A stretch of DNA of 64,000 nt, taken from Bifidobacteriaceae bacterium. GTDB taxonomy: Bacteria > Actinomycetota > Actinomycetes > Actinomycetales > Bifidobacteriaceae. The stretch covers positions 496,001 to 560,000 of the forward strand of contig JALCQD010000002.1 of the NCBI GenBank assembly GCA_022651005.1, read 5' to 3'. The notes below the pieces were generated by a model that was not told where the DNA came from, ran no database searches, and saw only the letters and a list, made by a program, of their open reading frames with translations. Below are positions 1 through 64,000 of the stretch, in pieces (positions within the stretch are counted from its first letter, which is position 1; each line of letters opens with the position of its first letter). The translations under genes and the position numbers were made by a program.

Positions 1-1002
1 CTGTCGGGATGCTCTACATCCGAAAATCAAGGTTCCTCTGCTCCGTCTGCCACTTCCGGATCAACGTCGGGCTCAACTACCGGCTTTCCTGTCACCATCA
101 AGAGTGCTCTTGGAAGTACCACCATCTCAAGTAAACCCACGCGCGTCTCTACAATTGGATGGACAAACCAGGACGCTGTCCTAGCTCTCGGAGTGGTACC
201 GGTCGACATGCCAAAAGTTACGTATGGAGATCCGGATGGCGATGGCATGTATTCCTGGACTCAGGCCGCCCTGAAAAAGCTCGGTGCAACCGGTTCCAAG
301 GCTCCCGCCGTCCACGACGAAACCGATGACATTGACGCGGAAGCCATCGCCTCTGCGAATCCAGATGTCATTCTTGGGGTCCAATCAGGAGTCACGGCGA
401 AGCAATTCTCCACTCTGAGCTCAATAGCCCCTGTTGTTGCCTATCCCGGCATTCCCTGGGCTGCTCCGTGGCGCACAGTTGTCACGGAAAGTGCAAAGGC
501 CTTGGGGCTCGAGGATAAAGGCAAGCAGGTCATTGAGCAAAATGAGGAGGCCATCTCTGAGGCTCTTGCAAAATACCCCCAGATAAAAGGAAAAACTGCG
601 GCTGTCATGTATTTTGACACGTCCAAGCTTTCAAACATCAGCGTTTATATCTCCAACGACCCGCGGGAACAATATCTCAATGATCTGAGTCTGAAAACTC
701 CGGAATCGGTCACAAAGCTCTCGAAAAACACCACTGCCTTCTACAAAACTGTGTCCTCAGAGCACTCCGACGACTTCGACGACGTGGACATCATCATCAC
801 GTATGGAGATTCCACCACTCTGAAAACCCTTCAGGCAGATCCGTTACTCGGCAAGATTCCCGCCATCAAGCGCGGCTCCGTCGTCGTCATCGATCAGAGT
901 TCTGAACTTTCTGCCGGTGTGTCTCCGTCAGCTCTTTCTCTGCCAGCAACAGTCCAACAATATACAAAACTTATCGCCGCAGCGGTCAACGCCACGAAGT
1001 GA
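1..1002 (+). CDS. Iron(III)-siderophore ABC transporter substrate-binding lipoprotein (5' partial)
   Basis: The reading frame is open from base 1, and its first codons spell LSGC, a lipobox whose Cys (bases 10-12) would be lipidated. The signal peptide n- and h-regions therefore lie just outside the window. A Ser/Thr/Gly-rich linker follows, then a FepB/FecB-like periplasmic-binding fold ('STIGWTNQDAVLALGVVPV', 'ANPDVILGVQSGVTAKQ', and near the C-terminus 'KRGSVVVIDQSS'). The protein would capture a ferric-siderophore at the cell surface and deliver it to the two FecCD permeases downstream, 21 bp away. Family assignment is firm and the ligand is unknown. An internal ATG at 193 is not the real start because homology and the lipobox extend upstream of it. 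Confidence 0.93.
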   Translation: MSGCSTSENQGSSAPSATSGSTSGSTTGFPVTIKSALGSTTISSKPTRVSTIGWTNQDAVLALGVVPVDMPKVTYGDPDGDGMYSWTQAALKKLGATGSKAPAVHDETDDIDAEAIASANPDVILGVQSGVTAKQFSTLSSIAPVVAYPGIPWAAPWRTVVTESAKALGLEDKGKQVIEQNEEAISEALAKYPQIKGKTAAVMYFDTSKLSNISVYISNDPREQYLNDLSLKTPESVTKLSKNTTAFYKTVSSEHSDDFDDVDIIITYGDSTTLKTLQADPLLGKIPAIKRGSVVVIDQSSELSAGVSPSALSLPATVQQYTKLIAAAVNATK

Positions 1003-1023
1003 CCCAGAATTCGTCATTTACGC

Positions 1024-2079
1024 ATGGGAAAACATTCAACGCGAACAACGGCTTTGATTATCAGCGCAGTCGTGCTGCTCTTATCAGTGTGCCTGTGGTC
1101 ACTCGTCATTGGGTCTCGCGAAGTGAGCCTCGATGAGGTGTTGCGCGCGCTCACCGATCCAGCAGCATCCGGAACTGCCGTAGAGTCGATTCGGCTTCGG
1201 ATCCCCAGAACGACTCTGGGACTTTTGGTGGGCCTTGCATTGGCCTGCGCCGGAGTGCTGATGCAGGCAGTGACACGCAATCCTCTCGCTGACCCCACTA
1301 TTCTCGGACTCAATTCAGGTGCTTCATGCGCCATTGTGATCTCGATGGCGTTTGCTGGGCTCACACGCCCATCTCAGTACGTGTGGGTCGCGCTCATCGG
1401 AGGTGGCATAGGTGCGGTCCTCGTGTGGTGGATTGGGTCCATGGGCAGAGGAGGGACGAGCCCGCTTAAGCTCACGCTCGCAGGTGCGGTACTCGGCTCC
1501 ATGTTCAGTTCGTTGACCTCGGCCATCCTCCTGCCGCGTATTGACGTCATCTCGTCATACAGATTTTGGGCGGTAGGTGGTCTTTCCGGAGCGCGTTTTG
1601 CCACCATTCTTCCGCTGCTGCCCCTATTTGCAGCAGGGATGATACTGGCAGTCTTTTCCCTCCCCGGCCTCAATGCGCTTGCACTGGGAGACGATTTGGC
1701 TGTTGGTCTCGGGAGCTCATTACGAAGAACACGATTCATCGCGTGGAGCGCCGCCGTCATTCTGTGCGCTGCGTCGACCTCGCTCGCGGGTCCTATCGGC
1801 TTCGTGGGATTGGTTATTCCACACGTTGCGCGGCTCATTACCGGCCCCGATGTTCGCAAAGTCTTCGCGGTAAGCGCGCTTCTTGGCCCGTTGCTCTTGG
1901 TGAGCGCAGACGTTATCGGCCGATTCATCACTCGACCGTCAGACGTCGAAGTGGGCATCGTCACCGCCATCCTCGGAGCGCCGGTCTTCGTTGCGCTTGT
2001 TCGAGTGGGAGGCAAAGGCTCTCGATCATCCGCGGAACGACGCACACACGCTCATTCCGTGACGGAGGTGCAGCCATGA
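1024..2079 (+). CDS. FecCD-family iron-siderophore ABC permease (first subunit)
   Basis: A 351-residue polytopic membrane protein of the FecCD/BtuC type. After a short Arg/Lys N-terminus the first helix begins at about residue 9. Family signatures include 'RIPRTTLGLLVGLALACAG' near residue 58, 'TRNPLADPTILGLNSGA' near residue 85, and 'LAGPIGFVGLVIPHVARLI', the cytoplasmic coupling region, near residue 255. It should pair with the second permease to form the channel for ferric-siderophore uptake. Its stop overlaps the next start in an ATGA arrangement (2076-2079), indicating translational coupling. The C-terminal tail is hydrophilic. Confidence 0.95.
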   Translation: MGKHSTRTTALIISAVVLLLSVCLWSLVIGSREVSLDEVLRALTDPAASGTAVESIRLRIPRTTLGLLVGLALACAGVLMQAVTRNPLADPTILGLNSGASCAIVISMAFAGLTRPSQYVWVALIGGGIGAVLVWWIGSMGRGGTSPLKLTLAGAVLGSMFSSLTSAILLPRIDVISSYRFWAVGGLSGARFATILPLLPLFAAGMILAVFSLPGLNALALGDDLAVGLGSSLRRTRFIAWSAAVILCAASTSLAGPIGFVGLVIPHVARLITGPDVRKVFAVSALLGPLLLVSADVIGRFITRPSDVEVGIVTAILGAPVFVALVRVGGKGSRSSAERRTHAHSVTEVQP

Positions 2080-3110
2080 AATCTTCGAGTACGGAATTAT
2101 CACCATATTCACTGCGCAGACGACGCAGACAGCGCACCCATTTTCTTGTGACTGGCGCGCTCATCGTGGGTGCCATTGTGGTGGCACTGCTCGATGTCAG
2201 TCTTGGCCATGAAGTGTATGGGCTGAATGATATTTTTGCCGCTTTGAACGGCTCGGCTCCAGGAGGCACTGCATTTTCTATTATGCAATTGAGAATGCCA
2301 CGCGCCCTTGTGGCAATGATCTGTGGCGCAGGATTTGGCATTGCGGGATACAGCTTCCAGACGCTACTGGGCAATGTTCTAGCGAGTCCGGATATCATCG
2401 GCATTACAGCAGGGGCAAATGTCGCTGCTGTGGCGTCGATTACCGTATTCGGTCTCTCTGGTACGGCTCTTTTCGGTGTGGCAGTCGGCGGTGGACTCGT
2501 GACTGCGTGCGCCGTGATTGCGTTGTCATGGAGGAACGGTCTCCTAGGAACGCGCTTTGTTCTCGTAGGTATCGGAGTCGCTTCGCTGCTCAACGCGGTC
2601 ACTTCCTGGCTCATGATTCGCGCTGACCAATGGGATGTCCAGACTGCCACACGATGGCTCACGGGAAGTCTCGCTGACGCCTCGTGGAGCGATGTTGCTC
2701 CGGCAGGAATCAGCGTGGCGGTGGGATACCTGTGTCTTGCCACGATGGCTCATACTCTCGACGTTCTCCGGCTCGGTACTTATACCGCAACAGGACTCGG
2801 GGTGAGAGTGAACAGAGCTCGCATTGTCATCGTCGTGGTATCGGTCATCATGCTGTCCATCGTCACGGCAACAACAGGCCCTATCGCTTTCGTATCGTTT
2901 CTTTCCGGTCCTATCGCGGCACGCCTTCTTGGCAATCATCGCCCCTCAATCGCGGCGAGCGGCGCCATTGGCTCCATCATTGTGGTGCTAGCAGATATCA
3001 TCGCGCAGCATCTCGCATCGGGACACGTTCCTGTCGGCGTGATGACGAGTCTTGTGGGTGGTCCCGTTCTTGTAATCCTCGTAGCCGGAGTGCTGCGGAA
3101 AGGGGTATGA
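2076..3110 (+). CDS. FecCD-family iron-siderophore ABC permease (second subunit)
   Basis: A 344-residue polytopic permease, paralogous to the upstream gene. I chose the ATG at 2076 (MKSSSTELSPYS) because it overlaps the upstream stop by 4 bp and has GGAGG upstream; the same frame runs open further upstream but that stretch is antisense-like shadow inside the first permease. Signatures include 'QLRMPRALVAMICGAGFGIAG', 'SPDIIGITAGANVAAV' and 'TGPIAFVSFLSGPIAARL', matching the FecCD coupling region. It is the likely heterodimer partner of the first permease, as FepG is to FepD. The ATPase gene starts 4 bp after its stop. Confidence 0.94.
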   Translation: MKSSSTELSPYSLRRRRRQRTHFLVTGALIVGAIVVALLDVSLGHEVYGLNDIFAALNGSAPGGTAFSIMQLRMPRALVAMICGAGFGIAGYSFQTLLGNVLASPDIIGITAGANVAAVASITVFGLSGTALFGVAVGGGLVTACAVIALSWRNGLLGTRFVLVGIGVASLLNAVTSWLMIRADQWDVQTATRWLTGSLADASWSDVAPAGISVAVGYLCLATMAHTLDVLRLGTYTATGLGVRVNRARIVIVVVSVIMLSIVTATTGPIAFVSFLSGPIAARLLGNHRPSIAASGAIGSIIVVLADIIAQHLASGHVPVGVMTSLVGGPVLVILVAGVLRKGV

Positions 3111-3114
3111 CATC

Positions 3115-3957
3115 ATGCCAAAACGATCTGCAGAGACAGTCCGGCTCAAAACAGAGAAGGTGCATCTCGGATATGGCGATTTCCCCATTATCGAGGGTCT
3201 TGATCTCCAGATACCCCAGGGGAAGATTGGCGCTATCGTCGGGCCAAACGGCTGCGGCAAATCAACTCTGCTCAAGGCTCTCGCACGCCTGCTCCCGGTG
3301 CAATCCGGCAGCATCCTCCTCGACGGACAGGCGATCTCATCGCTTCCCACGAGATCCGTGGCCAAGATCGTGGGAATTCTGCCTCAATCTCCCTCAACAC
3401 CTGAGTCAATCAGCGTAGAAGAGCTCGTAGCAAGGGGGAGGCACCCCCATCACGGCATGTTCGGCGGGTGGGATCATACTGACGACACTGCCGTGGAAGA
3501 AGCCCTGAGGCTTACAGGCCTCAGCGATTTGGCAACCCGCGCCGTCGACACCCTCTCCGGAGGTCAGCGGCAGCGCGCCTGGATTGCGCTCTCGCTGGCT
3601 CAGCATACAGACATCCTGCTGTTAGACGAGCCAACAACGTATCTCGACATGACGTACCAACTGGAGGTGCTTGATTTGCTCGCTGAGCTCAACATTTCCC
3701 GAGGAACGACCATCCTCATGGTGCTTCACGATTTAAATCTCGCTTCTCGTTACGCAGATTGGATTCTCGCATTAAAGGATGGCGGGGCCGCTGCAGTCGG
3801 CTCGCCGTCTCAGGTCATCACGGAGGATTTCGTACGCAGCGTATTTCGCCTTGATTCGCGAGTTACTCGTGACCCTGACACGGGTACGCCTGTTGTGACA
3901 CCGTTAGCTCAGCACAGTCTCGCGGCCCTGAGAGCCAAAGCAGACGGCGCAGCATGA
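3115..3957 (+). CDS. Iron-siderophore ABC transporter ATP-binding protein
   Basis: A 280-residue ATPase of the FepC/FecE class. The Walker A motif GPNGCGKST is at residues 43-51, the signature LSGGQRQRAW starts at 147, Walker B ILLLDEPTT surrounds residues 168-174, and the switch His is in 'VLHDLNLA' near residue 203. It powers import through the two permeases upstream. The start lies 4 bp after the permease stop, and its own stop overlaps the next start (ATGA, 3954-3957). The four transporter genes and the reductase thus form one tightly coupled operon. Substrate specificity cannot be read from this subunit. Confidence 0.96.
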   Translation: MPKRSAETVRLKTEKVHLGYGDFPIIEGLDLQIPQGKIGAIVGPNGCGKSTLLKALARLLPVQSGSILLDGQAISSLPTRSVAKIVGILPQSPSTPESISVEELVARGRHPHHGMFGGWDHTDDTAVEEALRLTGLSDLATRAVDTLSGGQRQRAWIALSLAQHTDILLLDEPTTYLDMTYQLEVLDLLAELNISRGTTILMVLHDLNLASRYADWILALKDGGAAAVGSPSQVITEDFVRSVFRLDSRVTRDPDTGTPVVTPLAQHSLAALRAKADGAA

Positions 3958-4823
3958 CGGGAACTCTCGATATCCCGGGGTTTCGTCCCTATCATGCGAA
4001 GGTTGTCGGTAAAACTGTTCTGAGCAGCTCCTTTGTGCGCATCTATTTCGGGTCGGATGAATTCTACAGATTGGGAACAGATGGTTTCGACCAACGCATC
4101 AAGATTTTGTTGCCTCTCTCCGGAGAGCGTTGGGGAGACCCGCACCTGTTCGACCCGGAATCTATCGCCAAGGGCCTGTGGTATCAGCAGTGGAAGGCGC
4201 TCGATAATGCCAATCGCAACCCTGTGCGAACATACACAATTCGTTCTGCGAACCCGCGCCAACGTCTTCTCAGTGTTGATTTTGTTCTCCATGAGCACCC
4301 CGGTCCTGCGGGACTCTTCGCACAACAATGTTGCATAGGGGACAATGTGGTGATTATCGGGCCTGACGCATTTTCCCGTCATTCTGCCCTTGGAATCGAT
4401 TTTCTCCCAGGAACCGCACACCATCTGCTGCTGATGGGTGACGAAACTGCTGTCCCCGCCATAGCTGCAAGCATGGAGTGCCTCAAGCGAACAAGGTGGA
4501 AAGGCTCCGGAAATGTCATCATAGAGGTGCCACGCGCGGACGATGCTTCCTTACTGTGCTCTATGGTGACTCCACGACGCTTCCACGTTGCCGCACTGGA
4601 TCGCGAACACCACGAGGAACGTGGTTCGCAATTGCGAATTCGTCTGCGTGCTCTCATTGAAAAAGGGAAGCTCTCCGAGACTCGTGACGATCTCTATGTG
4701 TGGCTGGCGGGGGAGAGCTCCGTTGTCCGTTCGCTGAGGCGTCTTCTCGTTACAGATCTCGGGCTGAGCCGCGAGCGCATCGTCTTCACGGGATATTGGC
4801 GACAAGGCACAGAAGAAATGTGA
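3954..4823 (+). CDS. Siderophore-interacting protein (FAD-dependent ferric-siderophore reductase)
   Basis: A 289-residue protein of the SIP/ViuB family: an N-terminal FAD-binding barrel with the flavin motif 'RTYTIR' near residue 92, then a pyridine-nucleotide domain with 'GDETAVPAIAAS' and the C-terminal 'GESSVVRSLRRLL...ERIVFTGYWRQG' typical of the family. In the cytoplasm such proteins reduce ferric-siderophores with NAD(P)H and release Fe2+. The start overlaps the ATPase stop by 4 bp, so reductase and importer are made together. Family members are commonly under DtxR/IdeR iron control, but the operon promoter lies outside the window, so this cannot be tested here. Confidence 0.93.
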   Translation: MTGTLDIPGFRPYHAKVVGKTVLSSSFVRIYFGSDEFYRLGTDGFDQRIKILLPLSGERWGDPHLFDPESIAKGLWYQQWKALDNANRNPVRTYTIRSANPRQRLLSVDFVLHEHPGPAGLFAQQCCIGDNVVIIGPDAFSRHSALGIDFLPGTAHHLLLMGDETAVPAIAASMECLKRTRWKGSGNVIIEVPRADDASLLCSMVTPRRFHVAALDREHHEERGSQLRIRLRALIEKGKLSETRDDLYVWLAGESSVVRSLRRLLVTDLGLSRERIVFTGYWRQGTEEM

Positions 4824-4939
4824 CAAATGCCAGCGTGTGACCGATATGTGTGGGCACAAAGTGGAAAAACGCCAAAAACAGCTCAAGCGAACAGAGAATC
4901 TGTAAGCTTGAGCGTTGTGCCATACGACGAGGAGGCTAT

Positions 4940-6367
4940 ATGAGCGCTCAAGGAATGAAATCGGCAGTCAATAAAATGCGCGCCAACGACATGAGTGACG
5001 TTGCCATCAGCTCCTTCGAACACCTCTACCGGTCATGGGAAAAGAATGATTCCGCGTGGATACGGGAAGACGACGTTGAGCCCTTTGCCGATGTGACGTG
5101 CCTCAGCGATGTGCACAATTCCATGGATTCGGATTTCGCCCTCAAGGCGCTGTCTGAAACCGCCTTCCTCAAACTCAATGGAGGTTTGGGCACTTCCATG
5201 GGGCTCAGCAAGGCAAAATCTCTGTTGCCGGTTCGCATGCACAAGGGCAAAAACCTGCGTTTCCTCGATGTTATTTTGGGGCAGGTCACAGCGACGCGGC
5301 ACAATCTGGGCGTTGAGCTTCCCCTCATATTCATGAATTCCTTCCGCACGTCGAAGGACACGTTGTCTGTTGTTCATCGCAATAAGCATTTCGTTCAAGA
5401 TGACATCCCTACGGAAATCCTTCAGCATCAAGAGCCCAAGATTCTTACGAGCACGGGAGAGCCCGTCACGTGGGACGTTGATCCCGAGCTCGAATGGTGC
5501 CCCTCCGGCCACGGTGATGTGTTCTGCACGCTGAACGACTCAGGTGTGCTTGACGTTCTCAGTGAGCACGGCATCAAATATCTGTTCATCTCCAATTCCG
5601 ATAACCTCGGTGCGCGTCCCAGCTCTACAGTCGCCGGCTATTTTGCACAGACAAAGGCCGATTTCATGGTTGAAGTGGCACAAAAGACGGCTGCAGACGT
5701 CAAGGGCGGCCATTTTGTGATCGACAAGGCCACCGGAAGGCTCGTTTTACGAGAGATGAGCCAGGTGCACCCCGATGACCGTGCGGCTGCTACAGACATC
5801 GCCAAGCATCCTTATTTCAATACGAATAACATTTGGGTGCGCATCGATGCGCTCCAGGAGAAGCTGGCGCAGTACAACGGAATCTTGCCGTTGCCTCTCA
5901 TCAGCAATGTCAAGAATGTGGACCCAACAGACTCCGAATCGCCTGAAGTGGTACAGCTTGAAACGGCTATGGGTGCTGCCATTGGACTCTTCGATCACAC
6001 GACGTGCCTCAAGGTGGATCGCCCACGCTTCCTTCCCGTGAAAACCACGAATGATCTGTTCATTATGCGTTCTGACCGTTTCCACATGACTGATACCTAC
6101 GAGATGGAGGATGGCAACTACATCTTCCCATCGGTGGATCTCGATCAGCGCTATTACAAGAACATTGACAGTTTCAACGAACGTTTCCCGTATTCCGTTC
6201 CTTCCATTGCCGCAGCAAATTCTGTGCATGTGCAGGGCGACTGGACCTTCGGGCGTGGAGTCTCCTTCTTCGGAGATGCTACTTTGAAGGACGAGGACAG
6301 GCCGTCCTACGTCCCGAACGGCGAATTCGTGGGCCCCAATGGGGTCGAACCAGATGATTGGCGTTGA
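4940..6367 (+). CDS. UTP--glucose-1-phosphate uridylyltransferase (eukaryotic-type UDPGP family)
   Basis: Forms UDP-glucose from UTP and glucose-1-phosphate for galactose (Leloir) metabolism and glycan synthesis. The nucleotide-binding loop 'LNGGLGTSMG' is at residues 79-88, followed by the Lys-rich 'KAKSLLPV'. Length (475 residues) fits the UDPGP family and not the shorter bacterial GalU family; bifidobacteria use this type. I start at the ATG at 4940 because GAGGAGG lies just before it; the frame is open further upstream (from 4850) but has no comparable ribosome-binding site. The gene stands apart from the iron operon by about 115 bp and is followed by a probable terminator. Confidence 0.94.
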   Translation: MSAQGMKSAVNKMRANDMSDVAISSFEHLYRSWEKNDSAWIREDDVEPFADVTCLSDVHNSMDSDFALKALSETAFLKLNGGLGTSMGLSKAKSLLPVRMHKGKNLRFLDVILGQVTATRHNLGVELPLIFMNSFRTSKDTLSVVHRNKHFVQDDIPTEILQHQEPKILTSTGEPVTWDVDPELEWCPSGHGDVFCTLNDSGVLDVLSEHGIKYLFISNSDNLGARPSSTVAGYFAQTKADFMVEVAQKTAADVKGGHFVIDKATGRLVLREMSQVHPDDRAAATDIAKHPYFNTNNIWVRIDALQEKLAQYNGILPLPLISNVKNVDPTDSESPEVVQLETAMGAAIGLFDHTTCLKVDRPRFLPVKTTNDLFIMRSDRFHMTDTYEMEDGNYIFPSVDLDQRYYKNIDSFNERFPYSVPSIAAANSVHVQGDWTFGRGVSFFGDATLKDEDRPSYVPNGEFVGPNGVEPDDWR

Positions 6368-6388
6368 GGCAAGGGCTGAATTTCAGAA

Positions 6389-6412
6389 AACTACGGTGAA
6401 TCCGGAGTTTTT
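6389..6412 (+). terminator. Probable intrinsic terminator after the UDP-glucose pyrophosphorylase gene
   Basis: An 8-bp imperfect stem (6389-6396 pairs with 6402-6409, one mismatch) with a 5-nt loop runs into TTTTT at 6408-6412. It is short and modestly stable, so termination may be partial. Confidence 0.5.
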
Positions 6413-6484
6413 GCCTTAAGATAGTAAAAGTGCCAAAGTTGATGAGGCACATTTTGTTACGAACTTATCGAGACGTGAGGACAG

Positions 6485-8392
6485 ATGGCAGAGGGTTCAT
6501 CGAATGGTAGGCGCCGATTCTCAGACAAATGGGGCAAGCACGAACTGGATGTCTTAGCGGTTTTGTCTTCGGCGTTTCCACAATGGCTCACCTCGCGTCA
6601 AATCGCACAGCGCGTCAAGGCGTATGCCGACTCATACGGCGAGCTCGCCGATCAGGCGGCGAAGGCGGCCTTTGCGAAGCAATTCCAGCGTGACCGCGCA
6701 AAGCTCGCGGCGATGGGCATTGCCATAGAGTCCCGCCAGCCTGAATACTCATCGAAGTCCGATGGGCAGGATTTTGCCTCCTACCGTCTCCAACTCGGTG
6801 ATGATCCCCGCATTCGCATGCACTTCGAGTCCGATGACATGCCGATCCTGGCAGCAGCCAACTATCTGGCGCAGTCCCTTTCCTCGTCATCTAACGCGCT
6901 GAAGCCCACGGCGAGTGCGCAGACACATGACGATTCAAAGGACTCCCGCACCGCACCGCGTGTTCCGCACATTCCTGTTCCTGGCCTTGGTTTGGATTCC
7001 ATTGCACCGGGCTTGGGCACGCAGAAGATTCCCAAGAATCTTGTTGACGTCATTGACTCGCGCCGATTTGCCGCCACGGTTGAGGCAGACGGCGAACTCA
7101 TTAACGTCGCCTACACTGACTCGGATGATCTTGCCATGTTCGTCCTCGAGCATCCCGGCTCTTCCGTCAAGAGTCCACGGGAGGCAGCTGACGCCTTTGA
7201 ACGCCGCTTGAATGCTGCTGTTTCCTTCGATCTCGCGGATCTCGGGAATAAGACGACACCCGTTCCCGCTGCGGAACGCATCGTTCCTGCTAGCGTCCCC
7301 GTCCCGGTCGTCACCTCCTCGAAAAATGGTCACGGAAAGCGCGGCCTCACCACATCGAGCCAGACCGGTTCGGAGGTGGATCGTCGCTTGCGTCTCATGC
7401 TTTTCCTTTCGGCTCATCTTGGCGAGGAATACACGCTCGATGAACTGGCAGATCGCTTCATTGAGAAATCTCACACGGACGAGGAGAAGCGTCGCGCCAT
7501 CGCTGTAGTGCGCAAGGATATTGGCACACTCACAACCGTGTCTGATGACGGCGAGATCGCAGGATCTCAGTTCTTCGACATCGACTGGTCGCTGTTGGAG
7601 GACTCCGGCGTGGTCTCCGCTACGAACTCGCTGGGTCTCGAACGCCTCGCGGGCATCTCTCCTCAATACTTGAGCCTGCTCACCGCTTCGGTTAGCTATT
7701 TGGCGCATTCTCCGTTGCTTCCCGAGGATGCACGGCACAACGCACTCTCGCTCTATGCGAAACTGCGCACTCATACTGTTCCGGGATCCACTCCCTGGCT
7801 CAGCCTCACTGGCTATGAGCTGGAACCGCCTACGCTGCCCATCATTCAGGAGGCCATCAAGGCGGGTTCCTATCTCGACATCGAATACACGGATGGAGCC
7901 GGCCGCACGCGTGGCAAGGAAGTAGTTCCTGCCAAGGTGTTCGTGGACGAAGGCGTGTACTACGTGGCGGTCTGGAATATGCCGCACAACGAGTTGCCAG
8001 CAGACGAAGAGCCCGTTATTGACGCCTCGACGTCCGACGAATGGTCCGTGTTGCGCATTGCCCGCATTGGTAAGGCTGAGATCATCACTCCAAAGGAACC
8101 CGTGCACATTCCCGACGTTCCCGTGGACGAGCTACGTCAATGGAGTTTCGACAATGGAACAGAAGCTGTCTTTGTGACAGATAAGCCGGATCTTCCCTTC
8201 ATTGCTAAGCTTCCCGGTGCCACGGTAGAACCATGGGACAATGGCGAGAAAGTGCATCTCACGGTCTCTTCGGACTCGTGGTTCGTGGCCTTCTGCATCG
8301 CCCACGCCCGTCACATTACGGCAGTGGGACCTGAGACGCTGCGCACCATGGTGACTGCACGCGCCCAACGGGAACTGTCCGTCACGTCCTGA
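6485..8392 (+). CDS. PafB-PafC-like fused WYL-domain transcriptional regulator
   Basis: A 635-residue protein in which two HTH-WYL modules are joined in one chain. Module 1 has an N-terminal winged HTH ('ELDVLAVLSSAFPQWLTSRQ', residues ~19-38) and a degenerate WYL-like segment (~residues 185-250). A Pro-rich linker leads to module 2, with HTH 'RRLRLMLFLSAHLGEEYTLD' near residue 300 and a WYL domain 'GSYLDIEYTDGAGRTRGKE' near residue 460, ending with a WCX-like region. In mycobacteria PafB and PafC are separate proteins that heterodimerise and activate DNA-damage genes; a single-chain form is known in some actinobacteria. GTGAGGA precedes the ATG. No proteasome or pafA gene is nearby. Ligand and targets are unknown. 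Confidence 0.85.
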   Translation: MAEGSSNGRRRFSDKWGKHELDVLAVLSSAFPQWLTSRQIAQRVKAYADSYGELADQAAKAAFAKQFQRDRAKLAAMGIAIESRQPEYSSKSDGQDFASYRLQLGDDPRIRMHFESDDMPILAAANYLAQSLSSSSNALKPTASAQTHDDSKDSRTAPRVPHIPVPGLGLDSIAPGLGTQKIPKNLVDVIDSRRFAATVEADGELINVAYTDSDDLAMFVLEHPGSSVKSPREAADAFERRLNAAVSFDLADLGNKTTPVPAAERIVPASVPVPVVTSSKNGHGKRGLTTSSQTGSEVDRRLRLMLFLSAHLGEEYTLDELADRFIEKSHTDEEKRRAIAVVRKDIGTLTTVSDDGEIAGSQFFDIDWSLLEDSGVVSATNSLGLERLAGISPQYLSLLTASVSYLAHSPLLPEDARHNALSLYAKLRTHTVPGSTPWLSLTGYELEPPTLPIIQEAIKAGSYLDIEYTDGAGRTRGKEVVPAKVFVDEGVYYVAVWNMPHNELPADEEPVIDASTSDEWSVLRIARIGKAEIITPKEPVHIPDVPVDELRQWSFDNGTEAVFVTDKPDLPFIAKLPGATVEPWDNGEKVHLTVSSDSWFVAFCIAHARHITAVGPETLRTMVTARAQRELSVTS

Positions 8393-8403
8393 AAGAGGTT
8401 CAC

Positions 8404-8739
8404 ATGCCCGGTTGGATCTGGATCATTCTCGTCGTCTTCATGCTCATCATGATCGTGGGCGGTGCTGCATATGCCTTTTTCAAGGGTCTGCACACCGTTC
8501 GCGGTCTCAGCACTTTGGGCGCGCATGCGCAGAAGGACATGGCAGCCATGCAAACCGAGCCTCAGCCACGCACTCAACGGAACCCGGCTTTCACACAGCC
8601 TCTGGAAGACACTGCGAAGGCCTATGAAGACGCTCACTTGAAACGTCGTGAATACAAAGCGGCACGGCGCAACCGTCACGTCGCCACGTGGCGACGGTGG
8701 GAAGCTTTTAATACCAAGCGCGAGGATGGAATTCGTTAG
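8404..8739 (+). CDS. Small single-pass membrane protein of unknown function
   Basis: A 111-residue protein with one N-terminal transmembrane helix ('WIWIILVVFMLIMIVGGAAY', residues 4-23) and a basic, helical, probably cytoplasmic tail rich in Arg and Glu. It starts 11 bp after the WYL regulator (AAAGAGG upstream) and its stop abuts the ATG of the lipid kinase, so all three are probably cotranscribed. The layout resembles TatA at first glance, but there is no FG hinge or amphipathic helix pattern of TatA, so I do not call it that. I do not recognise a family. Confidence 0.8.
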   Translation: MPGWIWIILVVFMLIMIVGGAAYAFFKGLHTVRGLSTLGAHAQKDMAAMQTEPQPRTQRNPAFTQPLEDTAKAYEDAHLKRREYKAARRNRHVATWRRWEAFNTKREDGIR

Positions 8740-9804
8740 ATGGCTCAGCAGCACACATTTGCTCCTACCGATGCACGGCAGCTTACGGAAGAGGGCATGA
8801 CAGTCGGTGTCGTCACGAATCCGGCGGCAAATAGGGGGCACGGGCGCAAGGTCGGCCTCACGGTCATTGCCAATCTCGTTGGTCTTGAGGCTTCGCACGG
8901 CATTGCCATCCAAGATCTCACCGGGACATCGGCTCTCGATTCGCTCAATCGCGTCCGCACGTCACCCCTCAAACTCGATGCCCTCGTGGTAGTAGGCGGG
9001 GACGGAATGGTATCCCTCGGAGTCAACGCCGCCGCCGAGCTCGGCATCCCGTTGGGAATCGTGGCATGCGGCTCGGGCAATGACTTCGCACGTGGCATCG
9101 GTTTGCCGATCAACAGGATTGAGACTTCCGTCAACGCCATTGTGGCGGCTCTCACCACCAGAACGGAAGTTCCCATCGACTTGGGGCACGTGGAGTCTTT
9201 CGAAGACGGCGGGAAGCGCGTCAATAAGTATTACGCCGGTCAACTTTCCTGCGGAGTCGACGCACAGATCAATCAGGACGCCAACGTATCTCATCTACCT
9301 GTGGGACCGATTCGTTACTTTGCGGCGGCCGTGCAGGAAATCGTTCATCTGAAGCAATATGGGTATTCCATGACGTACGTTGGCACAGATGCGGACGGCA
9401 ATGAAGAGCGCGACAGCTTCGACTTTGACGCGCCGCTCCTCAGCGTCGCAAACTCACGCTTCATCGGCGGTGGCATTGAGATGTCCCCGAAATCGGATGT
9501 GCGGGATGGCCTCCTCGACCTCATCTGGACGCGGTGGAAGCCGACGGGCAGACAAGGTCTCAATCTGCTACGTCTGGCGTATCACGGAGATCACTTGAGC
9601 TCTCCGGTCATCGGTAACGAGCTGGTGACCAGCGTCACCATCGAGAAGTCTGACAGCGGCGACGTTCCGCCAATTGCCATGGCGGATGGCGAGATTGTGG
9701 GCGAGCTGCCATTGCGCGTCACAGTGGCACCTGCCGCGCTGAAGCTGCTTGTTCCGCCGTCCGTCGAGACGGCGTGGGAGGAATGGAAACACGACGAAAA
9801 CTGA
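8740..9804 (+). CDS. Diacylglycerol kinase-family lipid kinase (DAGK catalytic domain)
   Basis: A 354-residue YegS/DgkB-type kinase. Seen motifs are 'GVVTNPAANRGHGRK' near residue 23, the nucleotide loop 'VVGGDGMVSLGVNAAAEL' near residue 84, and 'LGIVACGSGNDFARGIG' near residue 105; the C-terminal half carries the usual beta-sandwich with 'GGGIEMSP' and 'DGLLDLIW'. It phosphorylates a lipid such as diacylglycerol (or a sphingoid-like substrate) at the membrane, feeding phospholipid recycling; the exact substrate is not visible. The start codon directly follows the upstream stop. Its 3' end overlaps the helicase reading frame by 56 bp if the TTG start proposed for that gene is right. Confidence 0.9.
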   Translation: MAQQHTFAPTDARQLTEEGMTVGVVTNPAANRGHGRKVGLTVIANLVGLEASHGIAIQDLTGTSALDSLNRVRTSPLKLDALVVVGGDGMVSLGVNAAAELGIPLGIVACGSGNDFARGIGLPINRIETSVNAIVAALTTRTEVPIDLGHVESFEDGGKRVNKYYAGQLSCGVDAQINQDANVSHLPVGPIRYFAAAVQEIVHLKQYGYSMTYVGTDADGNEERDSFDFDAPLLSVANSRFIGGGIEMSPKSDVRDGLLDLIWTRWKPTGRQGLNLLRLAYHGDHLSSPVIGNELVTSVTIEKSDSGDVPPIAMADGEIVGELPLRVTVAPAALKLLVPPSVETAWEEWKHDEN

Positions 9805-12439
9805 TACAGAGAATCTCTCTCCCTCTGAGCGGTATGCGCGCTTTGCCGAGAATGCAGCCCACGAACGCAGTGTGGCAGGCGCTTTTGAACGTCAGCTTCC
9901 CTTCGCCTTGGATGATTTTCAGTCCACAGCGCTCACTTCCCTCGAGGATGGCAACAACGTCCTCGTTGCCGCTCCCACGGGTGCCGGCAAGACGGTGGTT
10001 GCAGACTTCGCTATGTTTCTGGCGCAGCGCACCAACGTCAAGGCATTTTATACAACGCCCATCAAGGCGTTGAGCAACCAGAAATATCATGATCTTGTAG
10101 AAGAGTACGGGCAGGATCAGGTGGGCTTGCTGACGGGGGACACCTCCATCAATTCAGAAGCGAACATCGTGGTGATGACCACCGAGGTTCTGCGAAATAT
10201 GATTTATGAGCGCTCCACGACTCTCGATGCGCTGAAGTACGTCATTCTCGATGAGATTCATTATCTCGGTGACCGTTTCCGTGGGCAGGTGTGGGAAGAA
10301 GTCATCATTCATCTTCCGCAACGCGTGAAGATCGTGGGTCTTTCAGCGACTGTGTCCAACATCGAAGATTTTGGCTCATGGATTGAATCGGTGAGAGGTT
10401 CCACAAAGCTCATCGTGTCGGAGACCCGTCCCGTTCCCCTGGATCAAAGTGTTATGGTGCAGCCGTCACGCACCCGAGAACCCGAGATTTTCGATCTGTA
10501 CCAGTCTCAGGCAGCAAGCAGTTCTGCCAAGAAGAACTCCAAGAAGGCACCCGCAGCCTCAAAGCGCACGCCACGTGTCAATCCCGAGCTCATCTCTCGC
10601 ATTCGAGAGCTCGATCATCTGGCAGACCGCCGTGCTCCCGAAAGGGAATCGCGAAGAGGTGGACGCAACAGGGAGAATAAGCGTTCTCAGCGTGGATCAC
10701 GTCGTTTCACGCCCGCGCGCTGGGCAGTTGTGGACGAACTCGACTATTTGGACCTGCTGCCTGGAATCTATTTCATCTTCTCTCGCGTGGGGTGCGACGC
10801 CGCTGTGGAGCAGTGCCTCCATGCGGGTCTCGAGCTCACCACCGATGACGAGGCGCGACGCATTCGCCGGATAGCCGACGACATGGTCACCGGAACAATG
10901 AGTACCCAGGACCTCAAGGCGTTGCACTACTCTTCGTTCCGGTTTGCGCTTGAACAGGGCTTTGCCGCACATCATGCAGGCATGGTGTCCCTTTTCCGAG
11001 AGATTGTGGAAAAGGTATTCGAGGAGGGCCTCGCAAAGGTTGTTTTTGCTACGGAAACCCTCGCTTTGGGCATCAACATGCCGGCACGTTCCGTGATCAT
11101 CGAGAAACTCGAGAAGTTCGACGGTGCCGACCATGTGCCTCTTACTCCCGGTGAATATACGCAGCTCACGGGGCGCGCCGGGCGCCGCGGCATCGATACC
11201 TTGGGACACGCAGTGGTCGTCGACCACGCTCGGTTTGATCCCACAGCACTAGCAGCACTGTCATCGCGCCGCGTGTACCCGCTGCATTCCCAGTTCTCGC
11301 CATCTTTCAATATGGCGGTCAATCTGCTCAATGTGCATGATTACGCCACTGCTCGGCATACGCTGGATCAATCGTTCGCTCAGTGGGAGGCGAGTGAGTC
11401 ATCCGTAGAGCTCGAGTCAAGCATCTCGAAGCTTTCCGAAACCTTGCAAGAGTATGAGAAGGCGTTCACGTGCGACTTTGGAGACTTCAAGGAGCTTCTT
11501 TTGCTGCGTGCTCATCTTACGGAGTTGGAACGCTCTGGGCGACGCAGCCTCAAACATCAACAGTTTGCATCGGAGAAAGCCCGACGCGAGGCTTTTGCCG
11601 CTCTTGACCGCGAGATTGCTGTCACACGTGCCACAGAACAGGCCCACCCGTGCCGTTCCTGCCCCGATCTCGCAGCCCATATGAAATGGGGCAATCGCTG
11701 GCTGCGCGAGCGCAAAGAACTCGAACGATTGCAGAGCCGTTATGACTACCGCACGGGCGTTGTCTCTCGCAGGTTCGACCTCATCTGCTCTGTTTTGGAG
11801 GATCTCGACTACCTCACAGAGGCAAGGAAAACTAATGGCGCTGAGGACCACGATTATTCCCTCACCTGGCGCGGGCAGTTGCTGCGCAGGCTGTACACGG
11901 AGAAGGATCTGTTGTTCGCGGAATGCCTCACGCACCACGTGTTTGACGGACTCAATGCTCAGCAGCTCGCCGCCGTTGTTTCCGGTGTCGTCTATGAATC
12001 GCGTCGGTCCTCGTCCTCGGAGCCTCGACATTATCCGGGAGGCCGCAACGGAGCCATCGCCACGGCGACGCAGCAGATGGAAGAAATCTGGGAGGATCTG
12101 AATTACACCCTTGAGGAGGCGAATCTGGATCCCTTGCAGAAACTGGATTTCGGCATCATCGAAGCCATCTTTGACTGGTCCGCGGATAAGCCCCTCGCAC
12201 AGGTGCTCGACGTCGCCGATTTTGGAGCCGGAGACTTTGTTCGCACCTGTAAGCGCCTCTGCGATGTTCTGGGGCAGCTTGAAACGGCCGTCGCCTACCT
12301 GCCAAGTGGCGGAATGCAACTGCGGAAGACGGCACGGGAAGCCTACGACCTCATCAACAGGGGAGTGGTGGCCTATTCTGGAACAGATCCAAAGCCAGAA
12401 GATGAGATGCCACAGAACATCGAGACTAGCGGTGAGTGA
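9749..12439 (+). CDS. helY: Ski2/Mtr4-type DEAD/DEAH RNA helicase (HelY-like)
   Basis: An 896-residue superfamily 2 helicase. Motifs in order: Walker A 'VAAPTGAGKTVVADF' (~residue 75), 'ILDEIHYLGDRFRG' (DEIH, ~residue 166), 'VGLSATVSN' (motif III, ~residue 197), and motif VI 'QLTGRAGRRGID' (~residue 471). A charged insert (~residues 260-310) and a C-terminal DSHCT-like helical domain complete the Mtr4/SkiY architecture found in actinobacterial HelY. The function is RNA unwinding or remodelling, probably in RNA decay. The start is a problem: the only start codon in frame before the conserved region is TTG at 9749, with a weak ribosome-binding site, inside the lipid kinase gene. It probably relies on coupling to that gene. 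Confidence 0.92.
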   Translation: MFRRPSRRRGRNGNTTKTDTENLSPSERYARFAENAAHERSVAGAFERQLPFALDDFQSTALTSLEDGNNVLVAAPTGAGKTVVADFAMFLAQRTNVKAFYTTPIKALSNQKYHDLVEEYGQDQVGLLTGDTSINSEANIVVMTTEVLRNMIYERSTTLDALKYVILDEIHYLGDRFRGQVWEEVIIHLPQRVKIVGLSATVSNIEDFGSWIESVRGSTKLIVSETRPVPLDQSVMVQPSRTREPEIFDLYQSQAASSSAKKNSKKAPAASKRTPRVNPELISRIRELDHLADRRAPERESRRGGRNRENKRSQRGSRRFTPARWAVVDELDYLDLLPGIYFIFSRVGCDAAVEQCLHAGLELTTDDEARRIRRIADDMVTGTMSTQDLKALHYSSFRFALEQGFAAHHAGMVSLFREIVEKVFEEGLAKVVFATETLALGINMPARSVIIEKLEKFDGADHVPLTPGEYTQLTGRAGRRGIDTLGHAVVVDHARFDPTALAALSSRRVYPLHSQFSPSFNMAVNLLNVHDYATARHTLDQSFAQWEASESSVELESSISKLSETLQEYEKAFTCDFGDFKELLLLRAHLTELERSGRRSLKHQQFASEKARREAFAALDREIAVTRATEQAHPCRSCPDLAAHMKWGNRWLRERKELERLQSRYDYRTGVVSRRFDLICSVLEDLDYLTEARKTNGAEDHDYSLTWRGQLLRRLYTEKDLLFAECLTHHVFDGLNAQQLAAVVSGVVYESRRSSSSEPRHYPGGRNGAIATATQQMEEIWEDLNYTLEEANLDPLQKLDFGIIEAIFDWSADKPLAQVLDVADFGAGDFVRTCKRLCDVLGQLETAVAYLPSGGMQLRKTAREAYDLINRGVVAYSGTDPKPEDEMPQNIETSGE

Positions 12440-12524
12440 AATCTTTCAGTACGTTGACAAGCAGGGAATAAAACGGGAGTCCAAGCTGTTCTGTAGCGTG
12501 GAACGAGCACTTTAGGAGGAATAA

Positions 12525-12872
12525 ATGGCAGAACGCAGCCTGCGTGGTATGAGCATCGGTGCAAAGTCGTTGGAATCGGATGAGAACGTCGATTTTGCGG
12601 CCAGAGTTGAGGTCACCTACGTGTGCCCCAAGAATCACCGCACCATCCTTCCTTTTGCAGAGGGCGCGGAAATCCCGGATCAGTGGGAATGCCGTTGCGG
12701 CCGCACCGCAACACGTGAAGACACGGATGCAACAGATTCACTCGAGCCCGGCAAGCCGCAGCGCACACACTGGGACATGCTCTTGGAGCGTCGCAGTGAG
12801 GATGAGCTGAAGGAGCTGCTCGACAAACGTCTTAAGATGCATGCACAGGGCTGGTTCCCTGACTACGAGTGA
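12525..12872 (+). CDS. rbpA: RNA polymerase-binding protein RbpA
   Basis: A 115-residue actinobacterial RbpA. Visible features are the N-terminal 'SLRGMSIGAKSLESDE', the zinc/core domain with 'VTYVCPKNHRTILPFAEGAE' and 'WECRCGR', and the C-terminal sigma-interaction domain 'RTHWDMLLERRSEDELKELL' (residues ~84-103). RbpA binds RNA polymerase with the principal sigma factor and stabilises open complexes. AGGAGGA upstream of the ATG gives a strong ribosome-binding site. An 85-bp gap separates it from the helicase, and a strong terminator follows, so it may have its own promoter in that gap. Length and domain order match the family; it is an actinobacterial marker. Confidence 0.97.
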   Translation: MAERSLRGMSIGAKSLESDENVDFAARVEVTYVCPKNHRTILPFAEGAEIPDQWECRCGRTATREDTDATDSLEPGKPQRTHWDMLLERRSEDELKELLDKRLKMHAQGWFPDYE

Positions 12873-12883
12873 TATCGATTGTG

Positions 12884-12930
12884 ACTGCGGGTACTATGCA
12901 CTTTCTAAGTGCGAGTGCCCGCAGTTTTTT
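12884..12930 (+). terminator. Strong intrinsic terminator after rbpA
   Basis: A 12-bp stem (12884-12895 with 12914-12925, one G-T wobble) is extended inside the loop by a second stem (12898-12903 with 12907-12912) and followed by TTTTTT at 12925-12930. Distance to the rbpA stop is 12 nt. Confidence 0.92.
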
Positions 12931-12993
12931 ATGAGCAATATACGAATTGGCATATGAGTGCACGAGAATGCAGTCAGTATGAAAGGGGTTGGG

Positions 12994-13704
12994 ATGCCGG
13001 ATCAGGGCCGCCGCATCGTTCTATTGGATCTGGACGGAACACTCACCGAATCCGGGCCAGGAATCCTCGCCTCTGTGAAACACGCATATAAAGTTCTCGA
13101 CAGACCGCTGCCTGGGGCCGTAGAGTTACAGCGTTTCATTGGCCCGCCTATGGGCGAGTCCATGGCCGACAACGGTATCACTGGCACAGACATCACCCGC
13201 GGAGTGGCCGCCTATCGCGACGCTTATGCCAACCCGACTTTCCCGGATCCTCAGCATTCAGGGGCCTTGATCCCTGGGATGTATCTCAACAGTGTGTACA
13301 GTGGGATTCCCGAGGCGCTCACGGCCTTACGGCGCAGCGGATATGCTCTCGACACTGCTACGGCCAAACCCGAGCCTCAGGCGATTCCCGTATGCGAACG
13401 TTTCGGCATCACACCTTTGGTGGATCATGTTTTCGGCGCAACGCTGGATGTGAGCAGGCGACACAAGGCAGACGTTATTCGCTATGCACTTTCGAGCATT
13501 GATTTTTCAGCAGCGGCGGGGGACAGGGCCGTCATGGTGGGTGACCGCTGGACCGACATCGACGGTGCCCGCCAAGTAGGCATTGACACCATTGGCGTGC
13601 GATGGGGTTACGCCGAGCCCGGCGAACTCGAAAAGTACGGAGCCGTCAGCTTTGCGGAGAAACCCGCAGATTTGCCATCCGTTGTCGACGCTTATTTTGC
13701 ATAA
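12994..13704 (+). CDS. HAD-superfamily phosphatase (Gph/PpaX-like)
   Basis: A 236-residue haloacid dehalogenase hydrolase with cap type C1. Motif I 'LLDLDGTLTESG' is at residues ~10-21, motif II Thr in 'DTATAKPE', motif III Lys in 'RRHKADVI', and motif IV 'MVGDRWTDIDGARQVGI'. Sequence layout matches phosphoglycolate phosphatase-like proteins; the natural substrate is not determinable. I start at the ATG at 12994 because AGGGG lies 7-11 bases before it; in-frame ATG at 12979 and GTG at 12958 are possible but lack such a site. The gene is convergent with the DMT transporter, 30 bp between stops. Confidence 0.87.
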   Translation: MPDQGRRIVLLDLDGTLTESGPGILASVKHAYKVLDRPLPGAVELQRFIGPPMGESMADNGITGTDITRGVAAYRDAYANPTFPDPQHSGALIPGMYLNSVYSGIPEALTALRRSGYALDTATAKPEPQAIPVCERFGITPLVDHVFGATLDVSRRHKADVIRYALSSIDFSAAAGDRAVMVGDRWTDIDGARQVGIDTIGVRWGYAEPGELEKYGAVSFAEKPADLPSVVDAYFA

Positions 13705-13734
13705 CTGAAATCCGACAAAATCTGTGTGAAGGCG

Positions 13735-14730
13735 TTATGACAAGACGCGAATGACGACGACACCCATAATCATGACGAGCAAGCCAATAATCTGCACGAT
13801 GGAAACCGGCTTCTTGCGGGCACCGCACCAGCCGTACTGGTCGACGAGAAGACTTCCTGTTATGAGTCCAATGAGGACGATGACGACTGTGAAGCCCGTA
13901 CCGACGATGGGTGCGAGATAGGCATTTCCAAGGACGAAGAACGATCCGATGATGCCGCCAATCCACATCCACCAACGGTGGAGGGATGCGTGCGCTGAAT
14001 AGGTGATATGTGGATGCAGAATAGCAACTATGGCAAGCAGCACCACCGTTCCAATGAAAAATGAAATGAATGCAGCCCGGTAGGGAGATCCTAAAACGGT
14101 TCCCAGATTTCCGTTGACCGCAGTCTGTGCTGCACTCATCATGCCTGCAATGACGCCCCATGCGCGCCACGCAAAAGAAGAAAGTATGCGGCGAGCTGGT
14201 GCGGCAGGATTAGCTAACGTTATGTCAGATTTTGTGAGAGGGCCCGAGATTACCTCACGCGATTCTTTTCCTTTCCTCGCGAGATAACCGGGCAGCGCCA
14301 CACTGATAATCACTCCGCCGAGCACTAGGGCGGAACCGAGAATTCTGAGCGGTGTCAGTGCTTGTACGGGCGCTCTAAACCATCCGAAGGAATCGATAAA
14401 CAATCCCATGAGAATCTGGCCCAGTACGGGGAAAATAACCGTCTGCACGCTGCCAAGCCGTGGGAATAGCAAGATATTGCTCGTGAGGTAGACAACGCCA
14501 AGAAATCCGCCTAGCCACAACCATAGAGGCTGTGATTCGACAACAGATAAATCCACACCGAGTGGATACCCGGCAAGAACCGTCACGACAGCAAGGAATA
14601 CCGTGCCGATGGCGAAAGAGATCAGTGAGGATACGAAAGGTGAACCGAAGACGTCCCGCAGACGTGAGTTGATGCTCGTCTGAAGTGGGATTCCAAAACC
14701 AATCGCTAGACCTACGACGAGTGCCACCAT
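13735..14730 (-). CDS. DMT-family membrane transporter (YdcZ/DUF606 type, duplicated)
   Basis: A 331-residue polytopic membrane protein with two tandem copies of the ~150-residue YdcZ (DUF606) unit: copy 1 from residue 1 ('GLAIGFGIPLQTSINSRL... SPFVSSLISFAIGT') and copy 2 from ~residue 180 ('GVIAGMMSAAQTAVNGNL... SPYRAAFISFFIGT'). The matching 'Q..N..LG.PY.A.FISF..GT' signatures in both halves show internal duplication. It is probably an exporter or importer of a small metabolite; substrate unknown. The ATG at 14730 is preceded by GGGAG; an upstream in-frame ATG at 14778 is less likely. A 19-bp inverted repeat sits 49-67 bp upstream of the start. Confidence 0.86.
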   Translation of the reverse strand: MVALVVGLAIGFGIPLQTSINSRLRDVFGSPFVSSLISFAIGTVFLAVVTVLAGYPLGVDLSVVESQPLWLWLGGFLGVVYLTSNILLFPRLGSVQTVIFPVLGQILMGLFIDSFGWFRAPVQALTPLRILGSALVLGGVIISVALPGYLARKGKESREVISGPLTKSDITLANPAAPARRILSSFAWRAWGVIAGMMSAAQTAVNGNLGTVLGSPYRAAFISFFIGTVVLLAIVAILHPHITYSAHASLHRWWMWIGGIIGSFFVLGNAYLAPIVGTGFTVVIVLIGLITGSLLVDQYGWCGARKKPVSIVQIIGLLVMIMGVVVIRVLS

Positions 14731-14778
14731 GTGTGATTTCTCCCAGAACGATTGAGCTGAATACGCGAAGGTACCCAC

Positions 14779-14797
14779 ATACCGTAGGCGACGGTAT
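14779..14797. promoter_or_regulatory. Inverted repeat upstream of the DMT transporter (candidate operator)
   Basis: ATACCGT, five bases, ACGGTAT: perfect 7-bp arms in 19 bp, centred 58 bp upstream of the transporter ATG on the minus strand. Size and placement suit a dimeric repressor; no regulator gene lies next to it. Confidence 0.4.
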
Positions 14798-14956
14798 CAC
14801 AAGGGGTGCAGAGTGGCGCAGAGTATTGGTACGGCCTTTGAGAATATGGGCAGGCGCGAAGCAGGCATTACAACGTATTGAATAGCCGATAATGTACGTT
14901 ATGTCAGATTAGGATACGATTGTGAGTCACTTTATCGATTTCTCGTCTCCCCTTCG

Positions 14957-15499
14957 CTACTTCTTTAGCAGTTCAGCAAACTCTTTATCGGCAGCCTGCG
15001 CATTCAACACCGCTCGCATCATCTGCTTGATGTGCTTTCTGCGGTGATACCCATACTCGATTCTTCTGGCATCGTTGAAGTACATCAACGCCTCGTCACT
15101 CCGGCCGGATTTAAAAGCCATTGTGCTGAGGTTGAAATGGTAAAAGAATGAATATTCGGGCGTTGTTGGTTGCACTGAAGCGTCCAAGTTCAGCAGAGAC
15201 CAATAGCACGCCTCTGCATCGTCCGTGCGTTTCCACTCGTCCCAGATCTGTGCGAAGGCCTTTGTATACGCGCGGTCTTTCAGAATGTAGGGATGATTGA
15301 TCCAGAATCCAAATCCAATGAACGCAAATCCCCACAGAGAACCAACAAGTAGCAGTCCTGCAAGAATACTTTTTACTCCTGTGGTGGCCGTAGAATTCGG
15401 CTCCGTCGATAACAGAAGAACAACACCCGCCGTGAACGCCAACACCAGCAGTACAAGTATCACAATGGTGTTGAGGCGACGATCCTTGGCAGTGAGCAT
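14957..15499 (-). CDS. Membrane-anchored TPR-like protein of unknown function
   Basis: A 180-residue protein with two N-terminal transmembrane helices (residues ~10-30 and ~42-66) followed by a soluble helical region. That region, 'DDAEACYWSLLNLD' then 'SFFYHFNLSTMAFKSGRSDEALMYFNDARRIEYG', reads like one or two TPR-type helix pairs, a protein-protein interaction fold. It begins 21 bp after the MerR-type gene and is the last gene of the pgsA-garA run. I recognise no named family. The location suggests an accessory role in the envelope or in regulation, which is inference only. There is a weak alternate start because no other Met lies near the N-terminus. Confidence 0.8.
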   Translation of the reverse strand: MLTAKDRRLNTIVILVLLVLAFTAGVVLLLSTEPNSTATTGVKSILAGLLLVGSLWGFAFIGFGFWINHPYILKDRAYTKAFAQIWDEWKRTDDAEACYWSLLNLDASVQPTTPEYSFFYHFNLSTMAFKSGRSDEALMYFNDARRIEYGYHRRKHIKQMMRAVLNAQAADKEFAELLKK

Positions 15500-15520
15500 G
15501 TGGGAGATACAGAACCCGTA

Positions 15521-16132
15521 TCAGGCGGTTGCTCGCTCGGCCTCGCGCTGCTCCAACTTCTTGCGCAGACGCATGGCCGCCAGTTCATCAATGACGCGTC
15601 CCGTCTTTTCGGAAATCGTCTGTTCGTCCAGATCGATGCACTGCTCGTGTGTGAGCTTTTCCTCAATCTCATGATGCAATGTGCCAATGGACAGGCCGAA
15701 AACTGCTGTGCCACCCTTCACGAGGTCGAGCACTTCCTCATCCGTGGTGCATTGATATACCTTTTCACCGTCACTCATGATAGTGATCGTTGCCATCTCG
15801 TCAACACTGTGTTGATTGAGATATCCGATAGCCACAGTTACATTCTGAAGATTAACGCCCGCGTCTAACAGCCTCTTTGACACGGCGAGCACAAGAATGT
15901 CCTTAAAGGAATACAGCCGACGGGATCCTGAGCCGTTAGAGGAATGCAACGAGGGCTCCACGATGTGCTTGCGGGCCCAATAGTCGAGTTGACGGTAGGT
16001 GATGCCGGCAACCTTCGACGCCACTGTTCCCCGATAAGCGCGTCGCTCCCCTATCTGGGAGGAATCAGCAAAGAGCATTCCCTGTACGAGCGTATTATCA
16101 TTCTTCTGAGCGCTCCCACTGTTCTCACCCAT
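15521..16132 (-). CDS. MerR-family regulator, Rv1830/ResR-like
   Basis: A 203-residue regulator with a MerR winged HTH including 'GITYRQLDYWARKHIVEPS' and 'GSRRLYSFKDILVLAVSKRL', then a C-terminal domain ('DGEKVYQCTTDEEVLDLVKG'). These match the actinobacterial Rv1830 type (named ResR in M. tuberculosis, linked to cell division and drug tolerance), not the Rv1828/FtsR type. I start at 16132 since GGAGGAGG lies just upstream. The gene sits 123 bp after garA, in the same relative position as in mycobacteria, where gcvH, Rv1828 and Rv1829 intervene; those are missing here. The binding site and targets are not known from the sequence. Confidence 0.87.
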   Translation of the reverse strand: MGENSGSAQKNDNTLVQGMLFADSSQIGERRAYRGTVASKVAGITYRQLDYWARKHIVEPSLHSSNGSGSRRLYSFKDILVLAVSKRLLDAGVNLQNVTVAIGYLNQHSVDEMATITIMSDGEKVYQCTTDEEVLDLVKGGTAVFGLSIGTLHHEIEEKLTHEQCIDLDEQTISEKTGRVIDELAAMRLRKKLEQREAERATA

Positions 16133-16255
16133 CGTGACCTCCTCCAACTCAGCATGTCGTTGCAGTTTACGCATTACACGAAACGCAGAACGCACGACAC
16201 ACTCTCAATGAATCTACTTCGAGTGTATCGTGCGTTCGTGCAGAATATCTGCAGA

Positions 16256-16741
16256 TTACTTGGTGATCACGGCAGATTTCGTGAAGAAGAGCATCCGGAA
16301 TTTTCCGATCATAATGGAGTCGCCATTCTTCAACACAGCGGAGTCAACGCGTTCCATATTGACGTATGTGCCATTGAGCGAGCCGGCGTCCGCGATCTCA
16401 TAGACAGCACCTTCGCTGGCAGCGGCATCGCCGGTGACCCTGCGGAACACAGCATGCTGACGCGACACAGTGGCGTCGTCGAGGAGGATATCCGCGCTCG
16501 TGTCACGCCCCACAGTAATCTCGTCTTCGTCCAAGAGATAACGAGATCCACTGGATGAGCCACGCGTTGAAATCAGCAATGCGGACTTGTCGTCCAACTT
16601 GCTGATGGTAGCAAAATCTTGCTCACTCAACGGGCGATCCGCGGAGGTCGACACTGTAGAGGTAATCGGAACGGAAATTGCGGGCAAACCAATGCTGGTG
16701 GTTTCGCCAGCGGAAGGAATCGGATCAGTCATGTTTCTCAT
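16256..16741 (-). CDS. garA: FHA-domain signalling protein GarA/OdhI-like
   Basis: A 161-residue protein with a flexible N-terminus and one forkhead-associated domain. The FHA core residues are all there: 'VGRDTSADILLDD', 'SRQHAVFRR' and 'DAGSLNGTYVN' (residues ~76-130). The N-terminal 'GETTSIG' (E13-T14-T15-S16) matches the ETTS phosphorylation site of mycobacterial GarA and corynebacterial OdhI, which Ser/Thr kinases such as PknB and PknG modify. In those organisms the unphosphorylated protein restrains 2-oxoglutarate dehydrogenase and glutamate dehydrogenase. The start overlaps the DUF881 stop by 4 bp (ATGA), so the two are coupled; an ATG three codons downstream is an alternative. Confidence 0.93.
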   Translation of the reverse strand: MRNMTDPIPSAGETTSIGLPAISVPITSTVSTSADRPLSEQDFATISKLDDKSALLISTRGSSSGSRYLLDEDEITVGRDTSADILLDDATVSRQHAVFRRVTGDAAASEGAVYEIADAGSLNGTYVNMERVDSAVLKNGDSIMIGKFRMLFFTKSAVITK

Positions 16742-17541
16742 TCTACTGTCTTGGCGTATTTGTAATCCGTGGTGGGTCTTGTCTTCGTAATGCTGACGCT
16801 ATCTTTCTGCGTAACATCCACATTTGCCTTGAAGCTTACGCGGAGTCGAGCTCCAACTCCCCCGGCGATGTTCACGGCATTCTGCAGTGCGTTCGAATCG
16901 CCGATGGCGAGCACCTTGTACGGACGAGTCAATGCCTCGCCGTCGCACTCCACGCCTGTTTTCGTGTCGGTAAAGGACGTGGAGGTGATGACGCGCACGT
17001 CGTCTACCTGAATGACCTCTGCGCCGGCGTTGCGCAGCTCTTCAAGCAGGTTGAACATGGTTGAGGCGTCGATGCGCGTGGAATTCTGAGTAATGGTAAT
17101 CTCCACACCCTCGCCCTGAGCCGGAAGCCTGCCGGAAAGAATGCCGCTGGTCTCCTCATTCTCCTTGGCAATGCGCTCAACTTCCTTTTGCTTGTTGGCA
17201 GCAGTTTTGATGGACTGCAGTTGGCTTTCGAGCTTGAGCTTCTGAGATTCGAGCTGGCTGACCTGCGTGTTGGTTTCATCCAACAGTCGTACCAGTTCGG
17301 TTTCACTCAGACTGTCGTAGGAAGATTGCATGTTGCGTTGCTGAGTGACGTAGCCGAAGCCAAGAAGAGCACATAGCAATGCCACCATGCAGCTGGTGAG
17401 GAACTTTGCCCCCATGCTGTGATGGGACTTGATGGGTCGCTTCCGTACAACGGGGAAGGAACCGGTCATTGTGTTGTCGTTGACAGAGTCCTTCGTGCGT
17501 TGCTTGCGAAGAGAGTGAAGTGGATTTTTGCTCGTTGGCAT
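16738..17541 (-). CDS. DUF881 protein (second of the pgsA cluster)
   Basis: A 267-residue protein of the DUF881 family. After a basic cytoplasmic N-terminus there is one transmembrane helix (residues ~48-66), a coiled coil ('LVRLLDETNTQVSQLESQK' onward, ~80-130), then the DUF881 core with 'GVEITITQNSTRIDAS', 'LRNAGAEVIQVDDVRVITST' and 'RPYKVLAIGDSNALQNAV'. The extracytoplasmic domain resembles division and sporulation-associated envelope proteins. Function is not established for the family. It lies between Sbp (15 bp upstream) and garA, and shares family with the larger DUF881 gene two genes upstream; together they bracket Sbp, as in Mycobacterium Rv1823-Rv1825. Confidence 0.92.
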   Translation of the reverse strand: MPTSKNPLHSLRKQRTKDSVNDNTMTGSFPVVRKRPIKSHHSMGAKFLTSCMVALLCALLGFGYVTQQRNMQSSYDSLSETELVRLLDETNTQVSQLESQKLKLESQLQSIKTAANKQKEVERIAKENEETSGILSGRLPAQGEGVEITITQNSTRIDASTMFNLLEELRNAGAEVIQVDDVRVITSTSFTDTKTGVECDGEALTRPYKVLAIGDSNALQNAVNIAGGVGARLRVSFKANVDVTQKDSVSITKTRPTTDYKYAKTVE

Positions 17542-17556
17542 AAGATAAGCGCCGCC

Positions 17557-17889
17557 CTATCCCCTGAAGATGAATCGACGGATGGCGGAGGCGTTCGAGA
17601 AGATGCGGATGCCAAGAACAACGATGACGGCGGTGGTGAGCTGCGAACCAACGCCAAGCTGATTGCCGAGGAAAACAAGCAGCGTTGCGATAAGCACGTT
17701 GGTAATAAAGGATATGACGAAGACTCTATCGTTGAAGCTGCGTTCGAAATAAGAGCGGGCCGCACCCAGCAACGCGTCGAGGGCTGCCACCACCATAATG
17801 GGGAGGTAGGGCTGTAATTCAACCGGAATGGTCGGTTTGAGGAAGATACCGACGACGACTCCGATGATGAGTCCGAGAACCGCTGCCAT
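17557..17889 (-). CDS. sbp: Small basic membrane protein Sbp (DUF1290)
   Basis: A 110-residue membrane protein with three or four helices ('AAVLGLIIGVVVGIFLKP', 'YLPIMVVAALDALLGAARSY', 'ISFITNVLIATLLVFLGNQL', 'TTAVIVVLGIRIFSNA'), matching DUF1290 small basic proteins. 'AALDALLGAARSYFE...F...VF..SF..NVL' is the family core. In Bacillus the sbp gene lies near ftsA-ftsZ, and in actinobacteria it sits between two DUF881 genes next to pgsA, as it does here. The start codon is 2 bp after the upstream DUF881 stop. No activity has been assigned to the family. Confidence 0.94.
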   Translation of the reverse strand: MAAVLGLIIGVVVGIFLKPTIPVELQPYLPIMVVAALDALLGAARSYFERSFNDRVFVISFITNVLIATLLVFLGNQLGVGSQLTTAVIVVLGIRIFSNASAIRRFIFRG

Positions 17890-17891
17890 GA

Positions 17892-18884
17892 CTACTGCTC
17901 CTTTTGCGCGTGGTCAACTTCTGGTTGACCAGCCGCGTCCAGTTTGATGGAAGATTTAGCCGAGGAACTCGGATAAATTCCCTGTTCTCCTAGCGTAGCG
18001 AAAAAACTCTTCGTTGCCCCGGATTGAAGAGCCCCTTCCAGTTGGGCTGTGTCTCCGATAGCAGACACCGTATACGGTGTCTGGATGGGCGTCACTCCTA
18101 CGAGAATAGAACTCCCCGCAGTCCGTACTGAAGATTGCACCCCGAGGCGCACCCCGTTCACGGCAACGCCTTCGGCTCCCCCGCTCCATAGAATCGACAC
18201 GATACGCTGCAAGTCCGTGTCGGTCACAACCTTAATGCGGGAGAGAGTTCCCTCACGTGCAGTGGATCCCTGATCTGCCTCTGATTCACGAGGATCTGCC
18301 AGAGACACCACCACGCCAGGGCCGCTGATGGCCGTGGTGCCATTGGTGAGAGCATCAAAGGTTGCCGTGGAGTCTCCTGCAGCCTCGCCCGCAAGTTCAT
18401 CGGAGAGGGTGTTGACTTGAGTCTTGAGCCCGTCAACGTCCTTGCCCAACTTTTCGGAGTTCGAGTACGTGGTAGTCAACTGGCTGGCGAGTGCCTCGCG
18501 AACCTTCTGTCGGGTGTCTTTGTTGAGCTCTTGAATCGCGATGATGGTTCCCATGCCGACGACAATGCACATGAGGAACGTCACTATTTTAGAGGTCACT
18601 TTGACTGCCGTGCTCTGGGGGCGACCCTTGAGCAACGTGGCATCCTCAAAGAGAGGGTCCACTGGGCGATTGGTGAGATCGTCCAACAGTTGCAGGGAAT
18701 CCTCTATGACAGCCGGGCGACGTGACCGTCGGGCCGCAGTCATCTTGGCCTCGGGAATCGACATCACATGCGAATGGCTCAGCCCTGCATAGTCACTCGA
18801 AAAGGCGGAACGGCGTTGCGAGAGGGCACGCGAAGAAATGACCGGGAAAGACACCGGCATATTCTGCACATGCTCATCGCTCAT
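17892..18884 (-). CDS. DUF881 protein (first of the pgsA cluster)
   Basis: A 330-residue DUF881 protein. A ~100-residue cytoplasmic segment with Arg/Ser-rich sequence precedes one transmembrane helix (~105-125, 'IVTFLMCIVVGMGTIIAI'), then a coiled-coil-like segment and the DUF881 core ('ISGPGVVVSLADPRESEADQ', 'RIVSILWSGGAEGVAVNGVR', 'IQTPYTVSAIGDTAQLEGAL'). Compared with the second DUF881 gene it has a longer cytoplasmic N-terminus, so the two are not redundant copies. I start at 18884 with GAGG seven bases upstream, giving an 11-bp overlap with pgsA. Function is unknown. Confidence 0.92.
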   Translation of the reverse strand: MSDEHVQNMPVSFPVISSRALSQRRSAFSSDYAGLSHSHVMSIPEAKMTAARRSRRPAVIEDSLQLLDDLTNRPVDPLFEDATLLKGRPQSTAVKVTSKIVTFLMCIVVGMGTIIAIQELNKDTRQKVREALASQLTTTYSNSEKLGKDVDGLKTQVNTLSDELAGEAAGDSTATFDALTNGTTAISGPGVVVSLADPRESEADQGSTAREGTLSRIKVVTDTDLQRIVSILWSGGAEGVAVNGVRLGVQSSVRTAGSSILVGVTPIQTPYTVSAIGDTAQLEGALQSGATKSFFATLGEQGIYPSSSAKSSIKLDAAGQPEVDHAQKEQ

Positions 18885-19581
18885 GAACAACCTCGTTTTC
18901 GGGGTCGCGGTGTGCCACATGAGACGTATCTGCTACCTCGGTGGTTGATGCCATGGAATGTGCCGTCGTTGCACCGTCAGACTTCAGCAGTTGATGTCCC
19001 TGCCTCAGATAGATGATGGCAGCGAGCCAGTAGAGGCCCAAACCCCACCACACCAGGGCAAGGCCTGCGCAGTGTGCAAAATAGAAGAACCAGTTATTGT
19101 GCACAAGATCCGAGATGATGAGCACGGGAATCGAGATGAGGAGCATCGCCGTACCGGCCTTGCCAACAAAGTGAACAGGTAGGGGGCCGTATCCGTGCTG
19201 AGAAAGAATGAAGATTTGAATGGCAAGAACGACGTCTCGCATGCAGATTGCGATGAGAAGCCACCACGGAACAATACCTGCGATGCCCAGAGAGAGGGCC
19301 GAGCAGATAATGAGAAGTCGATCCGCAATGGGATCGAGCAATTGCCCCAGCAACGACACCTGGTTGAACCTACGCGCGACGAAGCCATCAAGCCCGTCGC
19401 TTGCCCCCGAAATCGCCATCACAATAAGCGATTGGATGAGGAAATGGTTCGCCACCAGCCACGCAATGACCGGAATCGAGGCAATGCGTAGGAAGCTGAT
19501 GACATTCGGCACTGTCCAGATAATTCTCCTGGGCTTTGGACCGAAGTGTTCTTGCTGGCTCATGCGAGTATCCATCATCAC
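18874..19581 (-). CDS. pgsA: CDP-diacylglycerol--glycerol-3-phosphate 3-phosphatidyltransferase
   Basis: A 235-residue integral membrane enzyme that makes phosphatidylglycerophosphate, the first committed step to phosphatidylglycerol and cardiolipin. The CDP-alcohol phosphotransferase signature D-x2-DG-x2-AR-x8-G-x3-D-x3-D is complete from '[14 protein letters not shown]' through '[13 protein letters not shown]' at residues ~61-85. Five or six helices follow the usual order. The start is GTG at 19581, overlapping the hisG stop by 4 bp, with two ATG codons directly after it as alternatives. This is the Rv1822/PgsA2-like position upstream of the DUF881-Sbp cluster; alcohol specificity (glycerol-phosphate rather than inositol) is inferred. 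Confidence 0.92.
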
Positions 19582-20429
19582 ATTCTAGAGGCTTGAAGAG
19601 CGGTGACGAGGATTGCGCGTGCACCTACCTTGTACAAGTCGTCCATGATCTTGTTCGTTGACTTCTTAGGGACCATCGCTCGAACAGCAGCCCACTGTGA
19701 ATCGTGGAGTGGCGACACTGTGGGAGATTCGAAGCCGGGTGTGATCTCGACGGCCTCTTGCACCTTCTCGAGCGGAATGTCATAGTCGAGCAGCACATAG
19801 TGATGCGCGGTGAGAACGCCGGAGAGACGGCGCTTGAAAATAGCCAGATCCTCATTCTCCTCGTCGAGACGCGGAGAACGCACAAGAATCGATTCAGAGT
19901 GCAGGAGAGGATCTCCGAAGATGCGCAGGCCCGCATTGCGCATGGTGGTTCCAGTTGAGACGACGTCCGCAATGAGATCCGCCACACCTAAATGAACAGA
20001 AGACTCGACGGCACCATCCAAATGGATTGTTTCTGTCGTGATGCCATGCGCCGTGAGGTAATCGGTCACCAACTTGTCAAAAGTCGTTCCCACGCGCTTA
20101 CCATCGATATCCTCAAGAGTCGTGATATCCGATTCATTGGGAGAGGCAAAACGGAAGGTAGACGCGCCGAAGCCGAGGGCCATGTCTTCCACGGCTTGCG
20201 TGCCTGAATTGAGGAGCATGTCGCGTCCGGTAATACCAACGTCGATGGTCCCCTTGCCGACGTAGACGGCGATGTCGAGCGGACGCAAGTAAAACAGCTC
20301 AATACCGTTCTCTTCGTCCTCCACCACGAGTTGACGTGGGTTGGTACGCGTAGCATATCCTGCTTCGTGCAGCATGTTCCATGCGGGCTCGCTCAGCATT
20401 CCCTTGTTTGGGACGGCAATTCTCAACAT
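19578..20429 (-). CDS. hisG: ATP phosphoribosyltransferase (long form)
   Basis: HisG catalyses the first step of histidine synthesis, joining PRPP and ATP. At 283 residues it is the long form: catalytic periplasmic-binding-like domains start with '[19 protein letters not shown]' and include '[13 protein letters not shown]' and '[16 protein letters not shown]' (PRPP site, ~residue 153-168), and the last ~75 residues form the ACT-like regulatory domain that binds histidine ('[20 protein letters not shown]'). It is thus probably feedback inhibited. It lies 63 bp after hisE, and its stop overlaps the pgsA start. Confidence 0.96.
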
Positions 20430-20492
20430 CGATTTCCTCTTTCACCCACGCATTCCGGCGTCTAACAGCATTGTGTCACATCATCACACGCA

Positions 20493-20756
20493 TCACAGAT
20501 GCTTGTAGACGTCCTCGAGGGAGATTCCGCGGTTGATCATCATGACCTGTGCGTGATACAGCAGCTGGCTGAGCTCTTCGGCCGTGCGATCATTGCCTTC
20601 GTATTCGGCTGCCATCCAGGATTCGCCTGCCTCCTCCACCAGCTTCTTGCCGATGAAGTGGGTTCCCTTCTTCAACTCGCCGACGGTGAGTGAATCTGCC
20701 GACTGATCGGCTGCCTTTTTACTTAGTTCCTCAAAGAGTGAATCAAAAGTCTTCAT
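20493..20756 (-). CDS. hisE: Phosphoribosyl-ATP pyrophosphatase
   Basis: An 87-residue all-alpha pyrophosphohydrolase for histidine step two. '[20 protein letters not shown]' and '[15 protein letters not shown]' supply the E-x2-E and E-x3-D/H-type metal-binding residues. The frame continues open upstream, but the true start is the ATG at 20756, preceded by AAAGGA; the upstream part overlaps rpe in another frame and is not coding. It is separate from HisI, which is encoded at 28150-28593, so the two activities are split here. Confidence 0.95.
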
Positions 20757-20793
20757 TATGTCCTTTGAATTTGAAGTGAATGCGCTTCCTCGT

Positions 20794-21459
20794 TCAGCGC
20801 CTGAAGGATTCCTCAGCAAGCGTGCGAATCTCATTGATGCGCTGGTTAGGGACCTCGGCTCCGTATACTGCTGAGCCTGCCACGAGCACGTCCGCTCCGG
20901 CATCTGCCACGAGATGAGCAGTCGTGGGGCTTACTCCCCCATCGACCTCAATATGGGTGTCGAGACCGCGACGCGTGATTTCGTCACGCAGCCGACGTGT
21001 TTTGGCCAGCTGATTATCGAGGAACTTCTGACCGCCGAAACCAGGTTCCACCGTCATGATGAGAATCATGTCGAACTCTTCGAGAATGTCGAAGATTGGC
21101 TCCACTGGTTCAGCTGGACGAACTGCGAAGCAAGCCTTCGCACCCATCGAATGCAGCTGGCGCGCCAGACGCACGGGAGCATGTGTAGCCTCCATATGGA
21201 AGGTTACCGAATGTGCACCCATCTCCGCATAGTGCGGTGCCCACCTATCCGGATCCTCAATCATGAGATGGATATCCGTGGGAAGCGGGCTGACTTCGCA
21301 GATGCGCTTCACGACGGGCTCTCCAATGGTGAGATTGGGGACGAAGTGATAATCCATGACGTCGACGTGAACGAGGTCAGCGTCCGAAATGGCATTCAGA
21401 TCTCGTTCGAGATTTGCGAAATCTGCTGACAGAATACTGGGTGCGATTTGAATCGTCAT
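20794..21459 (-). CDS. rpe: Ribulose-phosphate 3-epimerase
   Basis: A 221-residue TIM-barrel epimerase interconverting ribulose-5-P and xylulose-5-P in the pentose phosphate part of the bifid shunt. It opens with '[15 protein letters not shown]', has metal ligands in '[15 protein letters not shown]' and 'DIHLMIEDP', and carries '[14 protein letters not shown]' and '[10 protein letters not shown]' with the catalytic Asp. Start choice is open: ATG at 21459 gives the usual family N-terminus, while ATG at 21468, two bases after the upstream stop, adds three residues. It lies between the RlmA-like gene and hisE in a tight run. Confidence 0.95.
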
Positions 21460-21469
21460 GAACTCCATC

Positions 21470-22306
21470 TTAAGGAAGACGCCCGACGAGGACCCGTGAA
21501 TGCGTTGTGATGTTTTCCAAGTCTTTCCAGTAATCAAGTTGAGGTGCATCGTGATTACTCGTTCCGAAACCGACAGGTGACATTTGAGATACAGCGCGGC
21601 GGTCGTCCTCAGTGGCCAGATAAGTAGTTTGCACCACGTCGTATGTCCTCACGTCTGTCATACGGTCGTTAAACAACACTGTTGCAGAGTCCTGCGTTGC
21701 AGCGGGCAACCCCACGAGCGAGCGTAACTGATGCATGTGCGTAGCCCCTGGTACCACCTTGATGAGAGTTCCACCTGGACAGATGCGTGAGAAGTCTTCG
21801 TATTCCGAGGGCGCAAAGACGTTGAGGATCCAGGCAGCGGAAGCATCTGTCAACGGCAGGTGAGCGCCATCCCCGCACACCCACAAAGTATCTCCCCCGC
21901 CGCGAGCTGCCACCTTGATGCCATCAAGCGAAATGTCAAGGCCGATCCCAATTCCCAGGGCACGAGTGATGAATCCGTCACCGCACCCAATGTCGATGCT
22001 CGGCTTCGATACTTTTTGCCCAGCGGCCTCAAAATCAATATCCGCGCTCGTCTCGCGCAACCGAGAAATGAGGTCGGAATACAGGCCCAGGTCCATGGCA
22101 CGTCGACGTGCCTCGAAAAACTCTTCCGTGTAATGAGTCGACGTCATGACGTGACGACGGAGATCCACATATCCCTTGCGGTTGATGTTGAACGTGTGCC
22201 GTTGTGAACACTGCAAGGCGGCATCGTGAAAGGTCAGATCCTCACCGCACACCGGGCAGCGGAATAAGGGGCCAAGGTCCTTGAACTTCTCTATCGCGTG
22301 ACGCAT
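21470..22306 (-). CDS. RlmA/TlrB-family 23S rRNA (guanine-N1) methyltransferase, putative
   Basis: A 278-residue methyltransferase with an N-terminal zinc ribbon, 'FRCPVCGEDLTFHDAALQCS', followed by 'RHTFNINRKGYVDL', which is the RlmA pattern, and a SAM-binding motif 'IDIGCGDGFITRAL' near residue 104. RlmA enzymes methylate G745 or G748 of 23S rRNA near the peptide exit tunnel; in Streptomyces the TlrB type gives tylosin resistance, and the housekeeping role is more likely here. The zinc ligands (Cys, Cys, Cys, His) are all present. It lies 20 bp after lgt. Which nucleotide is modified cannot be read from the sequence. Confidence 0.85.
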   Translation of the reverse strand: MRHAIEKFKDLGPLFRCPVCGEDLTFHDAALQCSQRHTFNINRKGYVDLRRHVMTSTHYTEEFFEARRRAMDLGLYSDLISRLRETSADIDFEAAGQKVSKPSIDIGCGDGFITRALGIGIGLDISLDGIKVAARGGGDTLWVCGDGAHLPLTDASAAWILNVFAPSEYEDFSRICPGGTLIKVVPGATHMHQLRSLVGLPAATQDSATVLFNDRMTDVRTYDVVQTTYLATEDDRRAVSQMSPVGFGTSNHDAPQLDYWKDLENITTHSRVLVGRLP

Positions 22307-22326
22307 GCGGAAATGGTGAATCTCAG

Positions 22327-23400
22327 TTATTGTGCGTCTGAAGCATCCGCAGGGCCATCTTCTGCAGAAGAATCATCAGCCGAATGCGGCGTAGTGACAT
22401 CACCGGATTCCTCCGAGGCGGCCGACGCATTCTTCTCAACGGAATCTTCCGCATTGACGGCGCCAGCAGCGTCAGTGCCTGCCTTTGCTGCGCGCGAGGC
22501 CTCCTTCTCGAGGTCGCGCTCAGTGACGAGCTGAAGCTGATGAATGGAGGCAGAACGTTTTGCACCGTATTGCAAGAGCACGGTAAAGAGCACGAGGCCG
22601 ATGAAGATGACGCAGATGGCGGCCCACACATTGGTGCGAATACCAAGGAATTCGGTAGATAGATTGATGCGCAGCATTTCGATCCAGCTGCGGCCGAGTC
22701 CGTACCACACGAGGTAAATGGCGAAGATCTGGCCAGTTTTAAGTTTTTTGGCGAAACGGCTCACCACAAAAACGATGAGTGCCGCGCCGATGAGGTTCCA
22801 GATCATTTCGTAGAGGAATGTTGGGTGGAACAGTGTGTTGGCGCCGCTCGGACACGCGGTAGTTCCACCGGTGTAGCAGGCTTCAGTCTTGCCGATGGCA
22901 TTTGCGTCGTTGAGCTTCAGACCCCACGGCAAGGTGGTGGGGGTTCCGTATAGCTCCTGGTTGAACCAGTTACCAAGACGACCAATGGCCTGTGCCACTA
23001 GGAGTCCCGGGGCAAGGGCGTCCGCCAAGAGGAGAACAGAGTACTTCTTGTGATGTGCCCATATAGCGGCGCCGATGACGCCGCCAATTAGGCCACCGAA
23101 GATGGCCATGCCACCCTCCCACACCTTGAGAATGTTGAGAAGGTTACCACTGGGCGGGAAATACGAATAGGGAACGGTAATGACATGGAAGAGACGCGCT
23201 CCCACAAGGCCGCTAGGAACTGCGACGATGGCGGCGTCCAAAACCTGATCGAAGGTGCCACCCATCTTCTTCCACCGATGTTCGAGAATCCAGATAGCAA
23301 AGATGATGCCAGTGAGCATTGTCAACGCGTAGAAATGAATCGTCACGTTGCCGATCTGAAAATACGACACCGTCGGTGATGGGATATAGGCAAGCGTCAT
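22327..23400 (-). CDS. lgt: Prolipoprotein diacylglyceryl transferase
   Basis: A 357-residue polytopic membrane enzyme that transfers diacylglyceryl from phosphatidylglycerol to the lipobox Cys of prolipoproteins. The Lgt signature 'GRLGNWFNQELYG' is intact, along with 'HFYALTMLTGIIFAIWI' and 'PTFLYEMIWNL'. An acidic, Ala/Ser-rich tail of ~70 residues follows the last helix and is longer than in many homologues. I start at ATG 23400, preceded by GAGGAACC; a TTG twelve bases upstream is less likely. Substrates within this window include the lipoproteins at 1-1002 and 40504-42081. Confidence 0.96.
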   Translation of the reverse strand: MTLAYIPSPTVSYFQIGNVTIHFYALTMLTGIIFAIWILEHRWKKMGGTFDQVLDAAIVAVPSGLVGARLFHVITVPYSYFPPSGNLLNILKVWEGGMAIFGGLIGGVIGAAIWAHHKKYSVLLLADALAPGLLVAQAIGRLGNWFNQELYGTPTTLPWGLKLNDANAIGKTEACYTGGTTACPSGANTLFHPTFLYEMIWNLIGAALIVFVVSRFAKKLKTGQIFAIYLVWYGLGRSWIEMLRINLSTEFLGIRTNVWAAICVIFIGLVLFTVLLQYGAKRSASIHQLQLVTERDLEKEASRAAKAGTDAAGAVNAEDSVEKNASAASEESGDVTTPHSADDSSAEDGPADASDAQ

Positions 23401-23435
23401 GGTTCCTCGCAATCACGCCTCGTTGAGTTGGGCTG

Positions 23436-23458
23436 AGCCCGGCCACTGGGACCGGGCT
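23436..23458. other. Stem-loop between trpA and lgt
   Basis: AGCCCGG (23436-23442) pairs with CCGGGCT (23452-23458), 9-nt loop. There is no T-run on the minus strand on which both neighbours are transcribed, so it may be a processing or attenuating hairpin, or chance. Confidence 0.35.
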
Positions 23459-23476
23459 TTCTAGAGCTACCCTACC

Positions 23477-24346
23477 TTATGCCGAAACTCGCGCATTGTG
23501 GATACCCTCTGCGAGACTTTCTGCCTTTGCAGCGAGTTTCCCAATGTTCTCAGCGACGTCTCCGCCGCCTAGAAGCGTATGCACGAGAGCGGATCCCACG
23601 ATGACGCCATCCGCATAGGCACCAACTTCTGCGCCCTGCTCGGGTGTGGACACGCCGATGCCAACACACACATTCTCAGCGCCAGCGGCACGGGTACGTG
23701 CCACCAAGCCCTCCGGAGAACTGGACAGCTGGCTGCGTTCTCCTGTGACGCCCATGGTGGAGGCTGCGTAGACAAAACCACGAGAGTTCTCAGCGACGAT
23801 CTTTAAGCGTTCCTCTGTGGAGTTCGGAGACACAAGGAAAATGCGGTCGAGACCGTAGCGATCGGACGCTTCAATCCACTCGCCAGCCTCGTCAGGAATG
23901 AGGTCGGGGGTGATGAATCCCGCTCCCCCTGCGTTGGCAAAATCGCGTGTGAACTTTTCGACCCCGTAATGCATGATGAGGTTCCAGTAACTCATAATGA
24001 GCGGAACGCCGCCTTCATTCGCGACTGCTTCCACCGCGTCGAAGACTCCGGCGATACGTTCGCCATTGCTCAATGCGATATTGGCGGCTTCCTGAATGAC
24101 GGGACCGTCCATGACGGGGTCGGAGTAGGGCAAGCCTATTTCCACAGCGTCCACGCCCGACCTCACCATGGTGCGCAACGCTGTGATGGAAGCATCCGTC
24201 GTAGGAAATCCGTACGGCAGGTAGCCGATAAAGGCCGGCTTATTCTGACGCTTGAACCCGCCGAGAAGTTCACCCATAGGGCTCTTCTTATGAGCGATGC
24301 CCAAAGGCTGTCCGGAAGGCGTCGTAGCGGTAGTATTTTCAGTCAT
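23477..24346 (-). CDS. trpA: Tryptophan synthase alpha chain
   Basis: A 289-residue TIM barrel that cleaves indole-3-glycerol phosphate. The active Glu is in 'DAVEIGLPYSDPVMDGPVIQ' and the Asp in 'AGFITPDLIPDEAGEW'; the phosphate loop is 'CVGIGVSTPEQGAEVGAYA'. I start at ATG 24346, with GGAGTGAGG upstream, four bases past the stop of trpCB. Frames extending upstream overlap trpCB and are not used. It pairs with the TrpB half of the upstream fusion protein to form the channelled complex. Confidence 0.96.
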   Translation of the reverse strand: MTENTTATTPSGQPLGIAHKKSPMGELLGGFKRQNKPAFIGYLPYGFPTTDASITALRTMVRSGVDAVEIGLPYSDPVMDGPVIQEAANIALSNGERIAGVFDAVEAVANEGGVPLIMSYWNLIMHYGVEKFTRDFANAGGAGFITPDLIPDEAGEWIEASDRYGLDRIFLVSPNSTEERLKIVAENSRGFVYAASTMGVTGERSQLSSSPEGLVARTRAAGAENVCVGIGVSTPEQGAEVGAYADGVIVGSALVHTLLGGGDVAENIGKLAAKAESLAEGIHNARVSA

Positions 24347-24350
24347 TTCC

Positions 24351-26465
24351 TCACTCCTGCCCGCTCGTTGAGCTGCTGCCGTGTGCTCCATTTGCATCGA
24401 GAGCAGCGGACTGCTCAGCGGTGAGATAGCCGAACCAACGGCCTGCGGTTGCCACGTCCTTGTCACCACGTCCCGAGATGTTGACGATAATAACGGGATC
24501 CTTGATACCCTTCACATTGATGAGGTCATCGGCGGCCTTGTACGCGCCAGCTGCTGCGTGGGATGACTCGATGGCAGGAATGATGCCCTCGGTCTCGCAC
24601 AGATCCTTGAACGCGCTCATGGCTTCGTCATCGGTGGCGTAACCGTAGTCCACGCGCCCGATGTCCTTGAGCCACGCATGCTCGGGGCCCACAGAGGCGT
24701 AGTCGAGACCCGCGGAAATGGAATACGTGTTCTCGGTCTGACCTTCGGCGTCCTCCAACAGGTACGATCGAGCACCCTGGAACACCCCGATTTCTCCCGT
24801 TCCCTTGGCAAAGCGCGCGGCGTGCTCACCGGATTCGATGCCGTGACCACCGGCCTCGTAGCCGTAGAGATTCACGCGGTCGTCATCGAGGAAGGCGTTC
24901 ATAACACCGATTGCATTGGAGCCGCCACCAACGCAGGCGACGATGCCATCAGGATGATCGATACCCTTGGCCTGCAGCTGTTCCTTGGCCTCCTCGCCGA
25001 TGACCTTCTGGAAGTCACGGACGATCTGCGGGAAGGGATGGGGACCGGCAACTGTTCCGAGGAGATAATGCGTGGTCTCCACATTGGTGACCCAGTCGCG
25101 CAGAGCCTCGTTAATGGCATCCTTGAGAATGCGTGAGCCAAGGGTGACCTCAACGACTTCGGCACCGAGCAAGCGCATACGCGCCACATTGAGAGCCTGG
25201 CGGCGTGCGTCAATCTGGCCCATATAAATGCGGCATTTGAGGCCGAGAAGTGCGCAGACAGTTGCGGTGGCAACGCCATGCTGACCGGCTCCTGTTTCTG
25301 CGATGACGCGAGTTTTGCCCATACGCTTGACCAGGAGAGCCTGCCCCAATGCGTTGTTGATCTTATGCGCGCCCGTGTGATTGAGATCCTCGCGCTTGAG
25401 GAACACTCGCACGTTGCCGCCCACCTTTTCGGAGATGCGCTGAGCGAAGCGAGGAGCCTCCGTCAAGGGTGAGGGACGTCCTACATATTCATTGCTGAGC
25501 CTGCGCAGCTCCTTTTCGAAGGCCGGATCGTTTCGTGCCTCCTTATAGACGCGCTCCAACTCGTCGAGGGCGCCTACGAGCGCCTCGGGAACAAATCGAC
25601 CGCCGTACTCGCCGTAATAAGGTCCTTGGTGAGTTGACAACGGCATCTTGTCTGATGCTTTCACTCTTTTTCCTGCTTCCACAATTCGTTTCACCGCTAA
25701 TTCGTGATTGTCTGCCGTGGCAACGCCTTCGCCGACCAAAACGGCGTCTGCACCGGCACGAGCGTAGTCCTCCACCTCTGTGGCACCAAAGATTCCCGAC
25801 TCTGCCACTCTGATGACGTTGTCTGGAAGGTCATCGGCCAACTCGCGATACTTTGAGGTGTCCACGCGTAAGTTTTTGAGATTCCTTGCATTGATTCCAA
25901 TCACATCGGCACCCGCTCGAATCGCACGATCGATTTCCTCACGAGTGTGGGTTTCGACCAGTGCGGTGAGCTTCAAGGACCGTGCCAGATTCAGCAGCGA
26001 CACCAGCTTGCCGTCGTCCAAGGCTGCGACGATCAGCAGAATGATGTCGGCTCCGTGAGCACGGGCCTCCCACACCTGATAATCGGTGGTGATGAAGTCC
26101 TTGTTCAGAACAGGGATGCTCACAGATGCACGTACGGAGTCAAGGTCATCGAAGGATCCGAGGAACTTACGTCCCTCGGTGAGCACCGATATGGCGCTGG
26201 CGCCACCTGCCTCATACTGCGCTGCCAAAGCACCAGGATCGTCAATATCAGTGAGATGGCCCTTTGATGGCGAGGCGCGCTTGATCTCCGCGATTACCGG
26301 AATCTCAGTCGACTTCTTAAGCCACGCATGCGCGTCGAGCGGAAGCCGCTGTGAACGCGCAATTTTCTCCTTGAGCTCATCCAATGACACGCGTGTCTCG
26401 CGTGCCCGCTGGTCCTCTTGGGCCCCAGCGACAAGTTCATCTAGAACAGACATGTTGTCCCCCAT
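24351..26465 (-). CDS. trpCB: Bifunctional indole-3-glycerol phosphate synthase / tryptophan synthase beta (TrpC-TrpB fusion)
   Basis: A 704-residue fusion. Residues ~1-265 are TrpC: '[15 protein letters not shown]', 'VLNKDFI', 'VETHTREEI', '[11 protein letters not shown]', and 'VAESGI' form its active site. After a short linker the TrpB half begins near residue 280 with '[20 protein letters not shown]', the PLP lysine in '[14 protein letters not shown]', and '[17 protein letters not shown]'. The C-terminal tail is Ala/Ser-rich. TrpB should still bind TrpA (gene 4 bp downstream). Such a fusion is a recognised arrangement in bifidobacteria. Two ATGs (26465 and 26453) are plausible starts; no trpD or trpG is close. 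Confidence 0.96.
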
Positions 26466-26548
26466 CTGACTGACGTTTGTAGACTACTCGTTTCTCGTTA
26501 CCGCAACCGGTTCGTGTCTCATCCAGCGGAGTGCGCCGCCACGCACGG

Positions 26549-28153
26549 TCACGCGCTGCGCAGCTGGGCGGCAACGCGAATTGCCTCGACAGATGCAGCG
26601 CCCTTATTGCGGGATTCCTGCCACTCCTTTTCGGGAACGGAGTCGAGAACAATGCCCGCCCCCGCCTGCACACTCGCCTGATGATTGCTGAGATAGGCGG
26701 TGCGGATGGCGATGGCCATGTCCATGTTGCCGGAGAAGTCGAAATAGCCCACTGTTCCCCCATAGATGCCACGGTCCGCGGGTTCCAGATCGTCGATGAT
26801 TTCCACGGCGCGTGGCTTGGGCGCACCCGTGAGCGTTCCTGCGGGGAAAGCGGATTCGAAAACGTCGAAGGTGCTCACGCCCTCGGCCACTTCACCCGTC
26901 ACCGTAGAGGCGATGTGCATGATGTGGCTGAAGCGCTTGATCTCCATGAGAGTGACGACTTCGACCGTGTCGGGGTCGCACACCTTGGAGAGATCGTTAC
27001 GCGACAAATCCACGAGCATGACGTGCTCACTGCGTTCCTTGGCGTCGGCGAGCAGCTCCTTTTCGAGCGCTGCATCCTCCTCTGGAGTCTTTCCGCGAGG
27101 ACGCGATCCCGCAATCGGGAAGGTCATGGCATGCCGACCGTTCACCTTAATGAGCGTCTCCGGAGAGCTGCCAATAACATTGAAATCTCGTCCTTGTGCG
27201 TCCGTCAGAGCAAAGAAATACATGTACGGACTCGGATTCACGGTGCGCAGCACGCGATACACGTCGAAGGGGTCCGCCGGCGAGTCCACATCGACTCGGT
27301 TCGAAATGACCACCTGGAACACATCCCCATCCACGATGTGCTTCTTGGCGCGCTCCACCGACTTCTCGAAATCGCTGGCAGGCGTGCGGAATCGCAGTTC
27401 CGGCTGCGGAACGGAAGTGTCGAGAACGCTGGCATGCGTCAGGCCTGCATCCGTGGGCGCCGTGAGTTTGTGCTGCATGCGCACAATGCGATCGAGGGCA
27501 TCGGCGTAGGCGAGTTCCTCGCGCTCGGAACTACCGTCCATGTTCACGGCATTGGCAATGAACCACACGGATCCGTCCACGTGGTCGATGACGGCAATGT
27601 CGGTAGTCAGTGCCAGCACGAGTTCTGGCTGACCCGTCTCATTCGGCGCGGTGCCGCGCAGAGTGGGTTCCCAATGACGGATGGCGTCCCATCCCACGGT
27701 GCCCACGAGGCCACCCGTCAAGTCCGGCAGGCCTTGCACGTGGGGTGAACGCAACACCTTCATGGCCTCGCGTGCCACGTCGATGACGTCACCTGTCTGG
27801 GGAACGCCGCTCGGGACGGTTCCCAGCCAATCGGCTTGGCCTGCATTGGAACGCAATTGGGCCATCGAGTGCACGCCAATGAAGGAGTATCTGCTCCACG
27901 AACCGCCGTATTCTGCTGATTCGAGGATGAAGCTTCCGCTCTTTCCGCCAGCGAGGCGTTCGTAAAAGCCCACGGGAGTCAGGGCGTCTGCGAGAACGCG
28001 ACGCACTACCGGCACCACTCGGTATCCCTGGGAAGCCAATTCATGGAAGCCCTGAGCGGAGGGCCAGACGTCACCCCATTTAAGTGTGGTGACGCCAGCG
28101 GCGATTTCGGCGCGTACGGCATTCTCCGCGGCTGCGGTGTTATCTGTGCTCAT
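26549..28153 (-). CDS. trpE: Anthranilate synthase component I
   Basis: A 534-residue enzyme that converts chorismate to anthranilate. The N-terminal feedback element 'FILESAEYG' (LLES-like) indicates tryptophan inhibition. The chorismate-binding domain has '[15 protein letters not shown]', '[17 protein letters not shown]', 'RNDLSKVC', '[20 protein letters not shown]' and '[17 protein letters not shown]'. The glutaminase partner TrpG is not adjacent. The start overlaps the hisI stop by 4 bp (28150-28153), so histidine and tryptophan genes are translationally coupled. About 83 bp separate it from trpCB. Confidence 0.95.
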
Positions 28154-28593
28154 CGTGTGCCCTCCTTATCGGTGTGAGAATCAGTGTGAGATGTATCAGT
28201 GGTCGGTGACGTCACGTGATCGAATTCCGCGTCCTGCGCAGTTCTAGTACCAGTGACAACCGGCAACGGTCCTCCGGCTTCAAAGCATGAACGAGTCCCT
28301 GTGTGGCACGCGGCACCCACTTGATCCACGCTCACCAGTAATGCATCCCCGTCACAGTCGAGCGCTACGCCCTTCACGTACTGCACGTGCCCCGAAGTGT
28401 CTCCCTTGCGCCAATACTCCTGCCGCGAACGACTCCAATAAGTGACACGTCCCGTGGTGAGTGTGCGGTGCAGTGCCTCCGCATCCATGTACGCCACCAT
28501 GAGAACCTGCTTCGTATCGAATTGTTGTACGACAGCGGTAACAAGGCCCTTCGCGTCAAAACGGACACGATCCCTGATATCTGATTCCACCAT
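28150..28593 (-). CDS. hisI: Phosphoribosyl-AMP cyclohydrolase
   Basis: A 147-residue histidine-step-three enzyme. '[19 protein letters not shown]', '[19 protein letters not shown]', '[20 protein letters not shown]' and 'RSCF' carry the zinc and magnesium ligands (D, D, D, C, C, C). The usual domain ends near residue 115; the remaining ~30 residues are a Thr/Asp/His-rich tail not needed for the fold. I start at 28593, where GAGGA lies eight bases upstream; ATG at 28611 adds six residues but has no such site. Confidence 0.95.
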
Positions 28594-28734
28594 ATGTGTA
28601 TCCTCAATCATTTTCTCAAGTGATTTTCAAGCATTTTTTAGCGGCGATTTCCGTGACGATACAATGCGCTAGTGGCACTGTTCTCATGCAATGACGGCAC
28701 GAACACAAAGCCTCGCCGGAATATATTGTTGGGG

Positions 28735-29520
28735 TCACCATCGATGCGTTGCGCGCACAGTGAGACCAGCATGAGCGAGTTCTGACTTGACCTCGGGAAT
28801 GCTCACCTTGCCAAAATGAAAGACAGAGGCTGCCAACACGGCGTCCGCCCCTGCTTCAATGGCCTTGGGAAAATCTTTGGCAGTGCCAGCACCGCCGCTG
28901 GCGATGACTGGAATAGATACGGCGGCACGCACCTTTGAGATCATCTCGGTGTCGTACCCATCTTCTGTGCCATCAGCGTCCATAGAGTTGAGCAGGATCT
29001 CGCCTGCGCCGAGTTCCTCGGCACGCTTGACCCACCACAGCGCGTCAATGCCTGTGGAGGTGCGGCCCCCGTGTGTGGTGACTTCAAAACCTGACGGAGT
29101 ATGCTGCGATCCCTTTTCACGGCGTGCATCGAGTGACAGTACGAGCACCTGGCGCCCAAAGCGCTGTGCAATGCGGGCGATAAGGTCAGGATCGTTGATT
29201 GCGGCAGTATTCACGCCCACCTTGTCTGCGCCACAACGCAGGAGATTATCCACATCATCAGTGGTGCGCACTCCCCCGCCCACTGTCAACGGAATGAAAA
29301 GCTGTTCAGCGGTCCTACGCACCACGTCATACATGGTGTCGCGGCCGGAGCTAGAAGCAGTGACGTCGAGGAATGTCAATTCATCGGCACCTTGGCGATA
29401 GTATTCAGCAGCCAACTCAACGGGGTCCCCAGCGTCACGCAAGTTCTTGAAATGAACGCCCTTGACAACCCTGCCGGCATCGACATCAAGGCAAGGAATA
29501 ACACGGACTGCCAAGGACAT
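28735..29520 (-). CDS. hisF: Imidazole glycerol phosphate synthase subunit HisF
   Basis: A 261-residue TIM barrel that uses ammonia from HisH to close the imidazole ring. The catalytic aspartates sit in '[17 protein letters not shown]' (D12 region) and '[12 protein letters not shown]'; phosphate loops are '[13 protein letters not shown]' and '[15 protein letters not shown]'. HisH, HisA and HisB are not in the window, so the histidine genes are spread over several loci. The ~140-bp gap to hisI probably holds that gene's promoter. Confidence 0.97.
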
Positions 29521-29572
29521 GCGTGCTTCCTTTCCTTACTTCCAGACGATGAACACCACTCGCACAGAATGA

Positions 29573-30805
29573 TTAGTGCTTTGCGCTCACTGTAGCTTTA
29601 ACCGCCGACGCCGTGGCAGCTGCAGTGGCAGATTCAACAAGGCTCTTCGCCGCGAGCTGGCCGCAGGCACCATCGATGTCATCTCCGCGAGTATCACGCA
29701 ACGTGGCAGTGATGCCTGCGGCGTGCAGTATATCGAGGAACTGTGTCTCATCTTCCTTCTTCGACGCAGTCCAGCGAGATCCTTCGATGGGGTTGAGAGG
29801 GATGGGATTCACGTGAGCCCAGTCATCACCGTAGTGATTCAGGCGCTTGGCGAGTTCGCGCGCGTGCTCGGCCTGGTCGTTGATGCCACGCATCATGGCG
29901 TATTCGATGCTCACACGGCGCTTTGAGGCGAGGAAGTAATCGTGAGCGGCATCCAATACCTTGTCCACGTTGAAACGGCGGTTCATGGGAACCAACTCGT
30001 CGCGCAGCGTGTTTGTGGGCGCATGCAAGGACACGGCGAGGCGCAGCGGAATGCCCTCATTCGTCAGCTTCTTGATACCGGGCACTACACCCACTGTTGA
30101 AACGGTGATGTTGCGAGCCGAAATGCCGAAGCCCGCTGGCGGCAGCGCGCTAATCTGGCGCACTGCGGAAAGCACGGACTTGTAATTGGCCATGGGCTCG
30201 CCCATACCCATGAAGACGATGTTGCTCAAACGTCCCGGTCCTCCGGCCACCTCACCGTCGCGCATGGCCTTGGCGGCAGCGCGGACTTGTTCGAGAATTT
30301 CGCCTGTCGACATGTTTCGGGTGAGGCCGAGCTTGCCCGTGGCACAGAAGGGGCAGCCCATACCGCACCCCACCTGGCTGGAGATGCAGAGCGTGGTGCG
30401 TGTGGGGTATCGCATCAAGACACTTTCGATGCGAGAACCGTCGAAAAGTTCCCACAGAGTCTTGATCGTCGTCCCGTTATCCGCTTTCTGTACCAGCAGC
30501 GGAGTGATGAGCGTGGGGAAGAACCGCTGCGCAAGCTCGTCGCGCTTGTCGGCAGGGATGTCAGTAAAATCTTCGGAATTCGTAGTGAGATGGCCAAAGT
30601 AGTGATTAGCCAACTGATTGGCACGGAATTTTGGGAGCCCGAGGTCCTTCATTGCTCCGATCCGCTCGTCGGCGTCCATGTCGACGAAATGCTGCGGCGG
30701 CTTACGCCGTGCGGCATGATTCTTTGCGAGCACGTCGCGGAATGCAGCATGCTCTGCCCCGGGAGTAACGCCCGTCTCAACGGTGGTATCAACAGCCTCG
30801 CTCAT
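29573..30805 (-). CDS. rlmN: Dual-specificity 23S rRNA/tRNA (adenine-C2)-methyltransferase RlmN
   Basis: A 410-residue radical SAM enzyme that methylates A2503 of 23S rRNA and A37 of some tRNAs. The 4Fe-4S motif C-x3-C-x2-C is in 'GCGMGCPFCATGKLGL', followed by 'IVFMGMGEPMANY' and 'ARNITVSTVGVVPGI'. The second essential Cys near the C-terminus is in 'DDIDGACGQLA', and 'MRGINDQ' is the usual tail motif. GAGAGGA precedes the ATG. The C-terminus has an extra Ala/Thr-rich extension. Confidence 0.96.
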   Translation of the reverse strand: MSEAVDTTVETGVTPGAEHAAFRDVLAKNHAARRKPPQHFVDMDADERIGAMKDLGLPKFRANQLANHYFGHLTTNSEDFTDIPADKRDELAQRFFPTLITPLLVQKADNGTTIKTLWELFDGSRIESVLMRYPTRTTLCISSQVGCGMGCPFCATGKLGLTRNMSTGEILEQVRAAAKAMRDGEVAGGPGRLSNIVFMGMGEPMANYKSVLSAVRQISALPPAGFGISARNITVSTVGVVPGIKKLTNEGIPLRLAVSLHAPTNTLRDELVPMNRRFNVDKVLDAAHDYFLASKRRVSIEYAMMRGINDQAEHARELAKRLNHYGDDWAHVNPIPLNPIEGSRWTASKKEDETQFLDILHAAGITATLRDTRGDDIDGACGQLAAKSLVESATAAATASAVKATVSAKH

Positions 30806-30904
30806 TGCGAATTCCTCTCGATCCTCATCACAGTATGCCGCTCCGGATCATAGACTCCGTGCCGCGGCCTCTCAAAAGTATTCGTGTACTTCGACAACAC
30901 TTCG

Positions 30905-31885
30905 TCACACACCGAAGAGAGTGAACATCACGAAGAAGAAGGGGGCCGAAATCAAAATAGAATCGACGCGATCCAGAATGCCGCCGTGCCCCTTGAGCAG
31001 ATGCCCCATGTCTTTGATCCCCATATCGCGCTTGAGCATAGAGGCGCAGAGATCTCCAAAAGTTCCCGTAATAGCGATGACGATGCCCATGACGATGGGT
31101 TTCCACCATCCTCCATTCAGGAAGTCGGCTTGGAAGGCAAAGCCATAGAACAAGAGCGATCCAACGGTGCAGAAGAGCATGCTGCCCGCCAGGCCCTCGT
31201 ACGATTTCTTTGGCGAGATGCGCGGAGAGAGCTTGTGCTTCCCAAATGCCGCCCCAAAGACAAGACCACCGGTATCCCCCAACGCGGGAATGAAGATGGC
31301 CATCATCACTTTGATCTGCGGACTCGGTTGCACCAAGAGAAACACCAAGAATGCCGCAAGCAATGGGATATAGAGGACGGAAAAAATTGACACACAAATA
31401 TCAGCGAAGCGGCCAGGTTCGGTAGCCTGAGAACTCGACGGTACCACCTGCTGCGCCTGCCCTGCCATTTTCGACGCCACCGCACGATGGACTCGGCCAC
31501 CGCTGAAGGGATTGAACGCCGCGGCAAGGCTCACAATAATCAGGCTCGCCCCTAAACTCACGCCCAACGCAAGCAGATGATCAGGTGCATAGTAGGAACT
31601 CAACAGCATGAGGATCGAGCACAACCACAGCGCAATCGGAGAAATATGAACCCCGACAGTAGCGAAATCCACGCGCAACTCCCACACTCCCATAATCATG
31701 AAGGCGATAAGGAGATAGGCGAAGGCGTGTGGACTGATGAGCAGAGTTCCCGCAATGAGAATAACGAGAACCGCACCGGTTGCAATTGCCTGAGGCATGT
31801 TGCGGCCGGTGCGCTTATTAATCGATTCCAACGTCTCTTGAGCATCATGGTGATTGATGCCGAGATTATTGTGCTGTTGTGTCAT
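30905..31885 (-). CDS. cdsA: Phosphatidate cytidylyltransferase
   Basis: A 326-residue membrane enzyme making CDP-diacylglycerol, the substrate of PgsA encoded at 18874-19581. The family signature 'SMLKRDMGIKDMGHLLKGH' continues as 'GGILDRVDS' near the C-terminus, and 'ISPKKSYEGLAGS' precedes it. Eight or so helices follow a hydrophilic N-terminus. It starts 12 bp after frr, in the common frr-cdsA order. A divergent promoter is not apparent, so it is probably part of the pyrH-frr-cdsA operon. Confidence 0.95.
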   Translation of the reverse strand: MTQQHNNLGINHHDAQETLESINKRTGRNMPQAIATGAVLVILIAGTLLISPHAFAYLLIAFMIMGVWELRVDFATVGVHISPIALWLCSILMLLSSYYAPDHLLALGVSLGASLIIVSLAAAFNPFSGGRVHRAVASKMAGQAQQVVPSSSQATEPGRFADICVSIFSVLYIPLLAAFLVFLLVQPSPQIKVMMAIFIPALGDTGGLVFGAAFGKHKLSPRISPKKSYEGLAGSMLFCTVGSLLFYGFAFQADFLNGGWWKPIVMGIVIAITGTFGDLCASMLKRDMGIKDMGHLLKGHGGILDRVDSILISAPFFFVMFTLFGV

Positions 31886-31897
31886 AGGACTTTCGAC

Positions 31898-32452
31898 TCA
31901 GACCTCGAGAATTTCCTTCTCTTTTGCTGCCAAGAGTGAATCGATTTCATCAGAGAACTTCTTCGTGGTGACATCGAGCTCCTTGAGCAGACGATCTCCT
32001 TCGTCCTCGCCCAAAGCGCCATCCTTGACTTGAGCCTCAACGGACTCCTTGGTCTTGCGACGAATGTTGCGAATGGCAACCTTACCGTCTTCCGCCTTGG
32101 TCTTAGCAAGTTTGACGTAATCCTTGCGGCGGTCTTCAGTCAGTTCGGGAAGCGTGACGCGAATGACGTTTCCGTCGCGATTGGGATTGACGCCGAGATC
32201 CGAGTCACGAATGGCCTTCTCTACGGCTGCAGCCTGAGACTGGTCGAACGGGGTGACGGCAAGTGTGCGGGGTTCGGGAACACCGATAGTGGCCATCTGC
32301 TTGAGTGGCGTGGGTGCACCGTAGTAGTCAACCGTGATGCCGTTGAGCAACGCAGGATTCGCGCGGCCCGTGCGGATACCGGAGAAATTCTCCTTGGTGG
32401 ATTCGACGGACTTGCCCATCTGGGACCCCGCCGCTTCGATTGCTGATGCCAT
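31898..32452 (-). CDS. frr: Ribosome recycling factor
   Basis: A 184-residue RRF, the usual length. 'KENFSGIRTGRANPALLNGI' and 'YYGAPTPLKQMATIGVPEPR' open the conserved core, and 'VTLPELTEDRRKDYVKLAK' lies in the three-helix bundle. It releases the post-termination ribosome with EF-G. I start at ATG 32452; the upstream extension to a TTG at 32488 is not conserved in the family. The gene sits 43 bp after pyrH and 12 bp before cdsA. Confidence 0.97.
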   Translation of the reverse strand: MASAIEAAGSQMGKSVESTKENFSGIRTGRANPALLNGITVDYYGAPTPLKQMATIGVPEPRTLAVTPFDQSQAAAVEKAIRDSDLGVNPNRDGNVIRVTLPELTEDRRKDYVKLAKTKAEDGKVAIRNIRRKTKESVEAQVKDGALGEDEGDRLLKELDVTTKKFSDEIDSLLAAKEKEILEV

Positions 32453-32495
32453 GATGTCTCCTTCAGTGATGTGCTCTAACACTACCAAGAGCCTT

Positions 32496-33227
32496 CTATT
32501 GGCGGACCGTCACCAGCGTGCCGAGTTCTTCGCCAGTGAGAGCCGCCGTCACATTGCCCGGAGTCTCGAGACCGAACACGCGAATGTCGAGTTCGTTATC
32601 ACGCGCCATGCTGAGCGCCGAAGCGTCCATCACCGCGAGATTGTCCACCAGTGCGCGCGTGTACGTGAGCGTATCGAACTTCTTTGCATCCTTGTGTGTC
32701 TTGGGATCGGAATCATACACTCCATCGACACCATTCTTACCCATGAGAACCTCAGAGCAGTGAATCTCCAGAGCACGCTGGATGGAGACGGTATCAGTAG
32801 AGAAGTACGGCATACCTGCGCCAGCACCGAAGATGACAACGCGGTTCTTCTCAAGATGACGAATGGCCTTAAGCGGAATGTACGGCTCTGCGACCTGCCC
32901 CATGGTGATGGCCGTTTGCACGCGCGTGGCCTGCCCCTCTTGCTCGAGGAAGTCCTGGAGCGCAAGGCAGTTCATGACTGTTCCCAGCATTCCCATGTAA
33001 TCGCCGCGACTGCGGTCGATGCCCGCTTGAGAGAGTTCTGCTCCACGGAAGAAGTTGCCTCCACCCACCACAATTGCCACCTGAACGCCCTGCGCCACTG
33101 CCTTGGTGATTTCCTGTGCGATGCGACGGATGACTTTCGTGTCTATTCCAATGGAACCGCCGCCGAACGCTTCACCTGAAAGTTTGAGAAGTACACGGCG
33201 TTGTGCGGGCGTTGCGGACTCGGTCAT
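32496..33227 (-). CDS. pyrH: Uridylate kinase
   Basis: A 243-residue bacterial UMP kinase of the amino-acid-kinase fold. The N-terminal '[15 protein letters not shown]', '[19 protein letters not shown]', '[20 protein letters not shown]', '[17 protein letters not shown]' and '[18 protein letters not shown]' match family motifs in order. It forms UDP from UMP. A terminator lies between it and tsf upstream, so it probably has its own promoter within ~100 bp. The ATG at 33227 is preceded by AGGAACC. Confidence 0.97.
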
Positions 33228-33316
33228 TTTGGTTCCTTCCTGAACTCCGATTTGCCGGGTTCAATGGTAACGGCTCCAGATGACAACTACACTGCCTCGT
33301 GCACTTCTACAGATAT

Positions 33317-33348
33317 AAAAAAGGAGACAATCCCGAAGGATTGTCTCC
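33317..33348 (-). terminator. Strong intrinsic terminator after tsf
   Basis: On the minus strand an 11-bp perfect stem (33338-33348 with 33323-33333) and a 4-nt TTCG loop are followed by TTTTTT (33317-33322). It closes the rpsB-tsf operon about 20 bp after the tsf stop. Confidence 0.95.
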
Positions 33349-33369
33349 CGTGAGTTCTGCGAGGAGGAA

Positions 33370-34227
33370 TCAGTCCTCTTCGTCACCCTTGCCAACCTCG
33401 ACGCGGGCAAAAGCCTCAGCCTTGCCGCCTACCTGCTTGAACAGGTCACCGATGGTCTTGGAAGTGTCCTTGACGTACTCCTGCTCGAGAAGAACGACTT
33501 CCTTGTAGAAGGAGTTGAGGCGACCCTTGACGATCATCGGAATGATCTTCTCGGGCTTGCCCTCTGCCTGTGACTTTTCGGTGGCAACGCGAGTCTCGGA
33601 CTCGACGATGTCTGCCGGAACGTCTTCACGGCGCAGCCACTTCGGAGCCATGGCGGAAATCTGAAGTGCCACTTCGTGAGCAACTTCAGCACCCTTGGCA
33701 TCCGTAGCAACCATGGCCACGATGGACGGAGGGAACTCAGCGGACTTCTTGTGCGCATAAATCTCGACGTGATCGCCGGAGATCTTTGCGAACTGGCCGA
33801 GCTTGACGTGCTCGTGGAAAAGCGCGCCCGCTTCTTCCACGGTCTGCTCGACGGTTCCCGCCTTGGAGGAAGCCTTCGCGACCTCATCCACGGAGGAGGA
33901 CTTTGCGGCCACGACATCGTCGAGAACCTCAGTGCCGAATTCGACGAACTGCGGCGTCTTAGCGACGAAATCAGTCTCAGAGTTCAGCTCGACCGCATAA
34001 CCAACCTCGGCACCGTTTTCGGTGACGACCTTGGAAGCGACAAAACCTTCCTGAGCCTTGCGCCCCTCGCGCTTGCCTGCGGCTGCAACGCCAGCGGCAC
34101 GGATGAGTTCCTTGGCGCGAGCAACGTCGCCCTCGGCCTCTTCCAGAGCCTTCTTGACATCCATCATTCCGGCGCCTGTTGCGTCGCGCAGCTCCTTGAT
34201 AAGAGCGGCTGTAATCTTTGCTGCCAT
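33370..34227 (-). CDS. tsf: Translation elongation factor Ts
   Basis: A 285-residue EF-Ts. The N-terminal UBA-like module 'ALIKELRDATGAGMMDVKKAL' and 'RAKELIRAAGVAAAGKREGR' are followed by the core 'VELNSETDFVAKTPQFVEF' and later 'PKWLRREDVPADIVE', 'FYKEVVLLEQEYVKD'. It recycles EF-Tu by nucleotide exchange. It follows rpsB by 18 bp and its operon ends at the strong terminator downstream. The protein ends 'EVGKGDEED', an acidic tail. Confidence 0.97.
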   Translation of the reverse strand: MAAKITAALIKELRDATGAGMMDVKKALEEAEGDVARAKELIRAAGVAAAGKREGRKAQEGFVASKVVTENGAEVGYAVELNSETDFVAKTPQFVEFGTEVLDDVVAAKSSSVDEVAKASSKAGTVEQTVEEAGALFHEHVKLGQFAKISGDHVEIYAHKKSAEFPPSIVAMVATDAKGAEVAHEVALQISAMAPKWLRREDVPADIVESETRVATEKSQAEGKPEKIIPMIVKGRLNSFYKEVVLLEQEYVKDTSKTIGDLFKQVGGKAEAFARVEVGKGDEED

Positions 34228-34245
34228 TGAATTCTCCTCTAGAAC

Positions 34246-35097
34246 TTACTCAGCCTTGGCTTCCGACTCTTCTGCCTTGGGAGCTTCCGCGGCAGGAGCC
34301 TCGGAGGTGTCCTTCTTCAGGAGTTCGGTTTCCCACTCGGCGAGCGGCTGGTTGTCGGCCTTCTGCTCGGAACCCTTGTCCTTATCGTCAGCCTTGGCGG
34401 ACTTATTGGAGCGTTCCAGCAGACCGTCGGCAACTGCGTCGGCCATGAGAGTGGTGAGCAGGGCGATGCCGCGGATGGCGTCATCGTTTGCAGGGATCGG
34501 GTAGTCGACGACTTCCGGATCGGTGTTGGTGTCGACAAGAGCCACAACCGGGATACCCAGCTTGTGTGCTTCTTCGACGGCCAGGGACTCCTTGTTGATG
34601 TCCACGATGAACAGCGCGGAAGGCGTGCGGTTCATGTTGCGGATACCACCCAGCTGACGAACGAGCTTCTCCTTTTCACGACGAAGCAGCAAAAGCTCCT
34701 TCTTCGTGAGGCCGGAGCCGTGCACGTCGTCGAAGTCCATCTCTTCGAGTTCCTTCATGCGAGCAACGCGCTTGGAAACGGTCTGGAAGTTGGTGAGCAT
34801 GCCGCCCAGCCAACGCTCGGACACGTACGGCATTCCAACGCGAGTAGCCTGCTCGGAGATTGCCTCAGCAGCCTGCTTCTTTGTGCCGACGAAGAGAATC
34901 GTTCCGTTGTGGGCCGTGGTCTGCTTGATGAAGTCGTAGGCCTTATCGATCAGATCGAGCGTCTTGAAAAGATTGATGATGTGGATTCCGTTGCGCTCCA
35001 TGAGGATGTACTGCTTCATCTTCGGATTCCAACGGCGGGTCTGATGCCCGAAATGAACGCCAGCGTTGAGCAGCTGGCTCATGGTTACTTCTGCCAT
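34246..35097 (-). CDS. rpsB: 30S ribosomal protein S2
   Basis: A 283-residue S2. '[20 protein letters not shown]', '[19 protein letters not shown]', '[19 protein letters not shown]', '[19 protein letters not shown]' and '[18 protein letters not shown]' are conserved. A ~50-residue Lys/Glu/Ala tail follows the core, longer than in Escherichia coli. I start at ATG 35097; upstream frame to 35169 is leader sequence, not protein. A structured leader of ~170 nt lies upstream, which could carry autoregulation as known for rpsB-tsf in E. coli. Confidence 0.97.
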
Positions 35098-35275
35098 GGC
35101 TATACCTTTCAGTCGGTTTTTCCTAGTCATGAGCACCTGAGTGCAGCCCCCGAAGAGGCCGACCGACACAGGCCATCGCTGTCATGACGCGTATTCGCGT
35201 GCGCTTGACAATGTTTGGTTCTCCTCCTCCCCTGCGATTGGGAGGATTCACAAAACACGCAATTTCTAAATATAG
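35098..35275 (-). promoter_or_regulatory. Putative rpsB promoter and structured leader
   Basis: A -10-like TATATT lies at 35274-35269 on the minus strand; no convincing -35 was found. The ~170 nt before the ATG contain two perfect hairpins: CCTCCC/GGGAGG (8-nt loop; 35224-35243) and ACGCG/CGCGT (4-nt loop; 35187-35200). These could be part of an S2 autoregulatory leader, by analogy with E. coli rpsB. The boundary and function are inferred. Confidence 0.35.
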
Positions 35276-35371
35276 CATTGCCCATGACCGAATACGCGCA
35301 CTATGGCGCGATAAGCCATGGGCACTCTGCATCACGAGCGAGAAATACCTCTCGGAGTACGTTTCGCAGCT

Positions 35372-35857
35372 TTACTTCGCTTGCTCGCGCATCTTGCGCA
35401 TTGCTTCTCTGCGCTGTTCCTTTTCGAGGCGGTCCAGATAGACGTGGCCGTCGAGATGGTCGCACTCGTGCTGAATCATCCGACCCATGATGCCGTGGCC
35501 TTCGATGACGATGCGGTTGCCAGAGAGATTGATGCCTTCGGCCTTAGCGTATTCGGCGCGACGCGTCTTGTACCACAGTCCAGGAACGCTGAGACATCCC
35601 TCGTCACCGTACTGCTCACCGTCAAGTTCAATAATTTTTGGATTCAGAATATAGCCGAGCTTGCCATCGATGTTGTAGGAAAAGGCGCGCAAGCTCACAC
35701 CGATCTGGTTGGCGGAGAGGCCGGCCCTGCCCGGGTCGTCTACGGTGTCGACCAAATCTTGAACAAGCTGTTCCACTGCTGGAGTAATAGTGGTGATCGG
35801 ATCGCAAACGGTACGCAGCACTGGATCCGGAACAACTCTGATATCTCGTAAAGTCAT
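35372..35857 (-). CDS. def: Peptide deformylase
   Basis: A 161-residue metallo-deformylase. The three motifs are present: '[12 protein letters not shown]' (motif 1, family consensus GxGxAAxQ, here with Leu-Ser), 'EGCLSVPG' (motif 2 metal Cys) and 'QHECDHLDG' (motif 3 HExDH). Motif 1 with Ser-Ala instead of Ala-Ala is a mild variant; it is also seen in actinobacterial paralogues, so whether this is the main deformylase is uncertain. It removes the formyl group from nascent proteins. It is on the same strand as rpsB but 275 bp away. Confidence 0.93.
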
Positions 35858-35921
35858 TTTTCACAGCCTAGTAAGTGGCCGGTACGTTGGCGTGGCCTGC
35901 ACACCCACCACGAGGTGCCAA

Positions 35922-36284
35922 TCAGCGGTGAAGCAGCTTGCCGAGCAATCCCTGCTTGCGCCGTATGGCCGCTGGCATGATGGGACACCCCGCGCATACG
36001 AGGGATTCGGGATCCGGATCACATGAGCCTTTGGTGCAGCTTCCTGGTTTCAGCTCAAAGAAGTCAAGGCTGCCGTCGCGTCGCGCCCTTTCAAGCACGA
36101 GATCCACAAAATCTTGTGGCAGGCCGTGTGCTCGCGCCACCATGAATGTGGTCTTGCCATCTGCAAGCTCATGCACAATCTGGGTCACCAACGGTGTTGA
36201 CGATTCCGTGCGTCCTCCAGTAGGACACCGCGGATCTGTAAACGAAGTTGTTCTTGCCGATCCGGTGGAGCGAAAGCCCTTCAT
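35922..36284 (-). CDS. FeoC-like protein with four-Cys motif
   Basis: A 120-residue protein with a helix-turn-helix-like segment (~residues 30-78, 'TQIVHELADGKTTFMVARAH', 'QDFVDLVLERARRDGS') and a Cys cluster C83-x4-C88-x8-C97-x2-C100 before a basic tail. FeoC proteins are small winged-helix proteins with a Cys cluster that binds iron-sulfur or zinc, encoded after feoB. The ATG overlaps the feoB stop (ATGA, 36281-36284), giving coupling with the transporter. Sequence identity with enteric FeoC is not evident, so I call it FeoC-like by size, Cys pattern and position. It has an additional Cys at residue 20. Confidence 0.6.
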   Translation of the reverse strand: MKGFRSTGSARTTSFTDPRCPTGGRTESSTPLVTQIVHELADGKTTFMVARAHGLPQDFVDLVLERARRDGSLDFFELKPGSCTKGSCDPDPESLVCAGCPIMPAAIRRKQGLLGKLLHR

Positions 36285-38452
36285 AAGAGCACACCCACCC
36301 GGAAAATCACCACAGCCAAGAGATAGGCAATCACTAATCCCATGCCCACGGACTGCAAGGCCGTTTTAATACCGAACTGCCGTCTCTCCTCGGCAACGGT
36401 TGCGAGGCATGGCGTGTAGGCGAGAACGAACACCATGAAAGCTGCCGCAGCGGCCTGAGCGTGTCCGCCGCTGGACTCCTCGAAGCTGGATCGTAGGGCC
36501 GTTCCCAACGTCCCCGTCCCCTCGTCCGCCTCGCTTGCGTCGTCTGGCTCGCTGATGGCATAGCTCTGAGACATGGAGCCCACCACGACTTCCTTGGCAA
36601 CGAACCCTGTGATGAGGGCGGCTGAAGCATGCCAGTCGTCAAATCCAGCAGGCGCAAAGATTGGTGCGATGGAACCGGCCACGGTGCCATACACCGAATT
36701 CTGCACGGAGTCGACATGACCGAAACTGTTGTCCCCCTGAGCGCCAGCCGTGACGGGAATCGCGGAGAGAACCCACATCAGGGCAATCATGGTGATGATG
36801 ATGGAGGATGCCCCGGAGACGAAGGCCCACAGCCGAGCTCCCACAGACTTGGCGAGCTGACCCATTTTCGGCATTTGGTAGCTTGGCAGCCCCATGGCAA
36901 AGGGTTGTTGCACGAGGTCCTTGAATTGTGTTCGCCGCAGAATGAGACCCACGAGGAGAATCACAACAATCGACATGACGTACATGAGGAAAATCGCAAG
37001 TCCAGCGTATTGGGCAAAGAATGCATACGCCAGAACAATGTAAACGCTCAGGCGCGCAGAACACGAAGTGAACGGCACCAAAAGGCCGGTCATAAGCCGC
37101 TGTCGAGAATCCGGAAGCGTGCGCGTTGCGGCAAGGGCCGGCAGATTACAGCCGAAGCCCACCACCAGAGGAAGGAAGGCGCGCCCATCGAGGCCGATGA
37201 CGCGCATCGCCTTGTCCATGACAAAGGCGGCGCGCGAAAGGTAACCGGAATCCTCCAGCAGCGACAAAATGATGAACATGATGCCCATCGGCGGTACAAA
37301 GGTGAGAACTGTGACAACACCCTCGAGAAGGCCATCCACCACCAGCGAGTGGAACCAGCCGTCAAGGCTCGCCGTGCCCGCAGCGTGAACGAATCCCCAA
37401 TCGATTCCCGTGGTGAACCAGCCGCGTACCTGCACGTCGAACCAGTCAATGAGAGGCCCAGCGAGCGTCGTGGTGGCCTCGAAGACGAGAAACATGACCG
37501 CAAGAAAGATGAGAATTCCGGCTACCGGATGCAGCAATACGCTGTCGAGACGATCGGAAAACGTAGTGCGAATGACGCTCGATTCTCCCGATGTATCAGC
37601 GGCCTTCAGCGTTTCGGCCACCCATTCAAAGCGGCGATCCGAAGTCTTCTTGATCCAATCAAGCACGCCGTCCCACCCCGTGTCGGCAAAATGCTCCGCA
37701 CCGGGAAGGCCTTCAACGGCAGGCTGCGCGGGACCGCGGGGATCGTTGAGCTGTGCATCGATGGCCTCCAGCAAGCGAGTTGTCCCTCTGCCGGTACGGC
37801 CGTCTACCTCTACAACGGGGGTACCTCCAAGAACGTTGGAAAGAAGCGACAGATCGATACTGACACCTTGCTTGCGCGCGAGATCCATCATGGAGACACC
37901 CACAACGAGCGGTGTCCCCGCATCGATGAGCTGACTGAGCAGATACAGAGAGCGAGACAGACTAGTGGCATCGAGCACCGAAACAACGACATCTGGATCT
38001 GGATGGTCGCCCCAGCCAACAGCTGTTTGAGCCGCCACGAGCTCATCAGGGCTGAGCGCTCCAAGTGACGCGGTGCCGGGCGTATCAATGAACTGCCAGG
38101 TCTGACCACTCTTCTTGTACACCATGTCGCCCTGCTCGATGAGCACCGTGGTACCGGGGGCATTCATCACAGCGGCGTTCGTGCCAAGCAACGCGTTGAA
38201 AAGTGTGGACTTGCCGACGTTGGGATTTCCCACAAAGACGATGCGTGGCTCCGTACCCTCGCCGTGAGGGCCCTCATGAGGCACAACCGTCTCATTGTGA
38301 TCAATGTGATGATGTTCGGGGATGAGAACGGCCAGTCCCCTGCGGTGATGGTGATGGCCAGAATGCCCCATGCCCGATTCCATGCCTGCCATTTCCTGCA
38401 TATCTGGCATGTCCGTCATGTCTGCCGAAGGCATCGAGGACTGAGACTCCAT
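36281..38452 (-). CDS. feoB: Ferrous iron transport protein B
   Basis: A 723-residue G-protein-coupled Fe2+ transporter. G1 'GNPNVGKST' starts at residue 75, G3 is 'DTPGTASL' near residue 122, and the G4 position reads 'SMMD' rather than the usual NxxD. The membrane part has the Gate/core motifs 'GLDGRAFLPLVVGFGCNLPA' and 'TSCSARLSVYIVLAYAF'. The first ~65 residues are unusual: Met-rich (8 Met in residues 1-28) then His-rich (11 His in residues 30-63), a likely metal-binding extension absent from E. coli FeoB. AGGAG precedes the ATG at 38452. It lies 49 bp after feoA with a terminator-like hairpin between. Confidence 0.95.
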   Translation of the reverse strand: MESQSSMPSADMTDMPDMQEMAGMESGMGHSGHHHHRRGLAVLIPEHHHIDHNETVVPHEGPHGEGTEPRIVFVGNPNVGKSTLFNALLGTNAAVMNAPGTTVLIEQGDMVYKKSGQTWQFIDTPGTASLGALSPDELVAAQTAVGWGDHPDPDVVVSVLDATSLSRSLYLLSQLIDAGTPLVVGVSMMDLARKQGVSIDLSLLSNVLGGTPVVEVDGRTGRGTTRLLEAIDAQLNDPRGPAQPAVEGLPGAEHFADTGWDGVLDWIKKTSDRRFEWVAETLKAADTSGESSVIRTTFSDRLDSVLLHPVAGILIFLAVMFLVFEATTTLAGPLIDWFDVQVRGWFTTGIDWGFVHAAGTASLDGWFHSLVVDGLLEGVVTVLTFVPPMGIMFIILSLLEDSGYLSRAAFVMDKAMRVIGLDGRAFLPLVVGFGCNLPALAATRTLPDSRQRLMTGLLVPFTSCSARLSVYIVLAYAFFAQYAGLAIFLMYVMSIVVILLVGLILRRTQFKDLVQQPFAMGLPSYQMPKMGQLAKSVGARLWAFVSGASSIIITMIALMWVLSAIPVTAGAQGDNSFGHVDSVQNSVYGTVAGSIAPIFAPAGFDDWHASAALITGFVAKEVVVGSMSQSYAISEPDDASEADEGTGTLGTALRSSFEESSGGHAQAAAAAFMVFVLAYTPCLATVAEERRQFGIKTALQSVGMGLVIAYLLAVVIFRVGVLL

Positions 38453-38488
38453 GGAAAGCTCCTACACGTGCGTGAGGTAATAATTACT

Positions 38489-38512
38489 AAAAAACTCACC
38501 ATCAGTGAGTTT
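38489..38512 (-). terminator. Intrinsic terminator-like hairpin between feoA and feoB
   Basis: On the minus strand AAACTCAC (38512-38505) pairs with GTGAGTTT (38499-38492), 5-nt loop, followed by six T (38494-38489). It overlaps the feoA stop codon, so it could attenuate feoB relative to feoA. An A/T palindrome GTAATAATTAC lies beside it at 38477-38487. Confidence 0.6.
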
Positions 38513-38729
38513 CAACGAATATCTTTCGTGCTGTGTCACCGTCAACGGCAATGCGTTCCATGCCGTGCGCTACAACGCACCCACCGAAGTTCGCCTTGTG
38601 GAGAACACGAATTCGTTCGTGCTCCCGCAACCCCATTTCGTTGAGCCTGAACGCAAATCTGGCATCAATATCGATGCGACAAATTTCGATATCAACTCCC
38701 AGAGGGCAGGTGTTCAACGTATCGGTCAT
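38502..38729 (-). CDS. feoA: Ferrous iron transport protein A
   Basis: A 75-residue SH3-like FeoA. It begins 'MTDTLNTCPLGVDIEICRID' and has the core 'FRLNEMGLREHERIRVLHKA' and 'CVVAHGMERIAVDGDTARKIFV', the standard FeoA fold. It lies first in the operon, before feoB, and is thought to assist the FeoB G-domain or transport core. No DtxR-type consensus (19-bp palindrome with TTAGG) is visible in the ~85 bp upstream. A weak ribosome-binding site precedes the ATG. Confidence 0.9.
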   Translation of the reverse strand: MTDTLNTCPLGVDIEICRIDIDARFAFRLNEMGLREHERIRVLHKANFGGCVVAHGMERIAVDGDTARKIFVETH

Positions 38730-38817
38730 AGCTGTGAGATTACCGTGGCGCCGTTGGCATGTAAAGAGTTTTGGGTGAGAATGGGCTTGAAATGAGACGG
38801 CGGCGTGTCAGGCGGTA

Positions 38818-39162
38818 TCACTCGTTATCGCTGTTTGTTCGAGTCTTCCCCCACAGAACATAAATTACATAGGCAACGAGCCCAAGGATGCAGTTAAAAA
38901 CAACCGGAAGAAATTCCCACTGCTCATAAACCGCCACGATGAAGGGATTGATGCTGGTCTGCAGCGGAAGAAAAACTCCGTAAATGGCCAGCGTGAGGAA
39001 ACAAAAGATGAGCAGATAGAAGCTCGGCATATCCAGGACGGAATCGCTCAATGTGTGTCCGTTGCCCCCGCGCTTCTTGGAGCGGCGCCCGATGATGACT
39101 CCCGCCACAATGAGTTCAATAACGCTGATGCCCCAAATGATCAATGGCAATACGTCGACCAT
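38818..39162 (-). CDS. Small membrane protein of unknown function
   Basis: A 114-residue protein with three predicted transmembrane helices: residues ~4-25, ~46-67 and ~83-104. A cytoplasmic-looking loop 'RRSKKRGGNGHTLSD' lies between helices 1 and 2. No known motif is present. It lies 88 bp upstream of feoA on the same strand, so cotranscription with the Feo genes is possible but unproven. It may equally be independent. The C-terminus is polar. Confidence 0.75.
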   Translation of the reverse strand: MVDVLPLIIWGISVIELIVAGVIIGRRSKKRGGNGHTLSDSVLDMPSFYLLIFCFLTLAIYGVFLPLQTSINPFIVAVYEQWEFLPVVFNCILGLVAYVIYVLWGKTRTNSDNE

Positions 39163-39273
39163 AATTCTCCCCCGCTTCTCGGCCCCTCATCCTGACGTCA
39201 CACTGTGACACAGCTTCTTCGCGTCTCTCCCGCGAGTATACCCACATCTATTCCGTACCACTTGTGGTAAAGG

Positions 39274-39306
39274 AAAAGGCCCGAAATCGTAAGATTTCGA
39301 GCCTTA
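39274..39306 (-). terminator. Probable terminator after tRNA-Asn
   Basis: A 13-bp stem with one mismatch (39293-39305 with 39276-39288) and a 4-nt loop directly follows the tRNA on the minus strand and runs into TTTT. The T-run is short. Confidence 0.65.
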
Positions 39307-39382
39307 TGGCTCCCGCAGCTGGGCTTGAACCAGCGACATCCTGATTAACAGTCAAGCGCTCTGCCAACTGAGCTATGCGGGA
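39307..39382 (-). tRNA. tRNA-Asn(GTT)
   Basis: Minus-strand cloverleaf: acceptor TCCCGCA/TGCGGGA, D-arm 'GCTC...GAGC', anticodon loop CTGTTAA with anticodon GTT, T-arm containing 'GGTTCAAGCCC' with TTCAAGC. The discriminator is G and CCA is encoded (39307-39309). Length is 76 nt with CCA. Confidence 0.97.
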
Positions 39383-39698
39383 ATACTGCAAACAAGTCAC
39401 TTAGTATATAGATTTATTAACTCGATGCAAGAGATACCGCGTGTCGGTTGAAATGACACGGTTGTGAGATAGCCGAACTTGCATGCCTTTTTGGCAAAAA
39501 ACTTCCCCATCCCCAAAAAAATCTCCTGTTTTTCTTGAAAACATGCGCACGACACGCGCGAAGGCACAGCACAAGTTCCATTCAACCACAGGACCCAATT
39601 TTCCCTGCCTCACAGGTCGCCTTCCACAAAACTTGGAGAAACAAACTCATGGAGATGAGAGCAACAGTCTAGCTATGCGATTGGAGAGTTGAGAAATC
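39383..39698. other. 316-bp gap between tRNA-Asn and the M23 peptidase gene
   Basis: Contains the tRNA promoter at its left end and the ribosome-binding site of the M23 gene at its right end. A short plus-strand frame (39483-39692) has A/T- and Lys-rich composition and no supporting motif. I see nothing else; no repeat or attachment-site copy of the tRNA 3' end was found by eye. Confidence 0.6.
39403..39430 (-). promoter_or_regulatory. Promoter of tRNA-Asn
   Basis: On the minus strand TTGCAT (39430-39425) and TATACT (39408-39403) are 16 bp apart, near the sigma-70-like consensus used by the principal actinobacterial sigma factor. The -10 box lies about 21 bp before the mature tRNA 5' end. 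Confidence 0.7.
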
Positions 39699-40463
39699 AT
39701 GATGCTGCCAGGACAGGAAAAATACATACCAACACGAAGAACGGCGCTCTTTTGGAAGCGTCTGCACGATCGCGAGGGGAAACTGCAATACTGTGCACTT
39801 CTTCTAGAGTTTCTCGCATGCATGATGTGTTTTGCCTGCATTGTGACGCTTCTTCCCTTTTCGGGAAGTCCCCCTCTACTTCATCATTTCCAACACTTCA
39901 CGCGCGAGGGGATGCGATCGCCTTCAAAGATTGCCTCGTCAGTCAAGCCTCTCGGAAAGGCGCCAGTGACGAGCGCTTCTTATAACCCCGAAGAGGTATC
40001 ACACATCAGCGTTTTATGCTCGGGGAATGCTGAATTACCTGTACGACTCAGCGATGTCAGTTTTGCCAAACGCATCGTGAAAGAATTTTCTCCCCCGAAG
40101 GAGCAATGGCTCGCTGGCCATCGTGGTATTGATATCAAAGCACCTGCCGGCGCGATTATCGTCGCCCCAGCACAGGGCGTGGTGACTTTTGCTGGCATGG
40201 TGGCTGGCAAGAATGAGGTGAGCATAAAGACGGGCCAATCGCCATCCCTCGACAGTGTCGTTTTCTCGTTTGAGCCCGCAACAACCACGCTCAGGAAGGG
40301 CGACAGTGTTGCGAAAGGTGCAAAAATCGCTACGGTGACGGGGCATTCAGATCACTGCGATGGCTCATGCGTCCATTGGGGCGCACGAAAAAACGGATCC
40401 TATGTAGACCCCCGCACAGCACTCACACCCGTTCACATCATTCTCAAGCCGAACAATCCCTAA
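39699..40463 (+). CDS. M23-family (LytM-like) peptidase, membrane anchored
   Basis: A 254-residue protein with a hydrophobic N-terminal helix (~residues 32-52) followed by an extracytoplasmic domain. Metal-site motif 1 'GHRGIDIKAPAG' (H-x3-D) is near residue 145. The motif usually written H-x-H here reads 'SCVHWGARKNGSYVDPR', with Cys in place of the first His. Many actinobacterial M23 relatives carry a 'CLHWG' form, so activity is not excluded. It would cleave peptidoglycan cross-bridges or activate other hydrolases. Convergent with the lipoprotein gene at 40504; 40 bp between stops. Confidence 0.82.
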   Translation: MMLPGQEKYIPTRRTALFWKRLHDREGKLQYCALLLEFLACMMCFACIVTLLPFSGSPPLLHHFQHFTREGMRSPSKIASSVKPLGKAPVTSASYNPEEVSHISVLCSGNAELPVRLSDVSFAKRIVKEFSPPKEQWLAGHRGIDIKAPAGAIIVAPAQGVVTFAGMVAGKNEVSIKTGQSPSLDSVVFSFEPATTTLRKGDSVAKGAKIATVTGHSDHCDGSCVHWGARKNGSYVDPRTALTPVHIILKPNNP

Positions 40464-40503
40464 ACCCACGAGAGAAATCGCTGTTCCCATCCCCGCTTAT
40501 GAC

Positions 40504-42081
40504 CTATAGGCCCGCATCCGCAGCACTGACATACCCCGTGTCGATGAGTTCTGTTTTGAGATTGGATCCCACAACTGCTACAAGGCCCCGCGTGATGAGA
40601 GGAACTTTATGACCATTGAGAGTAACCGTGGTCTTCTGCGTTGAGGAATCAGTACTGTGAGAGGCCGCAATTTTCCCTGTTTTTGCCACAGTGGCACATT
40701 CCTTCGCCAGATCTTTGGCAAGGCCTGTGCGATTTTCCAGTCCAGTGAGCCACTGCTTCCCGCTAACAACGGAGGAAATGTTGTTGACATAACTTCCGTA
40801 GCCAGTCACGATGGGCCATTGCGAGGCAGCCGCGGTTTGGGCTGCAGAAGTGTCGTTTGACGATGAGCCAGAGGAAGGGAGAGAAGCGGAATCTTCACTC
40901 TTCGTAGGACTCGGCACCTTGTCCTTGCTGAGATCCGTGTTGCCTGTCATGTTGCCTACGATGCCACTGAGCGTAATTTCCGGATTGATATCAGCACCCG
41001 AGCCCTTGTATCCTCGGTTCTTGAGCACAGCCATCACCTGAGTGGACAAGAAATCGTTGGCAGCGATGACACCGTCAAGTGCCACAGGTGCGGATTCACT
41101 GTCCGCTTGAGCTGACTCGTCGAGAAGAACATTGAAACCGTGCTGTGCCTGAGCTGCTGAATTCACGGAAAGCAACACTTTTTTCCAATCCGCTGCCGTT
41201 GATGCGGACGTCAGACGCCCGGAGACACTCACTACTTTCCCCTCTTTAAAATAACTTCCGAGAACGCTCCATACCCCGCTGAAGAAATCCGAGGAGATGG
41301 TGGTGTTGGACTCCTTTGGAAGAACAATCTCGATGCGCTTGGGGTTGCTGGCCGTCGCCTCTGTCAGCTCGAGCTTGCTCGCTAGCTGTGTGGCCTGCAT
41401 CTTGCCGATGTCATAGGCATTGGAGGTCTTTACAAAAGCGTCAGCCGTCACGTTCGGCAAGTTGCGCGCCATGAGGATAAGCTTTGACCCCGTCGCACGC
41501 AATTTCTTGGCGGACGACGCGATCGATGTTTCTGCGGCCTTCTGCTCGTTGGATTGCTCTGTGGAAAGCACGGCAGAAATATCAGAGGTCGTGCTTAAAT
41601 CCTCTGTACCATCGCCAATGAGGTCTCCAAATTGGGTTGCCGCGGGATCAAGCGTGAGCGCAGGTGCCACAATGACGACGTCATGCTCGTTGGTCGTCGT
41701 GGCCGACGTCGATCCTGCTGCCTCGTCCGCTGCCCTATCAGCAGTGAGATCACTCAGCGCCTGGGCCTGCTCCTTGAGTGTGGAACTTGCAGTCACACTG
41801 ATGTCGTCCTCTGAATACCCCTGCTTTACCAGCTGCTTTTTGATGGAGTCTGCGAAACTTCCCCACTTATTGGTCGGCGTGTTCTGGGTGAGAGTGACAC
41901 CATCCGAGGGAACGAAAATCTCAATGCTTGACCCGCTTGGGATACTCGATGTTGTGGTGGACGAGTTCGTCGTCTCAGTCTGCGCCTCAGTCGATCCAGC
42001 AGTGCCACACGCCGCGGATGCGAAAATCGCACAGCCGAGGGTCGCGGCAAGGAGGAAGCGTCGAATCTGTGGAACAAGCAT
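40504..42081 (-). CDS. Substrate-binding lipoprotein (type 1 periplasmic-binding fold), orphan
   Basis: A 525-residue secreted lipoprotein. A signal peptide ends in lipobox 'SAAC' (C25). A Thr/Ser-rich linker is followed by a type-1 periplasmic-binding fold: 'SIEIFVPSDGVTLTQ', 'DVVIVAPALT', 'SKLILMARNLPN', 'GKMQATQLASKL', 'DGVIAANDFLSTQVMAVLKN'. These resemble sugar-binding proteins of the ChvE/XylF type. A ~60-residue Ser-rich insertion (near residue 390) and an extra C-terminal segment are unusual. No permease or ATPase gene is adjacent on either side, so it may work with a distant transporter or act as a sensor. Exact ligand unknown. Confidence 0.78.
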   Translation of the reverse strand: MLVPQIRRFLLAATLGCAIFASAACGTAGSTEAQTETTNSSTTTSSIPSGSSIEIFVPSDGVTLTQNTPTNKWGSFADSIKKQLVKQGYSEDDISVTASSTLKEQAQALSDLTADRAADEAAGSTSATTTNEHDVVIVAPALTLDPAATQFGDLIGDGTEDLSTTSDISAVLSTEQSNEQKAAETSIASSAKKLRATGSKLILMARNLPNVTADAFVKTSNAYDIGKMQATQLASKLELTEATASNPKRIEIVLPKESNTTISSDFFSGVWSVLGSYFKEGKVVSVSGRLTSASTAADWKKVLLSVNSAAQAQHGFNVLLDESAQADSESAPVALDGVIAANDFLSTQVMAVLKNRGYKGSGADINPEITLSGIVGNMTGNTDLSKDKVPSPTKSEDSASLPSSGSSSNDTSAAQTAAASQWPIVTGYGSYVNNISSVVSGKQWLTGLENRTGLAKDLAKECATVAKTGKIAASHSTDSSTQKTTVTLNGHKVPLITRGLVAVVGSNLKTELIDTGYVSAADAGL

Positions 42082-42153
42082 CAGATGAATTGTAAGTCAC
42101 CCTGCCTTCCTACACGCTGGGAGTGGGCGGAATCTTACGTGTAAGCCTCCTCC

Positions 42154-43371
42154 TCATCGCGCCAAGTCGCGCTCCAGATTCTCCGCCAAGGCTGCCATGA
42201 AGCCGTCAGTGTCGAGCCACTCCTGTTGCGGCCCCACAAGGAGCGCCAAATCTTTTGTCATCTTCCCGCTCTCGACGGTGGCAATGATGGTGTGCTCAAG
42301 AGTCTCGGCGAAATGCGCCACCTCCGGGGTCCCATCCAGCTTTGCGCGCTGCTTCAGCCCACCGGTCCATGCGTAAATTGAGGCGATGGGGTTGGTGGAA
42401 GTCTTCTCGCCTTTCTGCCAGCGCCGATAGTGCCGCGTCACGGTCCCGTGCGCCGCCTCTGCCTCAACGGTCTTGCCGTCCGGGGTCATGAGAACCGATG
42501 TCATGAGGCCAAGGGAGCCGAAACCCTGAGCAACCGTGTCGGATTGAACGTCACCGTCATAGTTCTTGCACGCCCACACATAGCCGCCCTGCCATTTGAG
42601 CGAGCTGGCCACCATATCGTCAATGAGACGGTGTTCGTAGGTGAGGCCCTCCTCCTCATACCGCTGCTTATATTCCGTGTCGAATACCTGTTCAAACAAA
42701 TCCTTGAAGCGACCGTCGTACGCCTTGAGGATTGTGTTCTTGGTGGAGAGGTACACAGGGAAGTGCCGCAGCAACCCATAGTTGAAGCAGGCTCGCGCAA
42801 AATCGATGATTGACTGATCAAGGTTGTACTGCACCTGTGCCACTCCGGAACCCGGATAGTCATAGACCACGTGCTCGATGGGTTCCGAGCCATCTTCAGG
42901 AGTGAAGGTCACAGTGAGACGCCCTTTACCGGGGACGCGGAAATCGGTGGCCTTGTATTGATCTCCAAAGGCATGGCGCGCCACCACGATGGGCTTGGTC
43001 CAGCCAGGCACAAGCCTGGGAACATTCGAAATGACGATTGGCTCACGGAAAATAGTGCCACCCAGGATGTTGCGAATGGTCCCGTTGGGAGATTTCCACA
43101 TCTTCTTGAGGCCGAATTCCTTCACACGGGCCTCATCCGGAGTGATAGTGGCGCACTTAACACCGACATGGTGTTTTTTGATGGCGTTCGCTGCGTCGAT
43201 GGTCACCTGGTCATCCGACGCATCCCTGGATTGGATGCCAAGATCGTAATAATCCAAATCGACGTCAAGATAGGGAAGAATAAGCTCATTCTTTATCTGC
43301 TTCCAGATCACTCGGGTCATCTCATCCCCATCAAGTTCGGCGATGGTTCCTTTCACCTGAATCTTTGCCAC
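42154..43371 (-). CDS. icd: NADP-dependent isocitrate dehydrogenase (dimeric type)
   Basis: A 405-residue enzyme of the type II, eukaryote-like NADP-IDH group. Substrate-binding '[19 protein letters not shown]' and '[19 protein letters not shown]' are intact, and '[20 protein letters not shown]' with '[20 protein letters not shown]' carries metal ligands. It makes 2-oxoglutarate and NADPH, mainly for glutamate synthesis in organisms with a partial TCA cycle. It diverges from guaB3 across 160 bp. No other TCA genes are in the window, and the GarA-type regulator is encoded ~25 kb away. Confidence 0.97.
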
Positions 43372-43531
43372 GGTGTCCTCCGTCTCGTGTCGAATGCACT
43401 TAATGCTTCTTTTTTAGCTCACGTGCGTTACGAATGCGCTTTTTGCCTCATCTTTCGGTCACTCGCGGAGTCGTCGACGCGAACCGCTCCTAGTCATCTG
43501 ATGGTCATACGCCCTCGATAACGTAGAGGCT

Positions 43532-44656
43532 ATGACTGAAGAGATTTCAATCGGCCGCGGTAAGACCGGCCGCATGGCGTATTCACTGGACGACGTTGCC
43601 GTTGTCCCCTCTCGTCGCACCCGCGATCCTCGCGACGTCTCCACTGGTTGGCAACTCGACGCCTATCACTTTGACATTCCCGTTCTGGGAGCTCCCATGG
43701 ATTCGGTGATGAGCCCTCAGACCGCCATTGCTCTGGGCAAGGCCGGCGGCCTCGGCGTTCTCGATCTTGAAGGCCTGTGGACTCGTTACGACGACCCCAC
43801 CCCTTATCTCGACGAGATTGCACAGCTACCGGACGATAAGGCGACGGCACGCATGCAGCAGATTTACGCGGAGCCCATCAAGCCAGAACTCATTACGAAG
43901 CGACTCCACGAGATCCGCAATGCCGGTGTCACCGTAGCGGGAGCGCTTACTCCCCAGCGCACGCAGGAGTTCTACTCAGTGGTGCTCGATGCAGGCGTCG
44001 ATCTCTTTGTCATTAGAGGGACGGCGGTGTCTGCGGAACATGTTTCGACCAACAGCGAGCCGTTGAACCTCAAGCGCTTTATTTATGAGCTTGACGTCCC
44101 GGTCATCGTAGGAGGAGCCGCCACCTACACGGCGGCACTGCACCTCATGCGCACGGGGGCCGCAGGTGTCCTTGTGGGATTCGGCGGCGGAGCGGCCTCT
44201 GCCACACGCACGGTTCTCGGAGTTCATGCTCCCATGGCCTCCGCCATTTCTGACGTCGCGGCGGCACGCCGCGATTACATGGATGAATCGGGCGGACGTT
44301 ACGTTCACGTCATTGCCGATGGCAGCATGGGGCTCACTGGCAGCGTCATCAAGGCTGTGGCATTGGGTGCTGACGCCGTCATGTTGGGCACGGCTCTCGC
44401 TAGAGCGGACGAGGCTCCAGGACACGGCATGCATTGGGGTGCGGAAGCACACCACCCCGAGCTTCCGCGTGGCTCACGCGTCAACGTGGGCACGGCAGGT
44501 TCGCTGGATCAGATTCTTTTCGGTCCCAGCCATGCTGCAGACGGCCGAACCAACTTCGTAGGTGCTCTACGCCGCGCCATGGCCTCGACGGGGTACCTGG
44601 ATCTCAAGGAGTTCCAGCGCTGCCGCGTGGTCGTCACGCCGTATCAGCAACTGTAA
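43532..44656 (+). CDS. guaB3: GuaB3-family IMP dehydrogenase-related protein
   Basis: A 374-residue TIM-barrel protein of the actinobacterial/cyanobacterial GuaB3 group. 'GKTGRMAYSLDDVAVVPSRR', 'LGAPMDSVMSPQTAIALGKA', 'GGRYVHVIADGSMGLTGSVI', 'ALGADAVMLGT' and 'LRRAMASTGYLDLKEFQRC' place it in the IMPDH/GMPR superfamily. The CBS domains of GuaB2 are absent. The catalytic loop that reads 'GPGSICTT' in IMPDH is 'GGGAASAT' here, so the nucleophilic Cys is missing. In cyanobacteria GuaB3 works as an IMP dehydrogenase; the actinobacterial members have no agreed function. AGAGG precedes the ATG. Confidence 0.9.
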   Translation: MTEEISIGRGKTGRMAYSLDDVAVVPSRRTRDPRDVSTGWQLDAYHFDIPVLGAPMDSVMSPQTAIALGKAGGLGVLDLEGLWTRYDDPTPYLDEIAQLPDDKATARMQQIYAEPIKPELITKRLHEIRNAGVTVAGALTPQRTQEFYSVVLDAGVDLFVIRGTAVSAEHVSTNSEPLNLKRFIYELDVPVIVGGAATYTAALHLMRTGAAGVLVGFGGGAASATRTVLGVHAPMASAISDVAAARRDYMDESGGRYVHVIADGSMGLTGSVIKAVALGADAVMLGTALARADEAPGHGMHWGAEAHHPELPRGSRVNVGTAGSLDQILFGPSHAADGRTNFVGALRRAMASTGYLDLKEFQRCRVVVTPYQQL

Positions 44657-44695
44657 ATGCGCATCATGCACTGAGACGTAAGCGTAAACGTAGAG

Positions 44696-44745
44696 GAGAC
44701 AGATGAGGGGCGATTCCAAGAAAGGGATCGCCCCTCATCTGTCTC
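44696..44745. terminator. Long perfect hairpin after guaB3 (probable terminator)
   Basis: A 19-bp perfect stem (44696-44714 with 44727-44745) with a 12-nt loop lies 40 bp after guaB3. There is no clear T-run on either side, so it may be a weak bidirectional terminator or an RNA end-protecting stem. Confidence 0.6.
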
Positions 44746-44787
44746 TCTTCATCTATCAAATTCAAAAAGGTTTTCACTGCGTGTGAG

Positions 44788-44860
44788 TTATCCACACTTT
44801 CAGCGGCGTGGAAATGCCGTTTCTCATAACGCTGTCACCATTTTGAGCCCGTTATCCACA
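44788..44860. promoter_or_regulatory. Two DnaA-box consensus sequences upstream of the unknown gene
   Basis: TTATCCACA occurs at 44788-44796 and 44852-44860, both on the plus strand. A third exact copy is in reverse orientation at 45209-45217 inside the following gene, and an 8/9 match is near 47602-47610. These are perfect or near matches to the DnaA-binding consensus. No replication origin genes are present, so a regulatory or titration role is more likely than an oriC. Confidence 0.5.
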
Positions 44861-44912
44861 AATTTTGTGCGTCACTTGTCTGGTTGACACATCCGTCGAT
44901 AAAATTTTCGGT

Positions 44913-45401
44913 ATGAACGACGACGTTATACAGGTCGTGCGGTTCAGAGAGACCAATGCTTTGCATCTGGAGAGAAGACTGTATAAAAACTCGCCACCAG
45001 TGCGTATGAGTATTTCTTTCTGCGACCCACGAGACCGCAGTGCTGCGGAATGCATTCAGTTGGCAGAAAAAAGTTGCCGCGTGGCATTTCATGCCACGGA
45101 CGTGGCGCGCGGACGCCTTCAGCCCTCCATGTTGAAGCGTGAGATGACCGCAATCCTCATTGAGCAGATCCTCAACATCGACGCCTATCTCACCATTCAT
45201 CACAATTTTGTGGATAAAAAAACGCTACTATTTACGCCGCACTTACCGATTCAAATTTGTGGACTTCAGGGGACGATAATCCACCCTGACCGCTTCGACG
45301 CCTGCATTTCAATGAAAATCGGAGCCCAGAACCATTGTGTCAACGTGGTTCTCTGTCTTGTGGGAAGCCGATGGATCTGCACGGAATTTCAGTTGGCATA
45401 G
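44913..45401 (+). CDS. Conserved-looking hypothetical protein of unknown function
   Basis: A 162-residue soluble protein with no motif I recognise. It has a basic start ('MNDDVIQVVRFRETNALHLE'), several Cys (e.g. 'ISFCDPRDRSAAECIQLAEK', 'PIQICGLQGT'), and no signal or membrane segment. The likely ATG is at 44913; the ribosome-binding site is weak, and the frame is open further upstream. It stands alone between guaB3 and the first acyl-CoA synthetase, with the 19-bp hairpin before it. DnaA-box-like sites flank and lie within it. Codon use looks similar to its neighbours by eye, so no sign of recent transfer. Confidence 0.65.
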   Translation: MNDDVIQVVRFRETNALHLERRLYKNSPPVRMSISFCDPRDRSAAECIQLAEKSCRVAFHATDVARGRLQPSMLKREMTAILIEQILNIDAYLTIHHNFVDKKTLLFTPHLPIQICGLQGTIIHPDRFDACISMKIGAQNHCVNVVLCLVGSRWICTEFQLA

Positions 45402-45467
45402 AACAGCCGAGAGAAAAACTTGTCTCACATTCGATCTTTCTCAGGTGAGGCGAATATAGTCGGAAGA

Positions 45468-47576
45468 ATGCTACGTGAATATTCGACTCCCATGTCGCAA
45501 CAACTCACAGACGATTCTGATACCTTCTACAGACTGCTTTTCCTCCGCGCGCAGAGATTCCCTGACGATACGGTGGCCCAGTACAAGGACCCAACAGGGA
45601 AGCGGTGGATCAGTGTATCGGCAACACAAATGCATGAAACTGTGCGTGCCGCCGCCAAGGGTCTCATGGCTCTCGGCGTAACGAGAGGCGATGCCGTCGT
45701 CATTTACTCGGCCACGCGCTACCAGTGGGGAATCGTGGATTTTGCGTGCGCCGCTGTGGGAGCAGTCTTGGTTCCCATCTACGAAACGGATTCACCCACT
45801 CAGGCCCTTGGCATCATCACTGATGTTTCTCCAAAGGTCGCTTTTGCCGATAGCCCCGAACGCACCTTGACGCTGGAAACGGCAAAAACCTCGGTCGAGA
45901 GCCTCTCGTACGTTTTCAACTTTGAGAACGACGGCCTTCAAGCTCTCAAGGATTGGGGAACGTCCATCACCGAGGACGATCTCGATGCACGCATCAAGAC
46001 GATCGGCGCCGACGATCCTGCCACTATCGTTTACACCTCCGGTTCCACAGGAAAACCTAAGGGAGCCGTTCTTTCCCACCGCAACTTCATTCATCTGGCA
46101 CGCGCAGGCTGGGAGGTTCTTCCCTCCATGCTGGCGGAACCCAGTCGACTTCTGCTTTTCCTTCCGCTGGCTCATTGCTTCGCGCGCTACATTCAGTACG
46201 TTGCCATCGGATCCCGCGGAGTGGTGGGCTACGTCCCCTCAGCAGCGCACTTGCTCACTGACCTGCGCTCCTTCAAGCCCACGTACCTCCTCGGCGTGCC
46301 CCGTGTTTTCGAGAAGGTCTACAACGCCGCGTCTCAGAAAGCGGGAGCAGGTTTCAAGGGCAAGATTCTCGCGAAAGCGTATGCCCATTACATCAACTGG
46401 TCCAAGGACGAGCAGGAAGGCGTTGCGCACTCACCCTCACAGGTCGTGGAACACGCCTTCTACGAGAAGGCCGTCGGAGCCACCGTCCGCTCTGCGCTGG
46501 GATCAAACCTCAATTGGCTGGCCTGCGGCGGAGCTCCGATGGACCCGAATCTCGCTCATTTCTTCAACGGTATCGATGGCATCACCTTCATTCAGGGCTA
46601 TGGCATGACTGAAACCGCTGCGCCCTGCTGCGTGAACTTCGAGGCGTTCAACAAGATCGGTACTGTAGGCCGCCCCGGACCTGGCATCTCCGTCAAACTC
46701 GCTGACGACAACGAACTCATGATCGCCGGCCCCGGCGTCTTCCTCGGGTACAAAGACAACCCAGAAAAGACGGCCGAAACCATCGATAAGGACGGATGGT
46801 TGCATAGCGGCGACCTCGCCGAAATCGACGACGATGGCTTCGTCACGATCACAGGCCGCAAAAAGGACATCATCATCACTGCAGGCGGCAAGAACGTGGT
46901 CCCCTCCCCCATGGAAGGCATCATCTCGACGTGTCCTATCGTCTCTCACGTTGTGGTGGTAGGTGACGCTAAGCCCTTCATCTCTGCTCTCGTCACCCTG
47001 GAACCCGACACCTTAGGGAACTGGCTCAAATCGAAGAAGCTGAACCCCGAAATGAGCATCGAACAGGCCTCCACCAACGAGGCAGTGCGCTCCTTCGTGC
47101 AGCAATACATCGACAAGGCCAACCTCTCTGTTTCTCGTGCGGAGTCAATCCGCAAGTTCGTTATTCTCACGGACGACTTCACACAGGAGGACGGCACCCT
47201 GACACCGAGTCAGAAGGTCGTGCGGCCGGGCGTCATCAAGCGGTACGCCGGTGTCATCGCCACGCAGATCTACACGGCAAAGCCTGGAACTCAGCCAGAG
47301 CCCCGTCCCGCGAATCCGCTGTTGACGCGCACGGGAGAAGCCGTCAAAGACATGAACGACGAGGTGACACGTCTGGCGAAGGCAAGCGTTGAGACCACGC
47401 GTGAGCGCATCGAGCCACTGGTGGATATTGCGCGGACGGGAGTGAACGACTCCATCAACGCCTGGAGGCAACGTGGCGCCGAAGATCAGGCAGATTCATC
47501 CGCAGAAAAACCCGCCTCCTCTTCCAACGAATCCGAAGCCTCTGACGACTCCGAATCCTCAAAGGATCGCGACTAA
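45468..47576 (+). CDS. Long-chain acyl-CoA synthetase (FadD15-like), first copy
   Basis: A 702-residue AMP-forming ligase. Core motifs are 'VYTSGSTGKPKGAVLSHRNF' (P-loop), 'FIQGYGMTETAAP' (adenine site), 'GWLHSGDLAEIDDDGFV' and 'GRKKDIIITAGGKNVVPSPM' with the hinge. The last ~90 residues form an Ala/Ser/Glu/Asp-rich tail not part of the fold. It activates fatty acids as acyl-CoA; no beta-oxidation genes lie nearby, so incorporation of exogenous fatty acids is more likely. The start is uncertain: ATG at 45468 has GGAAG close upstream, ATG at 45492 does not, and the frame is open from TTG at 45420. Confidence 0.9.
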   Translation: MLREYSTPMSQQLTDDSDTFYRLLFLRAQRFPDDTVAQYKDPTGKRWISVSATQMHETVRAAAKGLMALGVTRGDAVVIYSATRYQWGIVDFACAAVGAVLVPIYETDSPTQALGIITDVSPKVAFADSPERTLTLETAKTSVESLSYVFNFENDGLQALKDWGTSITEDDLDARIKTIGADDPATIVYTSGSTGKPKGAVLSHRNFIHLARAGWEVLPSMLAEPSRLLLFLPLAHCFARYIQYVAIGSRGVVGYVPSAAHLLTDLRSFKPTYLLGVPRVFEKVYNAASQKAGAGFKGKILAKAYAHYINWSKDEQEGVAHSPSQVVEHAFYEKAVGATVRSALGSNLNWLACGGAPMDPNLAHFFNGIDGITFIQGYGMTETAAPCCVNFEAFNKIGTVGRPGPGISVKLADDNELMIAGPGVFLGYKDNPEKTAETIDKDGWLHSGDLAEIDDDGFVTITGRKKDIIITAGGKNVVPSPMEGIISTCPIVSHVVVVGDAKPFISALVTLEPDTLGNWLKSKKLNPEMSIEQASTNEAVRSFVQQYIDKANLSVSRAESIRKFVILTDDFTQEDGTLTPSQKVVRPGVIKRYAGVIATQIYTAKPGTQPEPRPANPLLTRTGEAVKDMNDEVTRLAKASVETTRERIEPLVDIARTGVNDSINAWRQRGAEDQADSSAEKPASSSNESEASDDSESSKDRD

Positions 47577-47701
47577 AACAACAACTCATCGCGAACTGTG
47601 GAGTGGATAACCACGGCTCGCGATAGAATAACAGACGGCTATCAGACGGGTGTGAGATGCGCTCGTCGTTCTCGATGGTTGACTTGACAGTTTGGAGCAT
47701 A

Positions 47702-49528
47702 ATGCAAAAAGTTACTTCGAAACCGACTCTGGTAGAGACTACAAACGATGAGAACATCTTTTCGATCCTCGAAGGGCGCGTGAAGCGCGCACCAGAGGAC
47801 AAGGTTATCGAGTACAAAAACGCCGATGGAGAATGGGACTCCTTTACCGCCACTGAATTCGCCGACATGGTGAAGTCGCTGGCCAAGGGACTTCTGGCAC
47901 GCGGCATCAAGAAGGGCGACGCCATTTCGATTCTGGCGCACACCTGCTGGGAATGGACCGCGCTCGATATGGCGATTCTGAGCATCGGCGCGCTCACTGT
48001 TCCCGTATATGAGACGAATTCGAGCGCACAGGTAAAGACGATCTTCAACGATTCCAAGGTTTGCATGGCCTTCGCTGAAGACGACACCCAGCGCGACAAG
48101 ATCGAGGCCATTCGCGATCAAGCGGCCTATCTCAAGGATGTCTACGTCATCGAACTTGGCGCTATCGATACGCTCATCGAGTACGGCAAGTCCGTCACCG
48201 ACGAGGAATTCGAAAAGGCGAAGACTTCGGTCAAAGGCACTGACCTCGCTACCATCGTCTATACCTCAGGTTCCACGGGCGCCCCCAAGGGCATCGAGCT
48301 GACACACGCGAACTTCGTCTCTATCGTCTACAACGGTGCGAAGTCAATGCCTGACATTGCCTACAAGCCCAATCGCCGTCTCCTGTTGTTCCTTCCCTTG
48401 GCGCACGTATTTGCACGTTACATGCAGTTCTTCTGCTTTGCTGGCGATGTCACGCTTGGCCTGAGCTCGGATCTCAAGACCATTCTCCCGGACTTCCAGA
48501 AATTCCAGCCCACCTTCCTCCTTGCGGTACCCCGCATCTTTGAGAAGGTGTACAACGCCGCATCCCAGAAGGCCGGCAAGGGCCTTACCGGAAAGATCTT
48601 CAAGCGTGCTACCATCACAGCGCGCAAGTGGTCGTACGATCAGCAGTCGGATCGTCGTATCCCATTCGCCACGAATATTGCTCACGCCCTGTATAAGAAG
48701 CTCGTGTACAAGGAAATTCTCGGTGCGCTCGGCGGCCACGTCGAATACGCGGTGTCGGGAGGCGCTCCCCTCGACGCCAAGATCGCACACTTCTTCAATG
48801 GCGTGGGTCTACCACTTCTCGAGGGCTATGGCATGACAGAAACAACCGCTCCTGCCTGCGTCAATCCAACACAAGGCTACAAGATCGGAACCGTGGGCAT
48901 TCCTCTCGCTGGCATGAGTTTCGGCATTGCCGATGACGGAGAGCTCCTCATCAAGGGTTCCAGCATCGCACACGGATATCACAATCATCCGGAGATCACT
49001 GAGCAGCAAATTGTTGACGGTTGGCTTCACACCGGAGACATTGCAGATATTGACGAGGATGGGTTCATCTCCATCACCGGTCGCAAGAAGGATCTCATCA
49101 TCACTGCCGGTGGCAAGAACGTCTCCCCGGGCCTGTTGGAAGCCTCGGTCATGAGCTCACCTGTAGTGTCTCAGTGCCTCGTCATTGGTGATCGTCGACC
49201 GTTCATCGCTGCTTTGATCACGCTGGATCTCGCCGACACGAACTCCTGGCTCACAGCACAAGGAGCGGAAGCCGTGGCCTCTCTCGATGAGGCACGTGAG
49301 AACCCAATTGTGCGCACCGAAGTTGAGCGCGCCGTTGACGCGGCAAACACCCTGGTGTCACGTGCCGAATCGATTCGTAAGTATGAGATTCTCGACGATG
49401 ACTTTACCGAAGAGAACGGCATGATGACACCGTCACTGAAGGCCAAGCGCGCTGTTGTCATCGAAAATTACAAGAAGATCATCGATGAGAAGATCTATGT
49501 TCCTCGCAAGAAGAAGGTAGAAATCTGA
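47702..49528 (+). CDS. Long-chain acyl-CoA synthetase (FadD15-like), second copy
   Basis: A 608-residue paralogue of the preceding gene. It has 'IVYTSGSTGAPKGIELTHAN', 'LLEGYGMTETTAPACVNPTQ', 'GWLHTGDIADIDEDGF' and 'GRKKDLIITAGGKNVSPGLL', all in the expected order. The start at 47702 follows TTTGGAG at a good distance; an ATG 45 bp upstream is less convincing. It lacks the acidic tail of the first copy, suggesting the two are not interchangeable in localisation. A strong bidirectional terminator follows. Confidence 0.93.
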   Translation: MQKVTSKPTLVETTNDENIFSILEGRVKRAPEDKVIEYKNADGEWDSFTATEFADMVKSLAKGLLARGIKKGDAISILAHTCWEWTALDMAILSIGALTVPVYETNSSAQVKTIFNDSKVCMAFAEDDTQRDKIEAIRDQAAYLKDVYVIELGAIDTLIEYGKSVTDEEFEKAKTSVKGTDLATIVYTSGSTGAPKGIELTHANFVSIVYNGAKSMPDIAYKPNRRLLLFLPLAHVFARYMQFFCFAGDVTLGLSSDLKTILPDFQKFQPTFLLAVPRIFEKVYNAASQKAGKGLTGKIFKRATITARKWSYDQQSDRRIPFATNIAHALYKKLVYKEILGALGGHVEYAVSGGAPLDAKIAHFFNGVGLPLLEGYGMTETTAPACVNPTQGYKIGTVGIPLAGMSFGIADDGELLIKGSSIAHGYHNHPEITEQQIVDGWLHTGDIADIDEDGFISITGRKKDLIITAGGKNVSPGLLEASVMSSPVVSQCLVIGDRRPFIAALITLDLADTNSWLTAQGAEAVASLDEARENPIVRTEVERAVDAANTLVSRAESIRKYEILDDDFTEENGMMTPSLKAKRAVVIENYKKIIDEKIYVPRKKKVEI

Positions 49529-49559
49529 GGTTTCGTTCCTCAACGAACCTCGAAGGTGA

Positions 49560-49598
49560 ATAAAAAGGGTGTCAGGTAGTACCTGACACCCTTTTTAT
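49560..49598. terminator. Bidirectional terminator between acyl-CoA synthetase and clpX
   Basis: An 18-bp perfect stem (49560-49577 with 49581-49598) with a 3-nt loop carries A-runs on one side and T-runs on the other, so it can terminate both the plus-strand gene upstream and clpX on the minus strand. Confidence 0.93.
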
Positions 49599-49624
49599 AT
49601 ATCCATGCTCCAATGAATAGACGC

Positions 49625-51028
49625 CTAGGCGCTCATTCGACGGTCATTATGCACCAGCAATTGTGGCGGCCGCGTTCTGTCCACGGCCTCGCGATCAACG
49701 ACGACCACAGCGACCTCTTCCTGACTCGGTAGCTCGAACATCGTTCCCTGCAACACCTGCTCGAAGATGGAACGCAATCCGCGCGCTCCCGTTCCCTTTT
49801 CCAAGGCGATCTGCGCGAGGCGCGTCACAGCATCGTCCGTGAAGCGCAGCTCCACACCATCGAGGGCAAAAAGCTTCTGGTATTGCTTCACCAGCGCATT
49901 GGAGGGCTCGGTAATAATGCGTTCCAAGTCCTTTTGCTCGAGTGGATTCAGCGACGTCACTACAGGAAGGCGCCCCACAAACTCCGGGAGGAACCCAAAA
50001 TCGATGAGATCCTGAGGACTCACCTGCGAGAGGTAGTCTGCAGTTTTTGCATTGTGTTCGCGTGTTTCCAAAGAGGAGCCGAAGCCGGTGGAATGAGTTC
50101 CCAAACGGTTGGCAACAATCTCGTCGAGACCCACGAAGGCGCCGGCACAGATGAACAAGATATTCCTCGTGTCAATCTGAACCATTTCCTGATCTTGATG
50201 CTTGCGACTGCCTTCCCTTGGCACCGAGGCGATGGTGCCTTCGAGAATCTTCAGCAACGCCTGCTGGACTCCTTCGCCCGAAACGTCGCGTGTGATTGAG
50301 GTGTTCTCCCCCGACTTGCGAGCGATTTTGTCAATCTCGTCCACGTAGATGATGCCTTTTTCAGCACGCTTCACATCACCGTCGGCCGCCTGAAGGAGCC
50401 TCTGGAGGATTGTTTCCACATCGTCGCCAACATAGCCGGCCTCCGTAAGCGTGGTCGCGTCTACGATGGCGAAGGGAACCTTCATCATGCGAGCCAAGGT
50501 GCTTGCCAAATACGTCTTCCCTGTGCCCGTTGGCCCGAGGAGGAGCACATTCGACTTGGTGAGCTCGACGTCTGCATAGGGTTGCTGGGAAGCCGCAGCA
50601 TCGAACACTGTGCCGTTGCCTTGCAACAAGGTGTCCTCGGCATCGCTGCGAGCGGCACCCTGCGTCGCTGCATCTCCATTGCTAGGGTGTGAGGAGACGG
50701 AGATACCTGCGGCAGCCGTTTCGCGCAACCCAAAATTCACCATCTTATAGTGGTTATAGACGGCCACAGATAATGCCTGTTTGGCATTCTCCTGACCGAT
50801 CACATAGCTGTCAAGGAAATCACGGATCTGCGTGGGGGCAGGCAGATCCAGCCCCGTTCCCGTGGCGTCTTTTTCGTCGCGCTCCTTGAGGACTTCAACG
50901 CACAATGCAATGCACTCGTCACAGATGTATACGCCGGGTCCAGCCACAAGTCGGTGCACTTGGTGCTCGCTCTTGCCGCAGAAACTGCAATGAGGAACGT
51001 CTTCACCGTAGTTGACGATGTGTGCCAT
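49625..51028 (-). CDS. clpX: ATP-dependent Clp protease ATP-binding subunit ClpX
   Basis: A 467-residue AAA+ unfoldase. The N-terminal zinc-binding domain '[16 protein letters not shown]...[10 protein letters not shown]' has four Cys; Walker A is '[13 protein letters not shown]', Walker B '[20 protein letters not shown]', and the sensor and IGF-loop region follow. An insertion of ~50 residues between the zinc domain and the ATPase core ('[20 protein letters not shown]') is longer than in E. coli. ATG at 51028 has AGGAGAG upstream. A terminator separates it from clpP2, so it probably has its own promoter. Confidence 0.96.
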
Positions 51029-51082
51029 GGCTCTCCTGTTGTCCTTGTGCCGAAACCACTTAGATTCTACCCGTGGAAGTAT

Positions 51083-51122
51083 AAAAAATGGTGTCACCGC
51101 GCCAAAGCGCAAATGACACCAT
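51083..51122 (-). terminator. Intrinsic terminator between clpP2 and clpX
   Basis: On the minus strand ATGGTGTCA (51122-51114) pairs with TGACACCAT (51096-51088), followed by TTTTTT (51088-51083). A smaller GCGC stem occurs in the loop. Confidence 0.85.
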
Positions 51123-51165
51123 GTGATTCGTCGATATCGGTGACTCTCGTTGAGCCGCTCGAGAC

Positions 51166-51828
51166 TTACTTGCGGTGCGGCAGGACCTCATCCACGATGC
51201 CGTAATCCTTCGCAGCATCGGCGGTGAGAATTGTGTCCACCTCAATATCCTTGCGAATACGCTCGATATCCTGACCGGTGTGCTTGGCAAGAGTTTCCTC
51301 AAGCCATTCGCGCATGCGCAACAGCTCCTTGGCCTGAATCTCAATTTCTGTAGCCTTACCGAAATCCTGACCCATCGCGGGCTGGTGAATCAGCACGCGC
51401 GCGTTGGGAAGCATGAGGCGCTTGCCCTTTGTTCCTGCTGCAAGCAGTACGGCAGCCGCGGAGGCAGCCTGGCCCAAGCACACCGTTTGCACGTCGGGCT
51501 TGATGTACTGCATGGTGTCGTAGATGGCAGTCATGGCAGTCATGGATCCACCGGGAGAATTGACATAGATCATGATGTCGCGATTGGGATCTTGGCTTTC
51601 AAGAACCAGAAGCTGCGCCATGATGTCATCGGCACTCGTGTCGTCCACCTGAACGCCCATGAAAATGATGCGATCCTCAAAGAGCTTGGTGTAGGGATCC
51701 TGACGCTTGAGTCCGTAGGGAGTCTTTTCCTCGAACTGCGGAAGGATGTAGCGAGCCTGAGGACTGGTGACACTTGAGCCTGCGAGTCGCGCAGCGCGCG
51801 CAACGAATTGTGCTTCTTCGGATGCCAT
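51166..51828 (-). CDS. clpP2: ATP-dependent Clp protease proteolytic subunit ClpP2
   Basis: A 220-residue protease subunit. '[20 protein letters not shown]' and '[20 protein letters not shown]' are typical of mycobacterial ClpP2. The catalytic Ser is in '[15 protein letters not shown]', and the His in '[11 protein letters not shown]'. In actinobacteria ClpP1 and ClpP2 form a mixed tetradecamer, and both are needed. It starts 2 bp after the clpP1 stop, so they are co-expressed. A terminator follows. Confidence 0.96.
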
Positions 51829-51830
51829 TG

Positions 51831-52466
51831 TTACTCCTTCACCGCGTCGCTGGCAGATTCACTGGTCATAGAACTCGGCGTGGTAACGATGTGATCCACA
51901 AAGCCGTAGTCCAATGCCTGCTGGGCCGTAAACCAGTGGTCATACTCGTTATCGCGATAGATTTCCTCTACCGTGTGACCGGTCTGCTCTGCGGTCAGCT
52001 CCGACAGAGTCTTCTTCATGTCCATGATGAGCTCGGCATTGATGCGAACATCCGTTGCCGTGCCACCCACACCCCCCGAAGGCTGATGCATGAGAACGCG
52101 GGCGTGCGAGGTAAGGAAGCGCTTGCCCTTGGTGCCGCTCGACAGCAGGAACTGGCCCATAGAGGCCGCCATGCCCACGGCGATGGTCTGAACATCTGGC
52201 TCGATGAGCTGCATGGTGTCGTAAATCGCCATTCCAGCGGTGATGGAGCCGCCGGGAGAATTGATATAAAGCCTGATATCCTTGGTCGGATCTTCTGCTG
52301 CCAAGGTCAGCATCTGGGCGCAAATGACATTCGCGTTCTCATCCTTGACCTCACTGCCGAGCCAAATGATGCGCTCTTTGAGAAGTCGGTTAAAGATGGG
52401 GTCGTTCGGTCCCGCCGGCATGTCGCCGTCTGCCATTGCCGGCAGCGGACTTACAGTGTCTACCAC
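51831..52466 (-). CDS. clpP1: ATP-dependent Clp protease proteolytic subunit ClpP1
   Basis: A 211-residue protease subunit with catalytic Ser in '[15 protein letters not shown]' and His in '[10 protein letters not shown]'; the catalytic Asp lies further on. It is the upstream partner of ClpP2. I start at GTG 52466 because AAAGGAG lies five bases upstream; the longer open frame to 52493 has no ribosome-binding site of that quality and would include it as coding. A Thr/Ser-rich C-terminal extension of ~15 residues follows the fold. Confidence 0.95.
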
Positions 52467-52592
52467 GGTGTCTCCTTTACAATCGTTCACCATTTCAAGA
52501 GATTACAGCCCTTTGATGACTGAGTCGGCTGATTTTTGCTCAATGCGTAGGTAATCCTCTTGTAGCGTAGCCGACGCGCACTCCAGATACGC

Positions 52593-52628
52593 GAAGGGCG
52601 ACGAACCCCGTAAGATTCATCGCCCTTC
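52593..52628. terminator. Possible terminator between tig and clpP1
   Basis: A 13-bp stem with one mismatch (52593-52605 with 52616-52628) and 10-nt loop lies 32 bp after tig on the minus strand. It has no clear T-run, so rate of termination is uncertain. Confidence 0.45.
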
Positions 52629-52659
52629 CATAGCTGGCGTAATGCCTTAGACTGTCTGC

Positions 52660-54036
52660 TTACTTCTCGTCCGCAGAATCAGACGTGATCTTGTCGGCAA
52701 CTGAAGCTGCCGCAGCTGCTGCTGCTTCAGTTTCAGTCTGCTCCGGCTCGTCTTCCTCGCCGAGGAAGCGAGACAGATCGAGAACCTTGCCATCGGTGTC
52801 CTTGAACGTCACCAAACGCATGCCCGCGAGCAGGCCCTTGGAACGGCCGACTTCCTTGACCGCGGAGCCAAGCTGTCCGTTGTTGACGATGGACGAGATG
52901 AACTGCGAAGGATCCATGCCATACTGCTGAGCAATGGACGCCAGGAAGTTGGTGACGTCGTTCTGAGTGACGTTGATCTGGAGCTTCTCGGACAGTGCAT
53001 CGAGCACCATCTGATCCGTGATCTCCTTGATGGCCTCGTCCTCTGCCTTCTTCTTGTCCTCATCGCTTGCCTTGTCGGGATCAGGGGTGAGCGCCTTGAC
53101 ATGATCCGCAACAAGTGCTTCCTTGACGCCCGTAGGAACCGGGACGTCCAGGCCTTCCTCGAGACGTGCGATGAAGGCATCGCGAGCATCGTTTGCCTGA
53201 CGACCTTCGGAATCGGTCTCTGACTGCTTGCGAATATCCGCCTTCAGTTCGTCGAGCGTGTCGAATTCAGATGCTTCCTGAGCGAAATCGTCATTGAGCT
53301 CGGGCAGCTCTTCCGCCTTGACAGAATTCACAGTGACAGTGATCTGAGCCTTTTCGCCCTCGTGATCTCCACTAGCAAGAGGAGCCTCGAACGTGGTCTC
53401 TTCGCCCTTGCTCAGACCATCGAGAGCCTCGTCGAGACCGTCGAGCATGGTGCCCGAACCGATTTCATAGCTCACACCAGACTGGGAATCAACGGTTTCG
53501 CCATCGATGACGGCATTGAGATCCAGGGAGACAAAGTCACCCTTCTGTGCCGGGCGATCGACGCCGACGAGAGTTCCGAAGCGCTGACGCAGTGCATCGA
53601 GGCGACGGTCCACGTCCTCATCCTTGACCTCAGGCTTAGCAACTTCGATCTCCATGTCCTTGGGATCGGGCAGCTCGAACTCGGGACGCACCTCGACCTC
53701 GGCCGTGAACTCAAGAAGAGTCTTGTCGTCAGCGGACGTCGGAATCTGGGTAACATCCAGCTTTGGCTGATCCATGGGACGCAGATTCTCCTGCTCAGCA
53801 CCCTTGGAATAAAGCTCCGGAACAGCGTTGTTGAGGGCCTCAGACACAACCGAGGGGAATCCCAGACGCTGATCGATGATGCGAGCGGGAACGTGTCCCT
53901 TGCGGAAACCTGGAATGGCAACCTGCTTGCCGAGCTCCTTGCGAGTCTCGTCCAAGTACGGATCAAGCTCTTCCGTGTCGACAGTAACGGTCATCTTGAC
54001 CTTGGTCGGCTCGAGCTTTTCGACGCTTGTTTTCAC
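52660..54036 (-). CDS. tig: Trigger factor
   Basis: A 458-residue ribosome-associated chaperone. The ribosome-binding loop 'GFRKGHVPARII' is near residue 43, the FKBP-type PPIase domain includes 'QKGDFVSLDLNAVIDGE', and the C-terminal helical arms end in an Ala/Glu/Asp-rich tail ('EEDEPEQTETEAAAAA'). I start at GTG 54036, with GGAG six bases upstream; the upstream ATG at 54081 is less likely. It sits upstream of clpP1-clpP2, as in many bacteria. Confidence 0.96.
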   Translation of the reverse strand: MKTSVEKLEPTKVKMTVTVDTEELDPYLDETRKELGKQVAIPGFRKGHVPARIIDQRLGFPSVVSEALNNAVPELYSKGAEQENLRPMDQPKLDVTQIPTSADDKTLLEFTAEVEVRPEFELPDPKDMEIEVAKPEVKDEDVDRRLDALRQRFGTLVGVDRPAQKGDFVSLDLNAVIDGETVDSQSGVSYEIGSGTMLDGLDEALDGLSKGEETTFEAPLASGDHEGEKAQITVTVNSVKAEELPELNDDFAQEASEFDTLDELKADIRKQSETDSEGRQANDARDAFIARLEEGLDVPVPTGVKEALVADHVKALTPDPDKASDEDKKKAEDEAIKEITDQMVLDALSEKLQINVTQNDVTNFLASIAQQYGMDPSQFISSIVNNGQLGSAVKEVGRSKGLLAGMRLVTFKDTDGKVLDLSRFLGEEDEPEQTETEAAAAAAASVADKITSDSADEK

Positions 54037-54084
54037 CCTGCACTCCAATTCATTGAGGTAAGTATTCTGCCGTAAAGGCAACCT

Positions 54085-55377
54085 CTACAGGATAACGCGA
54101 CTCACGGACTCAGCCACGAGATGACACTGCCAAGGACGGGCCCCCTCGCGCCTGAGGAAATCAGCCACATCCGTCGGAGGATCCTCTTGCCAGCAGAGAT
54201 TTCTCAGAATTTTTGGCTTGAGCACCAACTCTGTTGGAACGTTGGTGAGTTCGGCGATATCTCCGATGGTCTTCTTGGCGGCAGTATGTCGCTCATACCG
54301 TTGTGGCTGATGCTCGCGCCAGTATTTCATAGAACGCGGCGCCGCATTGCCATCGTGTGTTTTCGTGGGTGACGGCTGTGGCAACTGTGCATCTTCGAGA
54401 CTCAACGCGTGATCAATGGCAGAACGCCACACGCGAGGCTTCACCTTGCGTTGTAGCGGAGCATAACGCTCAAACATCTTGTCCTGCTCAGAGCCCGTGT
54501 ACACGCGCACCCGTTGATTGAGACCTCTAATGGAGCGGAATTGCACTGCATTATGTGGCTTCTTCTGAGCCGCCTGAATGATGGTGGAATCCGCCAACAA
54601 CAAGCTGGGGGAAATATCGAGCTCCTTCGCATATCTGTCGCGAACGTTCCATAGCTCGCGCACAATGGCAAGAGCACGCCGGTCAGAGCGTAACGATGTG
54701 ATCTTCGATGTATGTCGCCAAGGTTCCTTGGCAATTTTTTTAGGGGCAAGGCCCTTGTACAGAATCGCTTCGAATTCCTGCTCGGCCCACTCGTCCTTGC
54801 CGGAATTGCGCAATGCCGCTCCGATTTCCTCGCGCAAACCGATGAGCAGCTCAACATCGAGAGCCGCGTAATTGCGCCAGTCTCTGGGTAGCGGACGGTA
54901 TGACCAATCGGCAGCGGAATGCTCTTTTGCCAGCGATTTCCCAAGAAAATACTCGGTGACAGCCGATAGGCCCACATGAGGCAGGTTCAACAAGCGTGCA
55001 CTGTACTCCGTATCAAAAAGCGAGGTGGGTCGAATGCCCACATCCGCAAAGCCTGGAAGGTCTTGGCTAGCGTCGTGCAAAATCCATGTCTCATTAGCCG
55101 TGGCACTGTTGAGATCCGCCAGGTCAACACCCTCTTCCAACAGCGCAGGAGGGTCGAAAAGAAAGATGCCCGCCCCTTCTCTTTTCAGTTGAATAAGCCA
55201 ATCCTCGTGTCCGTATCGGAAACCTGATGCTCTCTCAGCGTCCGCAGCAACGGGGCCGCTCGCCTCGCTGAGTCGCTCAAGCGCTATGCCGAAGGCTTCC
55301 GCTGTGTCGACCACAGAAGGGACCCCCTCCGCGGGCTCTTTGAGCAAAACAGGTGTATCAGATTCGGACGTGCTCAC
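54085..55377 (-). CDS. rnd: Ribonuclease D-like 3'-5' exonuclease (HRDC domain)
   Basis: A 430-residue DEDD exonuclease. Exo I 'AADAERASGFRYG' (D-x-E), Exo II 'ILHDASQDLPGF' (D), and Exo III 'NYAALDVELLIGLR' (Y-x3-D) are all present in order, followed by one HRDC domain ('RRALAIVRELWNVRDRYAKE', 'LLADSTIIQAAQKK') and a Zn-free C-terminus. It trims structured RNA 3' ends. The start is either GTG at 55377 with AGAAGG upstream or TTG at 55401. The neighbour DUF3000 gene sits 28 bp upstream, the same pairing as Rv2680-Rv2681. Confidence 0.92.
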   Translation of the reverse strand: MSTSESDTPVLLKEPAEGVPSVVDTAEAFGIALERLSEASGPVAADAERASGFRYGHEDWLIQLKREGAGIFLFDPPALLEEGVDLADLNSATANETWILHDASQDLPGFADVGIRPTSLFDTEYSARLLNLPHVGLSAVTEYFLGKSLAKEHSAADWSYRPLPRDWRNYAALDVELLIGLREEIGAALRNSGKDEWAEQEFEAILYKGLAPKKIAKEPWRHTSKITSLRSDRRALAIVRELWNVRDRYAKELDISPSLLLADSTIIQAAQKKPHNAVQFRSIRGLNQRVRVYTGSEQDKMFERYAPLQRKVKPRVWRSAIDHALSLEDAQLPQPSPTKTHDGNAAPRSMKYWREHQPQRYERHTAAKKTIGDIAELTNVPTELVLKPKILRNLCWQEDPPTDVADFLRREGARPWQCHLVAESVSRVIL

Positions 55378-55405
55378 TAAGAGGACACCTTCTTTCGGCA
55401 ATATA

Positions 55406-56116
55406 TCAGCTGTTGCTGCGTTTCATAACACACCTACCCGCAGCTCTCAGCATGAGTTCCGCCCACGCGTTAATCTGCGTTGCGGCAGAGGCTCCAGATT
55501 CAGCGAAACACTGAGGGCTCCACGATGCACGCATTTCACAGCTGGTGATAGGCGTGGAAAGTTCCCTGCTGGAAATCGAATCAAAGAATTCGCTCTCAGC
55601 CTTCGTCGCCGCACCATTCACCGATCCCACTGCGAGAGGGGTAAGCACGTCATAAGCATAATCCCAATACATCTGAGTGACGAGCGAACTCTCGTCCTCG
55701 CTCACGAGCGGCTGACGAAAAAACCCGGTGCAGCGCCAATGAGAACCCCAGTCCTCGCGATACATATTTGAATAATTCACCAACACCCAACCCGCGAGGT
55801 TCTCGGCACTGATGGTCACGTCAGACGCCTGGTACATCGGCTTAAGAACATTGGAATGATTGGCATTCTCAGACATGTCCATGCTGGACTTCTCATCTGA
55901 AATGGCAAGCTCAACGCCAAAGCCGAAATCCCCCACACATCGTGGCGCAGGAATCTCCGAGTAGGTTACCGACTGAAGAAACTGCATGGATCGTACCGCA
56001 TCGAGTTGCGCTGAAAACTCTGCGGGAATCGTAGGTAATGAGTGTGTCGTGTGAGAGGTGCGGCGTGCTTGGGATTGCTCCGCCAGGGATGACGGAAAAT
56101 TCACGATCTGTGCCAT
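55406..56116 (-). CDS. DUF3000-family protein
   Basis: A 236-residue actinobacterial protein of unknown function. It shows the DUF3000 signatures 'VTYSEIPAPRCVGDFGFGVE', 'STPITSCEMRASWSPQ' and 'AWAELMLRAAG'. It has no membrane segment or signal. Homologues lie next to the RNase D gene across the phylum, which suggests a conserved pair. I start at ATG 56116; the frame continues upstream in another open region with no support. The ribosome-binding site is weak. It is divergent from the EamA transporter. Confidence 0.87.
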   Translation of the reverse strand: MAQIVNFPSSLAEQSQARRTSHTTHSLPTIPAEFSAQLDAVRSMQFLQSVTYSEIPAPRCVGDFGFGVELAISDEKSSMDMSENANHSNVLKPMYQASDVTISAENLAGWVLVNYSNMYREDWGSHWRCTGFFRQPLVSEDESSLVTQMYWDYAYDVLTPLAVGSVNGAATKAESEFFDSISSRELSTPITSCEMRASWSPQCFAESGASAATQINAWAELMLRAAGRCVMKRSNS

Positions 56117-56266
56117 GGTTTCAGCATAAATGACAATGCGTGGAAACGTTGGATCCAAAAATGCCGTGTCTCTCACATTTGTGGAGTGCGCCTCCTAGGA
56201 TGGCCTTAGTTCACAGTCGTATCCCATATATGAGAGACCTTGAGGGCCGGAGGAATCACGAAACGG

Positions 56267-57193
56267 TTGTCATTACCATCACGTCCACCGCTCACTCCAA
56301 CAGTGGGTCGCATGATGCTCTTGTTCTGCGCAATGCTGTGGGGAGGCTCCTACCCCACTGCCAAAGTTGCCATGACGGCAATCCCTGTTCAATGGCTGAT
56401 GGCGTTTCGTCTACTCCTTGGAGCATTCGTGATGTTCCTTCTCTTTCACAAACACATCGCTCCCTATCTCAATCGGCGTATCGTCGTTCCGGGAATCGCT
56501 GTAGCCAGCACCTATTACCTCACCATGCTGCTGCAAATGAAAGGGCTCACCACCATCGAGCCGGGACGCAGCTCATTCCTCACCGCGAGCTACTGTGTCA
56601 TGATTCCCTTCACCTCGTGGCTTCTGCTGAAGCAGCGCCCCACACACCGCAACATCATCGCTGCCATTATCTGCATGGCGGGTGTTGGCTTCATCTCCAT
56701 GAGCTCGGGACTTGGAAATTTCTCACTGAGCTTCGGTGATGTGCTCACGTTGCTCTGCGCCGTGTCATTTTCCTTTAATCTTGTTTTTCTAGGAAAATGG
56801 GCCAAGACCATTGACCCCATTGCCTTGACCTTTGTGATGTTTCTATTGGCCGGTATTGTGTTCGCGCTCGGTGCCATCGTCACCGAACCGGCCCCCAATG
56901 CCTCCTGGCTACGCCCCAACGTTCTTATCTGCCTGGTGTATCTCTTCCTGTTGGCCTCGATGACGGCACAAGTAATGCAAAATATTGGCCTCAAAGTGGT
57001 TCCGCCGGCGCAGGCCTCCATCATCATGTGCAGTGAGGGAGCATGGGCGGTCGTCTTCTCCGTCATCTTCTACGGGGAACGGGTCACTCTCACTACGGGC
57101 ATTGGATTTGTTCTGGTCTTCGTTGCGATGATCTATTCCCAGCTGCGTCTCAAGCGCTCCATCACCATGCGGCCCTCGCTGTCGTCGCATTGA
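56267..57193 (+). CDS. EamA/DMT-family membrane transporter
   Basis: A ~308-residue transporter with ten helices in two EamA repeats. Copy 1 starts 'LLFCAMLWGGSYPTAKVAM' and copy 2 begins near residue 160 ('LSFGDVLTLLCAVSFSFN'). Substrate is unknown; relatives export amino acids or purines. The start is uncertain: TTG at 56267 with GGAGGA 12 bases upstream, TTG at 56240, or ATG at 56312. It is transcribed away from the DUF3000 gene and is unrelated to the YdcZ-type transporter at 13735-14730 except at superfamily level. Confidence 0.85.
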   Translation: MSLPSRPPLTPTVGRMMLLFCAMLWGGSYPTAKVAMTAIPVQWLMAFRLLLGAFVMFLLFHKHIAPYLNRRIVVPGIAVASTYYLTMLLQMKGLTTIEPGRSSFLTASYCVMIPFTSWLLLKQRPTHRNIIAAIICMAGVGFISMSSGLGNFSLSFGDVLTLLCAVSFSFNLVFLGKWAKTIDPIALTFVMFLLAGIVFALGAIVTEPAPNASWLRPNVLICLVYLFLLASMTAQVMQNIGLKVVPPAQASIIMCSEGAWAVVFSVIFYGERVTLTTGIGFVLVFVAMIYSQLRLKRSITMRPSLSSH

Positions 57194-57203
57194 CGGAACT
57201 TAC

Positions 57204-57249
57204 AAAAAACGTGGAGTGGGCCTTCTCTCTACGGGAAGGCCCACTCCAC
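57204..57249 (-). terminator. Intrinsic terminator after pflA
   Basis: On the minus strand a 15-bp perfect stem (57249-57235 with 57225-57211) is followed by TTTTTT at 57209-57204. It closes the pfl operon and could also stop the EamA transcript partly. Confidence 0.92.
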
Positions 57250-57311
57250 GGTGCCCTTGGCTATTGCAATAGCCAAGTAATGAATATCCTGATGTTTCAT
57301 GCACCACGAAT

Positions 57312-58184
57312 TTAATACACTACAAATCCATGGCTTTCGAACTGCTTGGTAACGCGCTCCTTCAATGCTGCCGAAGGGCCCTTTTGATTCTCGAGGGGGT
57401 ACGGAATACGGCGCTCGTGCCACTTTGGACGTCCAAGCTGATGGAATCCAAGGACGTCGATGTGCTCGACTGAATCTCCGAATTCTTCGCAAATGCGCGC
57501 CACATTCTCGACGTTTTCCTCGGACGAGGTGAGCCCGGGAACCAGAACGAAGCGCACCCAGATCTTGGTGCCGGCTTTTGCAAGACGCCTTCCGAAATCA
57601 ATGGTGGGCTGCAAGGTTCCACTGGTGACTTCGCGATAGGTGTCTTCGTCTCCTGACTTTACGTCGAGCAGACACAGATCTATATCCTCAATCTGTTCAT
57701 CCGTATAGTTCGCACCAAGGAAACCAGAGGTGTCAAGGCATGTGTGAACACCCATCTCCTTGGCAGCTCGGAATACACGTGTGACGAAGGCGGGCTGCAT
57801 CATGGACTCACCACCCGAGAAGGTGATACCTCCATGCGTGGTCTGGAAGAGATCCTTGTAGCGATCGATCTTGTTCACCATTGCGTCGAGGTATACGGGC
57901 TGGCCATCGCGCATCTTCCACGTATCTGGATTCTGGCAATACTGGCACCGGAGAGGACACCCACTCATGAACACCGTCATGCGCGTGCCGGGACCGTCCA
58001 CAGACGTGTTGATGTCCCAAGAGTGCACGAATCCGATGTCGCCACTCCTCAACGCCGTGAGTCTATCGCGGCGGTCGAGCCCGATGGGAGATTCGAATCC
58101 TGACAGGCCGCCCATGAGGGTCTGCTTCTGATAGACCTTCGACTCTCTGAGCATGTGCGCCTTGGTGGTCCTGAACTCTGACAT
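57312..58184 (-). CDS. pflA: Pyruvate formate-lyase-activating enzyme
   Basis: A 290-residue radical SAM enzyme that installs the glycyl radical on PflB. The 4Fe-4S motif C76-x3-C80-x2-C83 is in 'MSGCPLRCQYCQNPDTW'; 'GGITFSGGESMMQPAFV' is the GGE motif, and 'TCLDTSGFLG' follows. The first ~40 residues are longer than in E. coli PflA. It is encoded 109 bp downstream of pflB on the same strand, the usual order. Confidence 0.96.
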   Translation of the reverse strand: MSEFRTTKAHMLRESKVYQKQTLMGGLSGFESPIGLDRRDRLTALRSGDIGFVHSWDINTSVDGPGTRMTVFMSGCPLRCQYCQNPDTWKMRDGQPVYLDAMVNKIDRYKDLFQTTHGGITFSGGESMMQPAFVTRVFRAAKEMGVHTCLDTSGFLGANYTDEQIEDIDLCLLDVKSGDEDTYREVTSGTLQPTIDFGRRLAKAGTKIWVRFVLVPGLTSSEENVENVARICEEFGDSVEHIDVLGFHQLGRPKWHERRIPYPLENQKGPSAALKERVTKQFESHGFVVY

Positions 58185-58293
58185 CTCGGCTCCTTCCTGT
58201 GTACTACGTCTTAAAACAGACGAGGGGTGGGGAAATTCCCCGCCCCTCGCTTGTCAGCCATCAGCTGCTTCCATTCGGAGCAGCGAGACGGTT

Positions 58294-60660
58294 TTACTCA
58301 GTCACTGCACCTTGGTGGAAGGTACGAGAGATGACGTCGAGCTGCTGCTCCTTGGTGAGCTTCACGAAGTTCACCGCGTAGCCGGAAACACGAACCGTCA
58401 GGTGCGGGTACTTGTCGGGGTTCTCGACTGCGTCCTCCAGCTGCTCCTTGCGCAGAACGTTGATGTTCGCGTGGTAGAGGCCGTGGCCGTTGCCGGAATC
58501 GAGGATGCCCACCAGGTTGGTGACACGCTCGTCCTCGTCGCGTCCCAGTCCATCAGGAGTGATGGTGTTGGTCAGCGAGATGCCGTCAAGAGCATCTTCG
58601 TAATCGATCTTGCCGACCGAGAACATGGACGGCAGCATGCCGTGAGAGTCCATGCCGTTCTCCGGGTTTGCACCAGGAGCGAACGGGGTGCCCTTCTTGT
58701 GTCCCGACGGGAACGAACCGGTGTTGTGGCCGTACTCGACGTTCGACGTGATGGTGAGAATGGACTGCGTAGGAACGGCGCCACGGTACGTGGGGAGACG
58801 CTTGACCTGAGCCATGACTGTGGACACAACCCACTTGGCCAGGTCATCGGCGCGATCGTCGTCGTTGCCGTAGATCGGGAACTCGCCGTCGGTCTTGTAA
58901 TCGACAATGAGGTCGTCGTCGGCACCGTCAACGTGACGGTAATCGTCGGCAGGAACGTCCTTGTTGTAGATCGGGTAGACCTTTGCGTACTTGAGCGCAG
59001 ACAGGGAGTCGGCTGCAATTGACAGACCAGACATACCGCAACCGAGGGTGCGATAGACTTCCTTGTCGTGCAGAGCCATCTCGATGGACTCATATGCATA
59101 CTTATCGTGCATGTAGTGGATGATGTTCAGGGCTTCGATGTAGGTCTCGCTCAACCATTCGAGGGCCTTGACGTAGTTTGCCTTGACCTTCTCGTAGCTC
59201 AGGGTTCCATCGGCTTCCGGCGTAATCGGATCGATGACGCCCTTGTCGATGACCTGGAGACCGTTCATCTCGTCGCGGCCACCGTTGACGGCATAGAGGA
59301 ATGCCTTTGCGGTGTTCACGCGAGCTGCGAAGAACTGCATCTGCTTGCCAACACGCATCGGGGAAACGCAGCAAGCGATGGCGGCGTCGTCACCCCAGTG
59401 TGCACGGATGTCCTTGTCGGACTCGTACTGGATGGCGGAGGTATCGATGGAGATCTTGGCGCAGAAGCGCTTGTAGCCTTCAGGAAGCTTCGAATCCCAG
59501 AAGATGGTGATGTTCGGCTCAGGGCCAGGTCCCAAGTGATTCGGGAGCAGGGTTGCGAGCAGACGGAAGGACGTCTTGGTGACGAGCGGGCGGCCGTCGT
59601 CGCCGAAGCCTGCATCCGACCAGGTTGCCCAGTAGGGGTCACCGGAGAAGATGCTGTCGTAATCCTTGGTACGCAGGAAGCGCACGATACGAAGCTTCAT
59701 GACGATGTTGTCGATGATCTCCTGAGCGCCAGACTCGTCGAGAATGCCGGCCTTGAGGTCGCGCTCGAAGTAGGAGTCGAAGAAGGCGGACAGGCGACCG
59801 ATGGACATTGCCGCGCCGTCCTGAGACTTCACGGATGCCAGATAGCCGAAGTACGTCCACTGGACGGCTTCCTTAGCGTTCTGTGCAGGACGCGTCAGGT
59901 CGAAGCCGTACTCCTTACCGAGGGTAATGAGCTGCTTCAAAGCCTTGATCTGATCTGCATGCTCTTCACGGAAGCGCACCCAGTGCTCGATCTCGGGCTC
60001 AGTGAAGTCGTTACGGTAAGGAATCGAATCCTTGTCGCGCTTCTTGAACTCGATGAGCTTGTTCACGCCATAGAGAGCGACACGACGGTAATCGCCGATG
60101 ATGCGGCCGCGGCCGTATGCGTCGGGAAGACCGGTGAGGATCTTGGAGTGGCGTGCACGCTTGATGCGAGGGGTGTAAGCACCGAAAACGCCATCGTTGT
60201 GGGTCTTGCGGTACACGGTGAAGATCTTCTTGATTTCGGGGTCGGGCTCCTTGCCTGCCTCGATGATGGCCTGCTCAACCATGCGCCATCCGCCATTCGG
60301 CATCATTGCACGCTTGGTGGGGACATCGGTCTGGAGGCCAACGATGACGTTGTCCTGATCCTTGTTGTCGATGTAGCCGGCCGGGAAAGCATCAATACCC
60401 GCAGGAGTGTGGGTGTCGACGTCGTACACACGCTGCTTGCGCTCAACGGCGAGGTAGTTGTCGTCAAGGAACTTCCACAGGTGCTTAGTCTTGTCCGTTC
60501 CGTCGGCCAGGAAGGAAGCATCTCCGTAGTACGGGGTGTAATTCTTCTGGATGAAGTCTCGAACGTCAATGTCCTCCTGCCAGTTGCCACTGACAAAGCC
60601 ATTCCACGCCTTTGCCTGAAGCTCTTCGGCGGAAGCTGCCTGGGTTTCCACTGCTGTCAT
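58294..60660 (-). CDS. pflB: Formate C-acetyltransferase (pyruvate formate-lyase)
   Basis: A 788-residue glycyl radical enzyme that splits pyruvate to acetyl-CoA and formate, a major NADH-sparing branch of bifidobacterial fermentation. The catalytic Cys pair is C430-C431 in '[15 protein letters not shown]', and the radical Gly is G760 in '[13 protein letters not shown]'. Length and motif spacing are close to E. coli PflB (Cys 418/419, Gly 734). AAAGGAG precedes the ATG. It is active only anaerobically after PflA treatment. Inverted repeats lie upstream. Confidence 0.97.
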
Positions 60661-60730
60661 TTCAACTCCTTTGTGTGGTGCAGCAATGCATCCTTGCCCT
60701 GCTGCATATGCCTTGATTCTAGCTAGCCTT

Positions 60731-60781
60731 ACTGGTTAAGCCCAGTCAAAAAGGCGTGAGGTTAATCACACTTGAGTGATT
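60731..60781. promoter_or_regulatory. Inverted repeats upstream of pflB (candidate operators)
   Basis: Three overlapping or adjacent palindromes: ACTGG-N6-CCAGT (60731-60746), CGTGA-N6-TCACA (60755-60770, one mismatch from the CRP consensus), and AATCAC-N6-GTGATT (60764-60781). On the minus strand a -35-like TTGACT is at 60749-60744. The first two are centred 24 bp apart. Confidence 0.45.
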
Positions 60782-60816
60782 CCCCGTTATTTCAACGTTT
60801 CTTTTTCTTCGTTGAA

Positions 60817-61104
60817 TTAACTTTTCGGGTGATCAGTACCGTTTTCCCCCGCATCTTCCCACTTGCGGTCGTCGTCTTCCCATTTCTTATTGCGCTGTTG
60901 CACTATCTTCCACGCCTTGAGCGCCTCCGCCTTAGATTCGTAGGGGCCCATGCGATGTTCGATGCGCGTCTTCTTGCCCTGTTCGGGCAGTTGCGTGCTC
61001 GTGTTGAAATACCACTGCCCTGCAGCGCTTCCGCCGCCGATGTTTTTGTCGCTCACGATGGCATTCCTTCCCCGTGACTCATTTTTATCGTCTTTATCGT
61101 CCAC
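60817..61104 (-). CDS. Small SPOR-like protein
   Basis: A 95-residue soluble, charged protein. The segment 'GQWYFNTSTQLPEQGKKTRI' followed by 'HRMGPYESKAEALKAWKIVQ' resembles the short actinobacterial SPOR-like family in which an aromatic start, a 'R-x-GPY-x-T-x-x-EA' core and 'RN-x-x-W' end are shared ('QQRNKKWEDDD' here). The function is unknown. It lies 13 bp before nadE's stop on the same strand, so it may be the last gene of the nadE operon. Acidic C-terminus. Confidence 0.7.
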   Translation of the reverse strand: MDDKDDKNESRGRNAIVSDKNIGGGSAAGQWYFNTSTQLPEQGKKTRIEHRMGPYESKAEALKAWKIVQQRNKKWEDDDRKWEDAGENGTDHPKS

Positions 61105-61117
61105 TCAACAGCAGGTC

Positions 61118-62770
61118 TCACTCGCTGAAACGCGACGTGATCGGCAAGCGCCTGTCGCGACCGAACGCCAGCGCTGTGACCTTGGGACCAAGCGGATACT
61201 GACGACGCTTCCACTCCGCCTTGTCTACCAGCCGCATCACCGTATCTACCGTCTTCTTGTCAAAGCCATCGGCAAGAAGGTCCGCGCGCCCGTGCGCGTG
61301 CTCGATGTAGGCGGCCAACACCTGGTCCAACAGCGCATAGTCCGGCAAGGAATCAGAGTCCTTCTGCCCGGGACGCAGCTCGGCGCTCGGCGGCTTCACG
61401 ATGGAGTTGACGGGGATAACCTCTGGCGCACCGTCAGCCGCAGCCTTCTTATTGCGCCACTTTGCCAAATCCCACACGCGAGTCTTCAACAGATCCTTGA
61501 TGGGTGCATAACCACCCACGGCATCGCCGTAGATGGTTGAGTAGCCACACGCGAGCTCGGACTTGTTGCCCGTCGCCAGCGCGAGGAGCCCACGAGAATT
61601 CGAATACGCCATCACGATGACGCCCCGGAGGCGGGCCTGCAGATTCTCTGCAGCCACACCTTCGAGATGAAGCTGATCCTGATAAGCAGCGAAAAGATTC
61701 TCGATGGGCTCCACAGAGTAATGTGCACCGAGATTATGCGCCAGATCGAGAGCATCATCTTTTGACCCATCGGAGGAATACCTGCTTGGCATAGAGATGC
61801 CCCATACGTTGGATCCACCGACGGCATCGGCCGCCATGGTCGCCACCAGAGCGGAGTCGATGCCACCTGACATTCCGAGGACCACGCCACCGAAGCCGTT
61901 CTTGACGATGTAGTCCTTGAGACCCAGCACGCAGGCGGCATAGACTTCCTCATCGCTGCCCATTTCTGGAGCGAAGGTGCTCACCTCAGCACGAGAAGCA
62001 TCAAGCGTCCAGAAGCTCAAATCCTCCTCGAACTGCGCACTGCGCTCGAGAAGCGTTCCATCCTCGGCGACCACAAAACTGGCGCCGTCGAAAACCAAGT
62101 CATCCTGGCCGCCTACCTGATTGAGATAAATCAGTGGTGCCTTCACTTCCGCCGCGCGCTTGACTCCCAAGTCTCGCCGCGTCGTCGTCTTTCCTTCTTC
62201 GTACGGGCTGCCATTAATCGTCAAGAGCACGTCGATATTTTGGGCTGCGAGCTCTGCAACTGGTCCGCCATCCTGCCAGATGTCCTCGCAGATAGCGACG
62301 CCAATGCGGGAGCCGTTGACGTCGAGAACCAATGATTTCTCGCCCGGCGAGAAAATGCGGAACTCATCGAAAACACCATAGTTAGGTAGGAAGTGCTTGT
62401 CGTAGCCCGCCCACACAACACCGTTGTGTAGCACGACGAGACGATTGCGCGGATTGTCGGAGGCGTGATCCGTTCCTACCGTGCCAACGATTACAAACAA
62501 GTCCGCAAATCCTTCGGATTGCAACGTTCGCGCCAAGTTATCGGCCGCAACCCAGGCCGCTTTGCGGAAGGTGCCCCGAAAAGCGAGATCCTCGATGGGA
62601 TACCCCGTGAGCGTCATCTCAGGAAAAACAACAACGTTGGTTTTATCGTTTTCCTTCATCGCCGTGCGGACGTAGTCCAAGACCTTTGCCGAATTTCCCT
62701 TGAGATCACCCACACAGGTGTCAATCTGAGCAAGTGCGAAAACAACGGGCGTGTGTGCTGTGTCTGTCAT
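61118..62770 (-). CDS. nadE: Glutamine-dependent NAD+ synthetase
   Basis: A 550-residue fusion of an N-terminal nitrilase/glutaminase and a C-terminal NAD synthetase domain. The glutaminase triad is in 'VFPEMTLTGYPIEDL' (Glu), 'GYDKHFLPNYG' (Lys) and 'GVAICEDIWQDGG' (Cys). The ATP-pyrophosphatase loop is 'LGMSGGIDSALVATMA' in the second half. It makes NAD+ from deamido-NAD+ using glutamine-derived ammonia. I start at ATG 62770 with GAGG upstream. Divergent from the DUF1295 gene. Confidence 0.96.
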   Translation of the reverse strand: MTDTAHTPVVFALAQIDTCVGDLKGNSAKVLDYVRTAMKENDKTNVVVFPEMTLTGYPIEDLAFRGTFRKAAWVAADNLARTLQSEGFADLFVIVGTVGTDHASDNPRNRLVVLHNGVVWAGYDKHFLPNYGVFDEFRIFSPGEKSLVLDVNGSRIGVAICEDIWQDGGPVAELAAQNIDVLLTINGSPYEEGKTTTRRDLGVKRAAEVKAPLIYLNQVGGQDDLVFDGASFVVAEDGTLLERSAQFEEDLSFWTLDASRAEVSTFAPEMGSDEEVYAACVLGLKDYIVKNGFGGVVLGMSGGIDSALVATMAADAVGGSNVWGISMPSRYSSDGSKDDALDLAHNLGAHYSVEPIENLFAAYQDQLHLEGVAAENLQARLRGVIVMAYSNSRGLLALATGNKSELACGYSTIYGDAVGGYAPIKDLLKTRVWDLAKWRNKKAAADGAPEVIPVNSIVKPPSAELRPGQKDSDSLPDYALLDQVLAAYIEHAHGRADLLADGFDKKTVDTVMRLVDKAEWKRRQYPLGPKVTALAFGRDRRLPITSRFSE

Positions 62771-62853
62771 GGCCTCAATCCTAGGCACGACCCACGAAGT
62801 GAGAAATTGCTTTCACCCCGGCCTTGACTATGCGACCGAATAAACTCACAGCT

Positions 62854-63711
62854 ATGCACCAATTTTTTATCGTTCTTATCCTTGCCGCCATTATCACGGC
62901 CGCCTGCTGGATTGCCTCGTTGATCACCAAGGACTACTCCTGGGTTGACCGCACCTGGTCCATCTCCCCCGTGATCTATGCATGGGTATTCGCGTGGCCG
63001 GCCATCGGCTATGGCGCTGCGGGACTGCGAAGCACGCTCATGGCTGTCGCCATCACTGCGTGGGGGGCACGTCTCACCTTCAACTTCGCGCGTAAAGGCG
63101 GGTATTCCGGCATGGAGGACTACCGCTGGTCTATTGTGCGCAAATCAATGAAGCCATGGCAATGGCAGATCTTCAATCTGCTCTTCACTCATATCTATCA
63201 GAATGTTCTGCTCGTACTCATCACGATTCCCGTCGGCATCGCAGCAGCGTACGCGAGTCCCTTTGGCGCGTGGGACGTGATCTTCCTCTTGGCATTCGCT
63301 CTCCTCCTCATCGGAGAGACCACGGCCGACCAACAGCAGTGGAACTTCCAACAAGCCAAAAAAGCCGCAGGCGGTCATCTTGAGCCAGGTTTCGTTACAA
63401 CCGGAATGTTCAAGTACAGTCGTCACCCCAACTTCTTCTGCGAACAAGCACAGTGGTGGGTCATCTACCTGTTGGGAGCTTCCGCCATTACCCATGCCAC
63501 CAACGGCGTCACCATGGGGCTTCTGGGAGGCATTCTTAACTGGTCGATTCTGGGAGCAGCACTGCTCACGGGGCTCTTCGTCGGCTCCACGATGATGACC
63601 GAATCTATTTCCGCGAAGCGCTACCCAGCGTATGCACAATACAAGCGCACCACATCGGCCGTGATCCCTTTGCCCCCGAGAAACCGCGCCACGCAATACT
63701 CCCAGAGCTGA
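62854..63711 (+). CDS. DUF1295-family membrane protein (steroid 5-alpha-reductase-like)
   Basis: A ~285-residue membrane protein of the DUF1295 family, related in fold to steroid 5-alpha reductases and isoprenylcysteine methyltransferases. Helices begin near 'FFIVLILAAIITAACWIASL'; conserved points are 'WGARLTFNFARKGGYSGMED', 'GETTADQQQWNFQQAKKA', 'GMFKYSRHPNFFCEQAQWW' and 'ESISAKRYPAYAQYKRTT'. A substrate has not been assigned for this family. The start is between ATG 62830 and 62854; I prefer the latter by family length. Neither has a good ribosome-binding site. Confidence 0.82.
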   Translation: MHQFFIVLILAAIITAACWIASLITKDYSWVDRTWSISPVIYAWVFAWPAIGYGAAGLRSTLMAVAITAWGARLTFNFARKGGYSGMEDYRWSIVRKSMKPWQWQIFNLLFTHIYQNVLLVLITIPVGIAAAYASPFGAWDVIFLLAFALLLIGETTADQQQWNFQQAKKAAGGHLEPGFVTTGMFKYSRHPNFFCEQAQWWVIYLLGASAITHATNGVTMGLLGGILNWSILGAALLTGLFVGSTMMTESISAKRYPAYAQYKRTTSAVIPLPPRNRATQYSQS

Positions 63712-63765
63712 TTTAGTGTTGTCTATAGGAATATTTAAGAGTTCAACTACGAAAGGCACTACCTC

Positions 63766-64000
63766 ATGACCACCGCAATCATGCACACCTCCGAGGGTGA
63801 CATCCGTCTCAACCTCTTCGACGACGCCGCTCCGTTTACAGTGGCCAATTTTGTGGGCCTCGCCAAGGGCACGCAGGAGTGGACCGATCCGATGACCGGA
63901 GAGAAGTCCACTGAGCCGTTCTTCAATGGTCTCACGTTCCACCGCATCATCAAGGACTTCATGATTCAGGGCGGCGACCCGCTCGGAACCGGCGTGGGCG
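63766..64000 (+). CDS. Cyclophilin-type peptidyl-prolyl isomerase (3' partial)
   Basis: The first 78 codons, cut off by the window end, read as a cyclophilin: '[20 protein letters not shown]', '[12 protein letters not shown]', '[21 protein letters not shown]'. These match the FHRII[10 protein letters not shown] active-site segment, including the catalytic Arg. It speeds cis-trans isomerisation of X-Pro bonds. AAAGG precedes the ATG by ten bases. There is no signal peptide, so it is cytoplasmic. Confidence 0.95.

Follow-up and report, generated by a model that had tools for sequence, protein, structure and literature searches.

Why does a gene for a small protein in a genome of the Bifidobacteriaceae lie among several perfect matches to the DnaA box? 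The window that we analyzed is a 64,000-nt stretch (part of contig 2 of a draft genome), and in it the exact 9-mer TTATCCACA occurs at 44788-44796 (+ strand), at 44852-44860 (+ strand), and at 45209-45217 (- strand), just where the first-pass annotation had placed it. The first copy starts 125 bp before the ATG of a gene at 44913-45401 (+ strand), the second is close to its putative promoter, and the third lies inside the gene, across codons for F-V-D-K. There is also a fourth copy, which the first-pass annotation did not mention, at 29246-29254 (+ strand), in an ORF that we identified by eye as hisF-like. Four exact copies in the window is far above the 0.19 that would be expected by chance, and none of 100 shuffled sequences reached four. 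If one mismatch is allowed, then the window contains 10 copies, as compared to 8.3 expected, and 28 of 100 shuffles reach 10. Because one-mismatch copies are at the level expected by chance, the copy at 47602-47610 (TTATCCACT), which had been listed with the cluster, adds no weight to it, and we rejected it as a part of the cluster.

The whole draft genome (2,162,097 bases) contains 31 exact copies of TTATCCACA, as compared to 7 copies of the reversed word, which we used as a control. Fifteen of the 31 copies are in just four clusters of at least three boxes: the gap between dnaA and dnaN (5 boxes), the region upstream of dnaB (4 boxes), the gap between crgA and a rhomboid gene (3 boxes), and the locus studied here (3 boxes). 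The genome's own replication origin uses the same 9-mer, with five exact copies between dnaA and a dnaN-like ORF (dnaN was identified by eye). The concern that the 9-mer might be equally dense elsewhere was not borne out, either by this excess over the control or across the family, where the boxes concentrate upstream of the gene (see below). The four boxes upstream of dnaB (L033:7942-8041; C3:374941-375040 in this genome) have counterparts in other Bifidobacteriaceae: 21 of 30 dnaB loci have at least one exact box within 700 bp upstream.

At 44913-45401, there is an intact open reading frame for a protein of 162 amino acids. The longest version of it would open at a TTG at 44865, but we took the ATG at 44913 as the start because relatives from the same genus align from there. 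The protein shows a weak but significant similarity to DUF6459 (PF20060; 25.6 bits, E = 1.6e-5), which is 1.4 bits short of Pfam's gathering score of 27 bits. PF20060 matches 14 of 21 aligned members of the family with E ≤ 0.01 (the best is 6.4e-7). Also, when the family's profile was compared to a profile of DUF6459 domains from other Actinobacteria (built from 15 of 24 matches from outside the family), hhalign reported a probability of 95.9% over 98 columns, with E = 5e-9 for a single comparison. Outside of the Bifidobacteriaceae, the DUF6459 gene is followed by a secA-type ORF in seven of the eight loci that we read (identified by eye and by a tail motif). In contrast, the gene in the window is not near secA. 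Instead, it is flanked by guaB3 (an IMP dehydrogenase-related protein) at 43532-44656 (+ strand; TIGR01304, 559.8 bits versus a cut-off of 342.1) and by an AMP-binding acyl-CoA ligase at 45420-47576 (+ strand; PF00501, 242.7 bits; its start codon is provisional). From these profile matches, we conclude that the gene is related to DUF6459 but divergent, and that it has another genomic place; it differs from DUF6459 itself by its score below Pfam's cut-off, by its neighbors, and by the DnaA boxes in its promoter. The closest named loci that we found for its protein are in the Bifidobacteriaceae metagenome-assembled genomes UW_DM_BIF4_1 (64% identity) and UW_DM_BIF2_1 (50% identity).

The predicted structure of the protein says little about what it does. 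The AlphaFold model has a pLDDT of 75.8, and residues 44-162 look NTF2-like. Among the 50 VIA structure matches listed, Z scores were 7.9-9.6 over 95-115 residues, which is barely above the level that is usual when there is no clear match; the matches listed include VirB8, NTF2, and CaMKII hub domains. Foldseek's best match to the model had E of only 0.022, and the best match in a search by sequence for a relative of solved structure had E = 1.1. So, the protein looks NTF2-like, and the fold gives no sure word on its function. A search of the open-access literature found nothing on DUF6459. For Rv3235 of Mycobacterium tuberculosis, which we take to be a member of DUF6459 (PF20060), such a search found a vaccine review.

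Between guaB3 and this gene, a promoter scan identified a sigma-70-type promoter at 44876-44905 (+ strand), with TTGTCT and TAAAAT separated by 18 nt. The scan found one promoter where 0.8 would be expected by chance, so this prediction counts only jointly with the spacing in relatives (described below). There are 15 nt between the box at 44852-44860 and TTGTCT, and 7 nt between TAAAAT and the ATG, which hints at a leaderless mRNA. With the ATG as the start of transcription, this box would be centered at about -57. A TTGACA is also present, starting 23 nt past the box; no -10 element lies at the usual distance from it. Further upstream, there is a strong hairpin behind guaB3 (44690-44765, + strand; -48.7 kcal/mol, z = -9.9 relative to shuffled sequences), which is a possible end of transcription; it has no run of T's, and a terminator scan did not call a site there. 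We also considered an RNA element in this region and rejected it, as the sole match in an Rfam scan was far under its cut-off.

If the boxes regulate this gene, then they should recur beside it in other genomes. We found the gene in 164 of the 189 genomes of Bifidobacteriaceae that we searched, and we read the sequence around 130 of these orthologues (746.8 kb). (Of the other 34 genomes with the gene, four had been seen earlier: G004 and G019 have boxes, and G017 and G030 do not.) An initial look at 21 loci found exact upstream boxes in 10 of them. Across the 130 loci, 47 of 50 exact boxes are in the 450 bp that precede the match to the gene, two are 450-600 bp upstream, one is within the gene, and there are none elsewhere, including downstream. 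The single box within a gene is the window's own box at 45209. As this third box is not conserved, it is probably incidental, and we rejected it as a part of the mechanism. Forty of the 47 upstream boxes point towards the gene.

In its exact form, the box beside the promoter recurs in a minority of the loci: 41 of 130 have at least one within 450 bp upstream, while only about 1.1 boxes would be expected if there are 45 boxes in every 2.4 Mb (a density that we chose after seeing the density data). The other 89 loci have no exact box upstream. If up to one mismatch is allowed, then 66 of 130 loci have a copy upstream and 64 have none within 450 bp; in downstream stretches of equal length, just 2 of 130 loci have a copy. 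As another control, we considered all 1,680 words with the same letters and asked how many loci have each of them upstream, after removing near-identical loci (126 remained). TTATCCACA ranked first, with 41 loci, as compared to a mean of 0.35. Five other 9-mers are more common upstream of the gene; these overlap one another and probably derive from the end of the coding sequence of guaB3.

The boxes are distributed unevenly across the family. Exact boxes within 500 bp are found in all three loci from the window's own genus and in 3/3, 5/9, and 29/92 loci from genera g6, g8, and g14; they are sparse in g16 (2/13) and were not seen in g2 (0/5), g7 (0/4), or g12 (0/1). The first-pass annotation had stated that the loss of the sites in close relatives would count against it. 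We saw no such loss within the genus, but loss is common in the other genera. On a tree of the protein, the presence or absence of the exact box requires at least 25 changes, versus a mean of 35 if the states are shuffled. With one mismatch allowed, 21 changes are required (versus 43.7 if shuffled), and for a box before TTGAC, 15 changes are required (versus 31.6 if shuffled). (The tree was built with FastTree from a short protein. Also, the members of the family are related, so the counts of loci are not independent.) As judged from these counts, the box is inherited in part, yet it is gained and lost often, which is to say that it turns over quickly. Among 24 loci with DUF6459 genes from outside the Bifidobacteriaceae, we found essentially no boxes, just a lone TTGTCCACA upstream at -504 (one of these loci had no upstream sequence). 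Because boxes are nearly absent from these loci, the link between the box and the gene looks specific to the Bifidobacteriaceae.

There is also a preferred distance from the box to the promoter. TTGAC, which resembles a -35 element, is found upstream of the gene in 90 of the 130 loci and not in the other 40. In 39 of the 90, a box (at least 7 of 9 positions matching) lies 12-19 nt before TTGAC, and in 29 of these 39, the gap is exactly 16 nt. Bifidobacterium catulorum (L280), which can be cultured, has its box 15 nt before TTGAC. With the reversed word, we found this arrangement in 3 of 90 loci. (If a locus had several TTGAC, we used the best one; the control was handled alike.) We then searched all 189 genomes for TTATCCACA-N14-17-TTGAC and found 33 places in 29 genomes, as compared to 4 for the reversed control. 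We read 30 of these places, and 16 of them are in the gap between guaB3 and the DUF6459-type gene: 13 are before the gene, two are in the same gap on the opposite strand, and one is behind a guaB3-type ORF at the end of a contig. The remaining 14 include three parA-type genes and one gap between dnaA and dnaN (identified by eye). A target of DnaA would be expected to show such a signature, one that recurs chiefly at a single gene and is shared with the origin and with parA. The window's genome and two other genomes from its genus have no forward matches to this pattern; in the window's genome, this is because the hexamer is TTGTCT. By eye, one of the two congeners (G001) fits, with TTCGAA at a gap of 14 nt, and the other (G002) does not.

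Two of the other settings of this pattern recur in several genomes. It precedes parA-type genes in three genomes of Bifidobacteriaceae (L193, L194, and L197; identified using Pfam for L193 and by eye for the others). It also precedes a gene with a SocA/Panacea domain at L192, L198, and L207, in three relatives with genomes of 1.5-1.7 Mb (identified using Pfam for L207 and by eye for the others).

If DnaA binds these sites, it might act in either direction. Activators usually sit just upstream of the -35 element. The preferred 16-nt gap (29/39) would place the box in this usual position, which argues against the idea that DnaA represses the gene, or that it binds without effect at sites that are only weakly maintained. 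On the other hand, the frequent gain and loss of the sites would fit with weak maintenance, and PMC8203912 describes other promoters, such as that of nrdAB, that DnaA activates or represses, as well as a possible contact of DnaA with RNA polymerase at ori-lambda. On balance, we consider repression or binding without effect to be quite unlikely. The proposal in the first-pass annotation that DnaA controls the gene thus gains support from the comparison across genomes, that is, from the recurrent upstream box, the 16-nt gap, and the fact that 16 of 30 sites lie in one gap.

Is it DnaA that binds? According to PMC11317965, DnaA in E. coli is found in vivo mostly at paired boxes that are 2-3 bp apart, and just 13 of 32 single consensus boxes were in bound regions. 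By eye, the boxes in the window do not have partners at 2-3 bp, so they would be single by the rules of E. coli. Other loci of the Bifidobacteriaceae have partners at steps of 11-12 bp: we counted 24 at dnaA loci (132 boxes), 14 at dnaB loci (45 boxes), and 44 at crgA loci (45 boxes), where one box can count on both sides. At the promoter of the DUF6459-type gene, the partners are at steps of 8, 10, or 18, and just 1 of 47 boxes has a partner at a step of 12. As the commonest steps at 30 dnaA loci are 9, 12, 22, and 29, it could be that another regulator, with a site that resembles the DnaA box and forms tandem repeats with 8- or 10-bp steps, binds to the promoter.

The commonest word at these promoters is the exact DnaA consensus, however, and a step-8 partner is present in the origin of the window's own genome. 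We searched for the 8-bp tandem TTATCCACATATCCACA and found it in 40 places in 27 of the 189 genomes (the reversed control had none). Of the 30 places that we read, seven hold the DUF6459-type gene and two look like gaps between dnaA and dnaN (L348 and L351; by eye); of the other ten, two match the coordinates of the DUF6459-type gene. That this tandem is apparently also used at the origin favors DnaA as the binder. We therefore think that binding by another regulator is unlikely, although we give this idea more weight than repression, and we infer that DnaA itself binds these sites. The same tandem is found beside a gene that resembles methionyl-tRNA synthetase in six genomes (L340, L341, L356, L364, L365, and L367; named by eye).

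The location of the gene in the chromosome bears on the other suggestion in the first-pass annotation, a titration site similar to datA. In all 31 genomes that are in one contig, the gene is at 0.86-1.00 of the distance between dnaA and the point across the chromosome from it, with a median of 0.94 (two of the genome lengths, for G151 and G189, were rounded). As the window's genome is a draft, our sole guide to its terminus is a dif-like site at 14886-14907 (+ strand), 30 kb from the gene, with two mismatches to what we take to be the actinobacterial dif motif. As no other place in the genome matches this motif with two or fewer mismatches, the window is probably in the region of the replication terminus.

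In a datA-like or DARS-like element, the cluster of boxes would titrate DnaA or change its nucleotide state, and the gene would be a bystander. Like datA, DARS1, and DARS2 of E. coli, this locus has a few clustered DnaA boxes and is not at the origin; three exact boxes are in 430 bp, and two of them are outside of the gene. In E. coli, the density of DnaA boxes is highest near the origin (PMC12371093), so a locus near the terminus would be a poor place for titration. Also, most relatives with boxes have a single one or a short array close to the promoter, there is no conservation of the third box, and the 11-12-bp paired step is nearly absent, unlike at some of the boxes at dnaA, dnaB, and crgA. 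Finally, datA and DARS are described as non-coding control regions (PMC4585315), whereas this locus resembles an array of promoter boxes near the terminus. We consider a datA-like or DARS-like element here to be very unlikely, and the comparison does not bear out that half of the earlier proposal.

crgA and a rhomboid gene are convergent, and the gap that separates their 3' ends has three exact boxes (L032:8237-8471; C3:296236-296470 in this genome). Across the family, at least two boxes lie 300-1000 bp past the start of the crgA match in 17 of 30 loci, and none of the 30 has a box within 700 bp upstream. In the eight genomes that we measured, crgA is 53-131 kb from dnaA. Because it is near the origin in these genomes and has paired boxes, this gap fits datA better, and on sequence grounds we view it as a better candidate for a datA-like element than the locus studied here. 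A search of the open-access literature found nothing that pairs DnaA boxes with crgA.

Our best reading is that DnaA controls the DUF6459-type gene, probably by activating it; we put the probability of this at roughly 60%. We propose that the two upstream boxes are binding sites for DnaA in the promoter of this Bifidobacteriaceae gene. When bound at 44852-44860, DnaA would sit immediately upstream of the -35-like element and might contact RNA polymerase there; the box at 44788, which is 64 bp more distant, may strengthen the binding. Bound DnaA would then raise the transcription of an mRNA that is possibly leaderless. Because the gene is near the terminus and its regulator would be the initiator of replication, its expression would follow the activity of DnaA, and the DUF6459-type protein could have a role in the cell cycle. 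Exact or near-exact boxes upstream of the promoter are likewise found at DnaA-activated promoters of E. coli (nrdAB and polA) and in the DnaA regulon of Caulobacter (which includes dnaB). Unlike those targets, this gene is near the terminus, belongs to an actinobacterial family, and has boxes with 8- and 10-bp steps rather than pairs at 2-3 bp.

DnaA initiates replication in nearly all bacteria, and its transcriptional targets are known in few groups. The comparative signal names one concrete candidate for a target of DnaA in the Bifidobacteriaceae, along with a promoter geometry that can be tested, and it suggests that the datA-like elements of this family are better sought elsewhere, such as in the gap between crgA and the rhomboid gene. 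It also gives a first hint of a role, in the cell cycle, for a protein family that has so far been without one. A broader idea, which we put forward only tentatively and consider unlikely, is that the Bifidobacteriaceae have wired a DUF6459-related protein near the terminus to direct control by DnaA, via promoter arrays with their own 8- and 10-bp steps. If this is true, then the expression of a gene at the terminus would report the activity of DnaA and would link the initiation of replication to its termination or to cell division.
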